DNA of 64,000 nucleotides, from NCBI GenBank assembly GCA_947627445.1, contig CANQWA010000006.1:19037-83036 (forward strand), written 5' to 3'. The notes beneath the pieces are model-generated. The model was not told the origin of the DNA. It saw only the letters and a program-made list of their open reading frames with translations, and made no database searches. Made by a program: the position numbers and the translations under genes. Every line of letters starts with the position of its first letter. Position 1 is the first letter of the stretch. Of this stretch, positions 1-64,000 are shown in pieces. The DNA comes from an uncultured Ruminococcus sp. (GTDB lineage: Bacteria > Bacillota > Clostridia > Oscillospirales > Ruminococcaceae).

Positions 1-2082
1 GATGTGACGATCCAGGTAAACGAAGACGGCACAGTAAACTCTCCTGTGATCATGCGGGATAAGGAAACTGAAGTTTCCCTTAGCAAACAGTCTGTTACCG
101 GAGAGGGTGAGCTGGAAGGCGCAGAACTGGCACTGTATATGATCAAAGATGCAAACGGCGTGGATATTGTCAAGACACCGGTAGATAGCTGGACATCTGG
201 CAAAACGCCTCATGTGATCACCGGTAAGCTCATCGCAGGTGCAACCTATGAAATGGAAGAAACCAGAGCTCCTAATGGTTATCAGATTGCCGAATCCATT
301 CAGTTTACAGTAGAAAAAGACGGCACGATTACCGGCGAAACCGTCATGTACGACACAGAACAGGGACAGCTTGCCATCAGTAAGGAAATCATGGGCCTGG
401 GCAGTGAATTGTCCGGCGCAACTCTGCGCATTCTGGATGAAGAAGGCATTGAAAAAGATCAATGGATCTCCGGCGGCAAACCTCATGTGGTGACGCTGGA
501 TGCCGGTACCTATACCTTAGAAGAGATCACTGCACCAGATGGTTATCTCAAGGCAGAATCCATTACTTTTGTGGTAGACAGCGAAGGCAATGCTACGGTC
601 GATGGTAAGGATGCTAAGGGCATGATCACCATGCAGGACGATTACGCCAAGATACAGATTTCCAAGGTAGGTAAAGACGGTGATGCAGCCGCAGAGCTGC
701 CCGGCGCAGGTATGAAGTTGACCTATACCGGTAGCGGCAAACTGGATCAGGTAACTGCCAAAAATGCGGAAATCACCAAAGATGGAAATGACATCACATG
801 GACTTCCGGCAGTACGGCTGTACTTCTGGAAAAACTCCCTGACGGCAGCTATGTTCTGGAAGAGACATTTGTACCCAGTGATGATTATACCATTGCGACA
901 GACATTCGCTTTGAATTGAAGGATGGTATCGTGACGAATGTTGTCATGGAGGATGAAAACAGCTCTTACAACGGGAATATCATTCAGATGTTCGATGCTT
1001 ATAAGAAGACTGTATCTACCACAGGAAGCACCAGTACGACACAGTCCACCACAACATCTACAACGTCCGCAGGTTCTACAGCATCTACAGCGTCTGCCGC
1101 ATCCACTGCTTCTCCGGGTTCTGTCACAGGAGTTTCCAGCTCGACAGAGCAGAGCAGCGGCGAAACGACAGATACGACTGTGACAACGGCTACGACTGCC
1201 ACAACCGAAACGACCGTTACAACGGCAGCGACAACAACAACCATAAAGACCACGACAACCACGACGACAACCACAACAACGGCAGCGACAACAACAACGA
1301 CTGTAATTACCACTGTGACAACCACCACAATGATTCAGAAGGGTGTTGTGATCCGGAAGTGTGATGTGGCAGGCAATGAGATCGGCGGCGCTTCTCTGAA
1401 GGTAGAAGATCTAAACGGCAACCTCATGGACTCCTGGATCTCTGTAGAGGGACAGTCTCACTCCATCACCAACGTACAGGTAGGCATGGTCTATCGCCTG
1501 ACCGAGACACTTGCACCGGCAGACTTTGCGATAGCTGCACCGGTATTCTTCCGGTTAGAATCAGATGATACGGTAACAATCCTGATCTATGGTCTGACAG
1601 AGGACGGAGAATTTGATCTGATCAACGGTCAGCCTTATGTGCTCCGCACCTATGCGCAATCAGACAATGTTGTAACCATGATCGACGAATATACCGGCAG
1701 CAGTATAGTGACTTCCTCTACCTCGCAGACAACTGTCACAACCAAAACAACTACCACAAAGAAAACGACTGCGTCTACTACCACAGGCAGAAATTCGTCT
1801 GTCAACAATGGAAACCACACACCGTCTCCGCATGAGACCACGGAAACCACCGTTGTTTCCGGAGACAGTTCCAACGGCACAAGCCAGAATGGCGGTACGA
1901 CCGCCGGCGGTCCGGGCACAACAGTTACCGTCAGCGTCACCACCAACAGGGCATCTTCTTCCGGCAATACCAATGTGAATGTATCGCCGAAAACAGATGA
2001 CCCCATTGTGGCAATTCTGATCCCGGCAAGTGCAGCACTGCTTGGCATTCTGTATGCTTGCGGGAAACGCCGAAAAAAGTAA
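1..2082 (+). CDS. Sortase-anchored SpaA/Cna-B repeat surface protein, 5' end outside window
   Basis: The frame is open from base 1, so the true start and signal peptide lie upstream of the window. Four SpaA-like (prealbumin-like/Cna-B) repeats are visible at about residues 20-115, 118-212, 213-335 and 455-575. Each carries an E-box-like segment (ETRAPNGY, EITAPDGY, ETFVPSDDY, ETLAPADF); in this family the glutamate promotes an internal Lys-Asn isopeptide bond that stiffens pilins and adhesins. Two threonine/serine-rich linkers separate the last repeat from its neighbours, one of them almost pure threonine. The C-terminus has SPKTDD, a hydrophobic stretch and a basic tail (GKRRKK), which is a sortase sorting signal with Ser in place of the Leu of LPxTG. 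The likely role is a wall-linked adhesin or pilin-like stalk; the ligand is unknown. A strong hairpin terminator follows. Confidence 0.85.
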   Translation, partial: DVTIQVNEDGTVNSPVIMRDKETEVSLSKQSVTGEGELEGAELALYMIKDANGVDIVKTPVDSWTSGKTPHVITGKLIAGATYEMEETRAPNGYQIAESIQFTVEKDGTITGETVMYDTEQGQLAISKEIMGLGSELSGATLRILDEEGIEKDQWISGGKPHVVTLDAGTYTLEEITAPDGYLKAESITFVVDSEGNATVDGKDAKGMITMQDDYAKIQISKVGKDGDAAAELPGAGMKLTYTGSGKLDQVTAKNAEITKDGNDITWTSGSTAVLLEKLPDGSYVLEETFVPSDDYTIATDIRFELKDGIVTNVVMEDENSSYNGNIIQMFDAYKKTVSTTGSTSTTQSTTTSTTSAGSTASTASAASTASPGSVTGVSSSTEQSSGETTDTTVTTATTATTETTVTTAATTTTIKTTTTTTTTTTTAATTTTTVITTVTTTTMIQKGVVIRKCDVAGNEIGGASLKVEDLNGNLMDSWISVEGQSHSITNVQVGMVYRLTETLAPADFAIAAPVFFRLESDDTVTILIYGLTEDGEFDLINGQPYVLRTYAQSDNVVTMIDEYTGSSIVTSSTSQTTVTTKTTTTKKTTASTTTGRNSSVNNGNHTPSPHETTETTVVSGDSSNGTSQNGGTTAGGPGTTVTVSVTTNRASSSGNTNVNVSPKTDDPIVAILIPASAALLGILYACGKRRKK

Positions 2083-2122
2083 CGCCATAAGAGACTGGCA
2101 AAAATCTTTTGATATCATATAA

Positions 2123-2164
2123 AAAACCGCATCTGTGGAAAGTACGCCACGGATGCGGTTTTTT
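2123..2164 (+). terminator. Rho-independent terminator after the SpaA-repeat gene
   Basis: Inverted repeat AAAACCGCATC / GATGCGGTTTT separated by 18 bases and ending in a T run, 40 bases after the stop codon. Confidence 0.85.
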
Positions 2165-2205
2165 GCCAAGAAAAATCTGTCAAAAACATCACGGAATTCT
2201 CCCAC

Positions 2206-2234
2206 TTGACATCTGACCCGAAAACAGGTATAAT
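2206..2234 (+). promoter_or_regulatory. Consensus housekeeping promoter for the SGNH-dockerin gene
   Basis: TTGACA at 2206-2211 and TATAAT at 2229-2234 with a 17-base spacer, a perfect SigA-type match. It lies about 80 bases upstream of the ATG at 2313. Confidence 0.85.
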
Positions 2235-2312
2235 AAAAACACAGAGCAGAAAATCTGTTCCAAAAATCAAACGATCAGAGATAAAACCGAATACACTGAA
2301 AGGAATGAAATC

Positions 2313-3581
2313 ATGAAGAAATTCTGGAAAAAAGCCACTGCGCTTCTCTGCGCTGCGGCAGCCGCTGTGCAGATGGCATCTTTCTCTGCCTTTGCGATGG
2401 AACCAGACAACATCCAGGTTCTGGCACTGGGTGATGATTGCCTTGTGCCGGCTGAAAACGGCTCTGCTGCCGATATCCTGGCGGCATATTATGGCGGTGT
2501 TGCCGTCAACCGTGCAGAAACCGGTTTGAAAGCATCCGATTTGCTGTCTGACATGAAAACCGATACCGCTCTTCAGAAGGATATCAAACAATCAGACGTG
2601 ATTCTGGTGTCCATTGGCGTCAACGACCTGATCGCTCCCATTCTCTATGAAAACACCGACCTGATTGATGGCAGCAAATACAGCACCCTGGCAGACCTGA
2701 CAAATGGGCTCACCCGGGAAAATGCATTTCTGGTAGACGCCCGGCTGTACAATATTATGCCTGGTGTTGTGCAGGAAACTGCCAAAAATATCACCAGCGT
2801 CATGACAGAAGTCTATCGGCTAAACCCTTATGCCAATATTGTGATCCAGACCATCAACAACCCTTTGGCAGTAGACTTTAATGTGATGCAGAATGAATGG
2901 GGCATCAGTCAGAACCGTACTGCCGCAGTAGGTGAACTTTATGGCTATATCAATGTCTATTTGCAGGGCGGTACCACCAATGGCGGCACAGAGATTCCTG
3001 AGGGACTGAACCAGACCATTCAGAGCTTGCCCAATGTCAGCATTGCCGATTTCTATGCATCCTATATCGGCGGACGGGGAGAATATTCTATGGGACTCAT
3101 CCTGTCGGATATTGAACATATGAACATGCACTTCACACCTGTGGGACAGGTGCTTCTGGCAGCCGCTGCCATTGCATCAGACCCGCTTTTGGCAGAGGGA
3201 GACGGCAAAGTCATTGCCAATGCCTATGCAGAGACCGGTATGGACACTCTTCTCGCCGCAGACCGGGCTTCTATGGATCAGATTATCCAGAACTGTACCG
3301 GTAACCAGCGCAAGACCTATGAGTTGGGTGATGTGAATGAAAACGGTCAGATTGACACAACGGATGCGTTTCGGACATTGATGGCAAGTTCCTATGCGTC
3401 TATCGGTGCAAAATCCACTCTGACACCGGGAAGCCGGCGCGCAGCCGATGCGGACGGAGACAATGCAATTACCATGAATGATGCTTATCTGTGGCTGATG
3501 TACACTTCTATGATCGCGATGAACGTAGAAGTTGATTTGGAGACTTATCTGGAGGAAAACGGCAGAGGGTTGTCCGTTTAG
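2313..3581 (+). CDS. Secreted SGNH/GDSL-fold protein with C-terminal dockerin (catalytic Ser apparently missing)
   Basis: 422 residues. A signal peptide (about 1-28, ending AFA) is followed by an SGNH-hydrolase-like domain (about 34-300) and a type I-like dockerin (about 335-400) with two calcium-loop repeats (GDVNENGQIDTTDAF and ADADGDNAITMNDAY). The dockerin implies docking onto a cohesin-bearing scaffold outside the cell. SGNH block III is recognisable (GVND, 102-105). Block I reads LGDDC (39-43), where the family has GDS, so the nucleophilic serine appears to be Asp42. Block V reads NMHFTP (271-276), where the catalytic Asp would be Asn. It may therefore be a non-catalytic binding module or a divergent enzyme. 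It has its own consensus promoter and a following terminator, so it is monocistronic. Confidence 0.8.
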   Translation: MKKFWKKATALLCAAAAAVQMASFSAFAMEPDNIQVLALGDDCLVPAENGSAADILAAYYGGVAVNRAETGLKASDLLSDMKTDTALQKDIKQSDVILVSIGVNDLIAPILYENTDLIDGSKYSTLADLTNGLTRENAFLVDARLYNIMPGVVQETAKNITSVMTEVYRLNPYANIVIQTINNPLAVDFNVMQNEWGISQNRTAAVGELYGYINVYLQGGTTNGGTEIPEGLNQTIQSLPNVSIADFYASYIGGRGEYSMGLILSDIEHMNMHFTPVGQVLLAAAAIASDPLLAEGDGKVIANAYAETGMDTLLAADRASMDQIIQNCTGNQRKTYELGDVNENGQIDTTDAFRTLMASSYASIGAKSTLTPGSRRAADADGDNAITMNDAYLWLMYTSMIAMNVEVDLETYLEENGRGLSV

Positions 3582-3614
3582 AGAAATTTTCGGGAATACC
3601 AACGGGTTTCTGTG

Positions 3615-3626
3615 AGAACAAGTTCT
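3615..3626. repeat. AGAAC-NN-GTTCT dispersed palindrome, copy 1
   Basis: AGAACAAGTTCT, 33 bases after a stop codon and immediately before the terminator stem at 3627. One of five exact matches in the window. Confidence 0.7.
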
Positions 3627-3663
3627 ATCCGCCTACGCATCTGATGCGTGGGCGGATTTTTTT
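3627..3663 (+). terminator. Terminator after the SGNH-dockerin gene
   Basis: ATCCGCCTACGCAT, a CTG loop, then ATGCGTGGGCGGAT with an eight-T tail. It is long, near-perfect and ends in T residues. Confidence 0.9.
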
Positions 3664-3844
3664 TCGGCTGCCCTTTGTGGAAAGAAATTGAAAAATGTGA
3701 AGTCTGTGTGGTGCTGCATTTTACGATGTTTTCCATCGATTATCATATAATTATCACATAAAAGCGTATAATAATAATTACAAAAACAAAAACAATAACA
3801 AGGCTGGCGGCAAGAGACCGCTGGAATCGGAAAGGAAGGTTACT

Positions 3845-5458
3845 ATGAACGACTTTGAGAACAACAATCAGAACGGGTTGAACGTTTCCGGCGAGGAACA
3901 GACACCTGAAAATACGTTTCCCGGAAATTCCGGCACATCCTATTCCGGCGCTGACAACAGCACCTCTTATTCTCATACAAATGATCCGAATATGCCGGAT
4001 ACCGGCAGCAATCCTTACAGCTATCAGAACAGCTTTTACCGCACTGCACCCAGTCAGAATCATACTTCCGGGTACCGCGAATTGCAGCAGCCCCCCATTT
4101 CCGGCGGAAACGGTTACTCCTATGCGAACTATTACTCCAATTTCAATCATTCTGCTTCCGGCGGTCCGAAGGATCATAAGACTCAGAAAAAGCACACCGG
4201 ACTGAAGGTAGCAGCATGTATTATGGCGGTGCTTCTGGTATCCGGCGGTTCTATTGGTATCTATGAGGGCATCCGCACCACCATCGGCTCGAATTCTGAA
4301 AAGCCGATTCTGGCAGAATCCGCAGGCAAATCCAAGAGTTCTGGTGAAAACAAGGCTACCACTCAGACAAACAAGAACACCAGCAATGCAGAAAGCTGGA
4401 TTGAGTTGGCAGCAGGGGATGATGCCATGTCCGTAGCGGATATTGTGAAAAAAGTAACCCCCTCTGTAGTAGGCGTGCAAGCGACATTCTCTATGGAGGC
4501 AAGCCCGAATGATTATTATGGCAACTTCTTTGGCTTCGGCGGTTTCGGCGGCAACCAGGGCAGTACTACACAGCAGGCGACTGGTGTAGGCACAGGCATT
4601 GTCATGAGTGAGGACGGCTATATTGTGACCAACGCCCATGTGATCTATGATGACGATTCCGGTTTCGGCGAGGCGGACGCTGTGCAGGTGCAGATGTACG
4701 ATCAGGAGACCACCTATGATGCCAGCATTGTAGCATATGACAAAGAAGCGGACATTGCAGTACTCCAGATTCATGCAGAAGATCTGGTTCCTGCGGAATT
4801 CGGCGACAGTTCCTCTTGTGAGGTAGGCGAGATGGTGGTTGCTATCGGCAATCCTCTGGGGTTGGAATTCCAGAACACCGTGACCTGCGGCATTATTTCC
4901 GCACTGAACCGCCGTGTGACCATCAATGACAATGCTATGACGCTGATTCAGACAGATACCGCCATCAACAGCGGTAACTCCGGCGGTCCGCTGATCAATA
5001 GTGCAGGACAGGTCATTGGCATTAACTCTGCCAAAATGTCCTCTTCTTATTCCTCTAACAGTGCGTCTGTTGAAGGGATAGGCTTTGCGATTCCCATGAC
5101 AGAGGCGAAGGAGATCATTGACGACCTGATCAATTATGGCTATGTGACCGGCCGTCCGCAGCTGGGTATTTCCTGTCAGGATGTATCGGAGTCGGTTTCT
5201 CAAGCGTATCAGATTCCGGTAGGCGTGTATGTCATCAGTGTGACAGAAGGCGGTGCAGCAGATCAGGCTGGTCTGAGACCGGCTGATGTCATCACAGCCA
5301 TTCAGGGCGAGACGGTTACTACGACAGAAGAACTGAACAATGTGAAGAATCAGTACAATGCTGGGGATACGGTGACACTGACGGTTGTTCGCAGCGGTGA
5401 AAAGCAGGAAATGAAAATTGATGTGGCACTGGAAGAAGTAACCAGGGACACGGAGTAA
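3845..5458 (+). CDS. HtrA/DegP-type membrane-anchored serine protease with PDZ domain
   Basis: 537 residues. A hydrophilic Asn/Ser/Tyr-rich N-terminus (about 1-115, cytoplasmic) precedes one transmembrane helix (about 119-143). A trypsin-like protease domain then contains the full triad: His265 in TNAHV, Asp303 in EADIAVL and Ser379 in GNSGGP. One PDZ domain follows at about 435-525 (GLRPADVI). This matches the HtrA/HtrB/YyxA architecture of Gram-positives, whose members degrade or refold misfolded exported proteins at the membrane-wall interface. AAGGAAGG lies just upstream of the ATG. It is flanked by secreted surface-protein genes, consistent with quality control of exported proteins. Which HtrA paralogue it is cannot be decided. 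Confidence 0.92.
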   Translation: MNDFENNNQNGLNVSGEEQTPENTFPGNSGTSYSGADNSTSYSHTNDPNMPDTGSNPYSYQNSFYRTAPSQNHTSGYRELQQPPISGGNGYSYANYYSNFNHSASGGPKDHKTQKKHTGLKVAACIMAVLLVSGGSIGIYEGIRTTIGSNSEKPILAESAGKSKSSGENKATTQTNKNTSNAESWIELAAGDDAMSVADIVKKVTPSVVGVQATFSMEASPNDYYGNFFGFGGFGGNQGSTTQQATGVGTGIVMSEDGYIVTNAHVIYDDDSGFGEADAVQVQMYDQETTYDASIVAYDKEADIAVLQIHAEDLVPAEFGDSSSCEVGEMVVAIGNPLGLEFQNTVTCGIISALNRRVTINDNAMTLIQTDTAINSGNSGGPLINSAGQVIGINSAKMSSSYSSNSASVEGIGFAIPMTEAKEIIDDLINYGYVTGRPQLGISCQDVSESVSQAYQIPVGVYVISVTEGGAADQAGLRPADVITAIQGETVTTTEELNNVKNQYNAGDTVTLTVVRSGEKQEMKIDVALEEVTRDTE

Positions 5459-5503
5459 TTTTTTTCTGACATCATGTTATTTTTCATACATTCTCCTTAT
5501 TCA

Positions 5504-5566
5504 AGAACCAGTCTTTATCAGAAATCTGCCGGAAAGACGTGCATATCTTCTTGTGAAGACGGGTTC
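5504..5566. repeat. Dispersed hairpin repeat unit (family A, long form)
   Basis: Begins AGAACCAGTCTT and ends AAGACGGGTTC, with imperfectly complementary ends. The core CAGAAATCTGCCGGAAAGA recurs in reverse orientation at 14598-14662, and a diverged version lies at 37869-37919. Confidence 0.6.
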
Positions 5567-5652
5567 CAAGATTCAGGCGGCATCGGAAACGGTGCTGCTT
5601 GAATTTTTTTGTGTGTGAAAATAAGGAAAACATCCGGATCGGGCCGCCTTTT

Positions 5653-5664
5653 AGAACTTGTTCT
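5653..5664. repeat. AGAAC-NN-GTTCT dispersed palindrome, copy 2
   Basis: AGAACTTGTTCT, a perfect 12-bp palindrome in the intergenic space between htrA and dpaA. Confidence 0.65.
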
Positions 5665-5803
5665 TACAGTATTGCCTTAAAAGACGAAAAGTCTGCTGGC
5701 AAGAAGGGCGTTGAGCGGCAGTGTCAACACACCCTGTTCCGATCATTTTGACGCTTTGTGTTTTTTATATAAAATAGTATATCCGGTTCGTTGCCGTCCA
5801 ATC

Positions 5804-5831
5804 ACCCAAATCTCTCATCCCGCATAAAATA
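5804..5831 (+). promoter_or_regulatory. Candidate SigK-type promoter for dpaA-dpaB
   Basis: CATAAAATA at 5823-5831 fits the B. subtilis SigK -10 pattern CATANNNTA exactly, and an AC dinucleotide at 5804-5805 sits 17 bases upstream, the position of the weak SigK -35. The dpaA/spoVF operon of Bacillus is SigK-dependent. The motif is short, so chance occurrence is possible. Confidence 0.35.
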
Positions 5832-5967
5832 AAACAAGGCAGATACCCGAACCGATAAACATGTGGAAACCTGTGGAGAGTACCGGGTATCCGCCGGAAG
5901 AGGTATGTGATGAGTGATACTTGCTGCTTTGCAATAGCGGTAAGTATATGAAGCGGAGGTTGTGGAT

Positions 5968-6789
5968 ATGCAATCTGAAAAAGTGATCATAGTAGCAGGC
6001 GGCGACTTGAGAATGTGCTGCGCCGCAGAACGTCTGGCAAAGCAGACTGGTTGGCAGGTTCAAGCGGCAGGCTTTTCCAAAGCACCAGCAGTCACCGAAA
6101 CGGTCATCGTATGCAGCGATCATCTGGAAAACGCTGTACCCTGTGATGTGCTGGTCCTGCCCATCGGTGCAGGCAAAAAAGCCGATGAGGTAGAAACACC
6201 CTTCGGCACAGCCCCTCTTCCCCTGACAAAGCTGCTGGCACTGACAAAGCCCGGCGGTCTGGTCATGGGCGGACAACTGAAACCGGAATGGATACAGAAG
6301 TGCCGGGATGCCGGAATGGAAACAGCCGATTATCTGAAACGGGAAGAGTTGTGCATCGCTAATGCAGTTCCCACCGCAGAAGGTGCGATTCAAATTGCGA
6401 TGGAAGAGACCATGCATACACTTTACGGCAGCAAAGCCGTGATCACCGGCTGCGGCAGGATTGGCATGGCATTGGGACTGCGTCTGAAAGCTTTGGGTAT
6501 GGAAACTGTCATCTGTGCCAGACGGTGTGCATCCAGAGCGATGGCAGAAGCCGCTGGATGCCGCAGTGTTCCGATGGAGCAGCTGACAAAGGAAGTCGCT
6601 GACTGTCACGTGGTGTTCAACACCATTCCAGCACCAGTGTTGACAGAAACCGTGCTGAAAGCCCTGCCAGCCGAAGCGGTAGTCATTGATCTGGCGTCAC
6701 GTCCGGGAGGAACAGACTTTGACGCAGCCAAAAAACTCGGCACTCGTGTGGTGTGGGCATTATCACTTCCGCCGAAAATGTGGGGTTGA
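5968..6789 (+). CDS. dpaA: Dipicolinate synthase subunit A, 5' part of a gene interrupted by a 6.2-kb element
   Basis: With DpaB, this subunit oxidises a dihydrodipicolinate-derived intermediate to dipicolinic acid in the sporulating mother cell. An N-terminal domain (AGGDLRM) is followed by a Rossmann fold (GCGRIGMA) and the conserved DLASRPGGTDF segment. The ATG at 5968 is chosen because GGAGG at 5955-5959 sits eight bases away; the upstream in-frame GTG at 5962 is too close. The product stops after 273 residues: SLPP is followed by KMWG and a stop, where the family continues SLPGxxAPxTAG. That missing tail is present in frame at 12958-13053. Homology ends at the TCCG at 6768-6771, and the last six codons belong to the inserted element. 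The truncated form lacks the conserved C-terminal segment and is probably inactive until excision. Confidence 0.93.
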   Translation: MQSEKVIIVAGGDLRMCCAAERLAKQTGWQVQAAGFSKAPAVTETVIVCSDHLENAVPCDVLVLPIGAGKKADEVETPFGTAPLPLTKLLALTKPGGLVMGGQLKPEWIQKCRDAGMETADYLKREELCIANAVPTAEGAIQIAMEETMHTLYGSKAVITGCGRIGMALGLRLKALGMETVICARRCASRAMAEAAGCRSVPMEQLTKEVADCHVVFNTIPAPVLTETVLKALPAEAVVIDLASRPGGTDFDAAKKLGTRVVWALSLPPKMWG

Positions 6790-6793
6790 CACA
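6746..6793. other. Left attachment site (attL) of the dpaA intervening element
   Basis: Core TCCG at 6768-6771. Left of it is dpaA sequence. Right of it is an element arm with ATG at 6778-6780 and GTTGACAC at 6785-6792. This arm is an imperfect inverted copy of the right-end arm at equal distance from the core: GTTGACAC begins 15 bases beyond the second core C, and GTGTCAAC at 12933-12940 ends 15 bases before the first core C. Confidence 0.8.
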
Positions 6794-6932
6794 TCTTGGA
6801 TGCGTTAGAAAAAAACGAAAAAACGCCTTTAAACTGCCTGAAAAAAAGGAAAAAACATGCAGAATTGTGAAAATGCTACAAAAATGGGGATAATATTAGG
6901 CGAAGAATTTCAAAAAAATCGGGCGAATACAC

Positions 6933-6961
6933 TTGACAAGGGCGAAATAATGTGTTAAAAT
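6933..6961 (+). promoter_or_regulatory. Strong SigA-type promoter for the dockerin-cohesin genes
   Basis: TTGACA at 6933-6938 and TAAAAT at 6956-6961, spacer 17 bases. It lies inside the element, so the cargo has a vegetative promoter independent of dpaA. Confidence 0.8.
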
Positions 6962-6966
6962 AAATG

Positions 6967-7134
6967 CGTGAATTGTTCACGGGGTGTCTGAAGGCAGCCT
7001 GTGAGCAGTGAAACGCCGGTAAAAGCTGCCGGAGCGATCGAACAGATTGCTTGCCCGGAATAGCGGTTGGGACGGCACATAGAATTACGTACCGGTAAGC
7101 AATATTATAAAAAGAAAAGAGAGGTAAAAGAAAC
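6967..7134 (+). other. Long GC-rich 5' leader of the dockerin gene, probably structured
   Basis: About 168 bases separate the promoter from the ATG. The leader holds several inverted repeats, for example GTGAA / TTCAC near its start and CCGGTAAAAGCTGCCGG in the middle, before an A-rich region with the ribosome binding site AGAGAGG. I could not match it to a riboswitch class I know. Confidence 0.4.
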
Positions 7135-9411
7135 ATGAAGAAGACATTCCACAAGCTTCTTGCTGCGACCGTCGCAATTCCGGTTGCACTGGGTCAGGTT
7201 CTTTCCATGGGCGCAGTTGCAGACAATGCACCGAGCTTCACTGTTACCACAAAAGATCTGCTGCATGTCAATGCAGAGACTGGTTTCCCCACGGAAGAAG
7301 TAACAGCAGATACCACTACATTCTCTTTCGAGCAGGTTTCTACCTGGAATGAGTATGTACAGGAAAGAATCGACAAGATCGATGGCAAGACCCTGAACGT
7401 AAACGCAAAAGAGATCGTTGGTTCTCTGAATGCTACCAGCTACTATGCAGGACTGATTAAGGACTTCGTAGAGGCTTCTGAGAATCCGACTGCTAAGGTT
7501 GACGGCGAAACAATCACCATCGAGGGCACAGCTGATTTCTCTGCTTATCTGGCTCCTGAGCTGGAAGAGAAGTTTGCTTCCAAAGAAGGTTATGAAGATG
7601 TAACCATCAACACCGATATTCTGAAGGATATCACCTACACAGCAACCATCACAACAGATCTGGACAACAAGTCCGCTTCTGCTGACTTTGGCTTTAAGGC
7701 TGACGGCAAAGACTACACAGTAGCTACTGCTGCTGAATTTCTGACTGCTGTTTACGAGAACCTGTCCGCTCAGGTTGACGCTGCAGTAGATCAGAAGGTG
7801 AAAGATCTGGCTGCTGAATATCACATGACAGAACAGGAAGTTCTGGATAATGCGGATTTCGATATTGATGGCGATAAAGCTGCTCTCAAGGAAGTCACCG
7901 ATAAGCTGGCTACCAAGATCAAACAGCTGACAGATAACCTGTCCAAGGTTCAGACATTAAATATTGAATCCAACACATACGATTCTGCAGACGCTGCTCT
8001 GGCTGCTGCAAAGGATTATGCAACCAAGAACAGTATTATTGGTGCAAGCTACATTCCTTCCAGCGTAGATGCTGGAATCGCTAAGATCGGCAATACATTT
8101 GATTCTGCTGTAGCATCCTTCAACACCAGTCTGGAAGAAGCTGATGTAAACGTACAGATCGCAGTAAGCGCAAGCGACATTGCTTCTGTTCTGAAGAGCG
8201 CATCTTCTGTTACAGCTGGCGCAAAAGACGGCGTTGTAACCGCTGAGCTGATAGTAGAAGATACAGAAAAGGCTGATGTAGAGGCTTATGTAGAAGATCA
8301 GGTAGCTGCTCTGGATATCGACAAGGAAGTTGAGTCTGTTGAGACAGAAAAAGTTGTTACCGTTATGATGGATCTTGCCAATGCAACTGCTTCTCTGGAT
8401 GTTGTTCGTAACGTAACAGTTACTTTGAAGGACATCGATGTAACGACAACGACAACAACGGGTTCTACTCCAATTGCAACTGGCACAACAACGACTGTCA
8501 GCGGCGAAACCGGTGAAAACCCTGGTTCTGAAACAACTACCAGCGATACAGGTGACAACCCTGGTTCTGAAACAACTACCAGCGATACAGATGACAACCC
8601 TGGTTCTGAAACAACTACCAGCGATACAGGTGACAACCCTGGTTCTGAAACAACTACCACTGAGAGCAGTGAAACAGGCAGCAACACCGGTTCTGAAACA
8701 ACTGGCACAACTGAAACGACAGAATCTCTGCCGCCGGCAACCGATGTAAAGGCTGTTGAAGTTGAGCTGTATGATAACGAAGCATCCAACGGCGTATACT
8801 TTGCGCACGAAGAGTCCTATAATGCAGCTGATCTGATCAAGTCGGTTACTCTGGTTCTGAACAGTGTAGACGAAAACGGTGACAATGAGGTCGTTGAAGT
8901 TGAAAATCCGGCTGTTGCCATTGGCTTCCTGACCACACCTGGTGAGGACTATGCATCTGCAGCTGACGAAGGCTACTTCATGGGCGAGATCAGCGTATAC
9001 TATCTGCCGGACAGCGAAAAGACTCCTCTGGATGTACATCCGGTTGTAGGCGTTGCCAAGAAGGGTGATACAACTCTGGACGGCGCTGTTGATGAAAGTG
9101 ACGCATGGTGGACATTGATGTACAACTCCCACATTTCTGCTGGTCTGACGGATTATACATTCACCAATCAGGAAGACTATGATGCTGAAGTAAATGTCCT
9201 GCTGGAAAAGCTGGCGTACCTTGTATCGGATATTGATACAGAGCGCAAGACTGGTAAGGATGAACTGGGCAGTACTGAGAACACCATTAGCCAATCAGCT
9301 GATGCATTTGTTATTTTGATGGCATCTTCTGTTATTCGTCAGGGTCAGGCTAAGGATGATGATCCGGACTTCTGGCAGGTTGTTAGAGAGTTCATGGATG
9401 GCAACAATTAA
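7135..9411 (+). CDS. Secreted protein with C-terminal X-module-like domain and dockerin
   Basis: 758 residues with a signal peptide (about 1-29, ending AVA). Residues 35-430 contain weakly repetitive alpha/beta sequence (two copies of an AFLT/ADFG-like block) that I do not recognise. Next come a Thr/Ser/Gly/Asp linker with a 13-residue tandem repeat (about 461-512) and a domain at about 535-640 that resembles the X-modules preceding dockerins in scaffoldins. The dockerin begins near 643 with GDTTLDGAVDESDAW; its second half is degenerate (STENTISQSADAF). In R. flavefaciens an X-dockerin dyad of ScaB binds the wall-anchored cohesin ScaE, and here a single-cohesin anchor follows 143 bases downstream, so the pair may dock. 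Codons ending in T (GCT, GTT) are much commoner than in neighbouring genes, suggesting high expression. Confidence 0.75.
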   Translation: MKKTFHKLLAATVAIPVALGQVLSMGAVADNAPSFTVTTKDLLHVNAETGFPTEEVTADTTTFSFEQVSTWNEYVQERIDKIDGKTLNVNAKEIVGSLNATSYYAGLIKDFVEASENPTAKVDGETITIEGTADFSAYLAPELEEKFASKEGYEDVTINTDILKDITYTATITTDLDNKSASADFGFKADGKDYTVATAAEFLTAVYENLSAQVDAAVDQKVKDLAAEYHMTEQEVLDNADFDIDGDKAALKEVTDKLATKIKQLTDNLSKVQTLNIESNTYDSADAALAAAKDYATKNSIIGASYIPSSVDAGIAKIGNTFDSAVASFNTSLEEADVNVQIAVSASDIASVLKSASSVTAGAKDGVVTAELIVEDTEKADVEAYVEDQVAALDIDKEVESVETEKVVTVMMDLANATASLDVVRNVTVTLKDIDVTTTTTTGSTPIATGTTTTVSGETGENPGSETTTSDTGDNPGSETTTSDTDDNPGSETTTSDTGDNPGSETTTTESSETGSNTGSETTGTTETTESLPPATDVKAVEVELYDNEASNGVYFAHEESYNAADLIKSVTLVLNSVDENGDNEVVEVENPAVAIGFLTTPGEDYASAADEGYFMGEISVYYLPDSEKTPLDVHPVVGVAKKGDTTLDGAVDESDAWWTLMYNSHISAGLTDYTFTNQEDYDAEVNVLLEKLAYLVSDIDTERKTGKDELGSTENTISQSADAFVILMASSVIRQGQAKDDDPDFWQVVREFMDGNN
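8515..8670 (+). repeat. Four tandem 39-bp units encoding a 13-residue linker repeat
   Basis: The unit encodes DNPGSETTTSDTG. The first three copies are almost identical at DNA level and the fourth diverges near its end. It forms the flexible linker of the dockerin protein and is a candidate for slipped-strand length variation. Confidence 0.85.
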
Positions 9412-9554
9412 GTAAAGCGATAAAGACTTTACGTTAACCTCGTGTCCGATTCAGGACAAAATCAACCATTACGCTTGTATATGCAGTGGTACGAGGTGCA
9501 TATCGTACCACATGCATATCACATATAATTTACATCTGAAAGGAAATAAGAAAA
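9412..9554 (+). other. Intergenic leader with hairpins between dockerin and cohesin genes
   Basis: Contains GTAAAG / CTTTAC just after the stop and a longer hairpin GTGGTACGA / TCGTACCAC (9486-9494 and 9503-9511). Neither has a clear T run, so they may be processing or stability structures that set the ratio of the two proteins. A TATAAT at 9524-9529 lacks a good -35. GAAAGGAAA precedes the cohesin start. Confidence 0.4.
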
Positions 9555-10271
9555 ATGAAGACTACATTTAAGAAGACCTTTGCTGCTATGTCCGCTGCAG
9601 CTGTTGTAGCTGCTTCCGCTGTTGCTTTTGCTGTTCCGGCAAGTGCAGCTTCTGATGCTGTATGCCGCGTTGGTAATGTAGAAGTTACTCTGTCTGAGCT
9701 GGCAGCTGCAAATTATCAGGTAACTGTTCCGATCATCCTGGACAACAACCCTGGTGTAAACAATCTGGGTGTACGTTTTGGTTATGATGAGAGCCAGCTG
9801 TCCTTTGTTTCCGAATCTGCTGTTTCTGGTATGGACGCTTCTCTGCACGTAGCTCCGACTCTGTGGTTTGCTTTCATGGATCAGAAACTGGTTACTGCTT
9901 CTGAAGTAGGTTCCATGACATTTGAGCTGCCGTCAACTGCAGCTGTAGGCGATGTATACACCATCGAAGGCTTCACCACTGACGCTAACGGCGCTCCTGC
10001 TGTACTGGGTATCAACGGTGAGAACGTAGGTCTGGCTGATGTTCAGAGCGGTACCATCACCATCATTGCAGATCCGACAGAAGCTCCGACAGAAGCTCCG
10101 ACAACAGAGGCTCCGACAACTGCAGCTCCGGTTGTAACCACAACTGCAGCTCCGGTTGCTACTCCGACTACTGGCTCTCCGAAGACTGGCGATGCTCTGC
10201 CGGTTGCTGGCGTAGCTGTAGCAGTAGCTGTTATCGGCGGCGTTGCTCTGGTTTCCAAGAAGAGAAAGTAA
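9555..10271 (+). CDS. Cell-wall-anchored single-cohesin protein (ScaE-like anchoring scaffoldin)
   Basis: 238 residues. A signal peptide (about 1-32, ending ASA) is followed by one cohesin domain (about 36-175) with the typical start VPIILDNNPGVNNLGVRFGYD, read here as a beta-sandwich that clasps a dockerin. A Thr/Pro/Ala linker (TEAPTTEAP) leads to the sorting signal SPKTGD, a hydrophobic stretch and KKRK. Its small size and single cohesin resemble ScaE of Ruminococcus, which anchors the whole cellulosome to the wall. The dockerin protein encoded immediately upstream is the obvious candidate ligand. Like that gene, it is rich in GCT and GTT codons. It lies inside the dpaA intervening element, so it would be lost from a mother-cell chromosome after excision. 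Confidence 0.82.
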   Translation: MKTTFKKTFAAMSAAAVVAASAVAFAVPASAASDAVCRVGNVEVTLSELAAANYQVTVPIILDNNPGVNNLGVRFGYDESQLSFVSESAVSGMDASLHVAPTLWFAFMDQKLVTASEVGSMTFELPSTAAVGDVYTIEGFTTDANGAPAVLGINGENVGLADVQSGTITIIADPTEAPTEAPTTEAPTTAAPVVTTTAAPVATPTTGSPKTGDALPVAGVAVAVAVIGGVALVSKKRK

Positions 10272-10341
10272 GAGCTGACCCTACGTCATAAAGACGTTTT
10301 GCGCAACTGAATTCATGGATACGTTTCATGCGTATCATACG

Positions 10342-10373
10342 GCACTCCCGGTAAAACCGGGAGTGCTTTTTTT
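10342..10373 (+). terminator. Terminator after the cohesin gene
   Basis: GCACTCCCGG / CCGGGAGTGC with a five-base loop and a run of eight T. It separates the cohesin gene from the recombinase gene. Confidence 0.92.
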
Positions 10374-10457
10374 GTGGAATTGGTTAAAAACAATGCGGTG
10401 ATTTCCGTGTATACATGATGTCAAAAAGCCCGGCGTATACTGATATGAGGTGATCTT

Positions 10458-11903
10458 ATGACAGCCATATACGCCCGGCAATCCGTAGAGCGCAAAGCTT
10501 CAATATCCATTGATATGCAGACAGAAACCTGTATCCGTCTGTTGCCGCCAAATCAGGCATATCGTGTCTATTCAGACCGGGGTTTCAGCGGAACCAACAC
10601 CCATCGCCCGGCATTTCAGCAGCTATTAGAGGACATTAAAGCCGGTGAGATTGGAGAGGTCTACGTCTACAAGCTGGATCGTATCTCTCGTTCGCTCTGT
10701 GATTTTGCAGCAATGATGCAAATGTTTCGGGAGCACGGCGTCACGTTGCGCTCTTGCCGGGAAAGCTTTGATACGCAAACGGAGATTGGTGTGATGATTC
10801 TCAATCTGTTGATGATGTTTGCAGAAATGGAACAGAAAACGATTGCCGGACGTGTCCGTGACAATTATTATGCCCGTGCGAAGCAGCAGCTGGCACTGGG
10901 GGGGATTGCGCCCTATGGTTTCACCTATTGCACGGTGGAAAAGGGAAGGAGACCGACGAAGGCATTACAGGAAATTCCCGAGGAAGCGGAGATTGTGCGG
11001 CGTTTTTATACCCAATATGGCGTTCAGGGGTGGAACATTGAACAGATCGTTCACCATGCCAATCAAAACGGCTGGAAGACCAGAAGGAAAGCCAACTGGT
11101 CGAACAGCGGGGTTTTGCGGCTTCTACGCAGTCCGGTTTATGTGCGGGGAAGCCTGGATGTGCTGCGTTATTTCCTGCGGCAGGGCGCAAAGCTGGTGCA
11201 TTCGCCGGAGCAATACTGCTGCGGAAATGGGTGTTTGACTTTTGTTAGCGGCGAGACGCACATTGCCGCTGGATTGCATCAGGGAATCATTGTGCCTGCC
11301 CTGTGGCTGGCAGTACAGCAGAGGTTGGATCATCGAGGGGGCAGTAAAAATGGCGGTACAGGGATGCGTTCTTGGCTGCAAGGCTGTGTGATCTGCGGGT
11401 ATTGCGGCGAAAGCTGCTATGTGCGGGGGAACGGAAAGGGGGACGCCTATACCTACTTTGTCTGCCGGGGAAAGCGGCTGGGTATTTGCAATGGATTACA
11501 AGGGTTGCGTGTCAGTCGGGTGGAACGGGAAGTGGAAAAGGTTCTGATGCAGCAGGCGGTGCGCGTGTTGCCCTATGGGTCGGTGAAAAGGGAGGAAAAG
11601 CCCGATCCAGCTGCGTTGGAACTGGAGCGAATCGAAGAAAAAATGCGGAAAATTCTGCGGGAAATCGGAGAAAATGACAGCTGGGAGGATTTGATGCGGC
11701 AGGAGCTGGAGATGTTGGGGAGGGAAAGGGAGCGTTTGATGCGGGAAATTCGCCGGCAAAAAGGATCTTTTCCACAAAGTCCGGAGAAATTGTGGAAAGT
11801 ATGGTGGAGTTCAGCGGATATATCCCAAAGGCGGCAGGCGGCTGGTGTGTTGGTGGAGAAGGTTTGTTTGTGGAATGACCGAGCGGAAGTATTTTTCCGG
11901 TGA
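10458..11903 (+). CDS. Large serine recombinase, predicted excisase of the dpaA intervening element
   Basis: 481 residues. The N-terminal resolvase domain (about 1-145) starts YARQS with Ser9 as nucleophile and has the expected arginines (YKLDRISRS). A recombinase domain (about 155-265) follows, then a zinc ribbon (about 308-345: CVICGYCG, then FVCRG and C) and a coiled-coil region (about 375-440). This is the full architecture of phage integrases and of SpoIVCA, the skin-element recombinase; no frameshift or missing domain is visible. GAGGTGAT just upstream of the ATG is a good ribosome binding site. It has its own terminators on both sides, so it is probably transcribed separately from the cargo; timing in the mother cell is inferred from its location. 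I see no recombination directionality factor nearby. Confidence 0.92.
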   Translation: MTAIYARQSVERKASISIDMQTETCIRLLPPNQAYRVYSDRGFSGTNTHRPAFQQLLEDIKAGEIGEVYVYKLDRISRSLCDFAAMMQMFREHGVTLRSCRESFDTQTEIGVMILNLLMMFAEMEQKTIAGRVRDNYYARAKQQLALGGIAPYGFTYCTVEKGRRPTKALQEIPEEAEIVRRFYTQYGVQGWNIEQIVHHANQNGWKTRRKANWSNSGVLRLLRSPVYVRGSLDVLRYFLRQGAKLVHSPEQYCCGNGCLTFVSGETHIAAGLHQGIIVPALWLAVQQRLDHRGGSKNGGTGMRSWLQGCVICGYCGESCYVRGNGKGDAYTYFVCRGKRLGICNGLQGLRVSRVEREVEKVLMQQAVRVLPYGSVKREEKPDPAALELERIEEKMRKILREIGENDSWEDLMRQELEMLGRERERLMREIRRQKGSFPQSPEKLWKVWWSSADISQRRQAAGVLVEKVCLWNDRAEVFFR

Positions 11904-11907
11904 GAAA

Positions 11908-11950
11908 AAAAGAAGCAGTCTCTTGTAAAAGAGGATCTGCTTCTTTTTTT
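11908..11950. terminator. Bidirectional terminator between the recombinase and the C39-like peptidase
   Basis: AAAGAAGCAG / CTGCTTCTTT with an A run on the left and a T run on the right, so it can end transcription from either side. Confidence 0.85.
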
Positions 11951-12046
11951 AGGGTGTGTTGAGAGTCGGTTGCTTTTCAAGTGGATGGACGATAACGGCC
12001 AAAAACATCGGAACAATTACCCCACGCCGAAAATGGATATAACAGT

Positions 12047-12829
12047 TTATCGGAAACAAACTACCGCTTGCCGTCCTAATTGCTCATACCGTTTTTCCAC
12101 CAATTCTCTCGGATAGGAACAAAACCCCTTTCCGTTATAGGGATCCAGAAAATAATAAACCTCCGCATCATATCCCACCAGCACAAGGCAATGCTCATGC
12201 CGAATCCATGTGAACCATTCATCTTTTTCGGGAATATACCAGGATGTTCCTGTTTCTGGTTCCATCATCTCGATGGTGCCCCATATCGCCACGGGGATAT
12301 CCTGGTCAATATACGTGGTTAATAGTTGAGAAAAAAGCTTTCCCGTCAGATCATACACGGTTATATCTGCATCTGCCATCCGCTCTATAGCAGCTTGGAT
12401 CACCGGTGCATAACAGCCGTAACCATGGGGTGAATAGGGGTCGCCGATAAATGCATCATAAGGACTTTTTCCGCAGAGAACATCCCCTGATTCAACCAGA
12501 TCACAGGTGGATATTCCATTGTCTGCAAATGATTCCAGCGTGATATCAACCCCCAAATTCTGCATTAGCATCACGGCACTGGCAATTTCACAGCCTGTGG
12601 GAAGTCCTTCCTGGCTGACGTAGGGGACGTCCGAGATCTGATGGCTGAGAAGCTTTTCCGGCTGGGTTTCCTCGATGGGGTCGGCGTCAATGGTCAGAGA
12701 TTCGGTGGGAGAGATGATGTGATTTGTGGTAGATGCCGAAGATGGATGTTTGGCGATATAGGTGGTGTTTATCAGAGATGCTGCAGTCAGCAGTGCAGCT
12801 GCGGTTAAGATACATGTTGTGGTTTTCAT
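12047..12829 (-). CDS. Secreted C39-family-like cysteine peptidase
   Basis: 260 residues from the ATG at 12829, chosen because AAAAGGAGG sits nine bases upstream; an in-frame upstream ATG at 12862 would spoil the signal peptide. The N-terminus MKTTTCILTAAALL is a signal peptide or anchor. The domain (about 90-255) fits the Peptidase_C39_2 family: nucleophile Cys in LPTGCEIAS, His in HEHCLVLVGYD, and Asp/Asn in LDPYNG. Relatives are papain-fold enzymes, some processing peptides or surface proteins; the substrate here is unknown. It lies in the right part of the dpaA intervening element and is transcribed toward the recombinase. Confidence 0.8.
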   Translation of the reverse strand: MKTTTCILTAAALLTAASLINTTYIAKHPSSASTTNHIISPTESLTIDADPIEETQPEKLLSHQISDVPYVSQEGLPTGCEIASAVMLMQNLGVDITLESFADNGISTCDLVESGDVLCGKSPYDAFIGDPYSPHGYGCYAPVIQAAIERMADADITVYDLTGKLFSQLLTTYIDQDIPVAIWGTIEMMEPETGTSWYIPEKDEWFTWIRHEHCLVLVGYDAEVYYFLDPYNGKGFCSYPRELVEKRYEQLGRQAVVCFR

Positions 12830-12930
12830 GGTGCGGTTCCTCCTTTTGGCAATAAAACACATTTAAGAGAGATTTTGTGACTGGTAGAATGTTTTCAGGC
12901 TGCCGCTGTGCTTTCTGGTTTTTTGCTTTT

Positions 12931-12980
12931 GGGTGTCAACGCCGCATCTTCCCTCCGGGGAAGATTGCACCCATCACTGC
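12931..12980. other. Right attachment site (attR) of the dpaA intervening element
   Basis: Core TCCG at 12954-12957. To its left is the element arm with GTGTCAAC at 12933-12940 and CAT at 12945-12947, mirror positions of GTTGACAC and ATG in the left arm. To its right dpaA resumes in frame with GGG AAG ATT GCA. Confidence 0.8.
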
Positions 12981-13056
12981 CGGTTCGATCATCGCAGATA
13001 CCATCTGCAATATTCTCGAGGAGAGGAGACTCGTTCATGATCGATCTGACAGGTGA
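12958..13056 (+). pseudogene. dpaA: Detached 3' end of dpaA (last 32 codons plus stop)
   Basis: Reads GKIAPITAGSIIAD, then TICNILEERRLVHDRSDR and stop. This matches the C-terminal tail of DpaA (B. subtilis ends LPGIVAPKTAGQILANVL and so on, from memory). It has no start of its own. Joined to 5968-6771 at the TCCG core it gives a 300-residue protein. Its stop codon lies 20 bases inside dpaB, the overlap expected for an operon pair, so the arrangement before insertion was dpaA-dpaB. It is not a decayed pseudogene in the usual sense: the sequence appears intact and waiting to be rejoined. Confidence 0.9.
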
Positions 13057-13618
13057 GCGGATTGGATTTCTGGTCACAGGTTCGTTCTGTACCTTTTCTG
13101 CCGCCTTTACACAAGCAGTTCTCCTCCGTGACTGCGGAGCAGAACTGACACCGATTTTTTCCGAACATGCATCATCTATCGACACCCGCTTCGGCAAAGC
13201 TGCAGATCGGGTGGCAGAACTGGAGAAAATCTGCGGCAAATCGGCGATCTGTACCATCGCCGATGCAGAACCCTTAGGACCCAAAGATATGCTGGATTTG
13301 TTGGTGGTCGCCCCCTGTACTGCCAATACAGCCGCAAAGCTGGCACAGGGCATTACCGATACCACCGCAACTATGGCAGTCAAATCCATGCTGCGCCGGC
13401 AAAAGCCAATTGTTCTTGCCATTGCCACCAATGACGGACTGCGTGCATCGGCAAAAAACATTGGACTTTTGCTGAATACCAAAAATTACTATTTTGTTCC
13501 CTTGGGGCAGGATGCACCAGAGAAAAAACCGGCGTCTCTGGTAGCAGATTTTAAAAAGCTTCCAGAAACGGTGGAAGCAGCGCTGGACGGACGTCAAATT
13601 CAGCCAATTTTCATATAG
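13037..13618 (+). CDS. dpaB: Dipicolinate synthase subunit B (flavoprotein-like)
   Basis: 193 residues, close to the roughly 200 of SpoVFB. It belongs to the flavoprotein (DFP) fold family, with RIGFLVTGSFCTF near the N-terminus and LLVVAPCTANTAAKLAQGITD in the middle. It acts with DpaA to make dipicolinic acid for spore core dehydration and heat resistance. The ATG at 13037 is chosen because AGGAG at 13024-13028 lies eight bases upstream and homology starts there; the frame stays open further upstream but that is dpaA and element DNA. With the element in place, dpaB is cut off from any promoter in front of dpaA by 6.2 kb and by internal terminators, so excision should restore both translation of dpaA and transcription of dpaB. 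Confidence 0.9.
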   Translation: MIDLTGERIGFLVTGSFCTFSAAFTQAVLLRDCGAELTPIFSEHASSIDTRFGKAADRVAELEKICGKSAICTIADAEPLGPKDMLDLLVVAPCTANTAAKLAQGITDTTATMAVKSMLRRQKPIVLAIATNDGLRASAKNIGLLLNTKNYYFVPLGQDAPEKKPASLVADFKKLPETVEAALDGRQIQPIFI

Positions 13619-13643
13619 CCCTCGGAAATCTGTAAAAAAGTTG

Positions 13644-13652
13644 TGCTATACT
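13644..13652 (+). promoter_or_regulatory. Extended -10 promoter candidate for the AEC transporter
   Basis: TGCTATACT, an extended -10 with no good -35, 24 bases upstream of the ATG at 13676. Confidence 0.45.
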
Positions 13653-13675
13653 GTTTCTGAAAAGGAGAGATAGCT

Positions 13676-14599
13676 ATGGCACTGATTATATTGAAACAGG
13701 CAATGATTATGCTGCTGCTCAATGCAGTAGGAATCATTGCCTTTCGCTGTGGTATTGTGGATAAAGTCGGCGGCAGACAGTTCTCCAACTTTATTCTGGA
13801 GATCGTCACCCCGGTGCTGGTGGTAAACGCCTATGCTGAAGTAGAATACGAATCCCGGCTGGTAGTCAATCTGTTGTGGACATTTTTGCTGGCAGCGGTT
13901 TCCTATATGATTTCCATTGCAGCTGTCCACCTGTTGATCCGCCGGAAGGAGAGTGGAGAGACTGCCATCGAACGTTTTTCTGCCATCTACAGCAACTGCG
14001 GCTTTATGGGTATTCCTCTGGCGAGTGCACTGCTGGGCACAGAGGGTGTGTTTTATGCGTCGGCATTTCTGACCGTATTTTTCTGTTTTGCCTGGACACA
14101 CGGTATTATGCTGCTGACAGGACAAAGCGACTGTAAGGCATTGGTGAAAAAGCTCTGCTCACCCACCATGATCGGCATTGCCATCGGTCTGCTGCTGTTT
14201 TTCTGCCGGATCAGGCTGCCGGAGCTTTTGCAGACGACTTTGGATCATGTTGCCGGTTTGAATACGCCTATGGCAATGGTGGCGTCCGGTATCAGTGTCG
14301 CTCAGGCGAATCTGTTTCAGGCGTTGCGAAATCCCAGAGTGTATTACGTCAGCGCCGTCAAGCTGCTGATTTTGCCGTTGATCCTGGGGGCGGTGTTTTT
14401 GCCTTTATCCTTGATTCCCGTGGAAATACGGACGGTGGTTCTGGTGCTTGCGGCTGCACCTTCTGCGGCAATGTGTACGCTTCAGTGCCAGAAGCACGGA
14501 AAAAATGATCTGTATGCATCTTATATTTTTGCCGTGACGACCATCCTATCCATGGGGACAATGCCTTTAATTGTGAAGCTGTTTACCATGATCTCATAG
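13676..14599 (+). CDS. AEC (auxin efflux carrier) family transporter
   Basis: 307 residues with about ten hydrophobic segments in two halves and the family pattern: an N-terminal helix ending in a kink, the YSNCGFMGIPL signature near residue 103, and AAAPSAAMC in the second half. Family members in bacteria export organic acids such as malate or other anions; the substrate cannot be deduced here. GGAGAGAT precedes the ATG. A short hairpin follows the gene. It sits between dpaB and spoIID, but nothing links it to sporulation. Confidence 0.85.
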   Translation: MALIILKQAMIMLLLNAVGIIAFRCGIVDKVGGRQFSNFILEIVTPVLVVNAYAEVEYESRLVVNLLWTFLLAAVSYMISIAAVHLLIRRKESGETAIERFSAIYSNCGFMGIPLASALLGTEGVFYASAFLTVFFCFAWTHGIMLLTGQSDCKALVKKLCSPTMIGIAIGLLLFFCRIRLPELLQTTLDHVAGLNTPMAMVASGISVAQANLFQALRNPRVYYVSAVKLLILPLILGAVFLPLSLIPVEIRTVVLVLAAAPSAAMCTLQCQKHGKNDLYASYIFAVTTILSMGTMPLIVKLFTMIS

Positions 14600-14662
14600 A
14601 AATCTGTCTTTACAAGAAAATGCACCCATCTTTCCGGCAGATTTCTGAGAAAAACCGGTTCC
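14598..14662. repeat. Dispersed hairpin repeat unit (family A), reverse orientation
   Basis: The reverse complement of this stretch carries the same ordered blocks as 5504-5566: GGAACCGG, CAGAAATCTGCCGGAAAGA, TGCAT, TTCTTGT and AAGACAG. It begins at the stop codon of the AEC gene. Confidence 0.6.
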
Positions 14663-14673
14663 AACCAAAAATT

Positions 14674-14706
14674 TCAGGCAATACCTTTGCGGTGTTGCCT
14701 GATTTT
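14674..14706 (+). terminator. Terminator-like hairpin after the AEC gene
   Basis: TCAGGCAA / TTGCCTGA with a 13-base loop and a short T run. Confidence 0.6.
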
Positions 14707-14724
14707 GCTTGAAAACCGGTTTTC

Positions 14725-15759
14725 TCAAAAAGTCTTTACGATCTCTGTTCCCGGATAATAATGCGCCAATATTTCTTGCCAATCTGCACCGTCCTTTGCC
14801 ATCGCATTTGCACCGTATTGGCTCATTCCCACGCCATGACCATAGCCTTTTGTGGTAAACACAAAGCTGTCATTTTCATACGCCACAGAAATTGCTGCTG
14901 ACCGCAGCCCCAGCATCTGCCGGAGTTCTTGCCCAGTCACTTCCTGTCCGCCGATTTCTGCCGTTAGGATTGTTCCAGCATCGGATGATTTTCCTAATTT
15001 CACCCATTGTTCCGGATTGTCCTCCCATTTTGTATCCGTCAAAACCGCTTCTGCTGCTGCTTGCAATTCCTGTTGTGACAGGGTGACTGTTTCCAGATAT
15101 CGGGGTGCTGCCATGTCTGCGCTGCTTTCGACGGAAACCAGATAATCCACTGCACTGCCCCAGACGGTTTCAGCATCTTCTGTTTTACCGCTGCTCATAG
15201 AGCAGAATGCCGCAATGATGGGTTCACCCTCGTATTGTAAGATATAGGGCAGTACTTCGTCTACGGCGTCACAGATTTTGGCGTAGGCTGTTTCAAAGCT
15301 GTCACCGTAATATTGGCGTGCCTGATTTTCTGTGAAAAACGCCTGGTATTGGGTGCTGTCGTTGGAAAAGTCGCCGCCGCACAGTTCAGGGGTGGGAGAG
15401 GATTGTTCCAGGCGATGCTGACGTTCGGCGTAGGTATGCGCTGCTACAGCTTGCGCTTTCAGGGCTTCGGATTCAAAGGTTGCGGGCATTTCGGCACAGA
15501 CTGCACCGATGACATATTCACGGACGGTGATTTCTGTTGTTTTGCCGCTGGTGATGTCCAACATTTGATAGCTTTCACAAAAATCGGATTGTTCCGGTTG
15601 TTCTGGTCGTTTTTGGACAGGAGTGGCGGCTTGGACAGTGCCGGTGGCAACGGCGGAAGGGCTGGCGGAGGGAGCTTGTCCAGTGAAGTGTGCCGGGATT
15701 ATGGTCAGCAGGAACAGGATGGCGGTAAAGCCACTCAGGATGATCAGGTATTTTTTCAT
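14725..15759 (-). CDS. spoIID: SpoIID/LytB-domain protein (stage II sporulation protein D-like)
   Basis: 344 residues with an N-terminal transmembrane helix (about 4-26) and a Ser/Pro/Thr spacer. The SpoIID domain shows AEMPATFESEALKAQAVAAH (catalytic glutamate in AEMP) and the C-terminal signature GYGHGVGMSQYGA. SpoIID is a lytic transglycosylase that, with SpoIIP and SpoIIM, drives engulfment of the forespore by thinning septal peptidoglycan. Length and architecture fit the canonical protein, though other SpoIID-domain proteins exist. Its presence near dpaA/dpaB supports a spore-forming host. GAAGGAT lies upstream of the ATG. No clear SigE promoter is visible to me. Confidence 0.82.
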   Translation of the reverse strand: MKKYLIILSGFTAILFLLTIIPAHFTGQAPSASPSAVATGTVQAATPVQKRPEQPEQSDFCESYQMLDITSGKTTEITVREYVIGAVCAEMPATFESEALKAQAVAAHTYAERQHRLEQSSPTPELCGGDFSNDSTQYQAFFTENQARQYYGDSFETAYAKICDAVDEVLPYILQYEGEPIIAAFCSMSSGKTEDAETVWGSAVDYLVSVESSADMAAPRYLETVTLSQQELQAAAEAVLTDTKWEDNPEQWVKLGKSSDAGTILTAEIGGQEVTGQELRQMLGLRSAAISVAYENDSFVFTTKGYGHGVGMSQYGANAMAKDGADWQEILAHYYPGTEIVKTF

Positions 15760-15822
15760 GTCAAAAATCCTTCTTTCTAAAAATTTGCAGCAATAGCAAC
15801 TTGAAAATTCCCATTTTTAGTT

Positions 15823-15834
15823 AGAACCAATTCT
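15823..15834. repeat. AGAAC-NN-GTTCT palindrome, one-mismatch copy
   Basis: AGAACCAATTCT between spoIID and the citrate synthase promoter; one position differs from the pattern. Confidence 0.45.
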
Positions 15835-15912
15835 ACCTTTTTTCCAAAAAACAACCAGAAGCACACCCGAATCAAATTGTTTCATCCACAAAAGCGTTTA
15901 CAAACCAATCTA

Positions 15913-15941
15913 TTGACAGCGGCTGCATTTTCGTGTATAAT
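15913..15941 (+). promoter_or_regulatory. Consensus promoter for citrate synthase
   Basis: TTGACA at 15913-15918 and TATAAT at 15936-15941, spacer 17 bases, about 50 bases before the ATG at 15991. Confidence 0.88.
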
Positions 15942-15990
15942 AATAAGTATAAGTTTGATTATCTAACATTCAAAATAAGGAGGCAATCAC

Positions 15991-17355
15991 ATGATGTACA
16001 ACCAGAGCATGGACGAATCGGATATTACTAATTTATGCAAAGAACTGGTAGAATATTCCCAGATCCCCGCTAAGGACTATGAGCGCTTCGACGTCAAACG
16101 AGGACTTCGCAATGCAGACGGTTCCGGCGTGGTTGCCGGTATCACACGAATCTGTAATGTACACGGCTATGTGATGAACGAGGGTGAACGTCAGCCCATT
16201 CCCGGTCAGCTCATCTACCGTGGCTATGATATCAACGACCTCATCGAAAATGCAGAACGTGAGGATCGCTACGTTTTTGAAGAATGCGCCTATCTGCTGC
16301 TCTTCGGTAAGCTGCCGGATTCGGTGGATCTGGAGCGTATGACCCGTACTTTGGGCGTACGCCGAGAGCTGCCTCCAGGATTTCTGGTGGATTCCATCAT
16401 GCAGTCTCCCTCCAACAACCTGATGAACAAACTGGCAAGAAGCATCCTCTCCCTCTATTCCTACTCGGATATCCACGAGGATACTACGATGGAAGAGGAA
16501 ATGAACGTTGCCCTGGATCTCATTGCAAAGATGCCCATTCTCATGGACGGCGCATACCAGGCAAAACGCCATAAATTCGACAACGCCAGTCTGATCATGC
16601 ATCCCTTGCGCCCCGAGGAAAATACGGCACAGTCCATTCTCTCCCTGATCCGCACCGATCGCTCTTACACCAAGGCAGAGGCGCAGTTACTGGATACATT
16701 GCTGACCCTCCATGCAGATCATGGTGGGGGAAATAATTCCACTTTTGCCTGCCGTGTGGCAACTTCTTCGGGAACCGACCCCTTTGCCGCATATACCTCT
16801 GCCATCAATTCCCTGAAAGGACCCCGCCACGGCGGTGCCAATATCAAAGTGATCCAGATGCTGGACGATATCAAAGCCCATGTACAGCACTGGGACAATG
16901 AAGGAGAAGTGGCAGATTATCTCACAAAGATTCTGAAAAAAGAAGCAAACGACGGTTCTGGTCTGATCTATGGCATGGGACACGCTGTATACACTTTATC
17001 CGACCCCCGTGCCGTGATTTTAAAGCGTAAAGCCATGGCACTGGCGGCAGGCAAGGAGATTGAGCAGGAATTCAGGCTTCTGGATACCATTGAAAAACTG
17101 ACGCCTGAGCTGATGCGGTCTGTCCGGGGCATCGACAAGGTGGTCTGCGCCAATGTGGATATGTATTCCGGTCTGGTGTATCGTATGCTGGGCATCCCTG
17201 ACGAACTGTTTACGCCCCTGTTTGCCGCAGCACGTATGGTAGGCTGGTCTGCCCACCGGATGGAAGAAATTCTCACCGGCAAGCGTATCATTCGCCCGGC
17301 GTATAAGGCGATTGCAAAGTCCAAGGAGTATGTTCCCTTATGCGATCGGGTTTGA
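15991..17355 (+). CDS. gltA: Citrate synthase
   Basis: 454 residues, of the longer bacterial type. It condenses acetyl-CoA and oxaloacetate to citrate; in a fermentative anaerobe this probably serves 2-oxoglutarate and glutamate synthesis. Signatures include LHADHGGGNNSTF (catalytic His), GPRHGGAN, and GMGHAVYTLSDPR with active-site His and Asp region. AAGGAGG sits seven bases upstream of the ATG-ATG start. The gene leads a long plus-strand array, and the next ORF overlaps its 3' end by 16 bases, implying cotranscription with a lipoprotein and a two-component system. Confidence 0.93.
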   Translation: MMYNQSMDESDITNLCKELVEYSQIPAKDYERFDVKRGLRNADGSGVVAGITRICNVHGYVMNEGERQPIPGQLIYRGYDINDLIENAEREDRYVFEECAYLLLFGKLPDSVDLERMTRTLGVRRELPPGFLVDSIMQSPSNNLMNKLARSILSLYSYSDIHEDTTMEEEMNVALDLIAKMPILMDGAYQAKRHKFDNASLIMHPLRPEENTAQSILSLIRTDRSYTKAEAQLLDTLLTLHADHGGGNNSTFACRVATSSGTDPFAAYTSAINSLKGPRHGGANIKVIQMLDDIKAHVQHWDNEGEVADYLTKILKKEANDGSGLIYGMGHAVYTLSDPRAVILKRKAMALAAGKEIEQEFRLLDTIEKLTPELMRSVRGIDKVVCANVDMYSGLVYRMLGIPDELFTPLFAAARMVGWSAHRMEEILTGKRIIRPAYKAIAKSKEYVPLCDRV

Positions 17356-18695
17356 GGAACGTTTCAAAGTGGATGCGGCGGCGGCTGAGACTGCCAGCCG
17401 CATTTTGCCTGCTTATCTGTTGTGTGCTGCTGTGCGGCTGTACACCGGTGGCTTCAGTAGATTCCATGCTGAAACCGCCCAGCCTCAGCGCAGAACAGCA
17501 GCAGATCTACCTGGCGCTTCAGGATGCAGTGGGAAACAGCATCACCCTCCAATATCCCCGTGCCGGCAACTATCTTTCTGCCTTTACAGTGGTGGATCTG
17601 GATGCGGACGGCGAGGATGAGGCGCTGGTGTTCTATAAGAAAACCAGCCTTGCCGCAGCAGAAAATGGTCTGCGGCTGGGTGTCCTGGATCAGGTGAACG
17701 GTGCATGGATGTGCGTCTGTGATCGTCCGGCAGACGGGGCAGAGATCGAACGTGTGGTGATCTCTCCCATGGGAAATATGGCACAGAACCGGATCTTTAT
17801 CGGCTACAGCAGTGTGGATCAGTCAGACAAGGCGCTGGTTGTGTACAGCTACAGCCAAGGCGTTCTGGATCAGCTGTTTCTGTCTGCCTATACCATGTTT
17901 GATGTGGCAGATTTGGATGGCGACCGGTTACAAGAGCTTTTGGTACTCAGCAAAGCAACAGAAAATGCAGAGGCCCAGGCTTCTGTGTTCCGGATGGTAA
18001 ATGTCACCGTCAGTGACGCAGGGCATCTGGCGCTTCGTGCAGGATTTACAGAATATGCACAGATCACCTATGGCGGTTTGCCTGACGGCAGCGTGGGCAT
18101 TTATATTGACGGCAATTCTGGTGTGGCATCTCTGCAAACAGAGGTGCTGTCCATCCGGGAGGGGGTGCTTGGCTATGCTTTGCCCGATGCGGATACCATG
18201 GCATTGACCAGCCGTTCTGTGGGCTATCTTTCCATGGATGTGGACAGCGATGGCACGGTGGAGATTCCGGTGCAAGAGCCTTTTCCGGGGTACAGCAGCG
18301 ATTCCTCTGAGCAGGTGCGGCTGACACGGTGGCTCAGCGTTTCCGGATCGTCTCTCACGGAAAAGGAACGAGGATATTTCAGCCTGAACGACGGTTGTAT
18401 GTTCTTGCTGCCCATGGAGTGGTACGGCACAGTCACGGCAATACAAGAGCCGTTGACAGGGGATATTGTGTTCTGCCGCTATGACGGAGAAATTTCGGAG
18501 AATATGACAGAGCTTCTCCGGTATGCCGTGGTACAGGACGAGGAAGAACAACAGGTACGGCAGACAGAGGGGTATCAATTGTTGCGTACCAGAGGAAATG
18601 CAGCCTATCTCATACGGGTTGCCCAGTCTGATGATGCTCTGGCAATGTCCTGGGAGGATCTGATGGTAAGATTTCTATTTATCAACAACAGGTAA
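17340..18695 (+). CDS. Lipoprotein with FG-GAP/VCBS-like repeats, upstream of a two-component system
   Basis: 451 residues. The N-terminus is basic, then hydrophobic, with a lipobox ending LLCGC, so it should be lipid-anchored on the outer face of the membrane. Two segments, VVDLDADGEDEALVF and VADLDGDRLQELLVL, resemble calcium-binding FG-GAP beta-propeller repeats, and a third (MDVDSDGTVEI) lies near residue 300. The start at 17340 is supported by AAGGAG 11 bases upstream; the in-frame ATG at 17373 is a plausible alternative just before the signal sequence. It is 25 bases from the response regulator gene, so it may sense or modulate the histidine kinase signal. No specific function is assignable. 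Confidence 0.72.
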   Translation: MRSGLRNVSKWMRRRLRLPAAFCLLICCVLLCGCTPVASVDSMLKPPSLSAEQQQIYLALQDAVGNSITLQYPRAGNYLSAFTVVDLDADGEDEALVFYKKTSLAAAENGLRLGVLDQVNGAWMCVCDRPADGAEIERVVISPMGNMAQNRIFIGYSSVDQSDKALVVYSYSQGVLDQLFLSAYTMFDVADLDGDRLQELLVLSKATENAEAQASVFRMVNVTVSDAGHLALRAGFTEYAQITYGGLPDGSVGIYIDGNSGVASLQTEVLSIREGVLGYALPDADTMALTSRSVGYLSMDVDSDGTVEIPVQEPFPGYSSDSSEQVRLTRWLSVSGSSLTEKERGYFSLNDGCMFLLPMEWYGTVTAIQEPLTGDIVFCRYDGEISENMTELLRYAVVQDEEEQQVRQTEGYQLLRTRGNAAYLIRVAQSDDALAMSWEDLMVRFLFINNR

Positions 18696-18720
18696 TGCGG
18701 GTGAAAGGAGAGAAAAGCAT

Positions 18721-19419
18721 ATGAAACGGATTCTGGTTTGTGAGGATGAGGATGTGATCCGGGATTTTGTGGTGATCAATCTCCGGCGTGCCGGCTACGA
18801 TGTGGTAGACGTGGCATGCGGCGAGGATGCACTGCGTGTCTTTGAAGAAGAACGGGGCGGTTTTGATATTGTGTTGCTGGACATTATGATGCCCGGTATT
18901 GACGGCTTTACCGTCTGCAAAAAGCTGCGGGAAAAAAGCTCTACCATTGGCATTATCATGCTCACCGCAAGAACCCAGGAAATGGACAAGGTCAGCGGTC
19001 TTATGTTTGGCGCAGACGACTATATCACAAAGCCCTTTTCCCCCTCCGAATTGACAGCTCGGGTAGATGCCATTTACCGCCGGGTATGCATGAGCTTTAT
19101 CAAGGACGAACAGTCTACTACCATTGAAAGCGGGCCCTTCACCTTGAATCTCAAGAGCCGCACGGTAACTAAAAACGGGCAGCTTATCGACCTGACACAA
19201 GTGGAATATCAGATCATGGAGTATTTCCTGAACAATCAGAATACAGCCCTGGATCGTGCCAGCATCCTGAATCACATCTGGGGAGATGGCTATTTCGGCG
19301 ATGACAAGATTGTAGACGTGAATATCCGCCGTATTCGTATGAAAATCGAAGAAGAACCCAGTAAGCCCCATTATATCACCACCATCTGGGGCTATGGTTA
19401 TAAGTGGAATGACAAGTAA
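18721..19419 (+). CDS. OmpR/PhoB-family response regulator
   Basis: 232 residues. The receiver domain (1-120) has acidic EDED at 8-11, phospho-acceptor Asp54 in VLLDIMMPG, the conserved Thr in LTAR and Lys in TKPFSP. A winged-helix DNA-binding domain follows (about 133-230) with DVNIRRIRMKIE and the terminal wing GYGYKW. GAAAGGAGAG precedes the ATG. It overlaps the histidine kinase gene, forming a classic pair. Closest in style to PhoP/ResD/WalR types, but the regulon is unknown. Confidence 0.93.
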   Translation: MKRILVCEDEDVIRDFVVINLRRAGYDVVDVACGEDALRVFEEERGGFDIVLLDIMMPGIDGFTVCKKLREKSSTIGIIMLTARTQEMDKVSGLMFGADDYITKPFSPSELTARVDAIYRRVCMSFIKDEQSTTIESGPFTLNLKSRTVTKNGQLIDLTQVEYQIMEYFLNNQNTALDRASILNHIWGDGYFGDDKIVDVNIRRIRMKIEEEPSKPHYITTIWGYGYKWNDK

Positions 19420-20839
19420 ATCCAGAAAAAACAAAAAACTACAGGCACGGGGCTCCATCACCCGCCGCTGGGTGCTGAACAGTCTGGGGTTGATCTCTCT
19501 GGTGCTGCTGGTGCTGGATCTCGCCTTTATCTACGTGATCCAGAACTATTATTATAGTGCATCCCAACAGTATCTCACCACTAAGATCAGCTCAGTCACA
19601 GGCGTCCTCAGCCGCTATGCGCAAGACACCGATACCAGCTTTGCCTCTGAAATGCGCAATACCATCGAAAATTTTTCCGATAAGGACAAAATGGAACTGA
19701 TGGCGATCAATTCCCGTGGCAGAGTGGTACTGACTTCCTCCGGCTTTACCCCAGGAGATGTCCCTATGCCGGACTATGAGAGCGTCATGAACGGCGGCGA
19801 TGGTGTTTGGATCGGCAAGGCGGGGGACGAAACGATTATGGCGATCACCGTGGATATTTCCGAAATGAACACGGAATACAACGCCATCCGTGTGGTGACC
19901 TCTTTGGAACAGATACGGGACACCCTACAGGTCTATATCATTGGCGTATCGGCAGTTTGTATTGGCATTCTGCTGCTGCTGGTCGTGACGGGCGTGTATT
20001 TCATCCGTTCTATTGTGCGTCCCATCAAACAGATCAATGCCACTGCCCAGAAATTCTCTAAGGGGGATTTTTCCGTGCGCATCGACGGGGGCAGCAACGA
20101 CGAGATCGGCGAACTTTGTGCTTCTATCAATCAGATGGCAGACGAGCTTTCCAACACAGAGAACATGAAAAACGAATTTATTTCCTCGGTTTCCCATGAG
20201 CTGCGCACGCCTCTAACGGCAATTAAGGGCTGGGCGGAGACGATGTGTATGGAAAACGATCCTGCCACCCTGCAAAAGGGTGTTCGTGTCATTGTCAATG
20301 AGGCGGAGCGCCTGTCGGAAATGGTAGAAGAGCTATTGGATTTTTCCCGGATGCAGAGCGGTAAATTTTCCCTGCAATGCGCCACTATGGATGTGCTGGC
20401 AGAATTGGGAGATGCCGTATTGATCTACAGTGAAAAGGCACGGCGGGAAAATATCCGTATGATCTATCACGAGCCGGATATGCTCTCCTTTATTTACGGG
20501 GATAAAAATCGGATTCGGCAGGTGTTTATCAATGTCATTGACAATGCCATTAAGTACTCCAACTCCGGCAGCACCATTACGATCAGTGTGGAAGAAGTAG
20601 GCGCTATGATACAGGTAACCATTTCGGACAATGGCGTAGGCATCAGCGAGGCAGATCTGCCTCGGGTCAAGACCAAGTTCTTCAAGGCGAATCACACACG
20701 CCGGGGATCGGGCATTGGTCTGGCGGTGGCAGACGAGATCATTGCCATGCACGGCGGACGTCTGGATATCACCAGCGAGCTGAACGTGGGAACCAATGTG
20801 ACAATCACGCTGCCTGTTGATAATCAGATGCGAAAGTGA
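19394..20839 (+). CDS. Membrane sensor histidine kinase (PhoR/WalK-like)
   Basis: 481 residues. A first transmembrane helix (about 30-52), an extracellular sensor region (about 55-180) and a second helix (about 182-205) precede a HAMP domain. HisKA follows with SVSHELRTPLTAIKGW (phospho-acceptor His), then HATPase_c with the N box (VIDNAIKYSN), G1 (DNGVGIS) and G2 (GSGIGLAVA). The longest frame starts inside the response regulator gene; the ATG at 19409 (ATGACAAGTAA overlap) is an equally likely start. It phosphorylates the adjacent regulator. The signal may involve the preceding lipoprotein (inference). Confidence 0.92.
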   Translation: MVISGMTSKSRKNKKLQARGSITRRWVLNSLGLISLVLLVLDLAFIYVIQNYYYSASQQYLTTKISSVTGVLSRYAQDTDTSFASEMRNTIENFSDKDKMELMAINSRGRVVLTSSGFTPGDVPMPDYESVMNGGDGVWIGKAGDETIMAITVDISEMNTEYNAIRVVTSLEQIRDTLQVYIIGVSAVCIGILLLLVVTGVYFIRSIVRPIKQINATAQKFSKGDFSVRIDGGSNDEIGELCASINQMADELSNTENMKNEFISSVSHELRTPLTAIKGWAETMCMENDPATLQKGVRVIVNEAERLSEMVEELLDFSRMQSGKFSLQCATMDVLAELGDAVLIYSEKARRENIRMIYHEPDMLSFIYGDKNRIRQVFINVIDNAIKYSNSGSTITISVEEVGAMIQVTISDNGVGISEADLPRVKTKFFKANHTRRGSGIGLAVADEIIAMHGGRLDITSELNVGTNVTITLPVDNQMRK

Positions 20840-20850
20840 GAACAAGTTCT
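20839..20850. repeat. AGAAC-NN-GTTCT dispersed palindrome, copy 3
   Basis: AGAACAAGTTCT beginning on the last base of the histidine kinase stop codon TGA. Confidence 0.7.
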
Positions 20851-20876
20851 AAGCTCTAAGGACGAAAGGAACATCT

Positions 20877-21857
20877 ATGGCAAAGCAACCTTTAGAAAAT
20901 CCAAAGCATATGACAAAGATCGGCGGACAGGCGCTGATCGAAGGTGTGATGATGAAAGGCGCTGATACCGGCGCAATGGCTTGTCGTCTGCCCAGCGGTG
21001 AAATTGATGTGGAGACCTGGGATGAGAACAACGGTAAGAACACCCCTTGGTATCGGAAATGCCCCTTTATCCGCGGCAGCTTCAACTTTGTCCTTTCCAT
21101 GAAGGACGGCTATCGCTGTCTGATGAAATCGGCGGAGAAGCAAGTGCCGCCGGAGGGGGAAGAAGAGGAAGAGGAAGAAGAAATGAGCCGCTTGGAGCAG
21201 TGGCTGGAGGATAAGTTGGGAGATAAGTTGTTCGGCATTATCATGAGCATCGGCATGGTAGTGGGAATTGTAATTGCTGTGGGATTGTTTGTGTTTCTGC
21301 CGAAATTCCTGGTAGGTCAGCTTATCATCCATACGCCCATTGCAGATGATAGCCGGTTTGTTCGTTCTCTCCTAGAGGGCGTGCTGAAAATTGCCATCTT
21401 CATCGGCTATATGGCATGTACGGGACTATCAAAAGATATGCGCCGTACCTATGAATACCACGGTGCAGAGCATAAGACCATTGCTTGCTATGAGGCGGGG
21501 GAAGAACTGACCGTGGAGAATGTGAAAAAGCACACCCGGTTTCATCCCAGATGCGGGACAAGCTTTATTTTTATTACTCTGATTGTCAGCATTCTGGTGA
21601 TGTGCATTGTGCCGGTGTATCAGGTACTGCCCCGTGTGATCATTAGCCTTCTGCTGCTGCCTGTGATTGTGGGCATCTCTTATGAATGCATTCGCTTTGC
21701 CGGCAGAAGCAACAATTGGCTGACAAGGGCATTGTCCTTTCCAGGCTTGCAGGTACAGCGGATTACCACACGAGAGCCAGATGATTCCCAGATCGAATGC
21801 GCCATTGCGGCATTGAAGCCCTGTATTCCTGAGGACTTAGAGGACGACAAGTGGTAA
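20877..21857 (+). CDS. DUF1385 (YqhQ-family) membrane protein
   Basis: 326 residues. The opening IGGQALIEGVMMKG is the family hallmark, and EYHGAEHKTIACYEAG with HPRCGTSF in the second half are the conserved metal-binding-like motifs. There is an acidic Glu run (about 95-103) and about four transmembrane helices. Function is unknown in the literature I know; the gene is typically linked to prmC, as here, where the next start overlaps its stop. AAAGGAAC lies upstream of the ATG. Confidence 0.88.
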   Translation: MAKQPLENPKHMTKIGGQALIEGVMMKGADTGAMACRLPSGEIDVETWDENNGKNTPWYRKCPFIRGSFNFVLSMKDGYRCLMKSAEKQVPPEGEEEEEEEEMSRLEQWLEDKLGDKLFGIIMSIGMVVGIVIAVGLFVFLPKFLVGQLIIHTPIADDSRFVRSLLEGVLKIAIFIGYMACTGLSKDMRRTYEYHGAEHKTIACYEAGEELTVENVKKHTRFHPRCGTSFIFITLIVSILVMCIVPVYQVLPRVIISLLLLPVIVGISYECIRFAGRSNNWLTRALSFPGLQVQRITTREPDDSQIECAIAALKPCIPEDLEDDKW

Positions 21858-22693
21858 CGCCGACACAGGCACAGCGTATGACACAGCAAAAGCTCGCCGC
21901 CGCTGGCATTCAATCGGCAGCATGGGAAAGCCGTTTATTGACGGAGTTTGTGCTGGGGCTGTCTCATCCCACGCTGATTTTGCCGGAGCTGCCTATGACA
22001 GAGGAAGATTTTTCCCGGTTGAAACAGTTGGCACAGCGCCGTTGTGAAAGATTTCCTCTGCAATATCTGCTGGGAACGTGGGAATTCTTCGGATTGGAAT
22101 TCGTTGTGGAAGAGGGCGTGCTGATCCCCCGGCAGGACACAGAAATTCTGGTGGAGACGGTGCTGGAGTTGCGGCAAAATGCCAAAGAGACAAGATTGTT
22201 GGATTTATGCAGCGGCTCGGGGTGTATTCCGGCGGCGATCACTTCGCATCTCCGGAATGTGACCGGGGATGTGCTGGAGCTTTCAGAACAGGCGATGCCC
22301 TGTCTCCGGAAAAACTTGCATCGTCATGCACCGCAGTTCACCATCTGGCAAGGAGATGTGCTCTCTCCGCCGGAAGCGCTGAAACAGAAGCGGTATGACA
22401 TCATCACCTGTAATCCTCCCTATCTCACTGGAATGGATATGGGTTCTCTCCAGGAAGAAGTCCGCTATGAACCGGAAATGGCATTGTACGGCGGCGAGGA
22501 CGGGCTGACATTTTATCGTCGCCTTACACCCCTCTGGAAGCCGGGTCTGGCAAAGGGCGGCTGGCTGGTGTATGAAGTCGGCGTGGGACAGGCGCAGGAT
22601 GTACAGGCGATCCTGGAAGAAAATGACTTCACCGATTGCTGTATCGTCAAAGACCTCGCCGGAATTCAACGTGTGGTTCTGGGAAGAACGTGA
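21851..22693 (+). CDS. prmC: Release factor glutamine methyltransferase PrmC
   Basis: 280 residues. An N-terminal helical domain is followed by a class I SAM-dependent methyltransferase fold ([14 protein letters not shown]) and the diagnostic NPPY motif (ITCNPPYL). It methylates the GGQ glutamine of peptide release factors. The GTG start at 21851 overlaps the stop codon of the DUF1385 gene (GTGGTAA), so translation is coupled. Most relatives have prfA nearby; here recA follows instead. Confidence 0.9.
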
Positions 22694-22737
22694 CCAAAAA
22701 CATGCCGGTAAAAACCCGGCAGAAAGGATCAATACTT

Positions 22738-23928
22738 ATGGCAAAAGCAGATAAAAAGAAAGCATCTACCTTCGCTATGCCGGAAAGTGAAGAGGAAAAG
22801 AAAAAGGCACTGGAAAACGCCATTTCCATGATCACCAAAACCTATGGAAGCGGTGCGATCATGCGTCTTGGCGAGAGCCAGACCCATCTGAATGTAGAAG
22901 CCATTCCTACCGGATCTATGATGCTGGATATGGCACTGGGTATCGGCGGCGTTCCACGGGGGCGTATCGTGGAACTGTACGGACCGGAAAGCTCCGGTAA
23001 AACCACGGTTGCCCTGCATATTATTGCGGAAGCGCAGAAAAAGGGCGGCGAGGCGGCATTTATTGACGTGGAGCATGCTCTCGACCCCATGTATGCCAAG
23101 GCACTGGGTGTGGATACGGACAATCTGCTTGTGTCACAGCCAGACAGCGGTGAGCAGGCACTGGAGATCGCCGAAGCACTGGTACGTTCCGGGGCGATTG
23201 ACGTACTGGTGGTAGACTCTGTGGCTGCACTGACCACCAAAGCGGAGATCGACGGCGAAATGGGTGACAGCCATGTGGGACAGCTGGCACGGCTCATGTC
23301 CCAGGCAATGCGGAAGCTGACAGCAGTGATTTCCAAGTCCAAGTGTGTGGCTGTGTTCATCAACCAGATTCGTGAAAAGATTGGTGTGATATACGGCAAT
23401 CCGGAGACAACGCCCGGCGGCCGCGCTTTGAAATTCTATGCATCTGTTCGTATGGATGTGCGCAAGGGAGAGCCCATCAAAGAAAATGGTTCCATCATTG
23501 GTAATCGCACCAGAGTTAAGATCAGTAAGAACAAGGTCGCTCCGCCCTTCCGGGAGTGCGAGTTTGATATTATGTACGGCACAGGTATTTCCCGTACCGG
23601 CGAAGTGCTGGATGCTGCTGTAGAACTGGATATTATCAAAAAAGGCGGCTCGTGGTTCAGTTATAACGGGGACAAACTGGGGCAGGGCAGAGATCATGTG
23701 AAAAAGCTGCTGGGGGATAATCCAGCGTTGATGCAGAAGATCGAAGAGGAAATCCTCGCCCGTCAGGAAGAATTGACAGGAATGCCCAAGAAGGAGAAGA
23801 AAAAGAGCAAACTGGAAGAAGCCGCTGAAAAGGCTGCGGGAAAATCCGTAGAGCAAACTGCACAGACAGTTGATGCCGATCTGGAGGTCAACGCAGAGGA
23901 CGACTTTGAAGAATTTGATCCTACCTGA
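22738..23928 (+). CDS. recA: Recombinase RecA
   Basis: 396 residues. The Walker A motif GPESSGKTT, the MAW-like region, loop L1/L2 segments and [11 protein letters not shown] are all intact, and there is no intein. The start at 22738 has GAAAGGATC about eight bases upstream; the same frame is open further upstream inside prmC but without homology. A Lys/Glu-rich C-terminal tail ends [10 protein letters not shown] found no obvious LexA box in the 44-base gap, so SOS control, if any, must act elsewhere. It is translationally coupled to recX through TGATG. Confidence 0.97.
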
Positions 23929-24560
23929 TGCGTATGACACTGACAACCGTAAAGCCCTATAAGGGCACAACATGGCAGCTGGAACTGGACAATTCCGGTG
24001 AGCTGTATTTTGTTCAGGCAGAAATCGTGCAGCAGTTCGGGCTGCAAAAAGACATGACTATTTCTGAAGAGGAATGGGAGCAGGTGCAGCAGGCAGAACT
24101 TGTCCGAAAAGCCTATAGCAGGGCATGTTTCCTGCTGGATTATCGAGGCTATAGCTATCAAGAAATGTTCCGTAAGCTGGAGCAGAATTATCCGGAATCT
24201 GTCTGCTATGAGGTGACAGACCGTCTGGCGGAAAACGGTTTGATTAACGACCGGAAATATGCGGAACAGGCTGCGCATCATTATGTGGCAGTCAAGCATT
24301 TCGGGTTCCGCCGGGCAAGGATGGAAATGCGCCGCCGAGGATTATTGGATGTGCATATTGAAGAAGCGCTTGCACCGTATGCAGAGCAGACAAAAGCGCT
24401 GCTGCTGGAGTTAATCGGGAAAAAATACCGGAAGTATTTTGAAAACCCGGAGGACAGGCGTATGATGGAAAAGGGGAAAGCCGCATTAGTGCGGCAGGGC
24501 TACAGCTTTTCGCAGATTCATGCAGCTGTGGCGGAATATCTGGAAGAATCAGATAAATAA
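23928..24560 (+). CDS. recX: Regulatory protein RecX
   Basis: 210 residues, all-helical, with the three tandem three-helix repeats of RecX (LLDYRGYSYQEMFRKL, GLINDRKYAEQ, RQGYSFSQIHAAV). RecX binds inside the RecA filament groove and limits its activity. The ATG overlaps the recA stop codon (TGATG), the usual arrangement. An N-terminal beta-rich extension of about 60 residues is common in Firmicutes members. Confidence 0.9.
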   Translation: MRMTLTTVKPYKGTTWQLELDNSGELYFVQAEIVQQFGLQKDMTISEEEWEQVQQAELVRKAYSRACFLLDYRGYSYQEMFRKLEQNYPESVCYEVTDRLAENGLINDRKYAEQAAHHYVAVKHFGFRRARMEMRRRGLLDVHIEEALAPYAEQTKALLLELIGKKYRKYFENPEDRRMMEKGKAALVRQGYSFSQIHAAVAEYLEESDK

Positions 24561-24581
24561 AATTTTAGATGGGATTTGAAA

Positions 24582-25532
24582 ATGATGAAAAGATGCGGCG
24601 GCAGCATTTTGCTGTTTTTGGCGGCAGCGTTTTGTCTTGCCGGATGTTCCAGGATTGAGACACCGGAAGATTCGATGGTACAGCCGGTGATGGCTGAGAT
24701 GTCAGGATATACAGACATGCAGACGACTGAGACAACTGAAACAACGCTGGCAGTATCCGATGTACTGACACTTACCACAGAAATGACCACCACCACAACT
24801 ATGACGACGACAGAAAATCTGGACAGACCTTTTATTGAAGAAAACAGCAGCATTGACCCGGAAAAGCCCATGGTGGCACTGACCTTTGACGACGGTCCAG
24901 GCAAGTATACAGATTCTATTTTAGATACCTTAGAGGCGTACAGTGCCCATGCCACATTTTTTGTGATTGGCAGCAATGTCACCGAATCCAGATACGATGT
25001 CCTGCGCCGTGCAGTCTCTCTGAACTGTGAGATCGGCAGCCATACATACGATCATACAGATCTGGTGAAACTGAACGAAACAGATCTGCTGAACAATGTG
25101 AAGGCAGCAGACCAGTCGGTGCTGGATGCTATTGGACGGTATCCCTATTGGCTGCGTCCGCCCTACGGTTCCTTTGATGATACCGTCAGAAGTACCATCG
25201 GCAAGCCGTTGACTTATTGGTCAGTGGATACCAAAGACTGGAGTACAAAGGATACCAATGCGACCATACAGGCGGCAACAACCAAAGTTGAGGACGGTGA
25301 TATCGTGTTGATGCATGACATTTACGCCTCAACCGCAGACGCCGTCAAACAGATCGTTCCGGATCTGCTGAATCAGGGGTATCAGTTGGTGACAGTCAGT
25401 GAACTGCTGTATTACCGTGGTGTGGAAATTGAGGATGGAATGATCGTTTTTTCCATGCATCCAGCTAAGTATGACTACCGCCTTCCACCGAGCGAAACAG
25501 AACCGGCAGGCAGTGAAGAAGCAAGCTCTTAA
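24582..25532 (+). CDS. Polysaccharide deacetylase lipoprotein (NodB domain)
   Basis: 316 residues from the ATG at 24582; an in-frame TTG two codons earlier is less likely. The signal peptide ends in a lipobox (CLAGCS). A Thr-rich spacer (TTTTTMTTT) follows, then the NodB domain with motif 1 TFDDGPG (catalytic base and metal Asp), motif 2 SHTYDH (metal His pair), motif 3 RPPYGS, motif 4 VDTKDW and motif 5 LMHD. It is likely a peptidoglycan N-acetylglucosamine or related deacetylase acting in the wall. The gene lies 22 bases after recX, but no functional tie to recombination is evident. Confidence 0.88.
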   Translation: MMKRCGGSILLFLAAAFCLAGCSRIETPEDSMVQPVMAEMSGYTDMQTTETTETTLAVSDVLTLTTEMTTTTTMTTTENLDRPFIEENSSIDPEKPMVALTFDDGPGKYTDSILDTLEAYSAHATFFVIGSNVTESRYDVLRRAVSLNCEIGSHTYDHTDLVKLNETDLLNNVKAADQSVLDAIGRYPYWLRPPYGSFDDTVRSTIGKPLTYWSVDTKDWSTKDTNATIQAATTKVEDGDIVLMHDIYASTADAVKQIVPDLLNQGYQLVTVSELLYYRGVEIEDGMIVFSMHPAKYDYRLPPSETEPAGSEEASS

Positions 25533-25633
25533 CACAGATCAGCAGATCTGTTTACAGATACGAAAAACCAAGACGCAGCGGCAAGATGCTTCAAAGGATA
25601 TGCAGTCTTGCTTCTGACAGAGGAGGAAATATT

Positions 25634-26977
25634 ATGCCAATTCGAGTAGGACTGGTTTCTCTGGGATGTTCTAAAAATTTGGTAGATTCCGAACGAATTT
25701 TATCCAAGCTGCGAACCCACGGCTATCAGTTGGTGACTGAGCCAGGAGAGGCGGAGATCGCCATTGTCAACACTTGCGGTTTTATCCAGTCTGCCAAGGA
25801 AGAAGCCATCGAGACCATACTGGAGCTGGGCGCACTAAAACAGGAGGGGTCGCTGAAAAAGATCATTCTCACCGGCTGCCTCACAGAGCGCTATCGAGAG
25901 GAAGCCGCTGATCTGTTTACTGAAGCAGATGCCGTCATTGGCATTGCGGACAACCGGGATATTGTGGATATTCTGGATCATGTACTGGCAGGTGAGCGTG
26001 TCATTCGGTTCGGCAAAAAAGAGGATATCGAAATGACAGGGGATCGTATCATATCCACACTGCCCTTTTTTGCCTATCTAAAAATTGCCGAGGGCTGTTC
26101 CAACTGCTGTACATACTGTGCCATTCCCCAGATTCGGGGACCTTACCGCAGTGTTCCCATGGAGGCAATACTGGAGGAAGCCCGATGGCTGGCAGAGCAT
26201 CATGTGACGGAATTGAATGTGGTGGCACAGGATACCACACGCTACGGCGATGACCTTTACGGGGAATCCAGACTGCCGGAGTTGTTGCGGAAGCTGTGTC
26301 ATATTCCGGGTATTCGCTGGGTGCGTGTGCTGTACTGCTATCCGGAGCGAATCACTGAGGCACTATTGGACGTATTGGTAGAAGAACCTAACATGGTGCC
26401 CTATCTGGACATGCCTATCCAGCATTGTGATGATGACATTCTGCGGCGAATGAACCGTCCAGGCAGCGAAAAGATGCTTCGGGATCTCATTGCGCATATT
26501 CGGGAGCGTGTACCGGAAATAACCTTGCGGACCACGCTGATCACAGGTTTTCCCGGGGAGACGAAGGAGCAGTTTAACCGGCTGGGGGATTTTGTTCAAG
26601 ACATGCAGTTTGATCACCTGGGCTGCTTTGCCTATTCTGAGGAGGAGGGCACAAAGGCGGCAGAAATGGAAGATCAGATCGATGAGGAAGTTCGTACCCA
26701 CCGTGCAGATATCATCATGGAGCAGCAGGCTGAGGTAAATGCTGCCAAGAATGCGGCAAAGGTGGGCAGTCGTCTGACAGCAGTAATCGAAGGGTATGAC
26801 CGGTATGCCGGATGTTATTTTGGACGCACGGCAGCTGATGCACCGGACATTGACGGTAAAATTTTTATCAAGAGTGACAATCGCCTGAAACTGGGTCAGT
26901 ATATTACCGTGGAGGTATTTGACACCATGGATTATGACCTGCTGGCGGAGGAGGTAAGCGATGAATCTGCCAAATAA
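25634..26977 (+). CDS. rimO: Ribosomal protein S12 methylthiotransferase RimO
   Basis: 447 residues. It is a radical-SAM MTTase that methylthiolates an aspartate of S12. The N-terminal UPF0004 domain has SLGCSKNLVDSE plus NTCGF and TGCL cysteines binding the auxiliary cluster; the radical-SAM motif CSNCCTYCAIP (CxxxCxxC) follows; a TRAM domain ends the protein. The ATG at 25634 is chosen for AGGAGG seven bases upstream and family homology, although the frame is open to 25586. It overlaps pgsA by 17 bases. Confidence 0.93.
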   Translation: MPIRVGLVSLGCSKNLVDSERILSKLRTHGYQLVTEPGEAEIAIVNTCGFIQSAKEEAIETILELGALKQEGSLKKIILTGCLTERYREEAADLFTEADAVIGIADNRDIVDILDHVLAGERVIRFGKKEDIEMTGDRIISTLPFFAYLKIAEGCSNCCTYCAIPQIRGPYRSVPMEAILEEARWLAEHHVTELNVVAQDTTRYGDDLYGESRLPELLRKLCHIPGIRWVRVLYCYPERITEALLDVLVEEPNMVPYLDMPIQHCDDDILRRMNRPGSEKMLRDLIAHIRERVPEITLRTTLITGFPGETKEQFNRLGDFVQDMQFDHLGCFAYSEEEGTKAAEMEDQIDEEVRTHRADIIMEQQAEVNAAKNAAKVGSRLTAVIEGYDRYAGCYFGRTAADAPDIDGKIFIKSDNRLKLGQYITVEVFDTMDYDLLAEEVSDESAK

Positions 26978-27536
26978 GCTGACGCTGCTGCGTGTAATCC
27001 TGATTCCGGTTTTTTTGGTGTTTGTGTATGTAAAGGTGATCCCGTTCCATTATCTTCTGGCGCTGGTGATATTTGCCGCCGCTTCCCTGACGGATATGCT
27101 GGATGGAAAAATTGCCAGGAAACAGGGTCTTGTGACCAATTTCGGAAAATTTCTGGATCCGCTGGCAGATAAAGTGCTGGTGGTGACAGCATTGACAGTG
27201 TTTGTAGAGTTGAAGGATTTCCGCATGTCGGCGATTCCACTGGTGATCATTGTGGCAAGAGAGTTCATGGTTTCCGGCCTGCGGTTGTTGGCGGCAGAGG
27301 AAGGTGTTGTGATTGCCGCTGGCATCTGGGGAAAGCTGAAAACGGCGTTTACCATGGTGACGATTGTGGGAATTCTGGCGTATCTGGTTCTGGTGCAGGA
27401 TCTTGGCGTAGAACTGCCCGAATTGGTGCGGACTGTGGTGCTGGAAGGGCTAATTTGGATCTCTACGCTTCTGACGATCATTTCGGGGCTGGTGTATCTG
27501 AAGGGTTGTTGGAAGTACATTGATAGTGATAAGTGA
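26961..27536 (+). CDS. pgsA: CDP-diacylglycerol-glycerol-3-phosphate 3-phosphatidyltransferase
   Basis: 191 residues with four to five membrane helices and the CDP-alcohol phosphatidyltransferase motif D-G-x-x-A-R-x(8)-G-x3-D-x3-D, here DMLDGKIARK then FGKFLDPLADK. It makes phosphatidylglycerol phosphate, the precursor of phosphatidylglycerol and lipoteichoic acid anchors. The rimO-pgsA overlap suggests cotranscription. A terminator closes the long plus-strand array. Confidence 0.93.
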   Translation: MNLPNKLTLLRVILIPVFLVFVYVKVIPFHYLLALVIFAAASLTDMLDGKIARKQGLVTNFGKFLDPLADKVLVVTALTVFVELKDFRMSAIPLVIIVAREFMVSGLRLLAAEEGVVIAAGIWGKLKTAFTMVTIVGILAYLVLVQDLGVELPELVRTVVLEGLIWISTLLTIISGLVYLKGCWKYIDSDK

Positions 27537-27559
27537 TGGATTCACGGGGAAAATATGAA

Positions 27560-27587
27560 AGCCGCCTGCTTTTCGGGCGGCTTTTTT
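27560..27587 (+). terminator. Terminator after pgsA
   Basis: AGCCGCC / GGGCGGCT with an eight-base loop and a T run. Confidence 0.85.
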
Positions 27588-27602
27588 AAGGAATTTTGCA
27601 TC

Positions 27603-27641
27603 AAAAAGCACCCGAAGCGATTCCAAAACCGCCTCGGGTGC
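27603..27641 (-). terminator. Terminator of the groESL operon
   Basis: Inverted repeat GCACCCGA / TCGGGTGC; read on the minus strand it is followed by TTTTTGA. Confidence 0.8.
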
Positions 27642-27669
27642 ATATTTTTATCGGATGTTACAGGAGGAA

Positions 27670-29337
<1,668 letters not shown>

Positions 29338-29425
29338 TTACAAGTGCTTGGAATTGTGTCAACAAGCCCTGATTTGTTCCTTTCAGATGAGAACTGCTGT
29401 TATTAGAATGTAGAGATCCGGGTGG

Positions 29426-29719
29426 TTATTCTGTAATCGCCAGAATCTCAGTCTCGTATACCAGGGTGTATTCCTCACCGTTCGTCTTCAATTTCTGACC
29501 GGCGTTAGGATTCAACAGCACCTTGTCGCCAACCTTGACCTGCATAGGGATACGAGTACCATCGGTTGCAAATTTGCCTTCGCCGCATGCCACAACTGTG
29601 CCTTTTAAGGGAACACCTGCGGGATTTTTGGATGCCAGTACCAGACCACCTGCGGTTTTTTCTTCCTGTTCCTTTTCTGCCAGAATCAGAACTCTGTCTG
29701 CTAAAGGTTTTAATGTCAT
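29426..29719 (-). CDS. groES: Co-chaperonin GroES (Hsp10)
   Basis: 97 residues. KPLADRVLI at the N-terminus, the mobile loop region (EEKTAGGLVLASKNPAG, with the usual IVL-like hydrophobics changed to LVL) and the GDKVLLNPNAG roof region identify GroES, the lid of the GroEL chamber. AGGAGGAATG precedes the start. A perfect CIRCE operator and a promoter lie upstream. Confidence 0.97.
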   Translation of the reverse strand: MTLKPLADRVLILAEKEQEEKTAGGLVLASKNPAGVPLKGTVVACGEGKFATDGTRIPMQVKVGDKVLLNPNAGQKLKTNGEEYTLVYETEILAITE

Positions 29720-29784
29720 CGTTCATTCCTCCTGCAAATAAATTTCACTTAGAACAAGCTTTTGTCACTTGATCCATAAGTCTG

Positions 29785-29811
29785 TTAGCACTCAAACTTC
29801 CTGAGTGCTAA
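29785..29811. promoter_or_regulatory. CIRCE operator (HrcA binding site) of groESL
   Basis: TTAGCACTC-N9-GAGTGCTAA, an exact match to the CIRCE consensus, between the promoter and groES. It indicates heat-shock control by the HrcA repressor. Confidence 0.96.
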
Positions 29812-29816
29812 TATCT

Positions 29817-29844
29817 ATTTTACCAGCTTTTCAGAAAAAATCAA
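29817..29844 (-). promoter_or_regulatory. SigA-type promoter of groESL
   Basis: On the minus strand TTGATT (29844-29839) and TAAAAT (29822-29817), spacer 16 bases, directly followed by CIRCE. Confidence 0.75.
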
Positions 29845-30214
29845 GAGCTTTTCGGCGAAATTTTGCATTTTTATACACATGCACAAATCAAGCAGAGATA
29901 TTTGGAAAAAATCATGCAGAATCACAAATTTTTCCGGTGCCGATGCGAAATGCAGAAAATGTATTTTCAGAGGGTTTTCAGTATGGCTTCACGAAATCAA
30001 CACATTGGAAGGGTATGATATAACTGTACTCCGGATGGAGTAACATCCTCTGGCCGTTTTGTACACCACCCCGATGCAAAACGGACATCCCCAACAATCC
30101 CTATATCCAAACAAGAAACGCCTCTCACCCCGGGGCGTTTTTTGTTTTTGGACTTTGTGATTGGAGAGTTTTTTCAGAGCGCCGCACAAGTACCTGGGAC
30201 ATTGTATTTTTTCC
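29845..30214. other. Intergenic region between groESL and comM
   Basis: No credible gene. It includes a short GC hairpin with a T run near 30120-30150 (CGCC / GGGGCG then TTTTTTG). Otherwise I see nothing recognisable. Confidence 0.5.
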
Positions 30215-30243
30215 TTTACATTTCTTTGGAATTGTGGTATACT
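30215..30243 (+). promoter_or_regulatory. Promoter of comM
   Basis: TTTACA at 30215-30220 and TATACT at 30238-30243, spacer 17 bases, about 140 bases before the predicted start. Confidence 0.7.
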
Positions 30244-30419
30244 TAAAGAAGCACGGATGAAATCCCGCTTGACGGCTCTGTTGCAAAATGGCGCATAGAT
30301 TTCCTTTAGCCGAAAGATATGGATATTTTGCCATGGAAGCGAGTATAACATCTCCGACATTTCCGGGAAAGAGGTGACCTCCCATATTTACTCAGATCAA
30401 AAGCCTTGGATTATTTGGT

Positions 30420-31907
30420 TTGAATGCATTTCCGGTGGATGTAGAAGTCAGCATGACCCGCGGCGCACCCCAATTTGATATCGTGGGATTGCCGGATGCT
30501 TCCGTTCGGGAAAGCCGTGAACGCATCCGTTCTGCCATGAGCGCCATGGGGGTACAGTTCCCTGTGAGCAGCATCACAGTCAATCTTGCACCAGCAGATG
30601 TGAAAAAAATTGGCACCATGCACGATCTTGCCATTCTGCTGGGACTTCTTGTCTGCACCGGACAGCTCGCCCCACAACCGGAGACACGATATTTTATCGG
30701 AGAAGTCTCTCTTTCCGGACAGATACGTGCTGTCAACGGCGTTTTGTCTATGGCGCTTCTGGCAGCTGCTTCCGGTGCAAAGGAGCTGTATGTGCCGGCA
30801 GACAATGCCGCAGAAGCTTCTGCCGCCGGGATTCCTGTTTACGGTGTGTCGGATACCTCAGAACTTTTGGCACATTTGGCACAGGTCCGCAGAATATTAC
30901 CTCAACCGCCCTATGTGCCGCCCCAAGAAGCTTTTGACGACGTTTTGGATTTTGCGGAGGTCAAAGGACAACGAAGCGCCAGATATGCACTGGAGATTGC
31001 TGCGGCAGGCGGGCATAATGCCCTGATGATTGGTAGTCCCGGCAGCGGAAAGAGCATGTTAGCCAAACGGCTTCCCTCGATCTTACCGGAGATGACCAGG
31101 ACAGAATCCCTGGAAACCACCCAAATCTACTCTGTTGCAGGACTTTTGGATGTCAGACAACCCTTGATGACAAAGCGTCCCTTCCGCTCACCCCATCACA
31201 CCATTTCCAGTGTGGGTCTGGTGGGCGGCGGTTCTATACCGCATCCCGGAGAGATTTCTCTTTCGCATAACGGGTTGCTTTTTCTGGATGAACTGCCAGA
31301 ATTCGACCGGCGCACACTGGAGATTTTACGGCAGCCTCTGGAAGAACGGAGGGTCACCATTACCCGTGCTTCCGGGACGATTACTTATCCCTGTTCTTTT
31401 ATGCTGATCGGGGCAATGAATCCTTGTCCTTGCGGTTATTTCGGACATCCCCGCCGTAAATGTAGCTGTTCTGACAAACAAGTCCGACAATATCTGGGAA
31501 AAATCTCCGGACCACTGCTGGATCGGTTTGATCTGCATGTGGAGGTTGAGCCGGTTTCCTTCGATGATCTTTCCGAAGGAATGAGAGCGGAGGCTTCTCA
31601 GGAGATCCGGAAGCGCGTGCAGGCAGCACGTGCTGTTCAGAATGAACGGTTCAGAGGGACGGATATCTGGAATAATGCGGGGATACCGGGTGGAAAGGTA
31701 CAGGAGTTTTGTCCAATGAGTGACGATGCCGGGGTATTGCTGCGGTCGGTATTTGATCGGTTGGGATTGAGTGCCAGAGCGTATGACAGGATTCTCAGAG
31801 TGGCGAGGACGATAGCGGATTTGGATCATTGTGAAGTGATGCAGAAGCGGCATATTGCAGCGGCAGCACAGTTCCGCAGCCTCGACCGCAAGTATTGGAC
31901 AAAATAA
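30420..31907 (+). CDS. comM: ComM/YifB-family Mg-chelatase-like AAA+ ATPase
   Basis: 495 residues from the TTG at 30420. The N-terminal ChlI-like fold (DIVGLPDASVRESRERIR) is followed by an AAA+ domain with Walker A GSPGSGKSML, Walker B-like LLFLDELPEF and a cysteine motif (NPCPCGYFGHPRRKCSC), then the C-terminal Mg-chelatase domain. ComM is a hexameric helicase that promotes branch migration in natural transformation. The family's N-terminus is about 12 residues longer: the upstream in-frame codons read IFTQIKSLGLFGLN, which matches, and begin at an ATA at 30384 preceded by AGGTGA. No ATG, GTG or TTG is available there, so the true start may be an AUA codon. Confidence 0.9.
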   Translation: MNAFPVDVEVSMTRGAPQFDIVGLPDASVRESRERIRSAMSAMGVQFPVSSITVNLAPADVKKIGTMHDLAILLGLLVCTGQLAPQPETRYFIGEVSLSGQIRAVNGVLSMALLAAASGAKELYVPADNAAEASAAGIPVYGVSDTSELLAHLAQVRRILPQPPYVPPQEAFDDVLDFAEVKGQRSARYALEIAAAGGHNALMIGSPGSGKSMLAKRLPSILPEMTRTESLETTQIYSVAGLLDVRQPLMTKRPFRSPHHTISSVGLVGGGSIPHPGEISLSHNGLLFLDELPEFDRRTLEILRQPLEERRVTITRASGTITYPCSFMLIGAMNPCPCGYFGHPRRKCSCSDKQVRQYLGKISGPLLDRFDLHVEVEPVSFDDLSEGMRAEASQEIRKRVQAARAVQNERFRGTDIWNNAGIPGGKVQEFCPMSDDAGVLLRSVFDRLGLSARAYDRILRVARTIADLDHCEVMQKRHIAAAAQFRSLDRKYWTK

Positions 31908-31918
31908 GAACAAGTTCT
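31907..31918. repeat. AGAAC-NN-GTTCT dispersed palindrome, copy 4
   Basis: AGAACAAGTTCT starting on the last base of the comM stop codon TAA, the same placement as the copy at 20839. Confidence 0.7.
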
Positions 31919-32028
31919 AAGGTTTTACATACAGGAAAAATCGGTGTTGACTGGAAAACATCTTCAGTCACCTCGACTCAGACCACAAACCCAAACGGTT
32001 TTCCATATAGATCAAGAAAGGACACTCC

Positions 32029-33198
32029 ATGACAAGAACCTACACCCCCTCCAGACGGCGGAAACAGAAAAAAGAATCCCCCCTTCTCCTATACTGGAGG
32101 CGTCTGGATAAATCATTGATCTTAGCAGCGCTGCTTTGCTCCGGGCTGAGTATTCTGCTGCTTTATTCCATCTGGCAGAACAACATCAGCGATGCTGTAA
32201 ATGCCAGTCAATACCGCACCCAACTGTTCTCCTGTCTCTTGGGCATGATCAGCATGGGCGTTCTCGCTGTCGTAGATTATCATAAAATCGCACGGCTGTG
32301 GTATCTCTACGCCCCTGTGGTGCTCCTCCTCACGATACTGACATTTACCCCGCTGGGGCACAAACGTGCTGGAGCAGATGACCAGGCGTGGCTGAATCTG
32401 GGCTTTATCATGTTCCAGCCCTCAGAGGTACTGAAGTTGGCGTTCATTCTTTCCTTTGCTCTTCATCTTGCAAAGGTGGAAGAAAACATGAATCATCCTC
32501 TCCACATGCTTTTGTTGATCATACACGGCGCTGTTCCGATGGGATTGGTGGCATTACAGGGAGACTATGGTACAGCCATTGTCTTTGCCGTGGTATTTAT
32601 CGCCATGCTCTTTGCCGCAAAAATTTCTTGGAAATATATCTTGGGCTTTCTCATTGCCATTCCAGCAGCACTGGTTGTTGCATGGAATTTTGTGTTGGGC
32701 GATATTCATAAAAAGCGCATCTTGGTACTGCTTCATCCCGGAACAGACCCGGAAAATTTGGAATATCAGCAAGATCGTGGTCTGGCAGCCCTCTCCAATG
32801 GGAAGATATTCGGTGTGGGATTGTTCTCCGGTAAGGATTCCTATGTCTATGTACCGGAGATCCATAATGACTTTCTGTTTGTCCAGGTGGGGCAGGCGTT
32901 GGGCTTTGTGGGCGCAACGACTGTGATACTGGTACTGGCGTTTCTTTGTCTGAAGATTTTGTACAACGGCTTTCACTCCCGGGATAAAATGGGAATGCTG
33001 CTCTGTACCGGTGTATTTGCCCTGCTGTTTTCCCACTGTGTTATGAATATTGGTATGGTGCTGAAGGTCATGCCAGTTATCGGTGTACCGTTGCCCTTTA
33101 TCAGTGCCGGCGGTACGGCGACTGTCAGTATGTATATTGCCCTTGGTTTAGTCATCAGCGTCTATGGGCACAATGAGAAAAAATATCAGGTTTATTAA
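32029..33198 (+). CDS. RodA/FtsW/SpoVE-family (SEDS) peptidoglycan polymerase
   Basis: 389 residues with about ten membrane helices. SEDS signatures include FMFQPSEVLKLAFI, ALQGDYGTAIVF, and VIGVPLPFISAGGT near the C-terminus. SEDS proteins are peptidoglycan glycosyltransferases that work with a class B PBP. A basic N-terminal tail (about 1-20) is cytoplasmic. GAAAGGACAC precedes the ATG. Whether it acts in elongation (RodA) or the spore (SpoVE) cannot be decided; the isolated position without mreBCD or a PBP is compatible with either, RodA being slightly favoured by sequence style. Confidence 0.88.
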   Translation: MTRTYTPSRRRKQKKESPLLLYWRRLDKSLILAALLCSGLSILLLYSIWQNNISDAVNASQYRTQLFSCLLGMISMGVLAVVDYHKIARLWYLYAPVVLLLTILTFTPLGHKRAGADDQAWLNLGFIMFQPSEVLKLAFILSFALHLAKVEENMNHPLHMLLLIIHGAVPMGLVALQGDYGTAIVFAVVFIAMLFAAKISWKYILGFLIAIPAALVVAWNFVLGDIHKKRILVLLHPGTDPENLEYQQDRGLAALSNGKIFGVGLFSGKDSYVYVPEIHNDFLFVQVGQALGFVGATTVILVLAFLCLKILYNGFHSRDKMGMLLCTGVFALLFSHCVMNIGMVLKVMPVIGVPLPFISAGGTATVSMYIALGLVISVYGHNEKKYQVY

Positions 33199-33237
33199 GG
33201 CAAACCCGCACAAAGATGGTTCGGTGCTGCCTAAACC
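33195..33237. repeat. Dispersed hairpin repeat (family B), copy 1
   Basis: TTAAGGCAAACCCGCACAAAG then GTGCTGCCTAAACC, starting at the stop codon of the SEDS gene. The same start motif recurs at 52768 and 58258. It pairs imperfectly with itself. Confidence 0.55.
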
Positions 33238-33255
33238 GTATGAGTTCCATAAACC

Positions 33256-33303
33256 GACAAACCTGCACAAATTTCCCTTGGGATTTTGTGCAGGTTTTAC
33301 GTA
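33256..33303. terminator. Terminator-like hairpin after the SEDS gene
   Basis: AAACCTGCACAAA / TTTTGTGCAGGTTT with a central loop. The stem resembles the family B repeat arm (GCACAAA), so the terminator may derive from that repeat. Confidence 0.6.
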
Positions 33304-33346
33304 TTTTCAGTTTTCTCAAAAGTTTATTCCATTTTTCCTTTTTTTA

Positions 33347-33355
33347 TGTTATAAT
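33347..33355 (+). promoter_or_regulatory. Extended -10 promoter candidate for the flippase gene
   Basis: TGTTATAAT at 33347-33355, no clear -35; about 100 bases before the ATG. Confidence 0.5.
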
Positions 33356-33457
33356 ATGTTGTATAGAGAAAGATAGTGCAAACGACAAAAACTTTTGACG
33401 TTCGCTATGATATACCGGCTGGATATTCCCTGGTCCAGAACAAAAAAGGTGATGTAC

Positions 33458-34879
33458 ATGAACAAATACAAAAAACTGGTTTCCAATACCCTGATCTTTG
33501 CTATTGGCTCATTTGGCTCAAAAATTCTTCTTCTGCTGCTGACCCGCCTCTATACCGGAAACATCAACCCCGGCGACAACAGCACGAAGGAACTGCTGGA
33601 ACTGACGGCTAATTTTCTCATACCCATTATCACATTTTCCATTGCTGATGCCGTCATCCGGTACGGTCTGGACAAAAACTTTGATAACCGGAAGGTGTTT
33701 ACCTCCGCTTGTGTCACCGAAGCATTCGGCGTCTTACTGTTGCTATTGCTATCGCCTTTGCTTCTGCTGCTGCCCTATACAGATGGCTATGTGATCCTGC
33801 TGGTGATCTACTGTATGACCTCAGGTTTCCGGCAAATTGCTGCCCAGTTTGTCCGTGCCAGAGGTCTGGTGCGGCTGTTTGCGCTGGATGGTATCTTTGC
33901 AACCCTGACTCTCTTTCTGTTGAATGTTATCTTTATCGCCGGGCTGCATATGGGTGTTACCGGCTTTATGCTTTCAGTGATTCTGTCTGATCTGATCTCG
34001 GGGCTGTTTCTTTGGAGTGTGGCAGGCTTGCAGAGATTTTTTCGCCCCCGGTACATGGACAAGAAAATGCTCCGCACCATGCTGCGATTCTCTGTGCCGC
34101 TGATCCCTTCCGCATTGCTCTGGTTAGTCACAGGTTTTTCCGACCGGCTGTTTATCCGGTACATGCCCGGACCCAACTCGCTGGTTGGCGAGACCGCAGC
34201 CGGTATCTACGGCGTTTCCACCAAGATTCCCAACCTGATTTCTACGATTTCCACTATTTTCTTTCAGGCGTGGAACATGTCTGCCATCGAAGAAAACGAT
34301 TCCAAAGACCGCAGCCGGTTCTACCATCGGGTTTTTGATGCATACCAGTCCTTTATGTTTATTGCCAGCGCCGGACTGATCGTCTTTGTGCGCATCCTGT
34401 CCGATATTCTCATCAATTCAGATGTGTACCCGGAATACGCTACGGCATTCCGCTATACACCCGTGCTGATCGTGGGCGTGCTGATGATGTGCTTCAACCA
34501 GTTCCTTAGCAGTGTTTACTCTGCCACTCAGCATACCACCCATTCCTTCTGGACGGCATTGGCGGCTGCCATCGTGAATATTCTCCTGAATATCGTCATG
34601 ATCCACTTCTGGGGCATCATGGGTGCTGCTGTGGCAACCTTTTTCAGCTATTTTGTCTGCTACTGCATCCGTATTGTAGATGCCCGGAAATATGTGCCCT
34701 TTCCGGTGAATCACGCCAAATTCATTGCGAATACGGGAATGCTGTTCCTGCTGGGTATTGTGGTGGTGGATGCACCGATCCTATGGATACCGATGTTAGT
34801 GGTGGGATTTGTGTTTATGTTGTTCTATAATTTCAGCGCAGTGATTCAGACGCTTTCCCGGCTGAAAAGAAGAAAATAA
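33458..34879 (+). CDS. Polysaccharide flippase-like membrane protein (MOP superfamily)
   Basis: 473 residues from the ATG at 33458, supported by AAAGGTGAT immediately upstream; the frame is open to 33395. It has twelve to fourteen predicted hydrophobic helices and a MATE/Wzx/MurJ layout, with GSFGSKILLLLLTRLYTG in the first helix and ETAAGIYGVSTKIPNL in the middle. Members flip lipid-linked oligosaccharides or lipid II. It lacks an adjacent capsule cluster, so the substrate is open. The gene sits alone between the SEDS gene and deoD. Confidence 0.82.
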   Translation: MNKYKKLVSNTLIFAIGSFGSKILLLLLTRLYTGNINPGDNSTKELLELTANFLIPIITFSIADAVIRYGLDKNFDNRKVFTSACVTEAFGVLLLLLLSPLLLLLPYTDGYVILLVIYCMTSGFRQIAAQFVRARGLVRLFALDGIFATLTLFLLNVIFIAGLHMGVTGFMLSVILSDLISGLFLWSVAGLQRFFRPRYMDKKMLRTMLRFSVPLIPSALLWLVTGFSDRLFIRYMPGPNSLVGETAAGIYGVSTKIPNLISTISTIFFQAWNMSAIEENDSKDRSRFYHRVFDAYQSFMFIASAGLIVFVRILSDILINSDVYPEYATAFRYTPVLIVGVLMMCFNQFLSSVYSATQHTTHSFWTALAAAIVNILLNIVMIHFWGIMGAAVATFFSYFVCYCIRIVDARKYVPFPVNHAKFIANTGMLFLLGIVVVDAPILWIPMLVVGFVFMLFYNFSAVIQTLSRLKRRK

Positions 34880-34929
34880 AAAAATAAGTTTTATATGTTA
34901 GCCCAGTATTATATTAGGAGGTCATTTTT

Positions 34930-35640
34930 ATGTCAACACCACACAATGCTGCATCTCCGGGGGATATTGCCAGAACCGTTCTCATGCCTGGTGATCCTCT
35001 GCGTGCCAAGTTTATTGCTGAACATTTTCTGGAAAATCCGGTCTGTTACAATACGGTTCGCGGGATGTACGGCTACACCGGAATTTATCAGGGAGTTCCG
35101 GTTTCCGTGCAGGGCAGCGGCATGGGAATGCCCTCTATCGGTATCTATTCCTATGAGTTGTATCATGAGTACGGCGTAGAGAAGATTTTCCGTGTGGGAA
35201 CAGCCGGCGGCGTTGCCGATCATATTCATCTGCGGGATGTGATTTTGGGACAGGCTGCTTGTACGGATTCTAATTATGCAGAACAGTATCATCTTTCCGG
35301 GACGTATGCGCCTATTGCGTCGTATGCGCTGTTGGAGGCTGCGGTGAATGCTGCGAAGAAGCTGGAGATTCCGGTGCATGTGGGGAATCTGCTTTCAACG
35401 GATGTGTTCTATCATGATGGCGACCCACTGCCAAAGTGGGCGAAAATGGGAGTTCTGGCGACGGAGATGGAAGCAGCGGCGCTGTATATGAATGCGGCGG
35501 CGGCTGGAAAGCAAGCGCTTTGTATTGTGACGGTTTCAGATTGCCCGCTCCGGCGAGAGTCTACTACGCCGGAGGAACGGCAGACGACTTTTACGCAGAT
35601 GATGCAGATTGCGCTGGAAGCGGCGATTACGGCAAAGTAA
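34930..35640 (+). CDS. deoD: Purine nucleoside phosphorylase, DeoD type
   Basis: 236 residues, the usual size of the hexameric PNP family. Motifs: MPGDPLRAKFIAE (phosphate site), GMGMPSIGIYSYEL, RVGTAGG, and EMEAAALY (ribose binding Glu/Met). The general acid Asp lies in SDCPLR. It cleaves purine nucleosides with phosphate to base and ribose-1-phosphate for salvage. AGGAGGTC precedes the ATG. A symmetrical terminator follows. Confidence 0.95.
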   Translation: MSTPHNAASPGDIARTVLMPGDPLRAKFIAEHFLENPVCYNTVRGMYGYTGIYQGVPVSVQGSGMGMPSIGIYSYELYHEYGVEKIFRVGTAGGVADHIHLRDVILGQAACTDSNYAEQYHLSGTYAPIASYALLEAAVNAAKKLEIPVHVGNLLSTDVFYHDGDPLPKWAKMGVLATEMEAAALYMNAAAAGKQALCIVTVSDCPLRRESTTPEERQTTFTQMMQIALEAAITAK

Positions 35641-35680
35641 AAGCAACACCTTGTCAGAAACAAAAATCCAAAAACACGTA

Positions 35681-35722
35681 AAGCCCTGTTCTCCTCACGC
35701 TTGAGAACAGGGCTTCTATCTT
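35681..35722. terminator. Bidirectional terminator between deoD and the ABC ATPase gene
   Basis: AAGCCCTGTTCTC / GAGAACAGGGCTT, a 13-bp perfect stem between convergent genes. The T runs are weak. Confidence 0.75.
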
Positions 35723-35767
35723 CTATTTGACAATTGCCAGCGTCAAATAAAGTATACGTTGGTAAAA

Positions 35768-36904
35768 TTAGTTGATAATGGTAACCTCAGTTTCCTTGTC
35801 AAACAAGTGAATTTTGTTCGGGTCAAGAGCAACTTTGATCTGATCCTGCGGACGAGCAGTGGATCTCGGATCTACACGGGCAGTCAAGGAATTGCCGGCA
35901 CATACCAGATACAGATATGTCTCAGCACCCATCATTTCAGTGATCTCAACAGAGCAGTCTGCAACACCGGTAGTTGCATTGGATAAGAACATGGGATCAT
36001 CGTGAATTGCTTCTGGACGAATGCCCAGAATTACTTCTTTATCCACATATGCAGCCAGATCCGGAGTCACCTTTGCAGCCGGAATCTCGATCTGATACTT
36101 CTCGGCTCTGGAGGTCTTGGTAGCTTCTGCGCCGAACTCTACATAGTAGTTGTCAGCTCTCTTCAGAACAGCATCAATAAAGTTCATCTGCGGTGAACCC
36201 AAGAAGCCTGCAACGAACTTGTTGCCCGGGCGCTCATACAAAGCCTGCGGTGTGTCGATCTGCTGGATGATACCATCTTTCATCACGACGATACGGTCAC
36301 CCATGGTCATAGCCTCGGTCTGGTCGTGTGTTACATAGATAAAGGTTGTACCCAGCTTCTTGTGGAGTTTGGCAATCTCCGTTCTCATCTGCGCACGGAG
36401 CTTTGCATCCAGGTTGGACAGCGGCTCGTCAAGCAGGAATACCTGCGGATTACGAACGATAGCACGACCCAGCGCTACACGCTGTCTCTGACCGCCAGAC
36501 ATTGCCTTCGGCTTACGATCCAGCAGGTGGCTCAGATCCAGAATCTTAGCAGCCTCTTCTACCTTGCGTGCAATCTCATCCTTCGGTACCTTACGCAGTT
36601 TCAGACCGAATGCCATGTTGTCAAATACGGTCATGTGCGGATACAGAGCATAGTTCTGGAATACCATTGCGATGTCTCTGTCTTTGGGTGCGATGTCATT
36701 TACCAGACGGTCGCCGATATACAGTTCACCCTCAGAAATTTCTTCCAGACCTGCGATCATACGCAAGGTGGTAGACTTACCACAGCCAGAAGGACCTACC
36801 AGTACGATAAACTCCTTATCCTTAATCTCAAGATTGACATCCTTTACGGCAACAACATTGCCCGGATATTTTTTGTAAATATGTCGAAGCGATAGACTTG
36901 CCAT
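35768..36904 (-). CDS. Multi-sugar ABC transporter ATPase (MsmX/MsmK/UgpC type)
   Basis: 378 residues from the ATG at 36904, preceded by AGGAGG; the frame is open 24 codons further without homology. Walker [10 protein letters not shown], signature [13 protein letters not shown], Walker [13 protein letters not shown] and switch His in THDQTEAM, then a C-terminal TOBE/OB regulatory domain ([11 protein letters not shown]). MsmX-type ATPases energise several carbohydrate importers from a separate locus. No permease or binding protein gene is nearby, consistent with such a shared ATPase. In a polysaccharide degrader it would power uptake of oligosaccharides. Confidence 0.93.
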
Positions 36905-37059
36905 TGTAACAGTTCCTCCTAATAAATAGATTTTTCCCGGATTGGTACAGCTTGGTACAAGCTTCAGTGCTGCCATTCCGGTTGCAATATAATCATACCA
37001 AATTTTTAAACATTTTTCAAGTCGTTATTTGCCCAAAATTCTGTATGCACATTTATCCA

Positions 37060-37815
37060 TTATGACGAAACTTCCCGGCAATTTTGCAACAGTTCCGCAA
37101 ATTCAATTTCCTCTTTTACCAATTTTTGCACATCTTTCTGGCAAAGTGTCCTGCATTTCCCCACAGGCAGGTCGGCGGGCAGTTTCAGTCCGCCCATTGC
37201 CACACGTTCCAGATCTTCCACGTGGTTTCCCATGGCGGCAAACATCCGGCGTACCTGATGATATTTTCCTTCCCGCAAGCAAATCAGGGCATCCCGGTCT
37301 GTACCGGGGACTTTTTCTGCCTGTGCTGGCTGACATCGGATACCGTCGGCGAGAGTGATGCCGGCAGCGATCTGTTCCCGGTAGGTATCTTCCCAGGGGC
37401 GTGCCAGAGTGACTCGGTAGAATTTCGCCGTGTGTCTGCGCACCGCCATAATCTGATGTGCCAACTGTCCGTCATCTGTCAGCAGCAGCATCCCAGTGGA
37501 ATCCTTGTCCAGCCTGCCTACTGGACAGAGATCCTTCCGGCAAAGCTCCAGGGGGATCAGATCCATGACTGTTTTTTGCCCCGGCTCATGCAGAGAGGTC
37601 ACATATCCCTTCGGTTTGTGGAGCAGCACGTAGAGATAGCGGTCGCCGGAAATGGCTGTGCCGTTTAAGGTGACGCTGTTTTTTTCCGGATGTACGGAAA
37701 GATCTGCCCGGGTGACGGTCTGTCCGTCAACGGTGACGGCGCCTTTTCCGATGAGCTGCCGCAGCTTCTTCCGGGAATACATGGTACGGGCGGACAAAAA
37801 CTGATCCAGCCGCAT
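37060..37815 (-). CDS. RsuA/RluB-family rRNA pseudouridine synthase
   Basis: 251 residues. An N-terminal S4 RNA-binding domain (RLDQFLSARTMYSRKKLRQL) precedes the catalytic domain with GRLDKDSTGMLLLT, where the Asp is the nucleophile. The C-terminal EGKYHQVRRMFAAMGN motif is typical of RsuA-type enzymes acting on 16S U516. RluB cannot be strictly excluded, but length and motif favour RsuA. AGGAGGAATG overlaps the usual start spacing. Confidence 0.9.
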   Translation of the reverse strand: MRLDQFLSARTMYSRKKLRQLIGKGAVTVDGQTVTRADLSVHPEKNSVTLNGTAISGDRYLYVLLHKPKGYVTSLHEPGQKTVMDLIPLELCRKDLCPVGRLDKDSTGMLLLTDDGQLAHQIMAVRRHTAKFYRVTLARPWEDTYREQIAAGITLADGIRCQPAQAEKVPGTDRDALICLREGKYHQVRRMFAAMGNHVEDLERVAMGGLKLPADLPVGKCRTLCQKDVQKLVKEEIEFAELLQNCREVSS

Positions 37816-37868
37816 GAGACATTCCTCCTGTCTGTTCTATTCCATAGCATGTTCACATACCTTATATC

Positions 37869-37960
37869 AGAACCTGTCTTCACCAGAAGACGACCATGTC
37901 TTTTCGGCAGATTTTGGCGGAACGCCTGCTGCGCAGGCACCAATCGGCTTTGCCGATTGC
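37869..37960. repeat. Dispersed hairpin repeat unit (family A), diverged long copy
   Basis: Starts AGAACCTGTCTTCACCAGAA, contains GTCTTTTCGGCAGATTTTGGCG, shared in part with 54113-54148, and runs into a GC hairpin (GCCTGC / GCAGGC) and CAATCGGC / GCCGATTG. No coding frame in this stretch has support. Confidence 0.5.
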
Positions 37961-38104
37961 CGTCTCATACCATCCTCTACACCGCCTGCGGCGGCACAAT
38001 TCCGATCGATCCATCTATCGAAATGAAGAGGATTGGTATCAGATAAAAGCAGATTTTCTGGGCGATCTTTGTGAGGTGCCGCCCAAGGGAAAGGACCATG
38101 TGCT

Positions 38105-38557
38105 ATGGGAAAAAGAAGTATACTGGCTGCCGGTATTGCCGGACTGATTCTGGGCAGCGGTTGGTTGACGTGGTGGGTCAAACAGGATATGTCAACCGGC
38201 AAAACGGTACCGGAGATCATACTGGCAGATGAAACCGGCAGAGATGCCTTTCTTCGGGAAATAGGGCTTTCGGATTGTCGGTGCATTGCGGAAGAAAGCG
38301 TCCGGCTGCCGGCAGAAGTGGATGCTGCTTATGAGAACTACGCAGCATTGCAGAAAACCCAAAAGCTCCCTCTAACATCGCATCTGGGGGAGACCGCTTC
38401 ACGTTATACCTATACACAAAACAGCTCTGGTCAGGAATCCCTGTACACAGAGCTGCTGGTGGGTGAAAATCAAGTGCTGATCGGTGCGGTTCAGTACGAT
38501 CCTGCGGATCAGGTGATGCAGCCAGTGATCAGCGAATCTTTTTTCGGGGATAGGTGA
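38105..38557 (+). CDS. Small membrane-anchored or secreted protein of unknown function (DUF4830-like)
   Basis: 150 residues. One N-terminal hydrophobic helix (about 5-25) then a small mixed domain (TVPEIILADETGRDAFLREIG and VRLPAEVDAAYENYAALQ). The sequence style reminds me of DUF4830 proteins of Clostridia, but this is a weak recollection. AAAGGA precedes the ATG by about ten bases. The region just upstream is dispersed repeat. It ends five bases before a palindrome copy. Confidence 0.6.
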   Translation: MGKRSILAAGIAGLILGSGWLTWWVKQDMSTGKTVPEIILADETGRDAFLREIGLSDCRCIAEESVRLPAEVDAAYENYAALQKTQKLPLTSHLGETASRYTYTQNSSGQESLYTELLVGENQVLIGAVQYDPADQVMQPVISESFFGDR

Positions 38558-38562
38558 TCTTT

Positions 38563-38574
38563 AGAACCAGTTCT
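38563..38574. repeat. AGAAC-NN-GTTCT dispersed palindrome, copy 5
   Basis: AGAACCAGTTCT between two convergent genes; its last base is part of the stop codon of the minus-strand gene. Confidence 0.65.
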
Positions 38575-38954
38575 TATTTATCGAACACGTGCATCAGACC
38601 GCCAATGATGGGAAGCTGCTTTGCCTTGCCGGTAGCTGCATTGATGATACCAATAATCATCAGCACCAGAATGCACAGAGACAGCAGAGTGGACAGAATG
38701 CCGCCCACAATCGGGATCAAGCCCAGAACTGCGCCTGCAATGCTGACAACGATATCTGTGATAAACAGGATAAAGCCCTGATTGGCATGATATTTGCCGT
38801 AACGGGAATTGCCGCTGTTGATCAGCAGGGGCAGGATGAACAGGATTCCCACATAGGACAGGGCAGCCCAGATCTTGTTGCTCTGGATGTCTTGGGTGTC
38901 GTACATGGCGGAATCGTCCGGTGTGTTCAGAAGATCGTTCAGATTGTCGCTCAT
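38574..38954 (-). CDS. Small Tic20/DUF4870-like membrane protein
   Basis: 126 residues with a hydrophilic start and three to four hydrophobic helices (KIWAALSYVGILFILPLL, a YHANQGFILF segment typical of DUF4870, and IPIVGGILSTLLSLCIL). Function is unknown. AAAGGAGTTTT lies upstream of the ATG. Confidence 0.7.
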   Translation of the reverse strand: MSDNLNDLLNTPDDSAMYDTQDIQSNKIWAALSYVGILFILPLLINSGNSRYGKYHANQGFILFITDIVVSIAGAVLGLIPIVGGILSTLLSLCILVLMIIGIINAATGKAKQLPIIGGLMHVFDK

Positions 38955-39023
38955 AAGTAAAACTCCTTTTGAATAGAAATATGTATGTTACGCAAGAGCT
39001 TTGCGTAAACAGCAGATATCACA

Positions 39024-39830
39024 TCAGGCTTGCTCTTTTGTTATCGCCTGAATGCGGTTTTGCAGCAGGTTATAGTTGCTCACCAGTTCGTGAATATCGG
39101 AGAAACCGCTGCGGTACAACTCCAGGATCACGGCGCAGTCCGGAGAGACTGCCGCCAACTCTTTCAGAAAGGTATTCACTTGGAATCGTCCCTTTCCAAT
39201 GGGCAGACAATCACCGTATTCCCCGTGGTCGCTGATGTGGACGTGGACAATGTTTTCCTGTAATGTACGGAGCATTGCCATAGGGCTTTCTCCGGCACGC
39301 ACCGTTTGTTTTATATCCAGCACAAAGCAGGCATCTTTTCCCAGCAGTTCTTTCATTTTTTGCAAAAAAGACAAGGAAGCGCTGGTACACCGCGCCACAT
39401 TTTCTTGAGCGACAGTGATGTCATAGGATTTTCCAAGTTCACAGAGCCGCAGAAAACGTTCACAGTAAAATTCTGGATCCACCGAAGCAGCAGGAACTTT
39501 ATTGCCGTGCAAAATAAAGACCTTTGCCCCCAGTACCTGCATGGCTTCAAAGTACCGTCGGCAATATTCCAGATAGTCGGAGACACGGCGGGTATAATTG
39601 GAGAAGAGCATGATAGGCTCGATTTCGCTGGTGTAGGGATGAAGGGAAGTACAGCGGATGTCGAACCGTCGAAGAATCTGTGACAGGGAATCGATGGCAT
39701 TCCGGCTCAGTTCTGAGTGGGTGTTGATAAAAATTTCCACTTGCTGTACGCCGGACAGCGCCAGGTCATACAGCGCTTCTTCCACCACGCGGGGATATAG
39801 ACATGCTGTTGAAACGCCTGCACGGAGCAT
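39024..39830 (-). CDS. Xylose-isomerase-like TIM-barrel (AP endonuclease 2 superfamily) protein
   Basis: 268 residues from the ATG at 39830, with GAGGTG seven bases upstream; the open frame continues upstream without homology. It shows the sugar phosphate isomerase/epimerase fold: an ILHGNK strand end, AQENVARC and FVLDIKQT metal-site strands, and HVHISDH (metal His). Such proteins range from sugar epimerases to endonuclease IV. No specific substrate is visible and neighbours give no hint. Confidence 0.8.
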   Translation of the reverse strand: MLRAGVSTACLYPRVVEEALYDLALSGVQQVEIFINTHSELSRNAIDSLSQILRRFDIRCTSLHPYTSEIEPIMLFSNYTRRVSDYLEYCRRYFEAMQVLGAKVFILHGNKVPAASVDPEFYCERFLRLCELGKSYDITVAQENVARCTSASLSFLQKMKELLGKDACFVLDIKQTVRAGESPMAMLRTLQENIVHVHISDHGEYGDCLPIGKGRFQVNTFLKELAAVSPDCAVILELYRSGFSDIHELVSNYNLLQNRIQAITKEQA

Positions 39831-40015
39831 AGTGACACCTCGCCTTCTCTTGACTATTATAACATGGTATGAGGAAATTTTCAAGGGCTTTCTGGAATTT
39901 TTTCCTGGTATTTTTGTTTTTAACCAAAATTCTTGAGCTTGTGTTTGCTTACTGGGCTTTGGAATTGTTTGGATGGTTAGAATCTTTCCGAATTTGTCCA
40001 TTTTCACAAAAGCTC

Positions 40016-40044
40016 TTGACAAATCTGCCGAAAAGCGGTATACT
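40016..40044 (+). promoter_or_regulatory. Promoter of the sortase gene
   Basis: TTGACA at 40016-40021 and TATACT at 40039-40044, spacer 17 bases, about 40 bases before the GTG. Confidence 0.82.
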
Positions 40045-40084
40045 TAAAACATAACTATTTCAGCCGGAACAGGGGGACAAAACC

Positions 40085-40882
40085 GTGGCAGTCAAACATA
40101 TGAAACATCTGGAAAAAATTCTCATTGCCGTAGGCGTCTGTCTAATCGTCATGATTATAGTCTGTTTGATCCTGTTCAGCCGTGCGGACAAGGTTTCCGC
40201 ACCGGACGTGATTCCCATTCTCACGACAACCACTACCACAACAACGACCACCACTGAAGTCACAACCACCACTGTGACCTATGACTACGAAATGAAGATT
40301 GATCTGAAAAAAGTCCAGGAACACCACAAGGTAAACCAGGATGTCAAAGGATGGATTTACATAGACGATACGGTCATTGACTATCCCATTGTCCAAGGCG
40401 ATGACAATGCCTATTACATCGACCGTGACTGGCAGGGTGAGTACAGTTATTCCGGCTGTATCTTTGAGGATTTCCGCGGAAAGATCAGCATTACCGAAAA
40501 CACCCTTCTCTACGGGCATAACATGGGCGACGGCTCAATGTTCCACGCCGTCAAGAATTTCAAGGACGAGGAATGGGGCAAGGAGCATATCTATTTTGAA
40601 GTAGCCACCCTGAAGCGGCGCTTCCTCTACCGAATCGTGGCATGTTCGGTACTGAATGGCGAGGATGGGGCAGAGTTCGATTATTGGAATCGTATTTCTC
40701 TGACGAAAAAGGAATTCAAGAAATATCTGAAAGAGATCAAATCCAGCGCACTGGTCTGGTATGCAGATGAGGATGATCTGCCGGAATACGGCGAGAATAT
40801 GATTGCGCTGCAAACCTGTAATTCCGGTGCGGATGATGGCATCCGCTGTGTCCTGTTCGCACAATGTCTGGGTCAGTTCTGA
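40085..40882 (+). CDS. Class B-type sortase with poly-threonine stalk
   Basis: 265 residues, GTG start with GGGGGAC upstream. An N-terminal membrane helix (about 10-32), then a run of about twelve threonines (about 45-56), then the sortase domain. Catalytic residues: His in LLYGHNM, Cys in LQTCNSG and Arg in DDGIRCVLF. The motif spacing and the helix near the N-terminus resemble SrtB-type enzymes. Sortases cleave a wall-sorting signal and transfer the protein to peptidoglycan. It is a candidate for anchoring the SPKTD protein at the left edge and the SPKTG cohesin protein, although no substrate gene is adjacent. A terminator follows. Confidence 0.9.
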   Translation: MAVKHMKHLEKILIAVGVCLIVMIIVCLILFSRADKVSAPDVIPILTTTTTTTTTTTEVTTTTVTYDYEMKIDLKKVQEHHKVNQDVKGWIYIDDTVIDYPIVQGDDNAYYIDRDWQGEYSYSGCIFEDFRGKISITENTLLYGHNMGDGSMFHAVKNFKDEEWGKEHIYFEVATLKRRFLYRIVACSVLNGEDGAEFDYWNRISLTKKEFKKYLKEIKSSALVWYADEDDLPEYGENMIALQTCNSGADDGIRCVLFAQCLGQF

Positions 40883-40912
40883 GAACAGATTTCGGATTTT
40901 TCAGCCAATAAC

Positions 40913-40956
40913 AAACGGCACATTGCAAAAGCTGCAATGTGCCGTTTCGTTTTTTT
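40913..40956 (+). terminator. Terminator after the sortase gene
   Basis: AAACGGCACATTGCA / TGCAATGTGCCGTTT, a 15-bp perfect stem followed by a T run. Confidence 0.92.
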
Positions 40957-41014
40957 ACGCAGGATAACGGGCGGTTCAGAGTCTGTCTGCGCCGATTTCT
41001 GTGCGGACAGATGT

Positions 41015-41281
41015 TTAGCCTCCCAGCATATCCATAAAGTTGCTGTTCACCAGGATTACAGCATTGACAATCCACATGACGATGCCAAGGACAATGCCGA
41101 TGATACCCAGTATCAAACCTGCTGTTTGTTTGCCGCCGGTGACGCCTTCTTTCTTTGCCAGCATTGACATTACGATTGCAATGATACCCAGAATGATACC
41201 AACGATCGGAATGCAGAAGCCAACGAGAGAAATGATGCCAAGCACCAGCGCCGCAGTAGCTTTTCCGTTTTTCTGTTCCAT
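41015..41281 (-). CDS. DUF4190-family small membrane protein
   Basis: 88 residues from the ATG at 41281 with GAGGTGA upstream. Two hydrophobic helices separated by a Lys-rich turn ([11 protein letters not shown]), and the [15 protein letters not shown] opening that marks DUF4190. Function is unknown. Confidence 0.78.
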
Positions 41282-41660
41282 ACGATTCACCTCACTTCTG
41301 ATAGGAGATACCAGCGATTGCATATCATACTATAACATAAATTTGTTTTTCATCTGTCCTTATAGAATGAAATGTGCTAAATGAGCGTGAGCATTCCAAT
41401 TGAACCATCGGGAATTTTTTCCAAAAGGCATTGCAAAGGTTCTCGTTTTGTGGTATAATAAATACAGCGCATTTGCATTTCTGATACATGATTCTAAAGC
41501 GCCTTTTGCCGTTGCCGCTTTTGCAGCAGCTGCAAAGGATGCGGAGTGATATCATAAATGGAAAAAATTTATGGTATTATGGTATCATGAAGGTGCAACT
41601 CGGGTATTCCCGAAAAAATTTCGCCGGATGTACCGGCTTTGTAAAAAGGAGATAGACAAA
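41282..41660. other. Intergenic region with promoter and leader of the next gene
   Basis: Contains the promoter at 41431-41459. The following 200 bases hold direct repeats of the type TTATGGTAT (41569-41585). No gene is evident; an in-frame upstream ATG at 41571 lacks a ribosome binding site. Confidence 0.5.
41431..41459 (+). promoter_or_regulatory. Promoter upstream of the small membrane protein and proBA
   Basis: TTGCAA at 41431-41436 and TATAAT at 41454-41459 (with upstream TGG), spacer 17 bases. Confidence 0.7.
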
Positions 41661-42095
41661 ATGGACGCAAGTACGTTTCCCATTCCCTTCAAATTTCATT
41701 TGATTTTCTGCATTGTTGCCGCGATATTTTTTCTGCTGCAATTTATCCGCCTGAAACGCCCTTATCAGCTAATTCTGACGATTGCCATTCCTGCATCCCT
41801 GCTGATCTATGTGGGTGACCCCTCTGATAAATCCTGGTTTCACATGGTGGGCTGGGCAGAAGCGATTCTGCTGCTGGGTGCGATGATTGTGTCGATGATT
41901 GCCCGGTTTCGCCGGCGTGATCCAGAGGTTGTATCAGAACAGACAGTTGTTTCCGAACCAGCTGCAACCAGCACAGGGACTGAAGCTGCCGCAGCGGTAA
42001 CAGAAGAGATTTCTGCCGCATCTGCCGCAGAAACTGCTGAAGCATCCATAGAAACAACGGCAGAAGAACCCACTGAAACCGAATCCGCAGGTTGA
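41661..42095 (+). CDS. Small membrane protein with acidic Ala/Thr/Glu tail, unknown function
   Basis: 144 residues from the ATG at 41661, where AAAAAGGAGAT is well placed. Three hydrophobic helices (about 10-85) are followed by a low-complexity tail rich in Ala, Thr, Glu and Ser. I do not recognise a family. It ends 15 bases before proB, so it is probably cotranscribed with the proline genes. Confidence 0.65.
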   Translation: MDASTFPIPFKFHLIFCIVAAIFFLLQFIRLKRPYQLILTIAIPASLLIYVGDPSDKSWFHMVGWAEAILLLGAMIVSMIARFRRRDPEVVSEQTVVSEPAATSTGTEAAAAVTEEISAASAAETAEASIETTAEEPTETESAG

Positions 42096-42110
42096 GGAGA
42101 ATCCGGAAAT

Positions 42111-42896
42111 ATGATTAACATCGCCAAAAAGAAGCGCATTGTGATAAAGCTGGGGACTTCGACCTTGACTCACAAGACCGGAAAGCTGAATATTCGCCGG
42201 ATGACCAATCTGGTGCGGATTTTGGCAGACCTCCATAACGCCGGCAGAGAACTGCTTTTGGTTTCTTCCGGTGCGGTGGCAATGGGCGTGGGCAGACTGA
42301 ACATGATCGAACGCCCCAAGGATACTCCCACTAAACAGGCAGTAGCAGCGGTAGGTCAGTGCGAGCTGATGCACTTTTATGAAGATATGTTCGGCAAATA
42401 CAATGTGGCAGTGGCGCAGATTTTGCTAACAAAGGCTGTGCTGAATGATGACCGGCTGCCGCATATCCAGAATACCATCCGCCGTTTGTTGGAAATGGGT
42501 GTGATTCCCATTATCAATGAGAATGATACAGTTGCAATTGATGAGCTGGAGCTGGAGATCGGGGAAAATGATTCTTTGGCAGCAACTGTGGCAGCGGCGA
42601 TGGGAGCTGATCTGCTGATCATTATGTCTGATATTGAAGGGTTGTATTCTGCTGATCCCAGGACGAATACGGATGCAGAAGTGATCCGAGTGGTAGAGCA
42701 CATTGATAAGGCCATTGAGGAAATGGCTGGGGGTGCAGGATCTTCTTTTGGGACGGGAGGGATGGCAACCAAGATCCATGCGGCTAAGATTGCAACGGAA
42801 AACGGTGTGGATATGGTGATCATGAATGGCAGAGAGCCGGAAAAGCTGTATGCCCTTTTCGACGGAGAAGCAATCGGAACGCATTTTCTGGCATAA
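42111..42896 (+). CDS. proB: Glutamate 5-kinase, short form without PUA domain
   Basis: 261 residues. The amino acid kinase fold is clear: KRIVIKLGTSTL, LLVSSGAVAMG, NENDTVA, and GTGGMATKIHAA. It phosphorylates glutamate in the first step of proline synthesis. The E. coli and B. subtilis enzymes carry an extra C-terminal PUA domain of about 100 residues; here the protein ends right after the kinase domain, a form also known in Clostridia. proA follows 78 bases later. Confidence 0.93.
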   Translation: MINIAKKKRIVIKLGTSTLTHKTGKLNIRRMTNLVRILADLHNAGRELLLVSSGAVAMGVGRLNMIERPKDTPTKQAVAAVGQCELMHFYEDMFGKYNVAVAQILLTKAVLNDDRLPHIQNTIRRLLEMGVIPIINENDTVAIDELELEIGENDSLAATVAAAMGADLLIIMSDIEGLYSADPRTNTDAEVIRVVEHIDKAIEEMAGGAGSSFGTGGMATKIHAAKIATENGVDMVIMNGREPEKLYALFDGEAIGTHFLA

Positions 42897-42974
42897 GAAA
42901 ACAACCAGCAACCCCAACCCAGCCAGACACAAAAGCACACCAACAGTCACAATACCCCAAAGAAAGGAACACCT

Positions 42975-44237
42975 ATGAACTACGCAGAAACACTGGGCGT
43001 ACGTGCCAAAGCAGCGGAGTCTGCCATCGCTACAGCAGCCCCTTCTCTGAAAAATCAAGCTCTTGCCGCTATCGCAGACATCCTGCTGTCCCGGCAGGAG
43101 GAGATCCTCGCTGCCAACGCTGAGGACTTAGCAGCAGCGCAGGCAAACAACATGACTGCTTCCTTGCAAGACAGACTTCGCCTCACGCCTGCCAGAATTG
43201 CCGGGATGGCGGATGCTGCCCGTCAGCTGATTGCCGCAGAAGATCCCATTGGTGCAGTAGACAGCGGAACGGTTCGTCCCAACGGCTTGCAGATCCTGAA
43301 AACACGTGTGCCCCTGGGTGTCATTGGTATTATCTTTGAATCCCGCCCCAATGTCACAGTGGATGCAGCGACCTTGTGTCTGAAAGCCGGCAACGCAGTG
43401 ATCCTCCGGGGCGGCAAGGAAGCCATTCATTCCAACACGATCCTGACCAACATGATGCGGGAAGCAGCAGCCTCGGTAGGGCTGCCGGAGGATATCATCC
43501 TGCTGGTAGAAGATACCTCCCGGGAAACTGCTGCGGATATGATGCGGCTGACTGGTTATCTGGATGTACTGATTCCCCGTGGAGGAGCAGGTCTGATTCA
43601 GGCAGTGCTGCGGCAGGCTTCTGTTCCAGTCATCGAAACTGGTGCGGGTAATTGCCATGTTTATGTGGATGCTTGCCTGTATGGAGAAGCGGATTATGAA
43701 ATGGCGGTCCGCATTGTAGACAACGCCAAGACACAGCGCCCCTCTGTATGCAATGCCATTGAAGGACTGATCGTCCACGAAGCAGTGGCGGCAGAAATTC
43801 TGCCCCGTGTGCAGAAAGCCCTTGACGCACACCATGTGGTGATATACGGTGATGAGAGAACCAGAACCATTCTGGGAGAACTCGTGCAGCCGGTGACAGA
43901 TGCGCTGTATGATACCGAATTTAACGATTACAAAATCACGGTAAAGGTAGTCGATTCCATTCAGGAAGCCATGGCGCATATCGCCCGGTACGGCACAAAG
44001 CATTCCGAATGCATTGTCACCCGTGATCTGGACGCTGCCAAAATCTTTCAGCGCCATGTCGATGCGGCGGCGGTCTATGTGAATGCTTCCACCCGGTTCA
44101 CAGACGGCGGCGAGTTTGGCTACGGCGCAGAGATCGGCATTTCTACCCAGAAGCTCCACGCACGTGGACCTATGGGGCTGCGCGAACTGACCACAGTGAA
44201 ATATCTCATTCAAGGAGACGGACAGATTCGGGAGTAG
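42975..44237 (+). CDS. proA: Glutamate-5-semialdehyde dehydrogenase (gamma-glutamyl phosphate reductase)
   Basis: 420 residues. An aldehyde dehydrogenase-fold enzyme with PLGVIGIIFESRPNVT, LRGGKEAIHSN, the catalytic Cys in RPSVCNAIEG and FTDGGEFGYGAEIGIS. It reduces gamma-glutamyl phosphate with NADPH in the second step of proline synthesis, in tandem with proB. AAAGGAAC lies upstream of the ATG. Confidence 0.96.
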   Translation: MNYAETLGVRAKAAESAIATAAPSLKNQALAAIADILLSRQEEILAANAEDLAAAQANNMTASLQDRLRLTPARIAGMADAARQLIAAEDPIGAVDSGTVRPNGLQILKTRVPLGVIGIIFESRPNVTVDAATLCLKAGNAVILRGGKEAIHSNTILTNMMREAAASVGLPEDIILLVEDTSRETAADMMRLTGYLDVLIPRGGAGLIQAVLRQASVPVIETGAGNCHVYVDACLYGEADYEMAVRIVDNAKTQRPSVCNAIEGLIVHEAVAAEILPRVQKALDAHHVVIYGDERTRTILGELVQPVTDALYDTEFNDYKITVKVVDSIQEAMAHIARYGTKHSECIVTRDLDAAKIFQRHVDAAAVYVNASTRFTDGGEFGYGAEIGISTQKLHARGPMGLRELTTVKYLIQGDGQIRE

Positions 44238-44248
44238 GAGTAATAACC

Positions 44249-45022
44249 ATGTTAAGCGTGATTTGTGCGGGAATTTGTATCGTGCTGGTGATACTGGATA
44301 TGTGTCACAAATTTCCCTTTGCAAAAATCGGGGGACAGATTTCCATTTGGATATGCAGTTTTCTCGGAGCGGCATCTCCTCTTGCCGCCAATGCTTGCTC
44401 CAGGAGTATCGCTTGGCTGCTGACGGATACAAATTCTACGATGCTGCTGGATGCCGGCAGCTGGTTTGGCAGGCTGAACGATGTTTTTTCGTGGAAGTGT
44501 CCGGTCTGGCTGTCGGTGATTGGCGTGGTAGTCTGCTTCGGGGCATGGTGCTATGCTATGATGCGTACCGCCTCGAATGTACCGGTGATCTCTCCCGGGG
44601 AGTCCTCAGCTGCTGCGGCAAGGCGTCAGTTGGCAGTTGCTTGGACGACGCTGCCTTTTTTTCTAATGGCGCTGATCACAAGTTTTCTGATAGCGGTATA
44701 TGCACTGGGAATTATGATAATCCTGGTGATCGTTTTGCTGACCATGGCATTGATTTTTCTGCCGGCGATCCTCATGGGCGCAGTGATCTGCGGCTGGATG
44801 TCCCTGGTGCTTCTGGCGGAACTGCTGCCCTATCTGGGCATCCTGATACTGCCTTATTTTACGGGTGTGTTTTACATCAATCGCTATCTCATCGCCTGCG
44901 GTGTCTGCTGCGGCTGGAAACGGGGATTCCGAATCTTTTTGCAGGTACTCTGTGTGCTGCCGTGGGTTCGGTGGATCGTGGTTTGTTTTTGTATGGCACG
45001 AATGCAGAAAAACCAGTTTTAG
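44249..45022 (+). CDS. Cysteine-rich multi-pass membrane protein of unknown function
   Basis: 257 residues with six to seven predicted helices and several cysteines (CGVCCGWKRG near the C-terminus). I do not recognise a family. AGGAGTAA precedes the ATG, 11 bases after proA. A terminator follows. Confidence 0.6.
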   Translation: MLSVICAGICIVLVILDMCHKFPFAKIGGQISIWICSFLGAASPLAANACSRSIAWLLTDTNSTMLLDAGSWFGRLNDVFSWKCPVWLSVIGVVVCFGAWCYAMMRTASNVPVISPGESSAAAARRQLAVAWTTLPFFLMALITSFLIAVYALGIMIILVIVLLTMALIFLPAILMGAVICGWMSLVLLAELLPYLGILILPYFTGVFYINRYLIACGVCCGWKRGFRIFLQVLCVLPWVRWIVVCFCMARMQKNQF

Positions 45023-45032
45023 AATTTGTTCT
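45021..45032. repeat. AGAAC-NN-GTTCT palindrome, one-mismatch copy at a stop codon
   Basis: AGAATTTGTTCT overlapping the TAG stop of the preceding gene. Confidence 0.5.
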
Positions 45033-45040
45033 TAAAAATA

Positions 45041-45078
45041 ATCCCTGACAGTTTACGAAAAACTGTCAGGGATTTTTT
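45041..45078. terminator. Bidirectional terminator between convergent genes
   Basis: ATCCCTGACAGTT / AACTGTCAGGGAT with a seven-base loop and a T run on the plus strand; an A run on the left serves the minus strand. Confidence 0.88.
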
Positions 45079-46309
45079 ATTGCCGTGATTCCTGTTCTAC
45101 CCGCTTGCGCACAACGCTTCTGGGTGGAAATGCCTTATCACAGGCAATCGAACACACCATCATGGCATGATTCGCTGTTTCGATTTCTTCGCCGTTGCTG
45201 TTTTGCAGATCAGATGCCGTGATCTTGGCTGGAGGCAGTCCCGGAGATAGCACCTCTAAAGCATCCCCTGCGAAGAACCGGTTGCGCTGAGTGAGATACA
45301 ACCTGCCGTTCTTCCAGGAATCCACGACAGCTACTACATCACTGCCATGGACATAGCTGCTGGAACCATATCGCTGTACGGCGTTTTCCCTGCCGTAGAA
45401 AAAACCGGTGCAGTATTCCCGGTGACTCACCTGAAATACTTCGTCCACTGCCCATGCCGGTGCATTTTTTCCTTGCATAGCGGCATCCAGAGCTGCACGG
45501 TAGGCATTGGTCACAACAGCAGAATAATAAGCAGATTTGTTCCGACCTTCCAGCTTCAAGCTGTCCACACCGGCTACAAGCAGATCATTCAGATGTTCGA
45601 TCATGCACAGATCTTTGGCGTTGAACAGATAGGTGCCGTCCATGGTTTCTTCCACCGGGAAAAACTGTCCCGGACGTGTCTCTTCCATGAGATGATATTT
45701 CCACCGGCAGGGCTGGGCACAAGCACCCCGATTGGCATCCCGTCCCGTGAGATATGCCGACAGCATACACCGCCCGGAAAAGGACATACACATGGCACCA
45801 TGAACAAAAACCTCCAGTTCCATGTCATCCGGAATCTTCGCTCGGATATCAGCGATCTCCTCCAGAGAAAGTTCTCGTGCCAGGACTGCCCGCTTTACGC
45901 CCATGTTCCACAGCGCCTGACAGGTACCGTAGTTGACAATGCCGGTTTGAGTGGACATGTGTATCTCCATATCCGGTGCGATCTCCTTCACCTGCATCAA
46001 CAGTCCCAGATCTGCCAGGATCATTGCATCCACATCGGCAGCTTGCGCCTCTTGAACAAATCGAGGAAATTGAGGGACTTCCGCATTCCGGGGCAGTGTA
46101 TTACAGGTGAGATAGAGACGTTTACCCTGATGGTGCGCCAGAGCAGCAGCCTCAGAAAGCTGCTGCTGACTGGAAAATCCGGCTGCGGCAGCCCGCATAC
46201 TGAAAATCTCACGTCCCACATAGACAGCATCCGCACCATAGTCCAGTGCAGCCTGTAACCGCTCGGCATCTCCGGCAGGGGATAACAACTCCGGTTTATT
46301 CGTCCTCAT
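45077..46309 (-). CDS. U32-family peptidase (YrrN/RlhA-like)
   Basis: 410 residues from the ATG at 46309, which overlaps the end of mltG by 14 bases; GAGGAT lies about ten bases upstream. Signatures: PELLSPAGDAERLQAAL at the start, and the U32 motif ELEVFVHGAMCMSFSGRC followed by NRGACAQPCRW with clustered cysteines. U32 proteins include collagenase-like peptidases and RNA hydroxylation factors (RlhA, TrhP). Given the cysteine set, an RNA-modification role is at least as likely as proteolysis. Confidence 0.88.
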   Translation of the reverse strand: MRTNKPELLSPAGDAERLQAALDYGADAVYVGREIFSMRAAAAGFSSQQQLSEAAALAHHQGKRLYLTCNTLPRNAEVPQFPRFVQEAQAADVDAMILADLGLLMQVKEIAPDMEIHMSTQTGIVNYGTCQALWNMGVKRAVLARELSLEEIADIRAKIPDDMELEVFVHGAMCMSFSGRCMLSAYLTGRDANRGACAQPCRWKYHLMEETRPGQFFPVEETMDGTYLFNAKDLCMIEHLNDLLVAGVDSLKLEGRNKSAYYSAVVTNAYRAALDAAMQGKNAPAWAVDEVFQVSHREYCTGFFYGRENAVQRYGSSSYVHGSDVVAVVDSWKNGRLYLTQRNRFFAGDALEVLSPGLPPAKITASDLQNSNGEEIETANHAMMVCSIACDKAFPPRSVVRKRVEQESRQ

Positions 46310-47831
46310 TCTTGTCTTTATCCTCATTGTCATCATTGGCTTCGGCTGCCTGCTGTTCCTTCCGGATTTTCTCGCCGTTTTTCTCATGTTCTTCTAAGGT
46401 TCTGGCAAAATAAGTTTCCTTGGTGTCGGTATTTGCCCAGAAATAGTAGTAATCGGTGCTGGAAGGATAGAGAGCAGCCTGAATGGCATCTGCGCCCGGA
46501 TTGCCGATGGGACCGGCTGGCAGCCCGACGCATTTATAGGTGTCGTAGGAATTGTACAGCGCTTCATTATAGGACATGCTGTGGGGCTTGATGACCTGTT
46601 CTACATATTTGCTGGTGGGGTTGGACTGGAGTAGAGGGAATTTGTCAGAATGGTTCAGACGATTCCAGAATACAGAAGAAATATCCGCCATCTGATCCAC
46701 ACTGCCCGCTTCCGCCTGAATGATGGAAGCCAAGGTAATGGTCTCATCCAGAGACAGATTCAGCGCTTTCATTCGGTCGTAATAGGTGGGCTTGATTTTG
46801 TCATTGAAATTGGTGAGGATTTTCTGGCAAACCAGCTCTACGTCCATTTCTTTATAGAAGGTATAGGTGTCAGGAAACAGATAGCCCTCCATGTGGTAGA
46901 ATTTGTCATCCTGGAAGCTGGGAAGATATGCTTCATAAGAAAGCCCGAATTTGGCATCGTTGTTGAAGTAGTCCAGGAATGCTTCGGCAGTGCAGACTTC
47001 GTTTTCTTCCAGCAGATCGGCAGCGTCGCACAGTGTGATGCCCTCACGGAATGTCACATCTACGGATTCTGCATTGTTCATGGGTTCGCTGACCAGCTCG
47101 TTGAGAATTGTCTCATACGCCATATCCGGTCTTAGTTCGTGGTCGCCAGGCTTAATGCTGGAATCCTTGTCGCTCATACCGGCAATGGTAATGAAAAAGT
47201 CTGGGCGATTGATGATGCCGTTGTCTTTAAGAATCTGGGCGATTTCTTCCATGTTTGAACCGCTGGGAATCGTGACGATCTTCGTAGTGCTGTCGCTGTT
47301 GATACCCAGTACATCTCTGCCGTAGATCATGAGAAGGCTGGACAATCCGATGGAAACACCCAGAATGAGCGTTGTCATCAACAGCGCACCAAGCACTCGG
47401 TGAGAACGGCGCTTTTTTCGGTGAGAACCAGTGTTGTGGGGCATGCTGTGGGGACTGCCGTGAAATGCTGGCTGACTTTCCCCTGCCAGATCATCGTCCT
47501 CCTGCGGGGCAAAGCCGTGCATGGTATTGATTTGCCCGATCACCCCTTCGTCTTCTGTAAAGACCTGATGAACCACTTCTTCGTCGAATGCGCCGGGATC
47601 CATAGCCGGTGCATCCGGGAACTGGTCTGCAAACCGTACCGGGGGTTCTTCCGGAATCTGGTCTGCGAACCGTACGGGGGGTTCTTCCGGAATCTGGTCT
47701 GCATACCGGATCGGTGGTTCTCTGTCCGCAAACCGAACGGGAGGTTCGTTCTGCGGCATGCGGGCTGATTCTTCGGTCTCACGCAGGATCTCATCCAGAA
47801 TATCATCACGGTTTAAGTCTTTCTTATCCAT
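46296..47831 (-). CDS. mltG: Endolytic transglycosylase MltG with repeat-bearing N-terminus
   Basis: 511 residues. A long cytoplasmic N-terminus carries three copies of a short EPPVRFADQIPE-type repeat (about 27-75), then one membrane helix (about 150-175), a LysM-like subdomain and the YceG catalytic domain, with the active glutamate in SIIQAEAGS and the conserved NPTSKYV. It cuts nascent glycan strands next to the membrane and sets strand length. The Asn/Asp/Glu/Lys tail overlaps the U32 gene. The start is coupled to the cyclo-ligase gene upstream. Confidence 0.92.
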   Translation of the reverse strand: MDKKDLNRDDILDEILRETEESARMPQNEPPVRFADREPPIRYADQIPEEPPVRFADQIPEEPPVRFADQFPDAPAMDPGAFDEEVVHQVFTEDEGVIGQINTMHGFAPQEDDDLAGESQPAFHGSPHSMPHNTGSHRKKRRSHRVLGALLMTTLILGVSIGLSSLLMIYGRDVLGINSDSTTKIVTIPSGSNMEEIAQILKDNGIINRPDFFITIAGMSDKDSSIKPGDHELRPDMAYETILNELVSEPMNNAESVDVTFREGITLCDAADLLEENEVCTAEAFLDYFNNDAKFGLSYEAYLPSFQDDKFYHMEGYLFPDTYTFYKEMDVELVCQKILTNFNDKIKPTYYDRMKALNLSLDETITLASIIQAEAGSVDQMADISSVFWNRLNHSDKFPLLQSNPTSKYVEQVIKPHSMSYNEALYNSYDTYKCVGLPAGPIGNPGADAIQAALYPSSTDYYYFWANTDTKETYFARTLEEHEKNGEKIRKEQQAAEANDDNEDKDKNEDE

Positions 47832-48415
47832 TTGATTCCTCTTTCGGTAGCAATTCCGTCCAGACGTTGGTCTGTCGGTTCAGTTGGCACAGTTGCCGTT
47901 ATGTATTGTGAAGCGGCATAGCCGATCTTACGCATATGGGGATAACACGCCAGAAAGCAGTCATAATATCCTGCCCCATAACCCAGTCTGCCGCCGGCTT
48001 CATCAAAAGCCAGTCCGGGGATCAGGCATAGGGTTTCCGGAGCATCTGTCGGAACAGCTACAGGAAGATCTCCAGGCGGTTCCAGTACGCCATAAGAGCC
48101 GGGGATCAGCTGCTCCCGGATATCCCTTTCCGGTGAAAGCCGATGAAACACCATGGCACGATCATCCGGCAGACACCGGGGGACTGCCGTCTCCTTACCG
48201 TCTATCAACGCCTGACGCAGAAGTTCCATGGTATCTGGTTCTCCGGGCAGAGATACAAAGCAGAAAAACTGTCTGCAATTGCGATACGCCTCTTCCTGAA
48301 GCAGATTTTGCATCATCCGGCGGTCCAGTGTTCTCTTTTCCTCTGGAGAAAGCTGTTTGCGGCGTATGCGCATTTCCTGCCGCAGCTGCTTTTTCGCAGC
48401 AATGATGTCAGTCAC
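47813..48415 (-). CDS. 5-formyltetrahydrofolate cyclo-ligase
   Basis: 200 residues. MTHFS family: KKQLRQEMRIRRKQLS near the start, PGLAFDEAGGRLGYGAGYYD with the phosphate-binding glycines. It converts 5-formyl-THF to methenyl-THF with ATP, recycling a folate storage form. It overlaps mltG by 19 bases downstream and the DJ-1 gene by eight bases upstream, within a tightly packed minus-strand array. Confidence 0.93.
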   Translation of the reverse strand: MTDIIAAKKQLRQEMRIRRKQLSPEEKRTLDRRMMQNLLQEEAYRNCRQFFCFVSLPGEPDTMELLRQALIDGKETAVPRCLPDDRAMVFHRLSPERDIREQLIPGSYGVLEPPGDLPVAVPTDAPETLCLIPGLAFDEAGGRLGYGAGYYDCFLACYPHMRKIGYAASQYITATVPTEPTDQRLDGIATERGIKWIRKT

Positions 48416-48950
48416 AGAGAATTGATGCCCGGAGCTTGTCCCGGGTCTCGCTGCCCAGCAGTACGCCCACCAGGGTCAGCGCAAAATCCACGGCAACACC
48501 TGCGCCTCGTGCCGTAATGATTTTTCCGTCCATGACCACGCCATCTGTGCCGATGGCTGCACCGGTCAGTTCCTGTTCAAAGCCGGTGTAGCAGACGGCA
48601 GTTTTGCCTTTTAGCAGCCCCTTATGCCCTAAGATGGACGGTGCAGCACAGATTGCGCCAATATAGCGGTCGTTGGCTGCGCAGTAGTCAATGGCAGCCT
48701 GTACTGCCGGAGAGGCTTCTTCGTTGCGTGTGCCGGGCATCCCGCCAGGGAGAACGATCATCTCCGTATCTGCGCCCACGTGCAGCTCATCTGCGGTGAT
48801 GTCTGCTGTGACCGGAATGCCATGAGAGCCGGTGACAATCTTTTTGGTGACACCCACGGTAACAACCTTCAGTCCGGCGCGGCGGAGCATGTCCACTGGC
48901 GCAAGAGCCTCTACTTCTTCAAAGCCTTCTGCAAGAAATACATAGATCAT
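48408..48950 (-). CDS. DJ-1/PfpI-family protein (YajL-like)
   Basis: 180 residues. The flavodoxin-like glutamine amidotransferase fold with VFLAEGFEEVEALAPVD at the N-terminus and the nucleophile elbow AICAAPSILG (Cys). Members act as deglycases or chaperones protecting against oxidative and carbonyl stress; assignments vary. GAAAGGAAAA precedes the ATG. Confidence 0.9.
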   Translation of the reverse strand: MIYVFLAEGFEEVEALAPVDMLRRAGLKVVTVGVTKKIVTGSHGIPVTADITADELHVGADTEMIVLPGGMPGTRNEEASPAVQAAIDYCAANDRYIGAICAAPSILGHKGLLKGKTAVCYTGFEQELTGAAIGTDGVVMDGKIITARGAGVAVDFALTLVGVLLGSETRDKLRASILCD

Positions 48951-48984
48951 GGTATTTTTCCTTTCTATCGATAAAAATCATGTA

Positions 48985-49899
48985 TTAACGTATGAGTTTT
49001 TCCGGCTCTGGAAAAACAGCAATCCGCTTTTCCAATAGAAATGCCGGATAATAGGACAGTTTGGATTTGCGCAGTCCGGGCAGATTCAGATCCTCTTCTC
49101 GGTTCAGATACCGGTAGTCCTTGGCGAAATGTGCGGCAAACTGCTGTGCCATGGCAGGATATGCACCATGAAAGTCCAGATCAGCCTTTTCGATGTGGAC
49201 ACAGAATGACTCTGTATTCAGGGGTTCGCCCACAGAAAACGCAGCCAATCTGCCGTCCACACGGAGCAGACCGCCCTTCAACCCTAACTCTGAAAAATGA
49301 GAGAAAAAGGTGTGGATAGCGTACTGCTCTGCCACACTGGAAGCATCGGTATAGCCGTCTTTGGCGTTATAGCTTCGGGCAGCAAGGGCAATGCACTGGT
49401 CATAATCATCCGGTGTAATCTCTGAAAAGACCGCCCCATACCGGGAAAACTGGCTGATGTGGTTTCGCTTCTTGTGAAATTTTTTTCCGGACATAGCAAT
49501 AAATTCCCCGACGTCATAGATATAATCCCAGCCGCCCCGGTTCTCCAGAAGAGAAAAGCTCTCCGAGGGAACGCATGCAGTCAGCAGGGGGAGAGACTGG
49601 CGGGTAAGACCGCCAATTATCAGGGGGTGTTTTTCCGCTGCGGCATATTCCGCCATTGCCGAAAGCACCCGGGACAAGTCACCGCTTCCGGCGGGGAAGG
49701 TAAAGCAGGGGATGCCGCTTTCTGTTTTGAAGGAACAGATCAGATAGAACTGCTCAAACTGTGCAATACGGGAACCAAAGCCCCGGCACCACGCCAAATT
49801 GTTGGCAAAGCTGTATTCGCAGCCCATAAATCCGGATTGTCGGAGTGCCGTCTGAATCCAATCCCGGTCGTTGATGGATATGTCACGGAAGTTCAGCAT
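48985..49899 (-). CDS. DUF2156 (GNAT-fold, phosphatidylglycerol lysyltransferase C-terminal-like) protein
   Basis: 304 residues without membrane helices. It resembles soluble DUF2156 proteins: LTCEYSFANNLAWCR-type start (here GCEYSFANNLAW), KFHKKRNHISQF in the middle, and YRYLNREEDLNLPGLRKSKLSYYP near the end. The fold equals the aminoacyl-transferring domain of MprF. Substrate unknown. It overlaps the tmk gene start by seven bases. Confidence 0.85.
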   Translation of the reverse strand: MLNFRDISINDRDWIQTALRQSGFMGCEYSFANNLAWCRGFGSRIAQFEQFYLICSFKTESGIPCFTFPAGSGDLSRVLSAMAEYAAAEKHPLIIGGLTRQSLPLLTACVPSESFSLLENRGGWDYIYDVGEFIAMSGKKFHKKRNHISQFSRYGAVFSEITPDDYDQCIALAARSYNAKDGYTDASSVAEQYAIHTFFSHFSELGLKGGLLRVDGRLAAFSVGEPLNTESFCVHIEKADLDFHGAYPAMAQQFAAHFAKDYRYLNREEDLNLPGLRKSKLSYYPAFLLEKRIAVFPEPEKLIR

Positions 49900-50567
49900 G
49901 AAAACGCCTCCCGAATCCGCCGGTACAGATCGCCGCAGATCTGCTCAATGGAATAGAGCGCTGTTCCGTCCGAGCATTCTACCATCTGCCAACCCATTTT
50001 TTTACCGGCATAGTCGGCGGCAAGGCTGCACTGCTCCAGATAGTGCAGATCGGCTTCGTGGATATCCTTCTGAGAGATGTCTCCTTGATACCGTTTCGAC
50101 AGCATTTTCTGAGACACTGCCAGCGGCACAGACAAAAACAGTACCAGATCAGGCTTGGGCAAACCCAGCTTTTGGTATTCATAGTCCTCCAGCCAAGCCA
50201 AATACTCGTCCCACGCTTCCTGCGGGAGCTTGCTCATCTGATGAATGGCATTGGATGTGGTGTAACGGCTGGCGAGAATCCATTCGCCCCGGTTGTAGTT
50301 CTGCTCCCAGTCCAGCTTATAGTTGGCATAGCGGTCTACCGCATAAAAGCTGGATGCGGCATAGGCGTTTACACCGTCCGGCGTCTGAGAAAAATCTCCT
50401 CGGAGATACATTTTCACCAGAGCAGCCGAGGACTTGTCATACATGGGAAAACTGATGGACTTGACAATTTTTCCCTCCCGGCAAAGCACTTGCCGAAGCT
50501 GTTCAAACTGCGTAGATTTTCCGCAGCCATCCAGACCATCCAGAACAATCAGTTTACCTTTTTCCAC
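49893..50567 (-). CDS. tmk: Thymidylate kinase
   Basis: 224 residues. P-loop LDGLDGCGKSTQ, the DR-type motif in VDRYANYKLD, and a lid region SKRYQGD. It phosphorylates dTMP to dTDP. The gene overlaps the 3' end of thyX by 14 bases, linking synthesis and phosphorylation of dTMP. The DRY and lid details differ from the E. coli type, so a related deoxynucleoside monophosphate kinase is possible. Confidence 0.85.
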   Translation of the reverse strand: MEKGKLIVLDGLDGCGKSTQFEQLRQVLCREGKIVKSISFPMYDKSSAALVKMYLRGDFSQTPDGVNAYAASSFYAVDRYANYKLDWEQNYNRGEWILASRYTTSNAIHQMSKLPQEAWDEYLAWLEDYEYQKLGLPKPDLVLFLSVPLAVSQKMLSKRYQGDISQKDIHEADLHYLEQCSLAADYAGKKMGWQMVECSDGTALYSIEQICGDLYRRIREAFSC

Positions 50568-51339
50568 TGCGGATCACCTCGATCGCTTCCCGGACTTCTT
50601 TTGCCTTTCCGCAGGACATTTTTCCTTCGGTACAGCCTCCGGTACAGCAGGATGGTCCTGCCCCCGAAAACAGCGCCGGTGCAGCTTCACAGCAAAGTCG
50701 GAGCATTTCGTTTGCCACCGCCCGGATCTCCCACTGTGCCCGATTGCAGCAGCGCAGCCGGAAAAAGTTCCGCAGGCTGCGGACATTCATGGTCAGCACC
50801 ATCTTCGTTTCACAGGCGTTGGGCAGCACATAGCGGGCATCCTCGATGGCTTTTTTTTCCGCCTTATTGCGGGCAGTTTCTTCGCTCAGACCCTGTTGCA
50901 GAAATTCCGGGACGTATTTTTCTGCCAGGGCGTCTGCCAATCGGTTGTAGGTGTCCACGGAATGCTGCATCATAGCCTCATATTCCTGCAAAAGCACTGG
51001 GTCTTCTTCAATTGCCGGGGGCGTGATGTAGACAAAATTTTCCTGCCGAACATATCGCTGGCTCTGCACCGAGTAGGAAGCCAGACGATGGCGTGTCACC
51101 TGTGCCAGAAAGGAACGGGAAACGCCCTCAATGCCGAAGGTAAAAGATGCGTGTTCCACCGGGCTTTCATGACCGAAACCATCCAACATCTGTACAAACT
51201 GCTGGGCACGCTCCGGAGAAATGGCATTTCGGAGGGCTTCGACGCCAGTATCAGAATAGCAAAGGCGGGCTGCTGCCGCAACGGTCTGCTCCGGCATAGG
51301 CGTATGTGCCAGTAAAACGACTTTGATCTGGGAATGCAT
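50554..51339 (-). CDS. thyX: Flavin-dependent thymidylate synthase
   Basis: 261 residues. The ThyX signature RHRxxSxxxxSxRY is present as RHRLASYSVQSQRY, with upstream HASFTFGIEGVSR. It makes dTMP from dUMP using methylene-THF and FADH2, releasing THF, so it fits an organism lacking ThyA-DHFR. A cysteine-rich C-terminal tail (CCTGGCTEGKMSC) is unusual for the family core. AAAGGAGTTCC precedes the ATG. Confidence 0.94.
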   Translation of the reverse strand: MHSQIKVVLLAHTPMPEQTVAAAARLCYSDTGVEALRNAISPERAQQFVQMLDGFGHESPVEHASFTFGIEGVSRSFLAQVTRHRLASYSVQSQRYVRQENFVYITPPAIEEDPVLLQEYEAMMQHSVDTYNRLADALAEKYVPEFLQQGLSEETARNKAEKKAIEDARYVLPNACETKMVLTMNVRSLRNFFRLRCCNRAQWEIRAVANEMLRLCCEAAPALFSGAGPSCCTGGCTEGKMSCGKAKEVREAIEVIRSGKR

Positions 51340-51410
51340 GACAGGAACTCCTTTCTATCCAAAATAGTATTCTCAAAAACATTATACCATTTATATAGGA
51401 AAAAGTCAAC

Positions 51411-51439
51411 AAAAAAGCACCTCAGAAACTGAGATGCTT
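51411..51439 (-). terminator. Terminator after rpsR
   Basis: AGCACCTCAG / CTGAGATGCT with a three-base loop. On the minus strand the stem is followed by TTTTTTG. Confidence 0.75.
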
Positions 51440-51463
51440 TCGTTTTATGAGATAAAATCATGC

Positions 51464-51706
51464 TTAGTCGCTGACATACGGCAGCAGTGCAACGTGTCTT
51501 GCACGCTTGATGGCAGTTGTCAGTTCACGCTGATGGAACGCACAAGTGCCGGTCACTCTGCGGGGCAGGATCTTGGCACGCTCGGTCATACACTTTTTCA
51601 GTTTTGCGATATCCTTATAATCAATGCGTTCTACACGGTCTGCACAGAACATGCAGACCTTTTTACGCGGTCTTTTTCCGCCGCGCTGAGATCTTTCTCT
51701 CTCCAT
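51464..51706 (-). CDS. rpsR: Ribosomal protein bS18
   Basis: 80 residues from the ATG at 51706, preceded by AGGAGG. Contains [15 protein letters not shown] and [16 protein letters not shown], typical of bS18. The CxxC plus a further Cys suggests the zinc-binding type. Last gene of the rpsF-ssb-rpsR operon. Confidence 0.96.
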
Positions 51707-51780
51707 GCTGATATATCCTCCTATCTGCAATGCGGGATTCGTGGTCAAAAGCTTTTGGGAAGATGCATTCGACTTCCTGA

Positions 51781-52287
51781 TCAAAACGGCACTTCACCGT
51801 CGCCGAGAATCTCTTCAAAGTCGCCGAGATCGCCCAGCTGTACCGAACCGGGAGCGTTACTTTCGTTGACTGGTGTAGAAGCTGCGGGCTGGGGGGCAGG
51901 TGCTGCCTGGTTATATGCAGGCTGTTGATATGCGCCCTGATAGCCGCCGCCCTCCTGTGCGGCACGCTTGCTCTCGCCGAAGGATACATTTTCGGCGTGG
52001 ACTTCCATGCTGTAGTGCTTGATGCCGTTCTGATCCGTATAGTCGTTGTTGCGGAGAGAACCTTCTACGATCACCATACTGCCCTTGCGGAAGTAACGGT
52101 TCACGAACTCGGCGCTCTGACCCCAACAAGTCACATTGATAAAATCAGATTCCCGTTCGCCTGTCTGCCGGTTGGAAAACCGGCGGTTGACTGCCACACG
52201 GATACGGCAGACAGATGTGCCGTTTTGTGTCTGTCGAAAATCAGGATCTGCACAGAGGCGACCCATCAAAATCACTTTGTTCAGCAT
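51781..52287 (-). CDS. ssb: Single-stranded DNA-binding protein
   Basis: 168 residues. OB fold with [16 protein letters not shown] and [19 protein letters not shown], a Gln/Pro/Ala-rich linker, and the acidic partner-binding tip ending DGEVPF. Located between rpsF and rpsR as in most Firmicutes. Confidence 0.97.
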
Positions 52288-52330
52288 ATGGATTCCTTTC
52301 CGAGGTTTGTCCGTTCAGACAAAAAAGCTC

Positions 52331-52621
52331 TTACTTGACAGTTGTTAAAGAACGCAGAACGCCGTCTGTAATGTTCAGAACACGCTCTACCTCTGCCGGA
52401 ACATCCGGAGTGGACGTAAAGGTATACAGTACATAATACCCGTCCGGTTCGTCGTTGATGGGATAAGCCAGCTTGCGCTTGCCCCATTCATTCACGTCGT
52501 CCAGAGTGGCAGCAGATGCAATCTTTTCACGGAACTTTTCTACCAGTGCCTTTACTGCATCTTCCCCGTTCTTCAGACTAAAAACCGTCATCAGCTCGTA
52601 GGATTCCTGTTTTTTTGCCAT
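52331..52621 (-). CDS. rpsF: Ribosomal protein bS6
   Basis: 96 residues from MAKKQESYELMTVF at 52621, preceded by AAAGGAGGTG. Contains the ferredoxin-like core with WGKRKLAYPIND. First gene of rpsF-ssb-rpsR. Confidence 0.96.
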   Translation of the reverse strand: MAKKQESYELMTVFSLKNGEDAVKALVEKFREKIASAATLDDVNEWGKRKLAYPINDEPDGYYVLYTFTSTPDVPAEVERVLNITDGVLRSLTTVK

Positions 52622-52765
52622 TCTCCATACACCTCCTTTTGGATTTCGCCTGCACATGATGCAAGCAAGGATAACATATCCATTATAGCAGAATGTGTTG
52701 AGGTTGTCAAGGTTTTTTTGACATTTTTTTTCGAGAGGAAGTGCTGTGCCGGCGCATCCTGAATG

Positions 52766-52820
52766 TTTTAGGCAAACCCGTACAAAGCTGATAGGCGCTC
52801 TTTGTGCGGGTTTGCCTTTA
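52766..52820. repeat. Family B hairpin, near-perfect copy; probable bidirectional terminator
   Basis: AGGCAAACCCGTACAAAG / CTTTGTGCGGGTTTGCCT, one mismatch in an 18-bp stem. It shares its arms with 33195-33237 and 58255-58312. The right arm overlaps the stop codon of the AI-2E transporter gene. Confidence 0.8.
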
Positions 52821-54083
52821 TTTTGTCCGAGGTTGCTCTGCTTTCTTCTCCTTCACTCGGTGCAGCAATGCCGGAATTTTCCGCAGGGGTTTCGGTTTAT
52901 CCTTTTTATGGATCTCCTCCGAGTCATCGCCCGCCTTTTCTAGAACCACCGTATAGATTACCGACATCACCGGTACACCCATGAGCATACCCAGCACGCC
53001 GAACAGACCGCCGCCGACTGTGATTGCAAACAGCACCCAAATCGCCGGCAATCCCACCGATGTTCCTACAATATACGGCGTCAGAATGTTACAATCAAAC
53101 TGCTGTACAATAATAATGATGATGACAAATGCCACCGTATGAATCGGATTCACCATCAGCAGAATCAAAGCACAGGGGATCGTACCGATAAATGGTCCCA
53201 CAAAAGGAATGATATTGGTAATGCCAATTACCACAGAGATCATCATGGGATATTCCAGCTTACCGATGCTCATGATGACAAAAACGATCAATCCGATAAA
53301 GAATGAGTCAATGACTTTGCCGCTGATAAAGTCAGAAAACGTGGTAAAAGTCAATCTGCCGTAATGAGACAGCCGGTTGTAATACTTCTCCGGGAGATAG
53401 TGCTGCAGAATGCGTCTGCCCTGCTTTTTCAGCTTATTCTGACTGCCGAGCACATAGATGGAGAAGATCAGTCCGATAAGAACATCAATGACACCGCCGA
53501 TGATTCCTTGTGCCCATGTGCCGACTGTTCCCAGCGCATCGGGAATATAGCTGGTGAGATCCGTCAGCCTTGTGCGCAGCGTTGCTGGATCAAAGCCAAT
53601 CTCGTTGAGAAATTTCAGTGCCTGTTCGCCTCGCTCGCTGTTGAGCATCCGCATGATATTGTTGTAATACACCATGATATTATCCGTGAAATCACTGATG
53701 CTCTGGATAAATTGCGGCACAACGATCCAGATAATGGCGGTGACAATAAGAAGCAGCAACAGATAGGAAATGCACACGGCGATTCCCACTGTCGGGAGCT
53801 TCGGAAACTTTGATTTTGCCCGCTGTAAAAAGTGGTCGATCTGTTTGGTAGGACGATACAGCATAAAGGCAATAAACAAGCCGATGATAATGGGGCGCAG
53901 AACACCCAGTATATAGGACAGGGCGTTCATAAAGACCTCATGCCGGATCAGCAGAAAGAAGACCGCCAGCAGCACAATGCCGCTAAAAATGATGGTTGCA
54001 GCCCATTGCTTGTTGATCAAGCTTCGTTTTTTCGGAACAGCATCCTCGGACACTTCCTCCGTTCTGGTTTCTTTTGTATCCAT
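52818..54083 (-). CDS. AI-2E family transporter (PerM/YtvI-like)
   Basis: 421 residues with eight hydrophobic helices. Characteristic parts are an early helix pair (TIIFSGIVLLAVFFLL, IIIGLFIAFMLYRP), the amphipathic region after it, and NIIPFVGPFIGTIP near the C-terminus. The family exports diverse small solutes and Na+/H+; AI-2 transport itself is not implied. A charged C-terminal tail is cytoplasmic. AGGAGG lies upstream of the ATG. Confidence 0.88.
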   Translation of the reverse strand: MDTKETRTEEVSEDAVPKKRSLINKQWAATIIFSGIVLLAVFFLLIRHEVFMNALSYILGVLRPIIIGLFIAFMLYRPTKQIDHFLQRAKSKFPKLPTVGIAVCISYLLLLLIVTAIIWIVVPQFIQSISDFTDNIMVYYNNIMRMLNSERGEQALKFLNEIGFDPATLRTRLTDLTSYIPDALGTVGTWAQGIIGGVIDVLIGLIFSIYVLGSQNKLKKQGRRILQHYLPEKYYNRLSHYGRLTFTTFSDFISGKVIDSFFIGLIVFVIMSIGKLEYPMMISVVIGITNIIPFVGPFIGTIPCALILLMVNPIHTVAFVIIIIIVQQFDCNILTPYIVGTSVGLPAIWVLFAITVGGGLFGVLGMLMGVPVMSVIYTVVLEKAGDDSEEIHKKDKPKPLRKIPALLHRVKEKKAEQPRTK

Positions 54084-54097
54084 GTGTAACCTCCTTT

Positions 54098-54148
54098 AGA
54101 ACCGGTTCGATATCTTTTCAACACTGCCTTTTTGGCAGGTTTTGGCGC
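54098..54148. repeat. Family A repeat, partial copy
   Basis: Starts AGAACCGGTTC, then contains ATCTTTTCA and GGCAGGTTTTGGCG, the latter shared with 37903-37919. It lies between the AI-2E gene and metH. Confidence 0.45.
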
Positions 54149-54263
54149 ATACGGCATCAAAAAGTCTTGCCGGATACACCAAGTATGCCTGTGACTTTTT
54201 CCTTGCCTTCACCAAAATCTGTTTGAAAATCCGACTATTTCCAGATACGGAGCAGTCTCTGCC

Positions 54264-56657
54264 CTATCCGATGACTTTTTTTGCCGCAGCGACAGTTTCC
54301 ATGGCATCCTTTGCGTAATAATCCGCCCCAATCTTCGCCGCATAGTCAGCTGTGAGAACTGCGCCGCCCACCACGATCTGACAATCCGGGCATGCTGCCT
54401 TGACCAGGCGGATGGTTTCTTCCATTGCACCCAGGGTTGTTGTCATCAGTGCAGAAAGTCCCACCAGTTTGACGTTTTGTTCCTTCGCTGTATCTGCCAC
54501 AAGCTGACAAGGAACGTCCCGTCCCAGGTCAAGAACCGTATAGCCGTAATTCTCCAGCAGTACCCGGACAATGTTTTTGCCGATGTCGTGGATATCCCCC
54601 TTGACCGTTGCCAGAACGATCTTGCCTCGGCTCACTGGTGCGGCATCCCGCTGAATCAGTGTGGTCTTGATAACCTCAAAAGCCGCCTGTGCCACCCCGG
54701 CAGTCTGTATGAGCTGGGGCAGGAAAATCTTGCCTTGTTCAAACCATTTTCCGGCTTCGTCCAGTGCCGGGATCAGAATGTGATTCACGATCTCCATGGG
54801 ATCAGTCTGTTCTAACAACTGTGCGGTGATCTTTGCACCCTCGTTTTTCAGACCGTGGGACATGGCGTAGGGTAAGTCCAGCTGTTCCGGCTTTTTCTCC
54901 GCTTGCTGCGCCGATGGGATAGGAGCAGCGGAAACAGCCGGCGCAGCAGCCGTCATTCCGGCATAGGCTTCCACGAATTCGGTGCAGTTTCGGTCGATGC
55001 CGCAGAGCAGGCGATATGCCCGGACTGCCTCTGTCATACAGGGAATATTCGGGTTAATAATGGGCAAATCCAAGCCATTTTCCAGTGCCATGGTGAGGAA
55101 TGTCCGTGTTACGGCTTCCCGGTTGGGCAACCCAAAGGAAATGTTGGACACGCCCAATACTGTTTTCAGTCCCAGTTCTTCCTTGACACGGCGCAGAGCT
55201 TCTAACGTTTCTCTCGCCCCGTCTTGTTCTGCGGAAGCCGTCAAGGTTAGACAGTCGATATACACATCTCGTTTCGGGATGCCCAGTGCCTGCGCTCGTT
55301 CCAGAATTTTTTGGGCAATGGCAAAGCGATCTGCGGCTTTTTGGGGAATGCCGTTTTCATCTAAGGTCAGACCTACCACAGCGGCGCCGTATTTCTTGAC
55401 CAGAGGCAGTACGTTTTGCAGAGAAGCCTCCTCGCCGTTGACGGAATTTACAATGGGCTTGCCGTTATAGACACGCAGTGCAGCTTCCAATACCGCCGGA
55501 ATGGTGGAATCCAATTGCAGTGGTGTACTGTCGATGGATTGCAACGCTTTGACCGTTCGGATCATCATGCCCTTTTCATCAATACCCGGCATTCCCACAT
55601 TGACATCCAACAGATCAGCCCCGGCATCGGTCTGCTGTACGGCCTGATCCAGAATATAATCCATATCTCCGTTCTGCAATGCCGCCTTGAACCGTTTTTT
55701 TCCGGTGGGATTGATACGCTCACCGATGATACGCGGCTGATCGATCTGCACCACCTTTGCAGCAGAGCAGACAGCCGGTGGAATCTCTGAGTCCCTCCGG
55801 GCAATGGTACACTGTTCTAAGAGGTCATAAGCAGCTTTCAGGTGCGCTGGTGTCGTGCCGCAGCAACCGCCGTAGATGGAGACACCCAGGTCGGCATATT
55901 GTACCAGAGAAGCGGCAAAATCCGCTGGTGTGATCCGGTACTCCCCGGTGATGGGATCAGGCAGCCCGGCATTTGGCTTGATGATCAGAGGAAGCGTTGT
56001 CCATTTTGCCATTTCTTTCAGAATAGGGTACAACTCATCCGGACCGAGGGAACAGTTTACGCCAATAGCATCTGCCCCCAGCCCCTCCAGGGTCATTGCC
56101 ATAGAGGCGATTGTGCAGCCTGTAAAGGTACGTAGATTTTGTTCAAAGGTCATGGTACAGAGCACCGGCTTGTGGGAATGCTCCTTTGCCGCCAGCAGGG
56201 CAGCTTTGATCTCATACAGATCGGTCATGGTTTCAATAACAATCAGGTCGGCGTCCTGTCCGGCTTCGATCTGCTCGGCGAAAATATCATATGCTTCTTC
56301 AAAAGTCATCGTCCCCAGAGGCTCTAATAGCTGTCCAATGGGGCCGATGTCCAGCGCTATTTTGGTGTTTGTGCCTGCACAGGCTCTCTGGGCACAGGCA
56401 ATTCCGGCAGAGATCAGCTCCTGTACGGAATAACCGGCACGTTCCATTTTATGACGGTTCGCACCAAATGTATTGGTGTAAATGATATCTGCACCGATTT
56501 CCACAAACTGCCGGTGTACGGCAATGATGCGTTGGGGTTCTGTGATATTGTACACCTCCGGCAGTACACCTGTGGGCATCCCGCCCTTTTGGAGCATAGA
56601 GCCTGTGCCGCCGTCCAGACGAAGAAATGTTCTGTCAGGGAAAAGAGAAGATAACAT
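54264..56657 (-). CDS. metH: Cobalamin-dependent methionine synthase lacking the activation domain
   Basis: 797 residues from the ATG at 56657. Domains in order: homocysteine-binding barrel (GGTGSM start, zinc cysteines including GGCCGTTPAHL), pterin/methyl-THF barrel (RINPTGKKRF, DVNVGMP), B12 cap and B12-binding domain (DIHDIGKNIV supplies the lower axial His). The C-terminal AdoMet reactivation domain of E. coli MetH (1227 residues) is absent; a separate gene immediately upstream in the transcript supplies it. It forms a methionine synthesis operon with metF. GGGTGACG lies near the start. Confidence 0.93.
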   Translation of the reverse strand: MLSSLFPDRTFLRLDGGTGSMLQKGGMPTGVLPEVYNITEPQRIIAVHRQFVEIGADIIYTNTFGANRHKMERAGYSVQELISAGIACAQRACAGTNTKIALDIGPIGQLLEPLGTMTFEEAYDIFAEQIEAGQDADLIVIETMTDLYEIKAALLAAKEHSHKPVLCTMTFEQNLRTFTGCTIASMAMTLEGLGADAIGVNCSLGPDELYPILKEMAKWTTLPLIIKPNAGLPDPITGEYRITPADFAASLVQYADLGVSIYGGCCGTTPAHLKAAYDLLEQCTIARRDSEIPPAVCSAAKVVQIDQPRIIGERINPTGKKRFKAALQNGDMDYILDQAVQQTDAGADLLDVNVGMPGIDEKGMMIRTVKALQSIDSTPLQLDSTIPAVLEAALRVYNGKPIVNSVNGEEASLQNVLPLVKKYGAAVVGLTLDENGIPQKAADRFAIAQKILERAQALGIPKRDVYIDCLTLTASAEQDGARETLEALRRVKEELGLKTVLGVSNISFGLPNREAVTRTFLTMALENGLDLPIINPNIPCMTEAVRAYRLLCGIDRNCTEFVEAYAGMTAAAPAVSAAPIPSAQQAEKKPEQLDLPYAMSHGLKNEGAKITAQLLEQTDPMEIVNHILIPALDEAGKWFEQGKIFLPQLIQTAGVAQAAFEVIKTTLIQRDAAPVSRGKIVLATVKGDIHDIGKNIVRVLLENYGYTVLDLGRDVPCQLVADTAKEQNVKLVGLSALMTTTLGAMEETIRLVKAACPDCQIVVGGAVLTADYAAKIGADYYAKDAMETVAAAKKVIG

Positions 56658-56692
56658 AGAGGGTGACGTCCTTTCGTTTGCGTACCATTTTT

Positions 56693-57358
56693 TCAGCAAT
56701 GGGATCCGGATTTTCGGAACATGCATGTTTCCCGGAGGCCGCAGGAAACGCAGCCCCGGGTAGTTTTTTTCAATGGTTTTTCCGAAAGACCGATGATCGC
56801 CGTTACGGATTTCCGCGGAATGAGAATATGCTCCGGCGTAGAAGTCAGCCCCAGCCATTTGGGGGCGTCCAGCAATTGCAGAATATCTGGCTGTAATTCC
56901 AGGGGCAGATCACCATAACCGGGGCTGAACCGCCAGGTAAAATACAATGCCGGCAGTTTTTCATGAAATTCTGCTTCTGCCCGGTTGCAGATCTGCTCGA
57001 TACCGGCACTTGCCAGAGCGTCCATTGCCAGGGAGCTGGTTATATCGGAAACAGCCGCACGCTGTATCAGCACGTCCGCCTGACCGGAAAGGGTCGCCGC
57101 CATGAGCAGAATCTGACGGCAGCCTTCCAGATGCTTTGTAATATCTGCTCCTGGCAGAGAAAGCGTTCCGGCAGTCAGGATGCCGTTTTCCGCTGTCAGG
57201 GGCAGCACCCGGTAGATGACTCTGGGCTGTACCGCTTTCCGGAGCTGCTGCTCACAATCGTCTATCAGTCTGGAAAATGCCTCGTCCGGTTCGCCCCGCC
57301 AGCCCATGTACCGCAGGGCTTCCTCCCGACAGACGGGCAGCAGAGGAAGACTCAGCAT
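56693..57358 (-). CDS. Stand-alone MetH activation-domain protein
   Basis: 221 residues. It matches the vitamin B12-dependent methionine synthase activation domain: REEALRYMGWRG at the start, RFSPGYGDLPLELQ with the AdoMet-contacting RxSPGYG motif, and LIPRKSVTAIIGLS. Reductive reactivation of cob(II)alamin in MetH uses AdoMet, so this protein probably acts in trans on the shortened MetH next door. A C-terminal cysteine cluster (RGCVSCGLRETCMFR) is a common add-on in Clostridia. It overlaps metF by seven bases. Confidence 0.9.
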   Translation of the reverse strand: MLSLPLLPVCREEALRYMGWRGEPDEAFSRLIDDCEQQLRKAVQPRVIYRVLPLTAENGILTAGTLSLPGADITKHLEGCRQILLMAATLSGQADVLIQRAAVSDITSSLAMDALASAGIEQICNRAEAEFHEKLPALYFTWRFSPGYGDLPLELQPDILQLLDAPKWLGLTSTPEHILIPRKSVTAIIGLSEKPLKKTTRGCVSCGLRETCMFRKSGSHC

Positions 57359-58227
57359 AGGGGGGCAGCCTTCAGAATGCCGCTGACTGCCTCGGTAATC
57401 TTTCTTGCCACATAAGGGTTATTCATGGTATACAGATGAATGCCGTCCACGCCGTCTGTCAACAGATCCACGATCTGGTCAATGGCATAGGCGATGCCTG
57501 CATCCCGAAGCGCTTCGGGATTGTTTTCAAACCGCTGCACGATCTTGGTAAATTTTCGAGGCAGGCTTGCGCCGCATGTGGTCACCATGCGCTCAATCTG
57601 TTTCCGGTTGGTGACAGGCATGATCCCTGCCTCGATGGGAACATGAATTCCGGCACGTGCTGCACGATAGCGGAAATCATAAAATGTATTGTTTTCAAAA
57701 AACAACTGTGTAATGAGGTGGCTTGCACCGGCATCCACCTTTTCTTTCAGGTAGCGGATGTCTGTATCCAGATTGGCAGCTTCCGGGTGGCATTCCGGAT
57801 AGCATGCACCGGCAATATCAAAATCGCCCCGCTCCCGGATATATGTCACAAGCTCAGCAGCGTGGATGAAATCGTTGGCAGGCTTTACGCCCTCCACACG
57901 GTCGCCTCGGAGTGCTAAGATATTTTCAATGCCGTTTTCTTGGAATTGCGCCAGAATGCGGTCGATCTGCTCCTTGGTATAGTGGATGCAGGGCAGATGT
58001 GCCATGGGGGTGATGCCATAGTTTTCCCGTAGCCGGCGTGCAATGGCAAGGGTGTTCTCGCCGTTGCCGCTGCCCCCTGCGCCCAGTGTGACGCTGATAA
58101 AGTCGGGCTTTAAGTCCTGCAGCGCTTCCAGTGTATCATAGACCGTTTCGATGGGTGTGGTCTTTTTGGGGGGGAATACCTCGAAGGAGAATACGGTATG
58201 CTGGTGGAACAGATTTTTGATCTTCAT
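57352..58227 (-). CDS. metF: 5,10-Methylenetetrahydrofolate reductase
   Basis: 291 residues. TIM barrel with SFEVFPPKK at the N-terminus, FISVTLGAGGSG, LALRGD and LITQLFFEN motifs. It produces methyl-THF for MetH. First gene of the metF - activation domain - metH operon, all overlapping or closely spaced. GAAAGGAAAT precedes the ATG. Confidence 0.95.
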   Translation of the reverse strand: MKIKNLFHQHTVFSFEVFPPKKTTPIETVYDTLEALQDLKPDFISVTLGAGGSGNGENTLAIARRLRENYGITPMAHLPCIHYTKEQIDRILAQFQENGIENILALRGDRVEGVKPANDFIHAAELVTYIRERGDFDIAGACYPECHPEAANLDTDIRYLKEKVDAGASHLITQLFFENNTFYDFRYRAARAGIHVPIEAGIMPVTNRKQIERMVTTCGASLPRKFTKIVQRFENNPEALRDAGIAYAIDQIVDLLTDGVDGIHLYTMNNPYVARKITEAVSGILKAAPLC

Positions 58228-58254
58228 GGGTAAATTTCCTTTCTGGATAAGTGA

Positions 58255-58312
58255 TTTTTAAGGCGAAACCGCAAAGCCGTCAGGCAGTCTTTGCGCGGTG
58301 CTGCCTTAAAGC
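58255..58312. repeat. Family B hairpin copy upstream of metF
   Basis: TTTAAGGCGAAACCGCAAAG, then a loop, then CTTTGCGCGGTGCTGCCTTAAA. It is related to 33195-33237 in both arms and lies between ung and metF, divergent in placement from the other copies because it precedes a gene start. Confidence 0.65.
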
Positions 58313-58393
58313 CTGTTCTTCATGATTATATCACAAGTTCTCAGTGGTATAGATGGATTTTCCGGATAGGAAGGGATAGATTTTTTCTATGGG

Positions 58394-59062
58394 CTATATG
58401 CTCCAGTCGATTTCCGGTAATCCCTGTTCTCTCAGAAATGCATTTGCCTTGGAGAAATGCCGGCAGCCGAAAAATCCGTGATAAGCCGAAAGGGGGCTGG
58501 GGTGGGCTGCTGTCAGAACCAGATGTTTCGGATTGTGTATCAGTGCTTTTTTGGATTTGGCATGATTGCCCCAGAGCAGGAACACCACGGGAGAATCTCT
58601 TTTGTCCAGCAGCCGGATCACATCGTCTGTAAATTGCTCCCAGCCCATATTCCGGTGAGAATTCGCCTGACCGGCACGAACGGTAAGAACGGTGTTCAAG
58701 AGCAGCACGCCGTGCTTTGCCCAGTTGGTCAGTTCGCCGTGTTTGCCGGTATTGTCGATACCTACATCGTCCCGGATTTCCTTGAAAATATTCACCAGAG
58801 ACGGCGGCGGCGCAACGCCCTGCCGCACGGAAAAGCACAGCCCATGCGCCTGATTCGGACCGTGATAAGGATCTTGCCCGATGATCACCGCTCGGACATC
58901 CTGATAGGCGGTGTATTTCAAGGCATTAAAAATATCGTACATGCCGGGATAGATGGTTCGGGTGCGGTATTCTGTCAGAAGAAACTGACGCAGCCGCTGA
59001 TAGTACTCCTTGTCAAATTCTCCGTTTAAAACCTCATCCCAGTCGTTTCCAAAGTGCACCAT
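58394..59062 (-). CDS. ung: Uracil-DNA glycosylase (family 1)
   Basis: 222 residues. Motifs GQDPYHGPNQAHGL (catalytic Asp), LLLNTVLTV and HPSPLSAYHGF (catalytic His) identify family 1 UDG, which removes uracil from DNA to start base-excision repair. It ends DWSI. A possible upstream start codon is not needed. Confidence 0.96.
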   Translation of the reverse strand: MVHFGNDWDEVLNGEFDKEYYQRLRQFLLTEYRTRTIYPGMYDIFNALKYTAYQDVRAVIIGQDPYHGPNQAHGLCFSVRQGVAPPPSLVNIFKEIRDDVGIDNTGKHGELTNWAKHGVLLLNTVLTVRAGQANSHRNMGWEQFTDDVIRLLDKRDSPVVFLLWGNHAKSKKALIHNPKHLVLTAAHPSPLSAYHGFFGCRHFSKANAFLREQGLPEIDWSI

Positions 59063-59391
59063 TTCTCCAATTCCTCCAAAAAAGAATTATACTATACATT
59101 ATAACACAGGTGGAAGGGTATTGCAATGGCTAATCCAAAAAAGTTTACGCCAAAACCAGAAAACAGCAGACGGAGGATGTCTTTCTCTGCCTTTTGCTTC
59201 TGTTTTCTTTGCATTTTTTGGTTACCTCGCCGAATTTTTTACCAGAAAAATTGTAAAAGATGTACAAGCTTCGCTGGAGGTATTGACTAATTGGAAAAAT
59301 TGGAATATAATAATAAGTGATTGTCGGCGGACTAGATCTCCGACGAAAAAAATGCGGTTTTCCGAAAAACCGCCGCACAGGAGGCTAAATC
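59063..59391. other. Intergenic region with secDF promoter and leader hairpins
   Basis: Apart from the promoter at 59283-59311, it holds the leader hairpins GTCGGCGGA / TCTCCGAC and GCGGTTTTC / GAAAAACCGC (59323-59372) between the promoter and the ribosome binding site. I see no gene in it. Confidence 0.5.
59283..59311 (+). promoter_or_regulatory. Promoter of secD-secF
   Basis: TTGACT at 59283-59288 and TATAAT at 59306-59311, spacer 17 bases. Two hairpins follow in the leader, which may modulate expression. Confidence 0.85.
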
Positions 59392-60816
59392 GTGAGAAAA
59401 GTGAAAAAACCCGTTTTCTTTCTTGTATTTGCCGTAATCGCTTTATTTGCACTTTCCACCGTATTCGGTTTTCATACCCAGTATGGTGACATTGTCAAGA
59501 CCTATATACACGGTGTGGATGACATCCGTTTGGGTATTGACATTCAGGGTGGCGTAGATGTTACCTTTGAACCAGCAGGCGATGTCAATGCAACGGAAGA
59601 TCAGATGGACGCAGCCATGCAGACCATCAAGCTGCGTCTTGCAAACCAGAACATCAATGACAGTGAGACCTATCTGGATTACAAGAGTAACCGTATTATT
59701 GTGCGGTATCCGTGGCAGGCAGGAGAAACCGACTTTGATCCGGAACAGGCGGTCAAGGAGTTGGGCGAAACCGCCGAACTGACATTCCGCTACGGCACAG
59801 ATACGTCCTATGACGATGACGGCAATGTGATTCCTGCAGGCGAGATTGTTCTGACCGGTTCCGATGTTGCCAGCGCCGGCACAGGCGGCTCTAAAGACGA
59901 TGTGACCGGTGAGATCACATGGGTAGTAACCTTGGATCTCACCAGCGAGGGTGCTGAAAAGTTTTATGAGGCAACCTCTGATCTGTATGAATCCAATGGA
60001 CAGATTTCCATCTGGATGGACAATACCATGATCTCTGCGCCTTCTGTCAGTGCAGTCATCACCGACGGCAAGGCAACCATCAGCGGTGACTTTACTTACG
60101 AATCTGCGAAGGATCTGGCTGACAAGATCAATTCCGGTGCACTGCCCTTTTCTCTGGAGACCACCAGTTTCAAGACCATTTCTCCCACCATGGGTGAAGG
60201 CGCTCTGACGGCGATGGTTTTGGCAGGCATTATTACATTGGTGCTGATCATCATTTATATGATTGTGCTGTATCGTCTGCTGGGTGTTGTGGCATCTCTG
60301 GCACTGATCGGACAAGTTGCCGGTATGCTGGCAGCAGTTTCCGGCTGGTTCGGCTTTATGCCAAGTACCACACTGACGATCCCAGGTATTGCCGGTATCA
60401 TCCTCTCCGTGGGTATGGGCGTGGATGCCAATATCATCACCGGTGAGCGTATCCGTGAAGAACTGCGAAAGGGTAAGAATCTGGATACAGCCCTGTACTC
60501 CGGCTACAGCCGTGCGTTCAGCGCTATCTTTGACGGTAACCTGACAGGTATCATTGTGGGTATCGTGCTGATGGGTGCGTTCGGTGTACCGGACAGTATC
60601 TGGGCATGGCTGTTTAACCATACGATCTTCTACTTCTTTGGCGCAACCACCGAAGGCGTTATCTATTCCTTTGGCTTTACACTGGTGACCGGTCTGATCC
60701 TGAACTTTATCATGGGTGTACTGGCAGCGAGACTGATGACGATGTCTCTGGCACGCTTCAAGTGCTTCCAGAATAAGAAACTTTACGGAGGTGGAATCCA
60801 TGGCAAAGCAGACTAA
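59392..60816 (+). CDS. secD: Protein translocase subunit SecD
   Basis: 474 residues, GTG start with AGGAGG eight bases upstream. An N-terminal membrane helix, the conserved LGIDIQGGVDVTFE (LGLDLxGG motif), a periplasmic-type P1 domain on the outer face, then five helices with GMGVDANIITGERIREEL. SecDF uses the proton gradient to pull exported proteins outward. It overlaps secF by 17 bases. Confidence 0.95.
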   Translation: MRKVKKPVFFLVFAVIALFALSTVFGFHTQYGDIVKTYIHGVDDIRLGIDIQGGVDVTFEPAGDVNATEDQMDAAMQTIKLRLANQNINDSETYLDYKSNRIIVRYPWQAGETDFDPEQAVKELGETAELTFRYGTDTSYDDDGNVIPAGEIVLTGSDVASAGTGGSKDDVTGEITWVVTLDLTSEGAEKFYEATSDLYESNGQISIWMDNTMISAPSVSAVITDGKATISGDFTYESAKDLADKINSGALPFSLETTSFKTISPTMGEGALTAMVLAGIITLVLIIIYMIVLYRLLGVVASLALIGQVAGMLAAVSGWFGFMPSTTLTIPGIAGIILSVGMGVDANIITGERIREELRKGKNLDTALYSGYSRAFSAIFDGNLTGIIVGIVLMGAFGVPDSIWAWLFNHTIFYFFGATTEGVIYSFGFTLVTGLILNFIMGVLAARLMTMSLARFKCFQNKKLYGGGIHGKAD

Positions 60817-61789
60817 TCAGAGCAAACAGCATGAAGTCGATGTCAAGGTGCATAATTTCTGCGGCAAGGCAAAGATCTTCTTTCTGATCACCCTTGCACT
60901 GGTCGTGATTTCACTGCTGTCCACTTTTACCGGTGTAGATGTTGCTCTGGAATTCAAGGGCGGTACGATCATTACCTACAGCTATACCGGGGATATTGAT
61001 GAAAGAACCATTGAAAGCGAACTGAGCAGTCTCATCGGCTCTTCTGTTACAGCACAGGTGGGCGACAGTCTGAACAGCGACGCCAAGACCCTGTCCCTGT
61101 CCTTCAGTTCCAACGAAGGTCTGACCATCGAGCGTCAGGCAGAGGTTTCCGACAAGATTCAGGAGTTGTATCCGGACAGTGATATCGACATTCTGGATTC
61201 CAACGACGTAGATGCACGTGCCGGCGGCGAGTTTTTTGCAAAATGTATTGTGGCTGCTGTATTTGCAGCACTCATCCTTATTGTGTATATCGCCCTGCGA
61301 TTCAAGCAGATCAGCGGCTGGTCTGCCGGTGTTTGCGCCGTGCTGGGTCTGATCGTGACATTGATTGTGACCTATGGCGGCGTGGTATTGTCTGGCTTTA
61401 AGATCGACTCCAACTTTATGGCAGTCATCCTGACCCTGTTGGGCTATGCCATCAACGATACCATTGTAATCTACGACCGTATTCGTGAGAATCAGACACT
61501 GATGCCCGGCACAACCATTGAAGAACTGGTGAACATCAGTTCTTCTCAGTCCCTGCGCCGTTCTCTGCGGACTTCGATCACAACCTTTGCCGCTATGCTG
61601 ATCGTGACGATTGTTTCTCTGATCATGGGACTGGATTCTATCCTCAGCTTTGCGATTCCCATGATGGTGGGCATTGTGATGGGTACATTCAACTCCCTCT
61701 GCTTCGTTCCCAGCCTGTGGGTATGGTGGCAGAAAAAACGGGGTGTTGAAACACTAAAGCCAATCAAAAAGAAAAAAGCAACCGTATAA
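60800..61789 (+). CDS. secF: Protein translocase subunit SecF
   Basis: 329 residues from the ATG at 60800, with GGAGG eight bases upstream; a GTG nine bases earlier is not used. Contains ALEFKGGTIITYS, and the C-terminal helices with NDTIVIYDRIREN. Separate SecD and SecF rather than the fused SecDF of Bacillus. Ends with a Lys-rich tail. Confidence 0.95.
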   Translation: MAKQTNQSKQHEVDVKVHNFCGKAKIFFLITLALVVISLLSTFTGVDVALEFKGGTIITYSYTGDIDERTIESELSSLIGSSVTAQVGDSLNSDAKTLSLSFSSNEGLTIERQAEVSDKIQELYPDSDIDILDSNDVDARAGGEFFAKCIVAAVFAALILIVYIALRFKQISGWSAGVCAVLGLIVTLIVTYGGVVLSGFKIDSNFMAVILTLLGYAINDTIVIYDRIRENQTLMPGTTIEELVNISSSQSLRRSLRTSITTFAAMLIVTIVSLIMGLDSILSFAIPMMVGIVMGTFNSLCFVPSLWVWWQKKRGVETLKPIKKKKATV

Positions 61790-61815
61790 TGAAGGTGTGC
61801 CGCACACCTAAAACA

Positions 61816-61856
61816 GCCCACATAGGAACTGTATACAGCTTCCATGTGGGCATTTT
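61816..61856 (+). terminator. Terminator between secF and purB
   Basis: GCCCACAT / ATGTGGGC with a 20-base loop and a short T run. Confidence 0.65.
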
Positions 61857-61877
61857 CAAAGAGAAAGAGGAAATATT

Positions 61878-63314
61878 ATGCGTAATACCACAAGCTATGA
61901 AAGTCCATTCTGCACTCGCTATGCAAGCGAAGAGATGCAGCACGTTTTTTCCGCAGACAAGAAATTCACGACATGGCGCCGTCTCTGGGTAGCGCTGGCA
62001 CGTGCCGAAATGGAGTTGGGACTGCCGGTGACACAGGCACAGGTGGATGAGCTGGAGGCCAATATCGAAAACATTGACTATGATGTGGCAGAGGCAGAGG
62101 AAAAACGCCGCCGCCACGACGTCATGTCCCACGTATACGCATACGGACAGGTCTGTCCGAATGCAGCAGGCATCATCCACTTAGGTGCGACCTCCTGCTA
62201 TGTGGGGGACAATACAGATATTATCATCATGCGTGATGCCATGAAGATCGTCCGCCGAAAGCTGATCAATGTACTGTCCAATCTGTCCCGGTTTGCTCTG
62301 CAATACAAGGATATGCCGGCGCTGGCATATACCCATCTCCAGCCGGCACAGCTTACGACAGTAGGCAAGCGTGCCACCCTTTGGATGAACGAGCTGCTCA
62401 TGGATCTGCATGAGCTGGAATACCGGATCGCTGAGCTGAAAATGCTTGGCTCAAAGGGTACTACCGGTACACAGGCATCCTTTATGGAACTGTTTGAGGG
62501 CGATACCCAGAAGGTCAAGGCCCTGGAGCAGAAAATTGCTGTCGAAATGGGCTTTGATGGTGTCGTTCCCGTTTCCGGACAGACCTATTCCAGAAAGATT
62601 GACGCCCAGATCCTGGCAACCCTCAGCGGCATTGCTCAGTCTTGCAGCAAGTTTTCCAACGATATGCGTTTGCTTCAGAGCTTCAAGGAAATGGAAGAGC
62701 CTTTTGAAAAGACCCAGATCGGTTCTTCTGCCATGGCATACAAGCGCAATCCTATGCGTTGTGAGCGGATTACCTCTCTGGCACGCTATGTGATGATCGA
62801 CAGCCTGAATCCGGCTTTTACGGCTGGTACACAGTGGTTTGAGAGAACGCTGGACGACTCTGCCAACAAGCGTGTTTCTGTACCGGAAGCATTTCTGGGT
62901 GTGGATGCGATCCTGAATATTATGCTCAACGTCACCGACGGCATCGTCGTATACCCGAAGATGATCCGGCAGCGTATTATGCGTGAGCTGCCCTTTATGG
63001 CAACAGAAAATATCATGATGGATGCGGTAAAAAAGGGCGGCAACCGTCAAGAGCTCCACGAAAAGATCCGGGAATATTCTATGGCAGCCGGCAGTCGTGT
63101 CAAAGAAGATGGTCTGGAAAATGACCTTTGTGATCGGATTCTGGCAGATCCTATGTTTCGGATCACCAAGGAAGAGCTGGACGAGATCCTTCAGCCAGAA
63201 AATTTTGTCGGACGCAGCCCTCAGCAGACGGAAGAATTTGTTGCGGCGTGCATTCAACCGATCCTGGATGCGAACCAGGAACTGCTGGGTGAGAGCTTTG
63301 AGATGAAGAATTAA
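61878..63314 (+). CDS. purB: Adenylosuccinate lyase
   Basis: 478 residues. The lyase-superfamily signature is GSSAMAYKRNPMRCE; other blocks are FAYTHLQPAQ (here LAYTHLQPAQ) and GTTGTQASF. It catalyses two steps of purine synthesis, SAICAR to AICAR and adenylosuccinate to AMP. GAAAGAGGAAA precedes the ATG. No other purine gene is adjacent. Confidence 0.95.
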   Translation: MRNTTSYESPFCTRYASEEMQHVFSADKKFTTWRRLWVALARAEMELGLPVTQAQVDELEANIENIDYDVAEAEEKRRRHDVMSHVYAYGQVCPNAAGIIHLGATSCYVGDNTDIIIMRDAMKIVRRKLINVLSNLSRFALQYKDMPALAYTHLQPAQLTTVGKRATLWMNELLMDLHELEYRIAELKMLGSKGTTGTQASFMELFEGDTQKVKALEQKIAVEMGFDGVVPVSGQTYSRKIDAQILATLSGIAQSCSKFSNDMRLLQSFKEMEEPFEKTQIGSSAMAYKRNPMRCERITSLARYVMIDSLNPAFTAGTQWFERTLDDSANKRVSVPEAFLGVDAILNIMLNVTDGIVVYPKMIRQRIMRELPFMATENIMMDAVKKGGNRQELHEKIREYSMAAGSRVKEDGLENDLCDRILADPMFRITKEELDEILQPENFVGRSPQQTEEFVAACIQPILDANQELLGESFEMKN

Positions 63315-63334
63315 GGGAAACCTATGCAAAAACC

Positions 63335-63378
63335 AACCCCCGGCACAGCGTGATTGGCTCTGTGCCGGGGGTTATTGT
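63335..63378 (+). terminator. Terminator after purB
   Basis: AACCCCCGGCACAG / CTGTGCCGGGGGTT, a 14-bp perfect stem with an 11-base loop followed by TTATTGTCT. Confidence 0.88.
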
Positions 63379-63497
63379 CTGTTCGTAGAGACAGTCAAGT
63401 TTTATACATTGATATAAATGAACTTTCCATATGAACTTTTTCAAAATTTTTTTATATGACACGTACCTCCTTTCTATTATTGTCCGTGATTATTGTT

Positions 63498-64000
63498 TTA
63501 CAAACATTCGCAAGCATCGCCTGTATATGAACAAGTATTGTACAGATGATATACATTACCCTTGGATCCATAGAATGATCCGCCAAGAGAAACGCTGCTG
63601 GCTGCTTTTAACAACTTCAGGCAATCCGTCTCGTCAATATCTCCGTCACCGTCAGTATCCATCAAGTTGTAACGAACTTGATTGACAACAATCTTGTTTT
63701 CATACGTTTTCTCCGTGAGATAATTTGTAAATACATCCAGATATTCCTCGTCTCCAGGCGGAACAATTTCCACTGAAAGACCAATGGATTCTGACGAACA
63801 AAACAGCAGTACATTAAAAACATCCAGAGAAGGTTGGGGAATATAGTCATCTCCAACCATGCTGAAATCCCCGATGACATACACTTCCTTGGCGTGAATC
63901 GTCTCCAAATCTGTCTGATCAACCACGCCGTCACCATCCATATCGGCAATCTTTGCCTGTTCTTCTGTGAGAGAAGCCCCCTCCACATACAGCGAACGGG
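63498..64000 (-). CDS. Dockerin-containing protein, 5' end beyond the right edge
   Basis: The minus-strand frame stays open to the last base of the window (codons upstream of a GTG at 63986 read RSLYVEG), so only the C-terminal part, at least 166 residues, is seen. Two calcium-loop repeats are present: ADMDGDGVVDQTDLETI and TDGDGDIDETDCLKLLKAA, a dockerin-like pair, but they are separated by about 80 residues instead of the usual 20. The C-terminus is short and Cys-rich (YNTCSYTGDACECL). Likely a secreted cellulosome- or amylosome-type component; the catalytic part is not visible. Confidence 0.75.
   Translation of the reverse strand, partial: RSLYVEGASLTEEQAKIADMDGDGVVDQTDLETIHAKEVYVIGDFSMVGDDYIPQPSLDVFNVLLFCSSESIGLSVEIVPPGDEEYLDVFTNYLTEKTYENKIVVNQVRYNLMDTDGDGDIDETDCLKLLKAASSVSLGGSFYGSKGNVYHLYNTCSYTGDACECL

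Follow-up and report, generated by a model that had tools for sequence, protein, structure and literature searches.

In relatives of Ruminococcus callidus, the sporulation gene dpaA is split by an element with its own serine recombinase, a candidate for excision during sporulation

Intervening elements have been found in dpaB, sigK, spsM, gerE, spoVR and yabG and, in the literature that we searched, none for dpaA. The vfbin element lies in spoVFB (dpaB) of Bacillus weihenstephanensis KBAB4 (Abe et al. 2013, as cited in PMC6957869 and PMC5595907). The gin element, according to the account in PMC5595907, occupies gerE of Bacillus cereus ATCC10987 and is excised by the serine recombinase GirC; it measures 28.6 kb and carries 31 genes, three recombinases and the directionality factor GirX. 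Further accounts cover skin in sigK, SP-beta in spsM and skinCd of Clostridium difficile (PMC5025042, PMC5595907, PMC4191935). Here, in a 64,000-nucleotide stretch of DNA (the window) from an uncultured Ruminococcus related to Ruminococcus callidus, an insert of 6,186 bp interrupts dpaA at a conserved Leu-Pro (Table 1). This element encodes its own large serine recombinase, which probably excises it from mother-cell DNA in late sporulation; excision would restore full-length DpaA and dipicolinate synthesis. A split sporulation gene whose two parts join in frame, inverted arms around a short core common to both attachment sites, and an element-encoded serine-type site-specific recombinase place the locus with elements of the skin, vfbin, gin and yin kind.

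Table 1. Features of the split dpaA locus, with positions in the window
Feature	Position	Strand	Remarks
Sigma-K-type promoter-like motif of dpaA, CACC-N16-CATAAAATA	5803..5831	+	motif in 10 of the 14 genus genomes given
dpaA 5' part (truncated ORF, 275 aa)	5962..6789	+	genuine DpaA as far as 6771
attL core TCCG	6768..6771	+	putative crossover dinucleotide CC at 6769-6770
Left inner half-site, N16 then TGACA (6787-6791)	6771..6796	+	TGNCA at the same spacing in 14/15 left ends
Vegetative (sigma-A-like) cargo promoter, TTGACA-17-TAAAAT	6933..6961	+	motif
Secreted X-module/dockerin-like protein, 758 aa, CttA-like cargo	7135..9411	+	CttA_N 24.4 bits, just under the cut-off of 25.0
Cohesin with sortase-type anchor, 238 aa, ScaE-like cargo	9555..10271	+	profile of 12 relatives
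Mother-cell-type -10 motif of the recombinase, CGTATACT	10434..10441	+	5 nt before GAGG of the ribosome-binding site
Large serine recombinase, 481 aa	10458..11903	+	Resolvase, Recombinase, Zn ribbon
C39-like peptidase, accessory cargo	12047..12862	-	77.9 bits
Right inner half-site, TGTCA (12934-12938) then N16	12934..12954	+	end comparison across the genus
attR core TCCG	12954..12957	+	CC at 12955-12956
dpaA 3' part (PGKIAPITAG..., with stop)	12955..13056	+	33 residues counting the shared Pro; last 32 residues are the detached part
dpaB, intact	13037..13618	+	NF006161 259 bits against a cut-off of 156

The sequence-only reading had dpaA normal up to SLP and then running into foreign sequence and a stop, and this was borne out: from a start at GTG 5962 or ATG 5968, the frame passes the Leu-Pro at 6766-6771, enters element sequence and meets an in-frame TGA at 6787-6789. 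The 5' part scores 79.3 bits with DpaA_N and 244.6 bits with NF006162, under the latter's cut-off of 261. It had also been proposed that removing 6186 bp at the shared TCCG, whose two copies are offset by exactly that length, yields a full-length protein. Indeed, the empty-site reading is stop-free, gives 302 residues from the GTG (300 from the ATG) and scores 386.3 bits against a profile of 17 DpaA, versus 339.4 for the split form; the score rises in all 13 genus loci given. Residues invariant in the 17 aligned DpaA (PG..AP...G) fall in the detached 3' part. The missing C-terminal motif does lie downstream, overlapping the start of dpaB (ATG 13037), but its position in the same frame proved a coincidence: among 10 relatives with both element ends on one contig, element length modulo 3 is 0, 1 or 2, and frame agreement was therefore rejected as evidence. 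What relatives do share is the phase of CC within its codon at either element end. Another complete dpaA, which would speak against dependence on excision, was not found in the own genome (97% complete), where there is a single DpaA_N match.

The ends of the element have the form of paired attachment sites, with TGTCA-N16-CC on the right and CC-N16-TGACA on the left. A repeat search returned the corresponding inverted repeat (I6; 6774-6792 and 12933-12951, 84%), which is centred on the CC of TCCG. Four shared bases alone would be weak; the boundary is firm because of this inverted repeat and because relatives show the same geometry, with CC present in 15/15 left ends of the genus. An alternative core, CTTCC (6766-6770 and 12948-12952), was rejected, as its offset of 6182 is out of frame and it lies off the symmetry centre. 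The two arms match at 14.4 of 22 positions within a species, against 11.2 between species and 6.0 when shuffled, and none of 100000 permutations was as good as the observed co-variation (13 species).

The split itself had been recognised from the window, and its extent had been underestimated. The left end is present in 15 of 16 genomes of the genus, R. callidus included, and both ends in 14, the right end in G013 falling off its contig. One genome of the genus, G009, has an intact dpaA, which reads ...LGLPGKVAPLTAG... across the junction. Relatives with an uninterrupted gene, suggested earlier as a check, thus exist: the intact P0012 reads SLPGKVAPMTAG at the same place, and among the DpaA matches listed for the family most extend to the C-terminal end. 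Gene order and attachment-site geometry are conserved in the genus. Substitutions in the detached 3' end follow a coding pattern: identity at codon positions 1, 2 and 3 is 0.74, 0.85 and 0.40 (first 24 codons, 13 species), and 0.28-0.32 in the element sequence beside it. To our knowledge, R. callidus is described as non-spore-forming, which counts against the excision reading; in its favour are the conservation of attachment sites and recombinase and the evolution of the 3' fragment in the manner of a coding sequence.

The recombinase has Resolvase N-terminal, Recombinase and zinc ribbon domains, all above their cut-offs, which identify it as a large serine recombinase. It is the sole match of its kind in the own genome (E<=1e-20) and is found in 14/16 genus genomes, where the best match of each adjoins dpaA_N or dpaA_C/dpaB. 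Recombinase and dpaA distances are correlated (r=0.88, 0/20000 permutations, 12 genomes), and the element seems to be resident in the genus and inherited vertically, not actively mobile. No gene for a directionality factor was recognisable in this element or in those of 8 relatives, which hold two cargo genes and the recombinase only, with gaps of 27-390 nt and leader-gap reading frames that differ in length; such a factor may be encoded elsewhere. These 8 elements measure 4.7-5.2 kb, compared with 6.2 kb here; the C39-like peptidase was seen in the own genome only, and the other genus loci that were searched gave no match to it. The two conserved cargo genes resemble cellulosome anchors. The profile of the ScaE-like protein and its relatives matches cohesins (10uw, E=5.9e-15; ScaE 2zf9, E=3.8e-9), and the dockerin reading of the CttA-like protein is taken from its sequence, with no dockerin model match. 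An Rfam search over 5000-14500 gave one match, below the gathering score, on a terminator hairpin.

Promoter motifs point to opposite timing of cargo and recombinase. The motif nACm-N15-17-CATA...T, based on what we take to be the sigma-K consensus, precedes dpaA in 10 of the 14 genomes given (all but G005 and G007 of the 16), and C[AG]TA...T-N4-7-GAGG occurs before the recombinase in 13/13 loci; the respective expectations of 0.26 and 0.13 come from single-letter shuffles, and both motifs were written after viewing the sequences and are not blind tests. A stricter first form of the recombinase motif matched 5/13 loci, the form with GAGG alone 13/13, and no clear sigma-K -35 was found at the recombinases. 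The cargo promoter keeps its motif and spacing in 13/13 loci. SpoIVA is present in 14/16 genus genomes, the own included; TIGR02846, bearing on sigma-E versus sigma-K, had no match over its cut-off and could not separate the two. From these motifs we infer that a mother-cell sigma factor directs transcription of dpaA and the recombinase, and that the cargo is transcribed in growing cells. In growing cells, the cellulosome-anchor pair would be read from the vegetative promoter inside dpaA. Late in sporulation, a mother-cell sigma factor would read recombinase and dpaA, the recombinase would recombine attL with attR at CC to release the element, and the rejoined dpaA would give full-length DpaA and dipicolinate synthesis. 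Control by sporulation and confinement to the mother cell are suggested by the promoter motifs and by precedents.

We consider it very improbable that the element excises at random, as an ordinary integrative element without sporulation control, with restoration of dpaA a side effect. Its complete recombinase belongs with the phage-type integrase family phrog_95 (311 bits), it has attachment sites, and related recombinases occur in viral contigs (18, 26-45% identical) and in 82 of 297 family genomes (E<=1e-70). Since such relatives are common in the family, the recombinase as such is no rare find and its location is what counts. No phage structural or replication gene was found among the four main element ORFs (Pfam, NCBIfam, PHROGs); only the recombinase matches a phage family, and the other three match no phage or transfer family, so a defective prophage was rejected. 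The lack of such matches in these three ORFs, the apparently vertical inheritance and a recombinase -10 that in 13/13 loci is like dpaA's and unlike the TTGACA/TAAAAT of the cargo argue against random excision. The viral contigs gave one distant DpaA and no relative of P0108.

It is very unlikely that an old integrative element broke dpaA permanently, leaving relics in a lineage that makes no dipicolinate by this route, or none at all. The excised form was not seen: the own assembly lacks its junction, as DNA from vegetative cells should, and the 120 listed of 1358 matches include no intact DpaA whose N-half is near-identical to that of a split one. G006 has a broken recombinase frame, a SpoIVA open for only 305 aa and a sigma-factor match with a stop, and in G007 both halves are divergent (N-match of 28%, starting only at residue 61; C-part PGYTAPKSAA), indicating decay or poor assembly in some species. 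Dipicolinate is also made without dpaAB in other clostridia, as described in PMC3533761. Yet the 3' fragment is conserved in coding fashion and the attachment arms co-vary in genomes with DpaA N-halves 28-57% identical to the own, and 13/14 recombinases lack an internal stop. That the N-part works alone, or that two separately made parts assemble, is hardly credible: both annotated domains do lie in the N-part, and in the window the 3' fragment lies within an ORF with a GTG start (12877), but the detached part holds the invariant residues, three species (L040, L054 and L057) have only 4-5 codons open before the 3' fragment with no start among them, and the conserved attachment sites would be left unexplained.

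Splits of dpaA extend beyond this genus. In related genomes they fall at three conserved sites, the one described here and two others in the order. The recombinases of those two form one clade each and those of the present site a wider group, in a tree of 40 dpa-locus recombinases and a thin comparison set of 13 from loci without a dpa match (56 such loci, 23 tried, 13 through the motif filter). One related genome carries two elements, and dpaB is split in L097. Of 16 genomes with multiple DpaA matches, 13 are split, counting G466 and G595, where each half has a contig of its own; the other three, G465, G471 and G605, have two DpaA-like genes instead. The count leaves out G207 (ends at a contig end), G311 (runs off its contig), G061 and G156 (adjacent halves; frameshift or fission) and G024 (without an N-half in the stretch read), and split-genome numbers for family and order are to be read as "at least". 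We tentatively suggest, rating it slightly short of probable, that dpaA serves gut clostridia as a dedicated "somatic intron" locus, where each of at least two clades of serine recombinases is specialised for a single conserved codon site of the gene, and a third, broader group for the position described here. For the R. callidus genus this would mean a two-way developmental switch, a single excision deleting the vegetative cellulosome-anchor operon and turning on dipicolinate synthesis. The switch would operate in the doomed mother cell alone, without a directionality factor encoded by the element.

Commensal Clostridia pass from host to host as spores, whose resistance rests on dipicolinate. 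If excision is confirmed, spore maturation across a whole Ruminococcus genus hinges on programmed genome rearrangement, and annotations listing a truncated DpaA here mislead. Scattered Bacillus and Clostridium cases would become a pattern that recurs at a single gene, can be tested, and pairs three sites with matching groups of recombinases; the locus also offers site-specific recombinases with predicted attachment sites. A further question is why a spore gene should harbour growth genes for the use of fibre and sugars.

The recombinase recalls XisF of the cyanobacterial fdxN element, which undergoes developmental excision in heterocysts. XisF (NF041201) is its best NCBIfam match, at 134.7 bits against a cut-off of 375, and we regard it as related to XisF and not a member of that family. 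The cargo resembles a sca-type pair, in that an X-dockerin-like protein adjoins a sortase-anchored cohesin protein, but here the pair lies inside dpaA. With skin, SP-beta and skinCd, as described, the locus shares a split mother-cell gene rejoined during sporulation (here by proposal), whereas those elements are prophages or prophage-like and directionality factors are known for SP-beta and skinCd. Like gin as described, it splits a sporulation gene, is not a prophage and has a serine recombinase, but at 6.2 kb with one recombinase and no directionality gene recognised. By its published description, vfbin has the same operon and pathway, a split mother-cell gene and a serine recombinase; identity with it was rejected, as dpaB is intact in the window. 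The present element is set apart from that description by its place in dpaA, its Ruminococcus genus, its vegetative cellulosome cargo and its nearly genus-wide presence.

The dpaA gene, which lies in contig 6 of this 2.58-Mb genome, is divided by a 6,186-bp element. The sequence-only reading had placed the interruption after Ser-Leu-Pro and the C-terminal end of DpaA downstream, overlapping dpaB, and the coordinates bear this out. It had also weighed a second complete dpaA, and a DpaA_N search of the genome returned no further copy. An uninterrupted dpaA in a relative, to which that reading had looked for support, is present in G009, a genome of the same genus, where the gene reads through the junction and LGLPGKVAPLTAG spans it. 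Reading the loci as empty sites gave a higher DpaA profile score in 13/13 loci given. We conclude that the split is real, conserved and probably developmental. Among the four main element ORFs, a phage-family match was obtained for the recombinase only (phrog_95 integrase). The C39-like peptidase had no match in the other genus loci searched and is perhaps a recent acquisition.

Features of the divided dpaA locus (window coordinates)
Feature	Position	Remarks
dpaA 5′ part	start GTG 5962 or ATG 5968	genuine DpaA to Leu-Pro 6766-6771
In-frame stop	6787-6789	brought in by element sequence after the dpaA 5′ part
CttA-like gene	7135-9411	secreted protein
ScaE-like gene	9555-10271	cohesin protein with sortase anchor
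Recombinase gene	10458-11903	large serine recombinase
C39-like peptidase gene	12047-12862	other strand
dpaA 3′ part	12955-13056	final 32 residues, or 33 counting the shared Pro; overlaps dpaB

The two inner ends of the element form an imperfect inverted repeat with its symmetry centre at the CC of the shared TCCG. In relatives, CC was found at 15/15 left ends, and N16 and TGNCA come next in 14/15; G002 has the TTTGCACA form instead, with the same letters in its other arm. Right ends read TG[TA]CA-N16-CC in 11/13 tabulated cases (exceptions TGTTA in G012 and TGCAA in G002), and that of G007, read separately from the table, is TGTCA-N16-CC. Arm likeness was 14.4 of 22 within a species, compared with 11.2 between species and 6.0 for shuffled arms (13 species), and the within-species value was reached in 0/100000 permutations. 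If a single protein binds these two sites, which lie kilobases from each other, their arms are expected to vary together in this way. As judged from these motifs, the element ends are the predicted recombination sites.

The detached 3′ end of dpaA is, by its codon pattern, under selection. Across 13 species its first 24 codons showed identities of 0.74 at first, 0.85 at second and 0.40 at third codon positions, compared with 0.28-0.32 for neighbouring element sequence. In three loci (L040, L054 and L057) the open frame before the fragment extends just 4-5 codons, with no start codon among them. Given this coding-type conservation and the missing start codons, the fragment is most simply explained as retained for its contribution to a protein formed solely once the two parts are joined.

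The element looks old and resident in the genus. All 16 genus genomes carry a DpaA N-half, and the left split point, with the same Leu/Ile-Pro and att motif, is present in 15 (all except G009); the right element end was located in 14. The recombinase was found in 14/16, and in every case its best match lay within the dpa locus: on the contig of the dpaA 5′ part in 11, and adjoining the 3′ part or dpaB on another contig in three (G002, G004 and G007). No recombinase match was obtained in G009 or in the G013 genome, where the contig ends near the left element end. Single-contig loci share the order dpaA 5′ part, CttA-like, ScaE-like, recombinase, dpaA 3′ part, dpaB. In R. callidus ATCC 27760 (NZ_KI260335.1; L040:4762-6237), of the same genus, the recombinase is inverted within the element and retains its −10 motif. 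Recombinase distances correlated with those of dpaA (r = 0.88; 12 genomes; 0/20000 permutations) and of the flanking htrA (r = 0.79; 10 genomes; 28/20000). In G009, the end of a ScaE-like anchor gene lies immediately 5′ of the intact dpaA (L051, reverse strand, 3-272 and 443 onwards); this cargo beside dpaA without the element may be a clue to how the element arose or disappeared. ScaE-like cargo was not found in seven stretches around intact dpaA from other genera.

Promoter motifs bear on timing. A sigma-K-type motif precedes dpaA in 10/14 genomes given (expected 0.26), and C[AG]TA...T, 4-7 nt from GAGG, precedes the recombinase in 13/13 given, including the inverted gene (expected 0.13); no clear −35 was seen before these 13 recombinase genes. 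The cargo promoter is TTGACA-17-TAAAAT in 13/13 given. From these motif types, cargo expression looks vegetative, and that of the recombinase and its target dpaA looks to be of mother-cell type. A strongly conserved block lies 5′ of the cargo promoter (window 6865-6919; nine loci aligned): TTGTG.AAA.GC...CAAAAA...AATATT...GAATTT.AAAAAAAT. SpoIVA is encoded in 14/16 genus genomes, including this one, which also has two open sigma-E/K-type genes, neither above the model cut-off. In G006 (L047), the recombinase carries a frameshift and a stop, and SpoIVA and one sigma gene are also apparently damaged, which looks like sporulation decay or poor assembly. The elements of eight measured relatives are compact (4.7-5.2 kb; intergenic gaps 27-390 nt) and no further conserved gene was seen in them; if excision uses a directionality factor, its gene therefore probably lies outside the element.

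Splits of dpaA recur at three conserved sites across order genomes and named Ruminococcus, Oscillospiraceae and Clostridia MAGs. Site C (SLP|GKVAP) is that of the window element; both halves were present in five loci (L104, L114, L117, L121 and L123), and one half adjoining a recombinase in six (L063, L079, L090, L103, L173 and L175). Site A (NAVPTA|EGAIQ) is split in 11 genomes, the halves being ∼2.5 to 43 kb apart where on one contig and on different contigs in G466 and G595. The ∼43 kb separating them in G360 (L182/L183) would accommodate a prophage. Site B (ASKPGG|VDF) is split in five genomes. In G638 (L191/L192), sites A and B are both split, which leaves dpaA in three parts and would call for two excisions. 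The flank pairs compared have short in-register shared cores, the shortest of a few bases and the longest of 20 nt (G469), which would allow in-frame joining; this comparison was made without G595, and the site A C-half of G638 was not found by pattern. On the recombinase tree, site A (11) and site B (5) each form one clade (SH-aLRT 100 and 98), and site C (22) falls within a wider group mixed with others, with four changes on the tree. At least 14/332 DpaA-bearing genomes of the order sample are split, including this one and counting only followed-up multi-match genomes. Within the family, most DpaA among the matches listed are intact, and relatives of the recombinase are widespread (82/297 genomes at E ≤ 1e-70).

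The site C elements of L104 (6326-14708) and L117 (6734-14005) each encode a LytR-CpsA-Psr protein, two ABC permeases and a LacI regulator. The permeases are of sugar type. By these matches, the cargo resembles genes for growth and not those of phages (ten ORFs scanned, a subset of the element ORFs; two without match).

In the available text of the open-licence literature, we found no report of an element in dpaA; one may exist in a subscription journal. The accounts consulted, among them PMC6957869, PMC5595907 and PMC5025042, describe sporulation-gene elements in sigK, spsM, gerE, yabG, spoVFB and spoVR. A split is also seen in dpaB. L091:9544-9834 shows only its 3′ part, and in L097 the gene is split within GSFCTH (2459-2500 and 10309-10776), where the two ends have a core of 13 nt in common (2484 and 10319). 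There, a recombinase of the L063 type adjoins the split dpaB and dpaA is intact, an arrangement that resembles, in another lineage, vfbin, the known element in spoVFB (dpaB) of Bacillus weihenstephanensis KBAB4.
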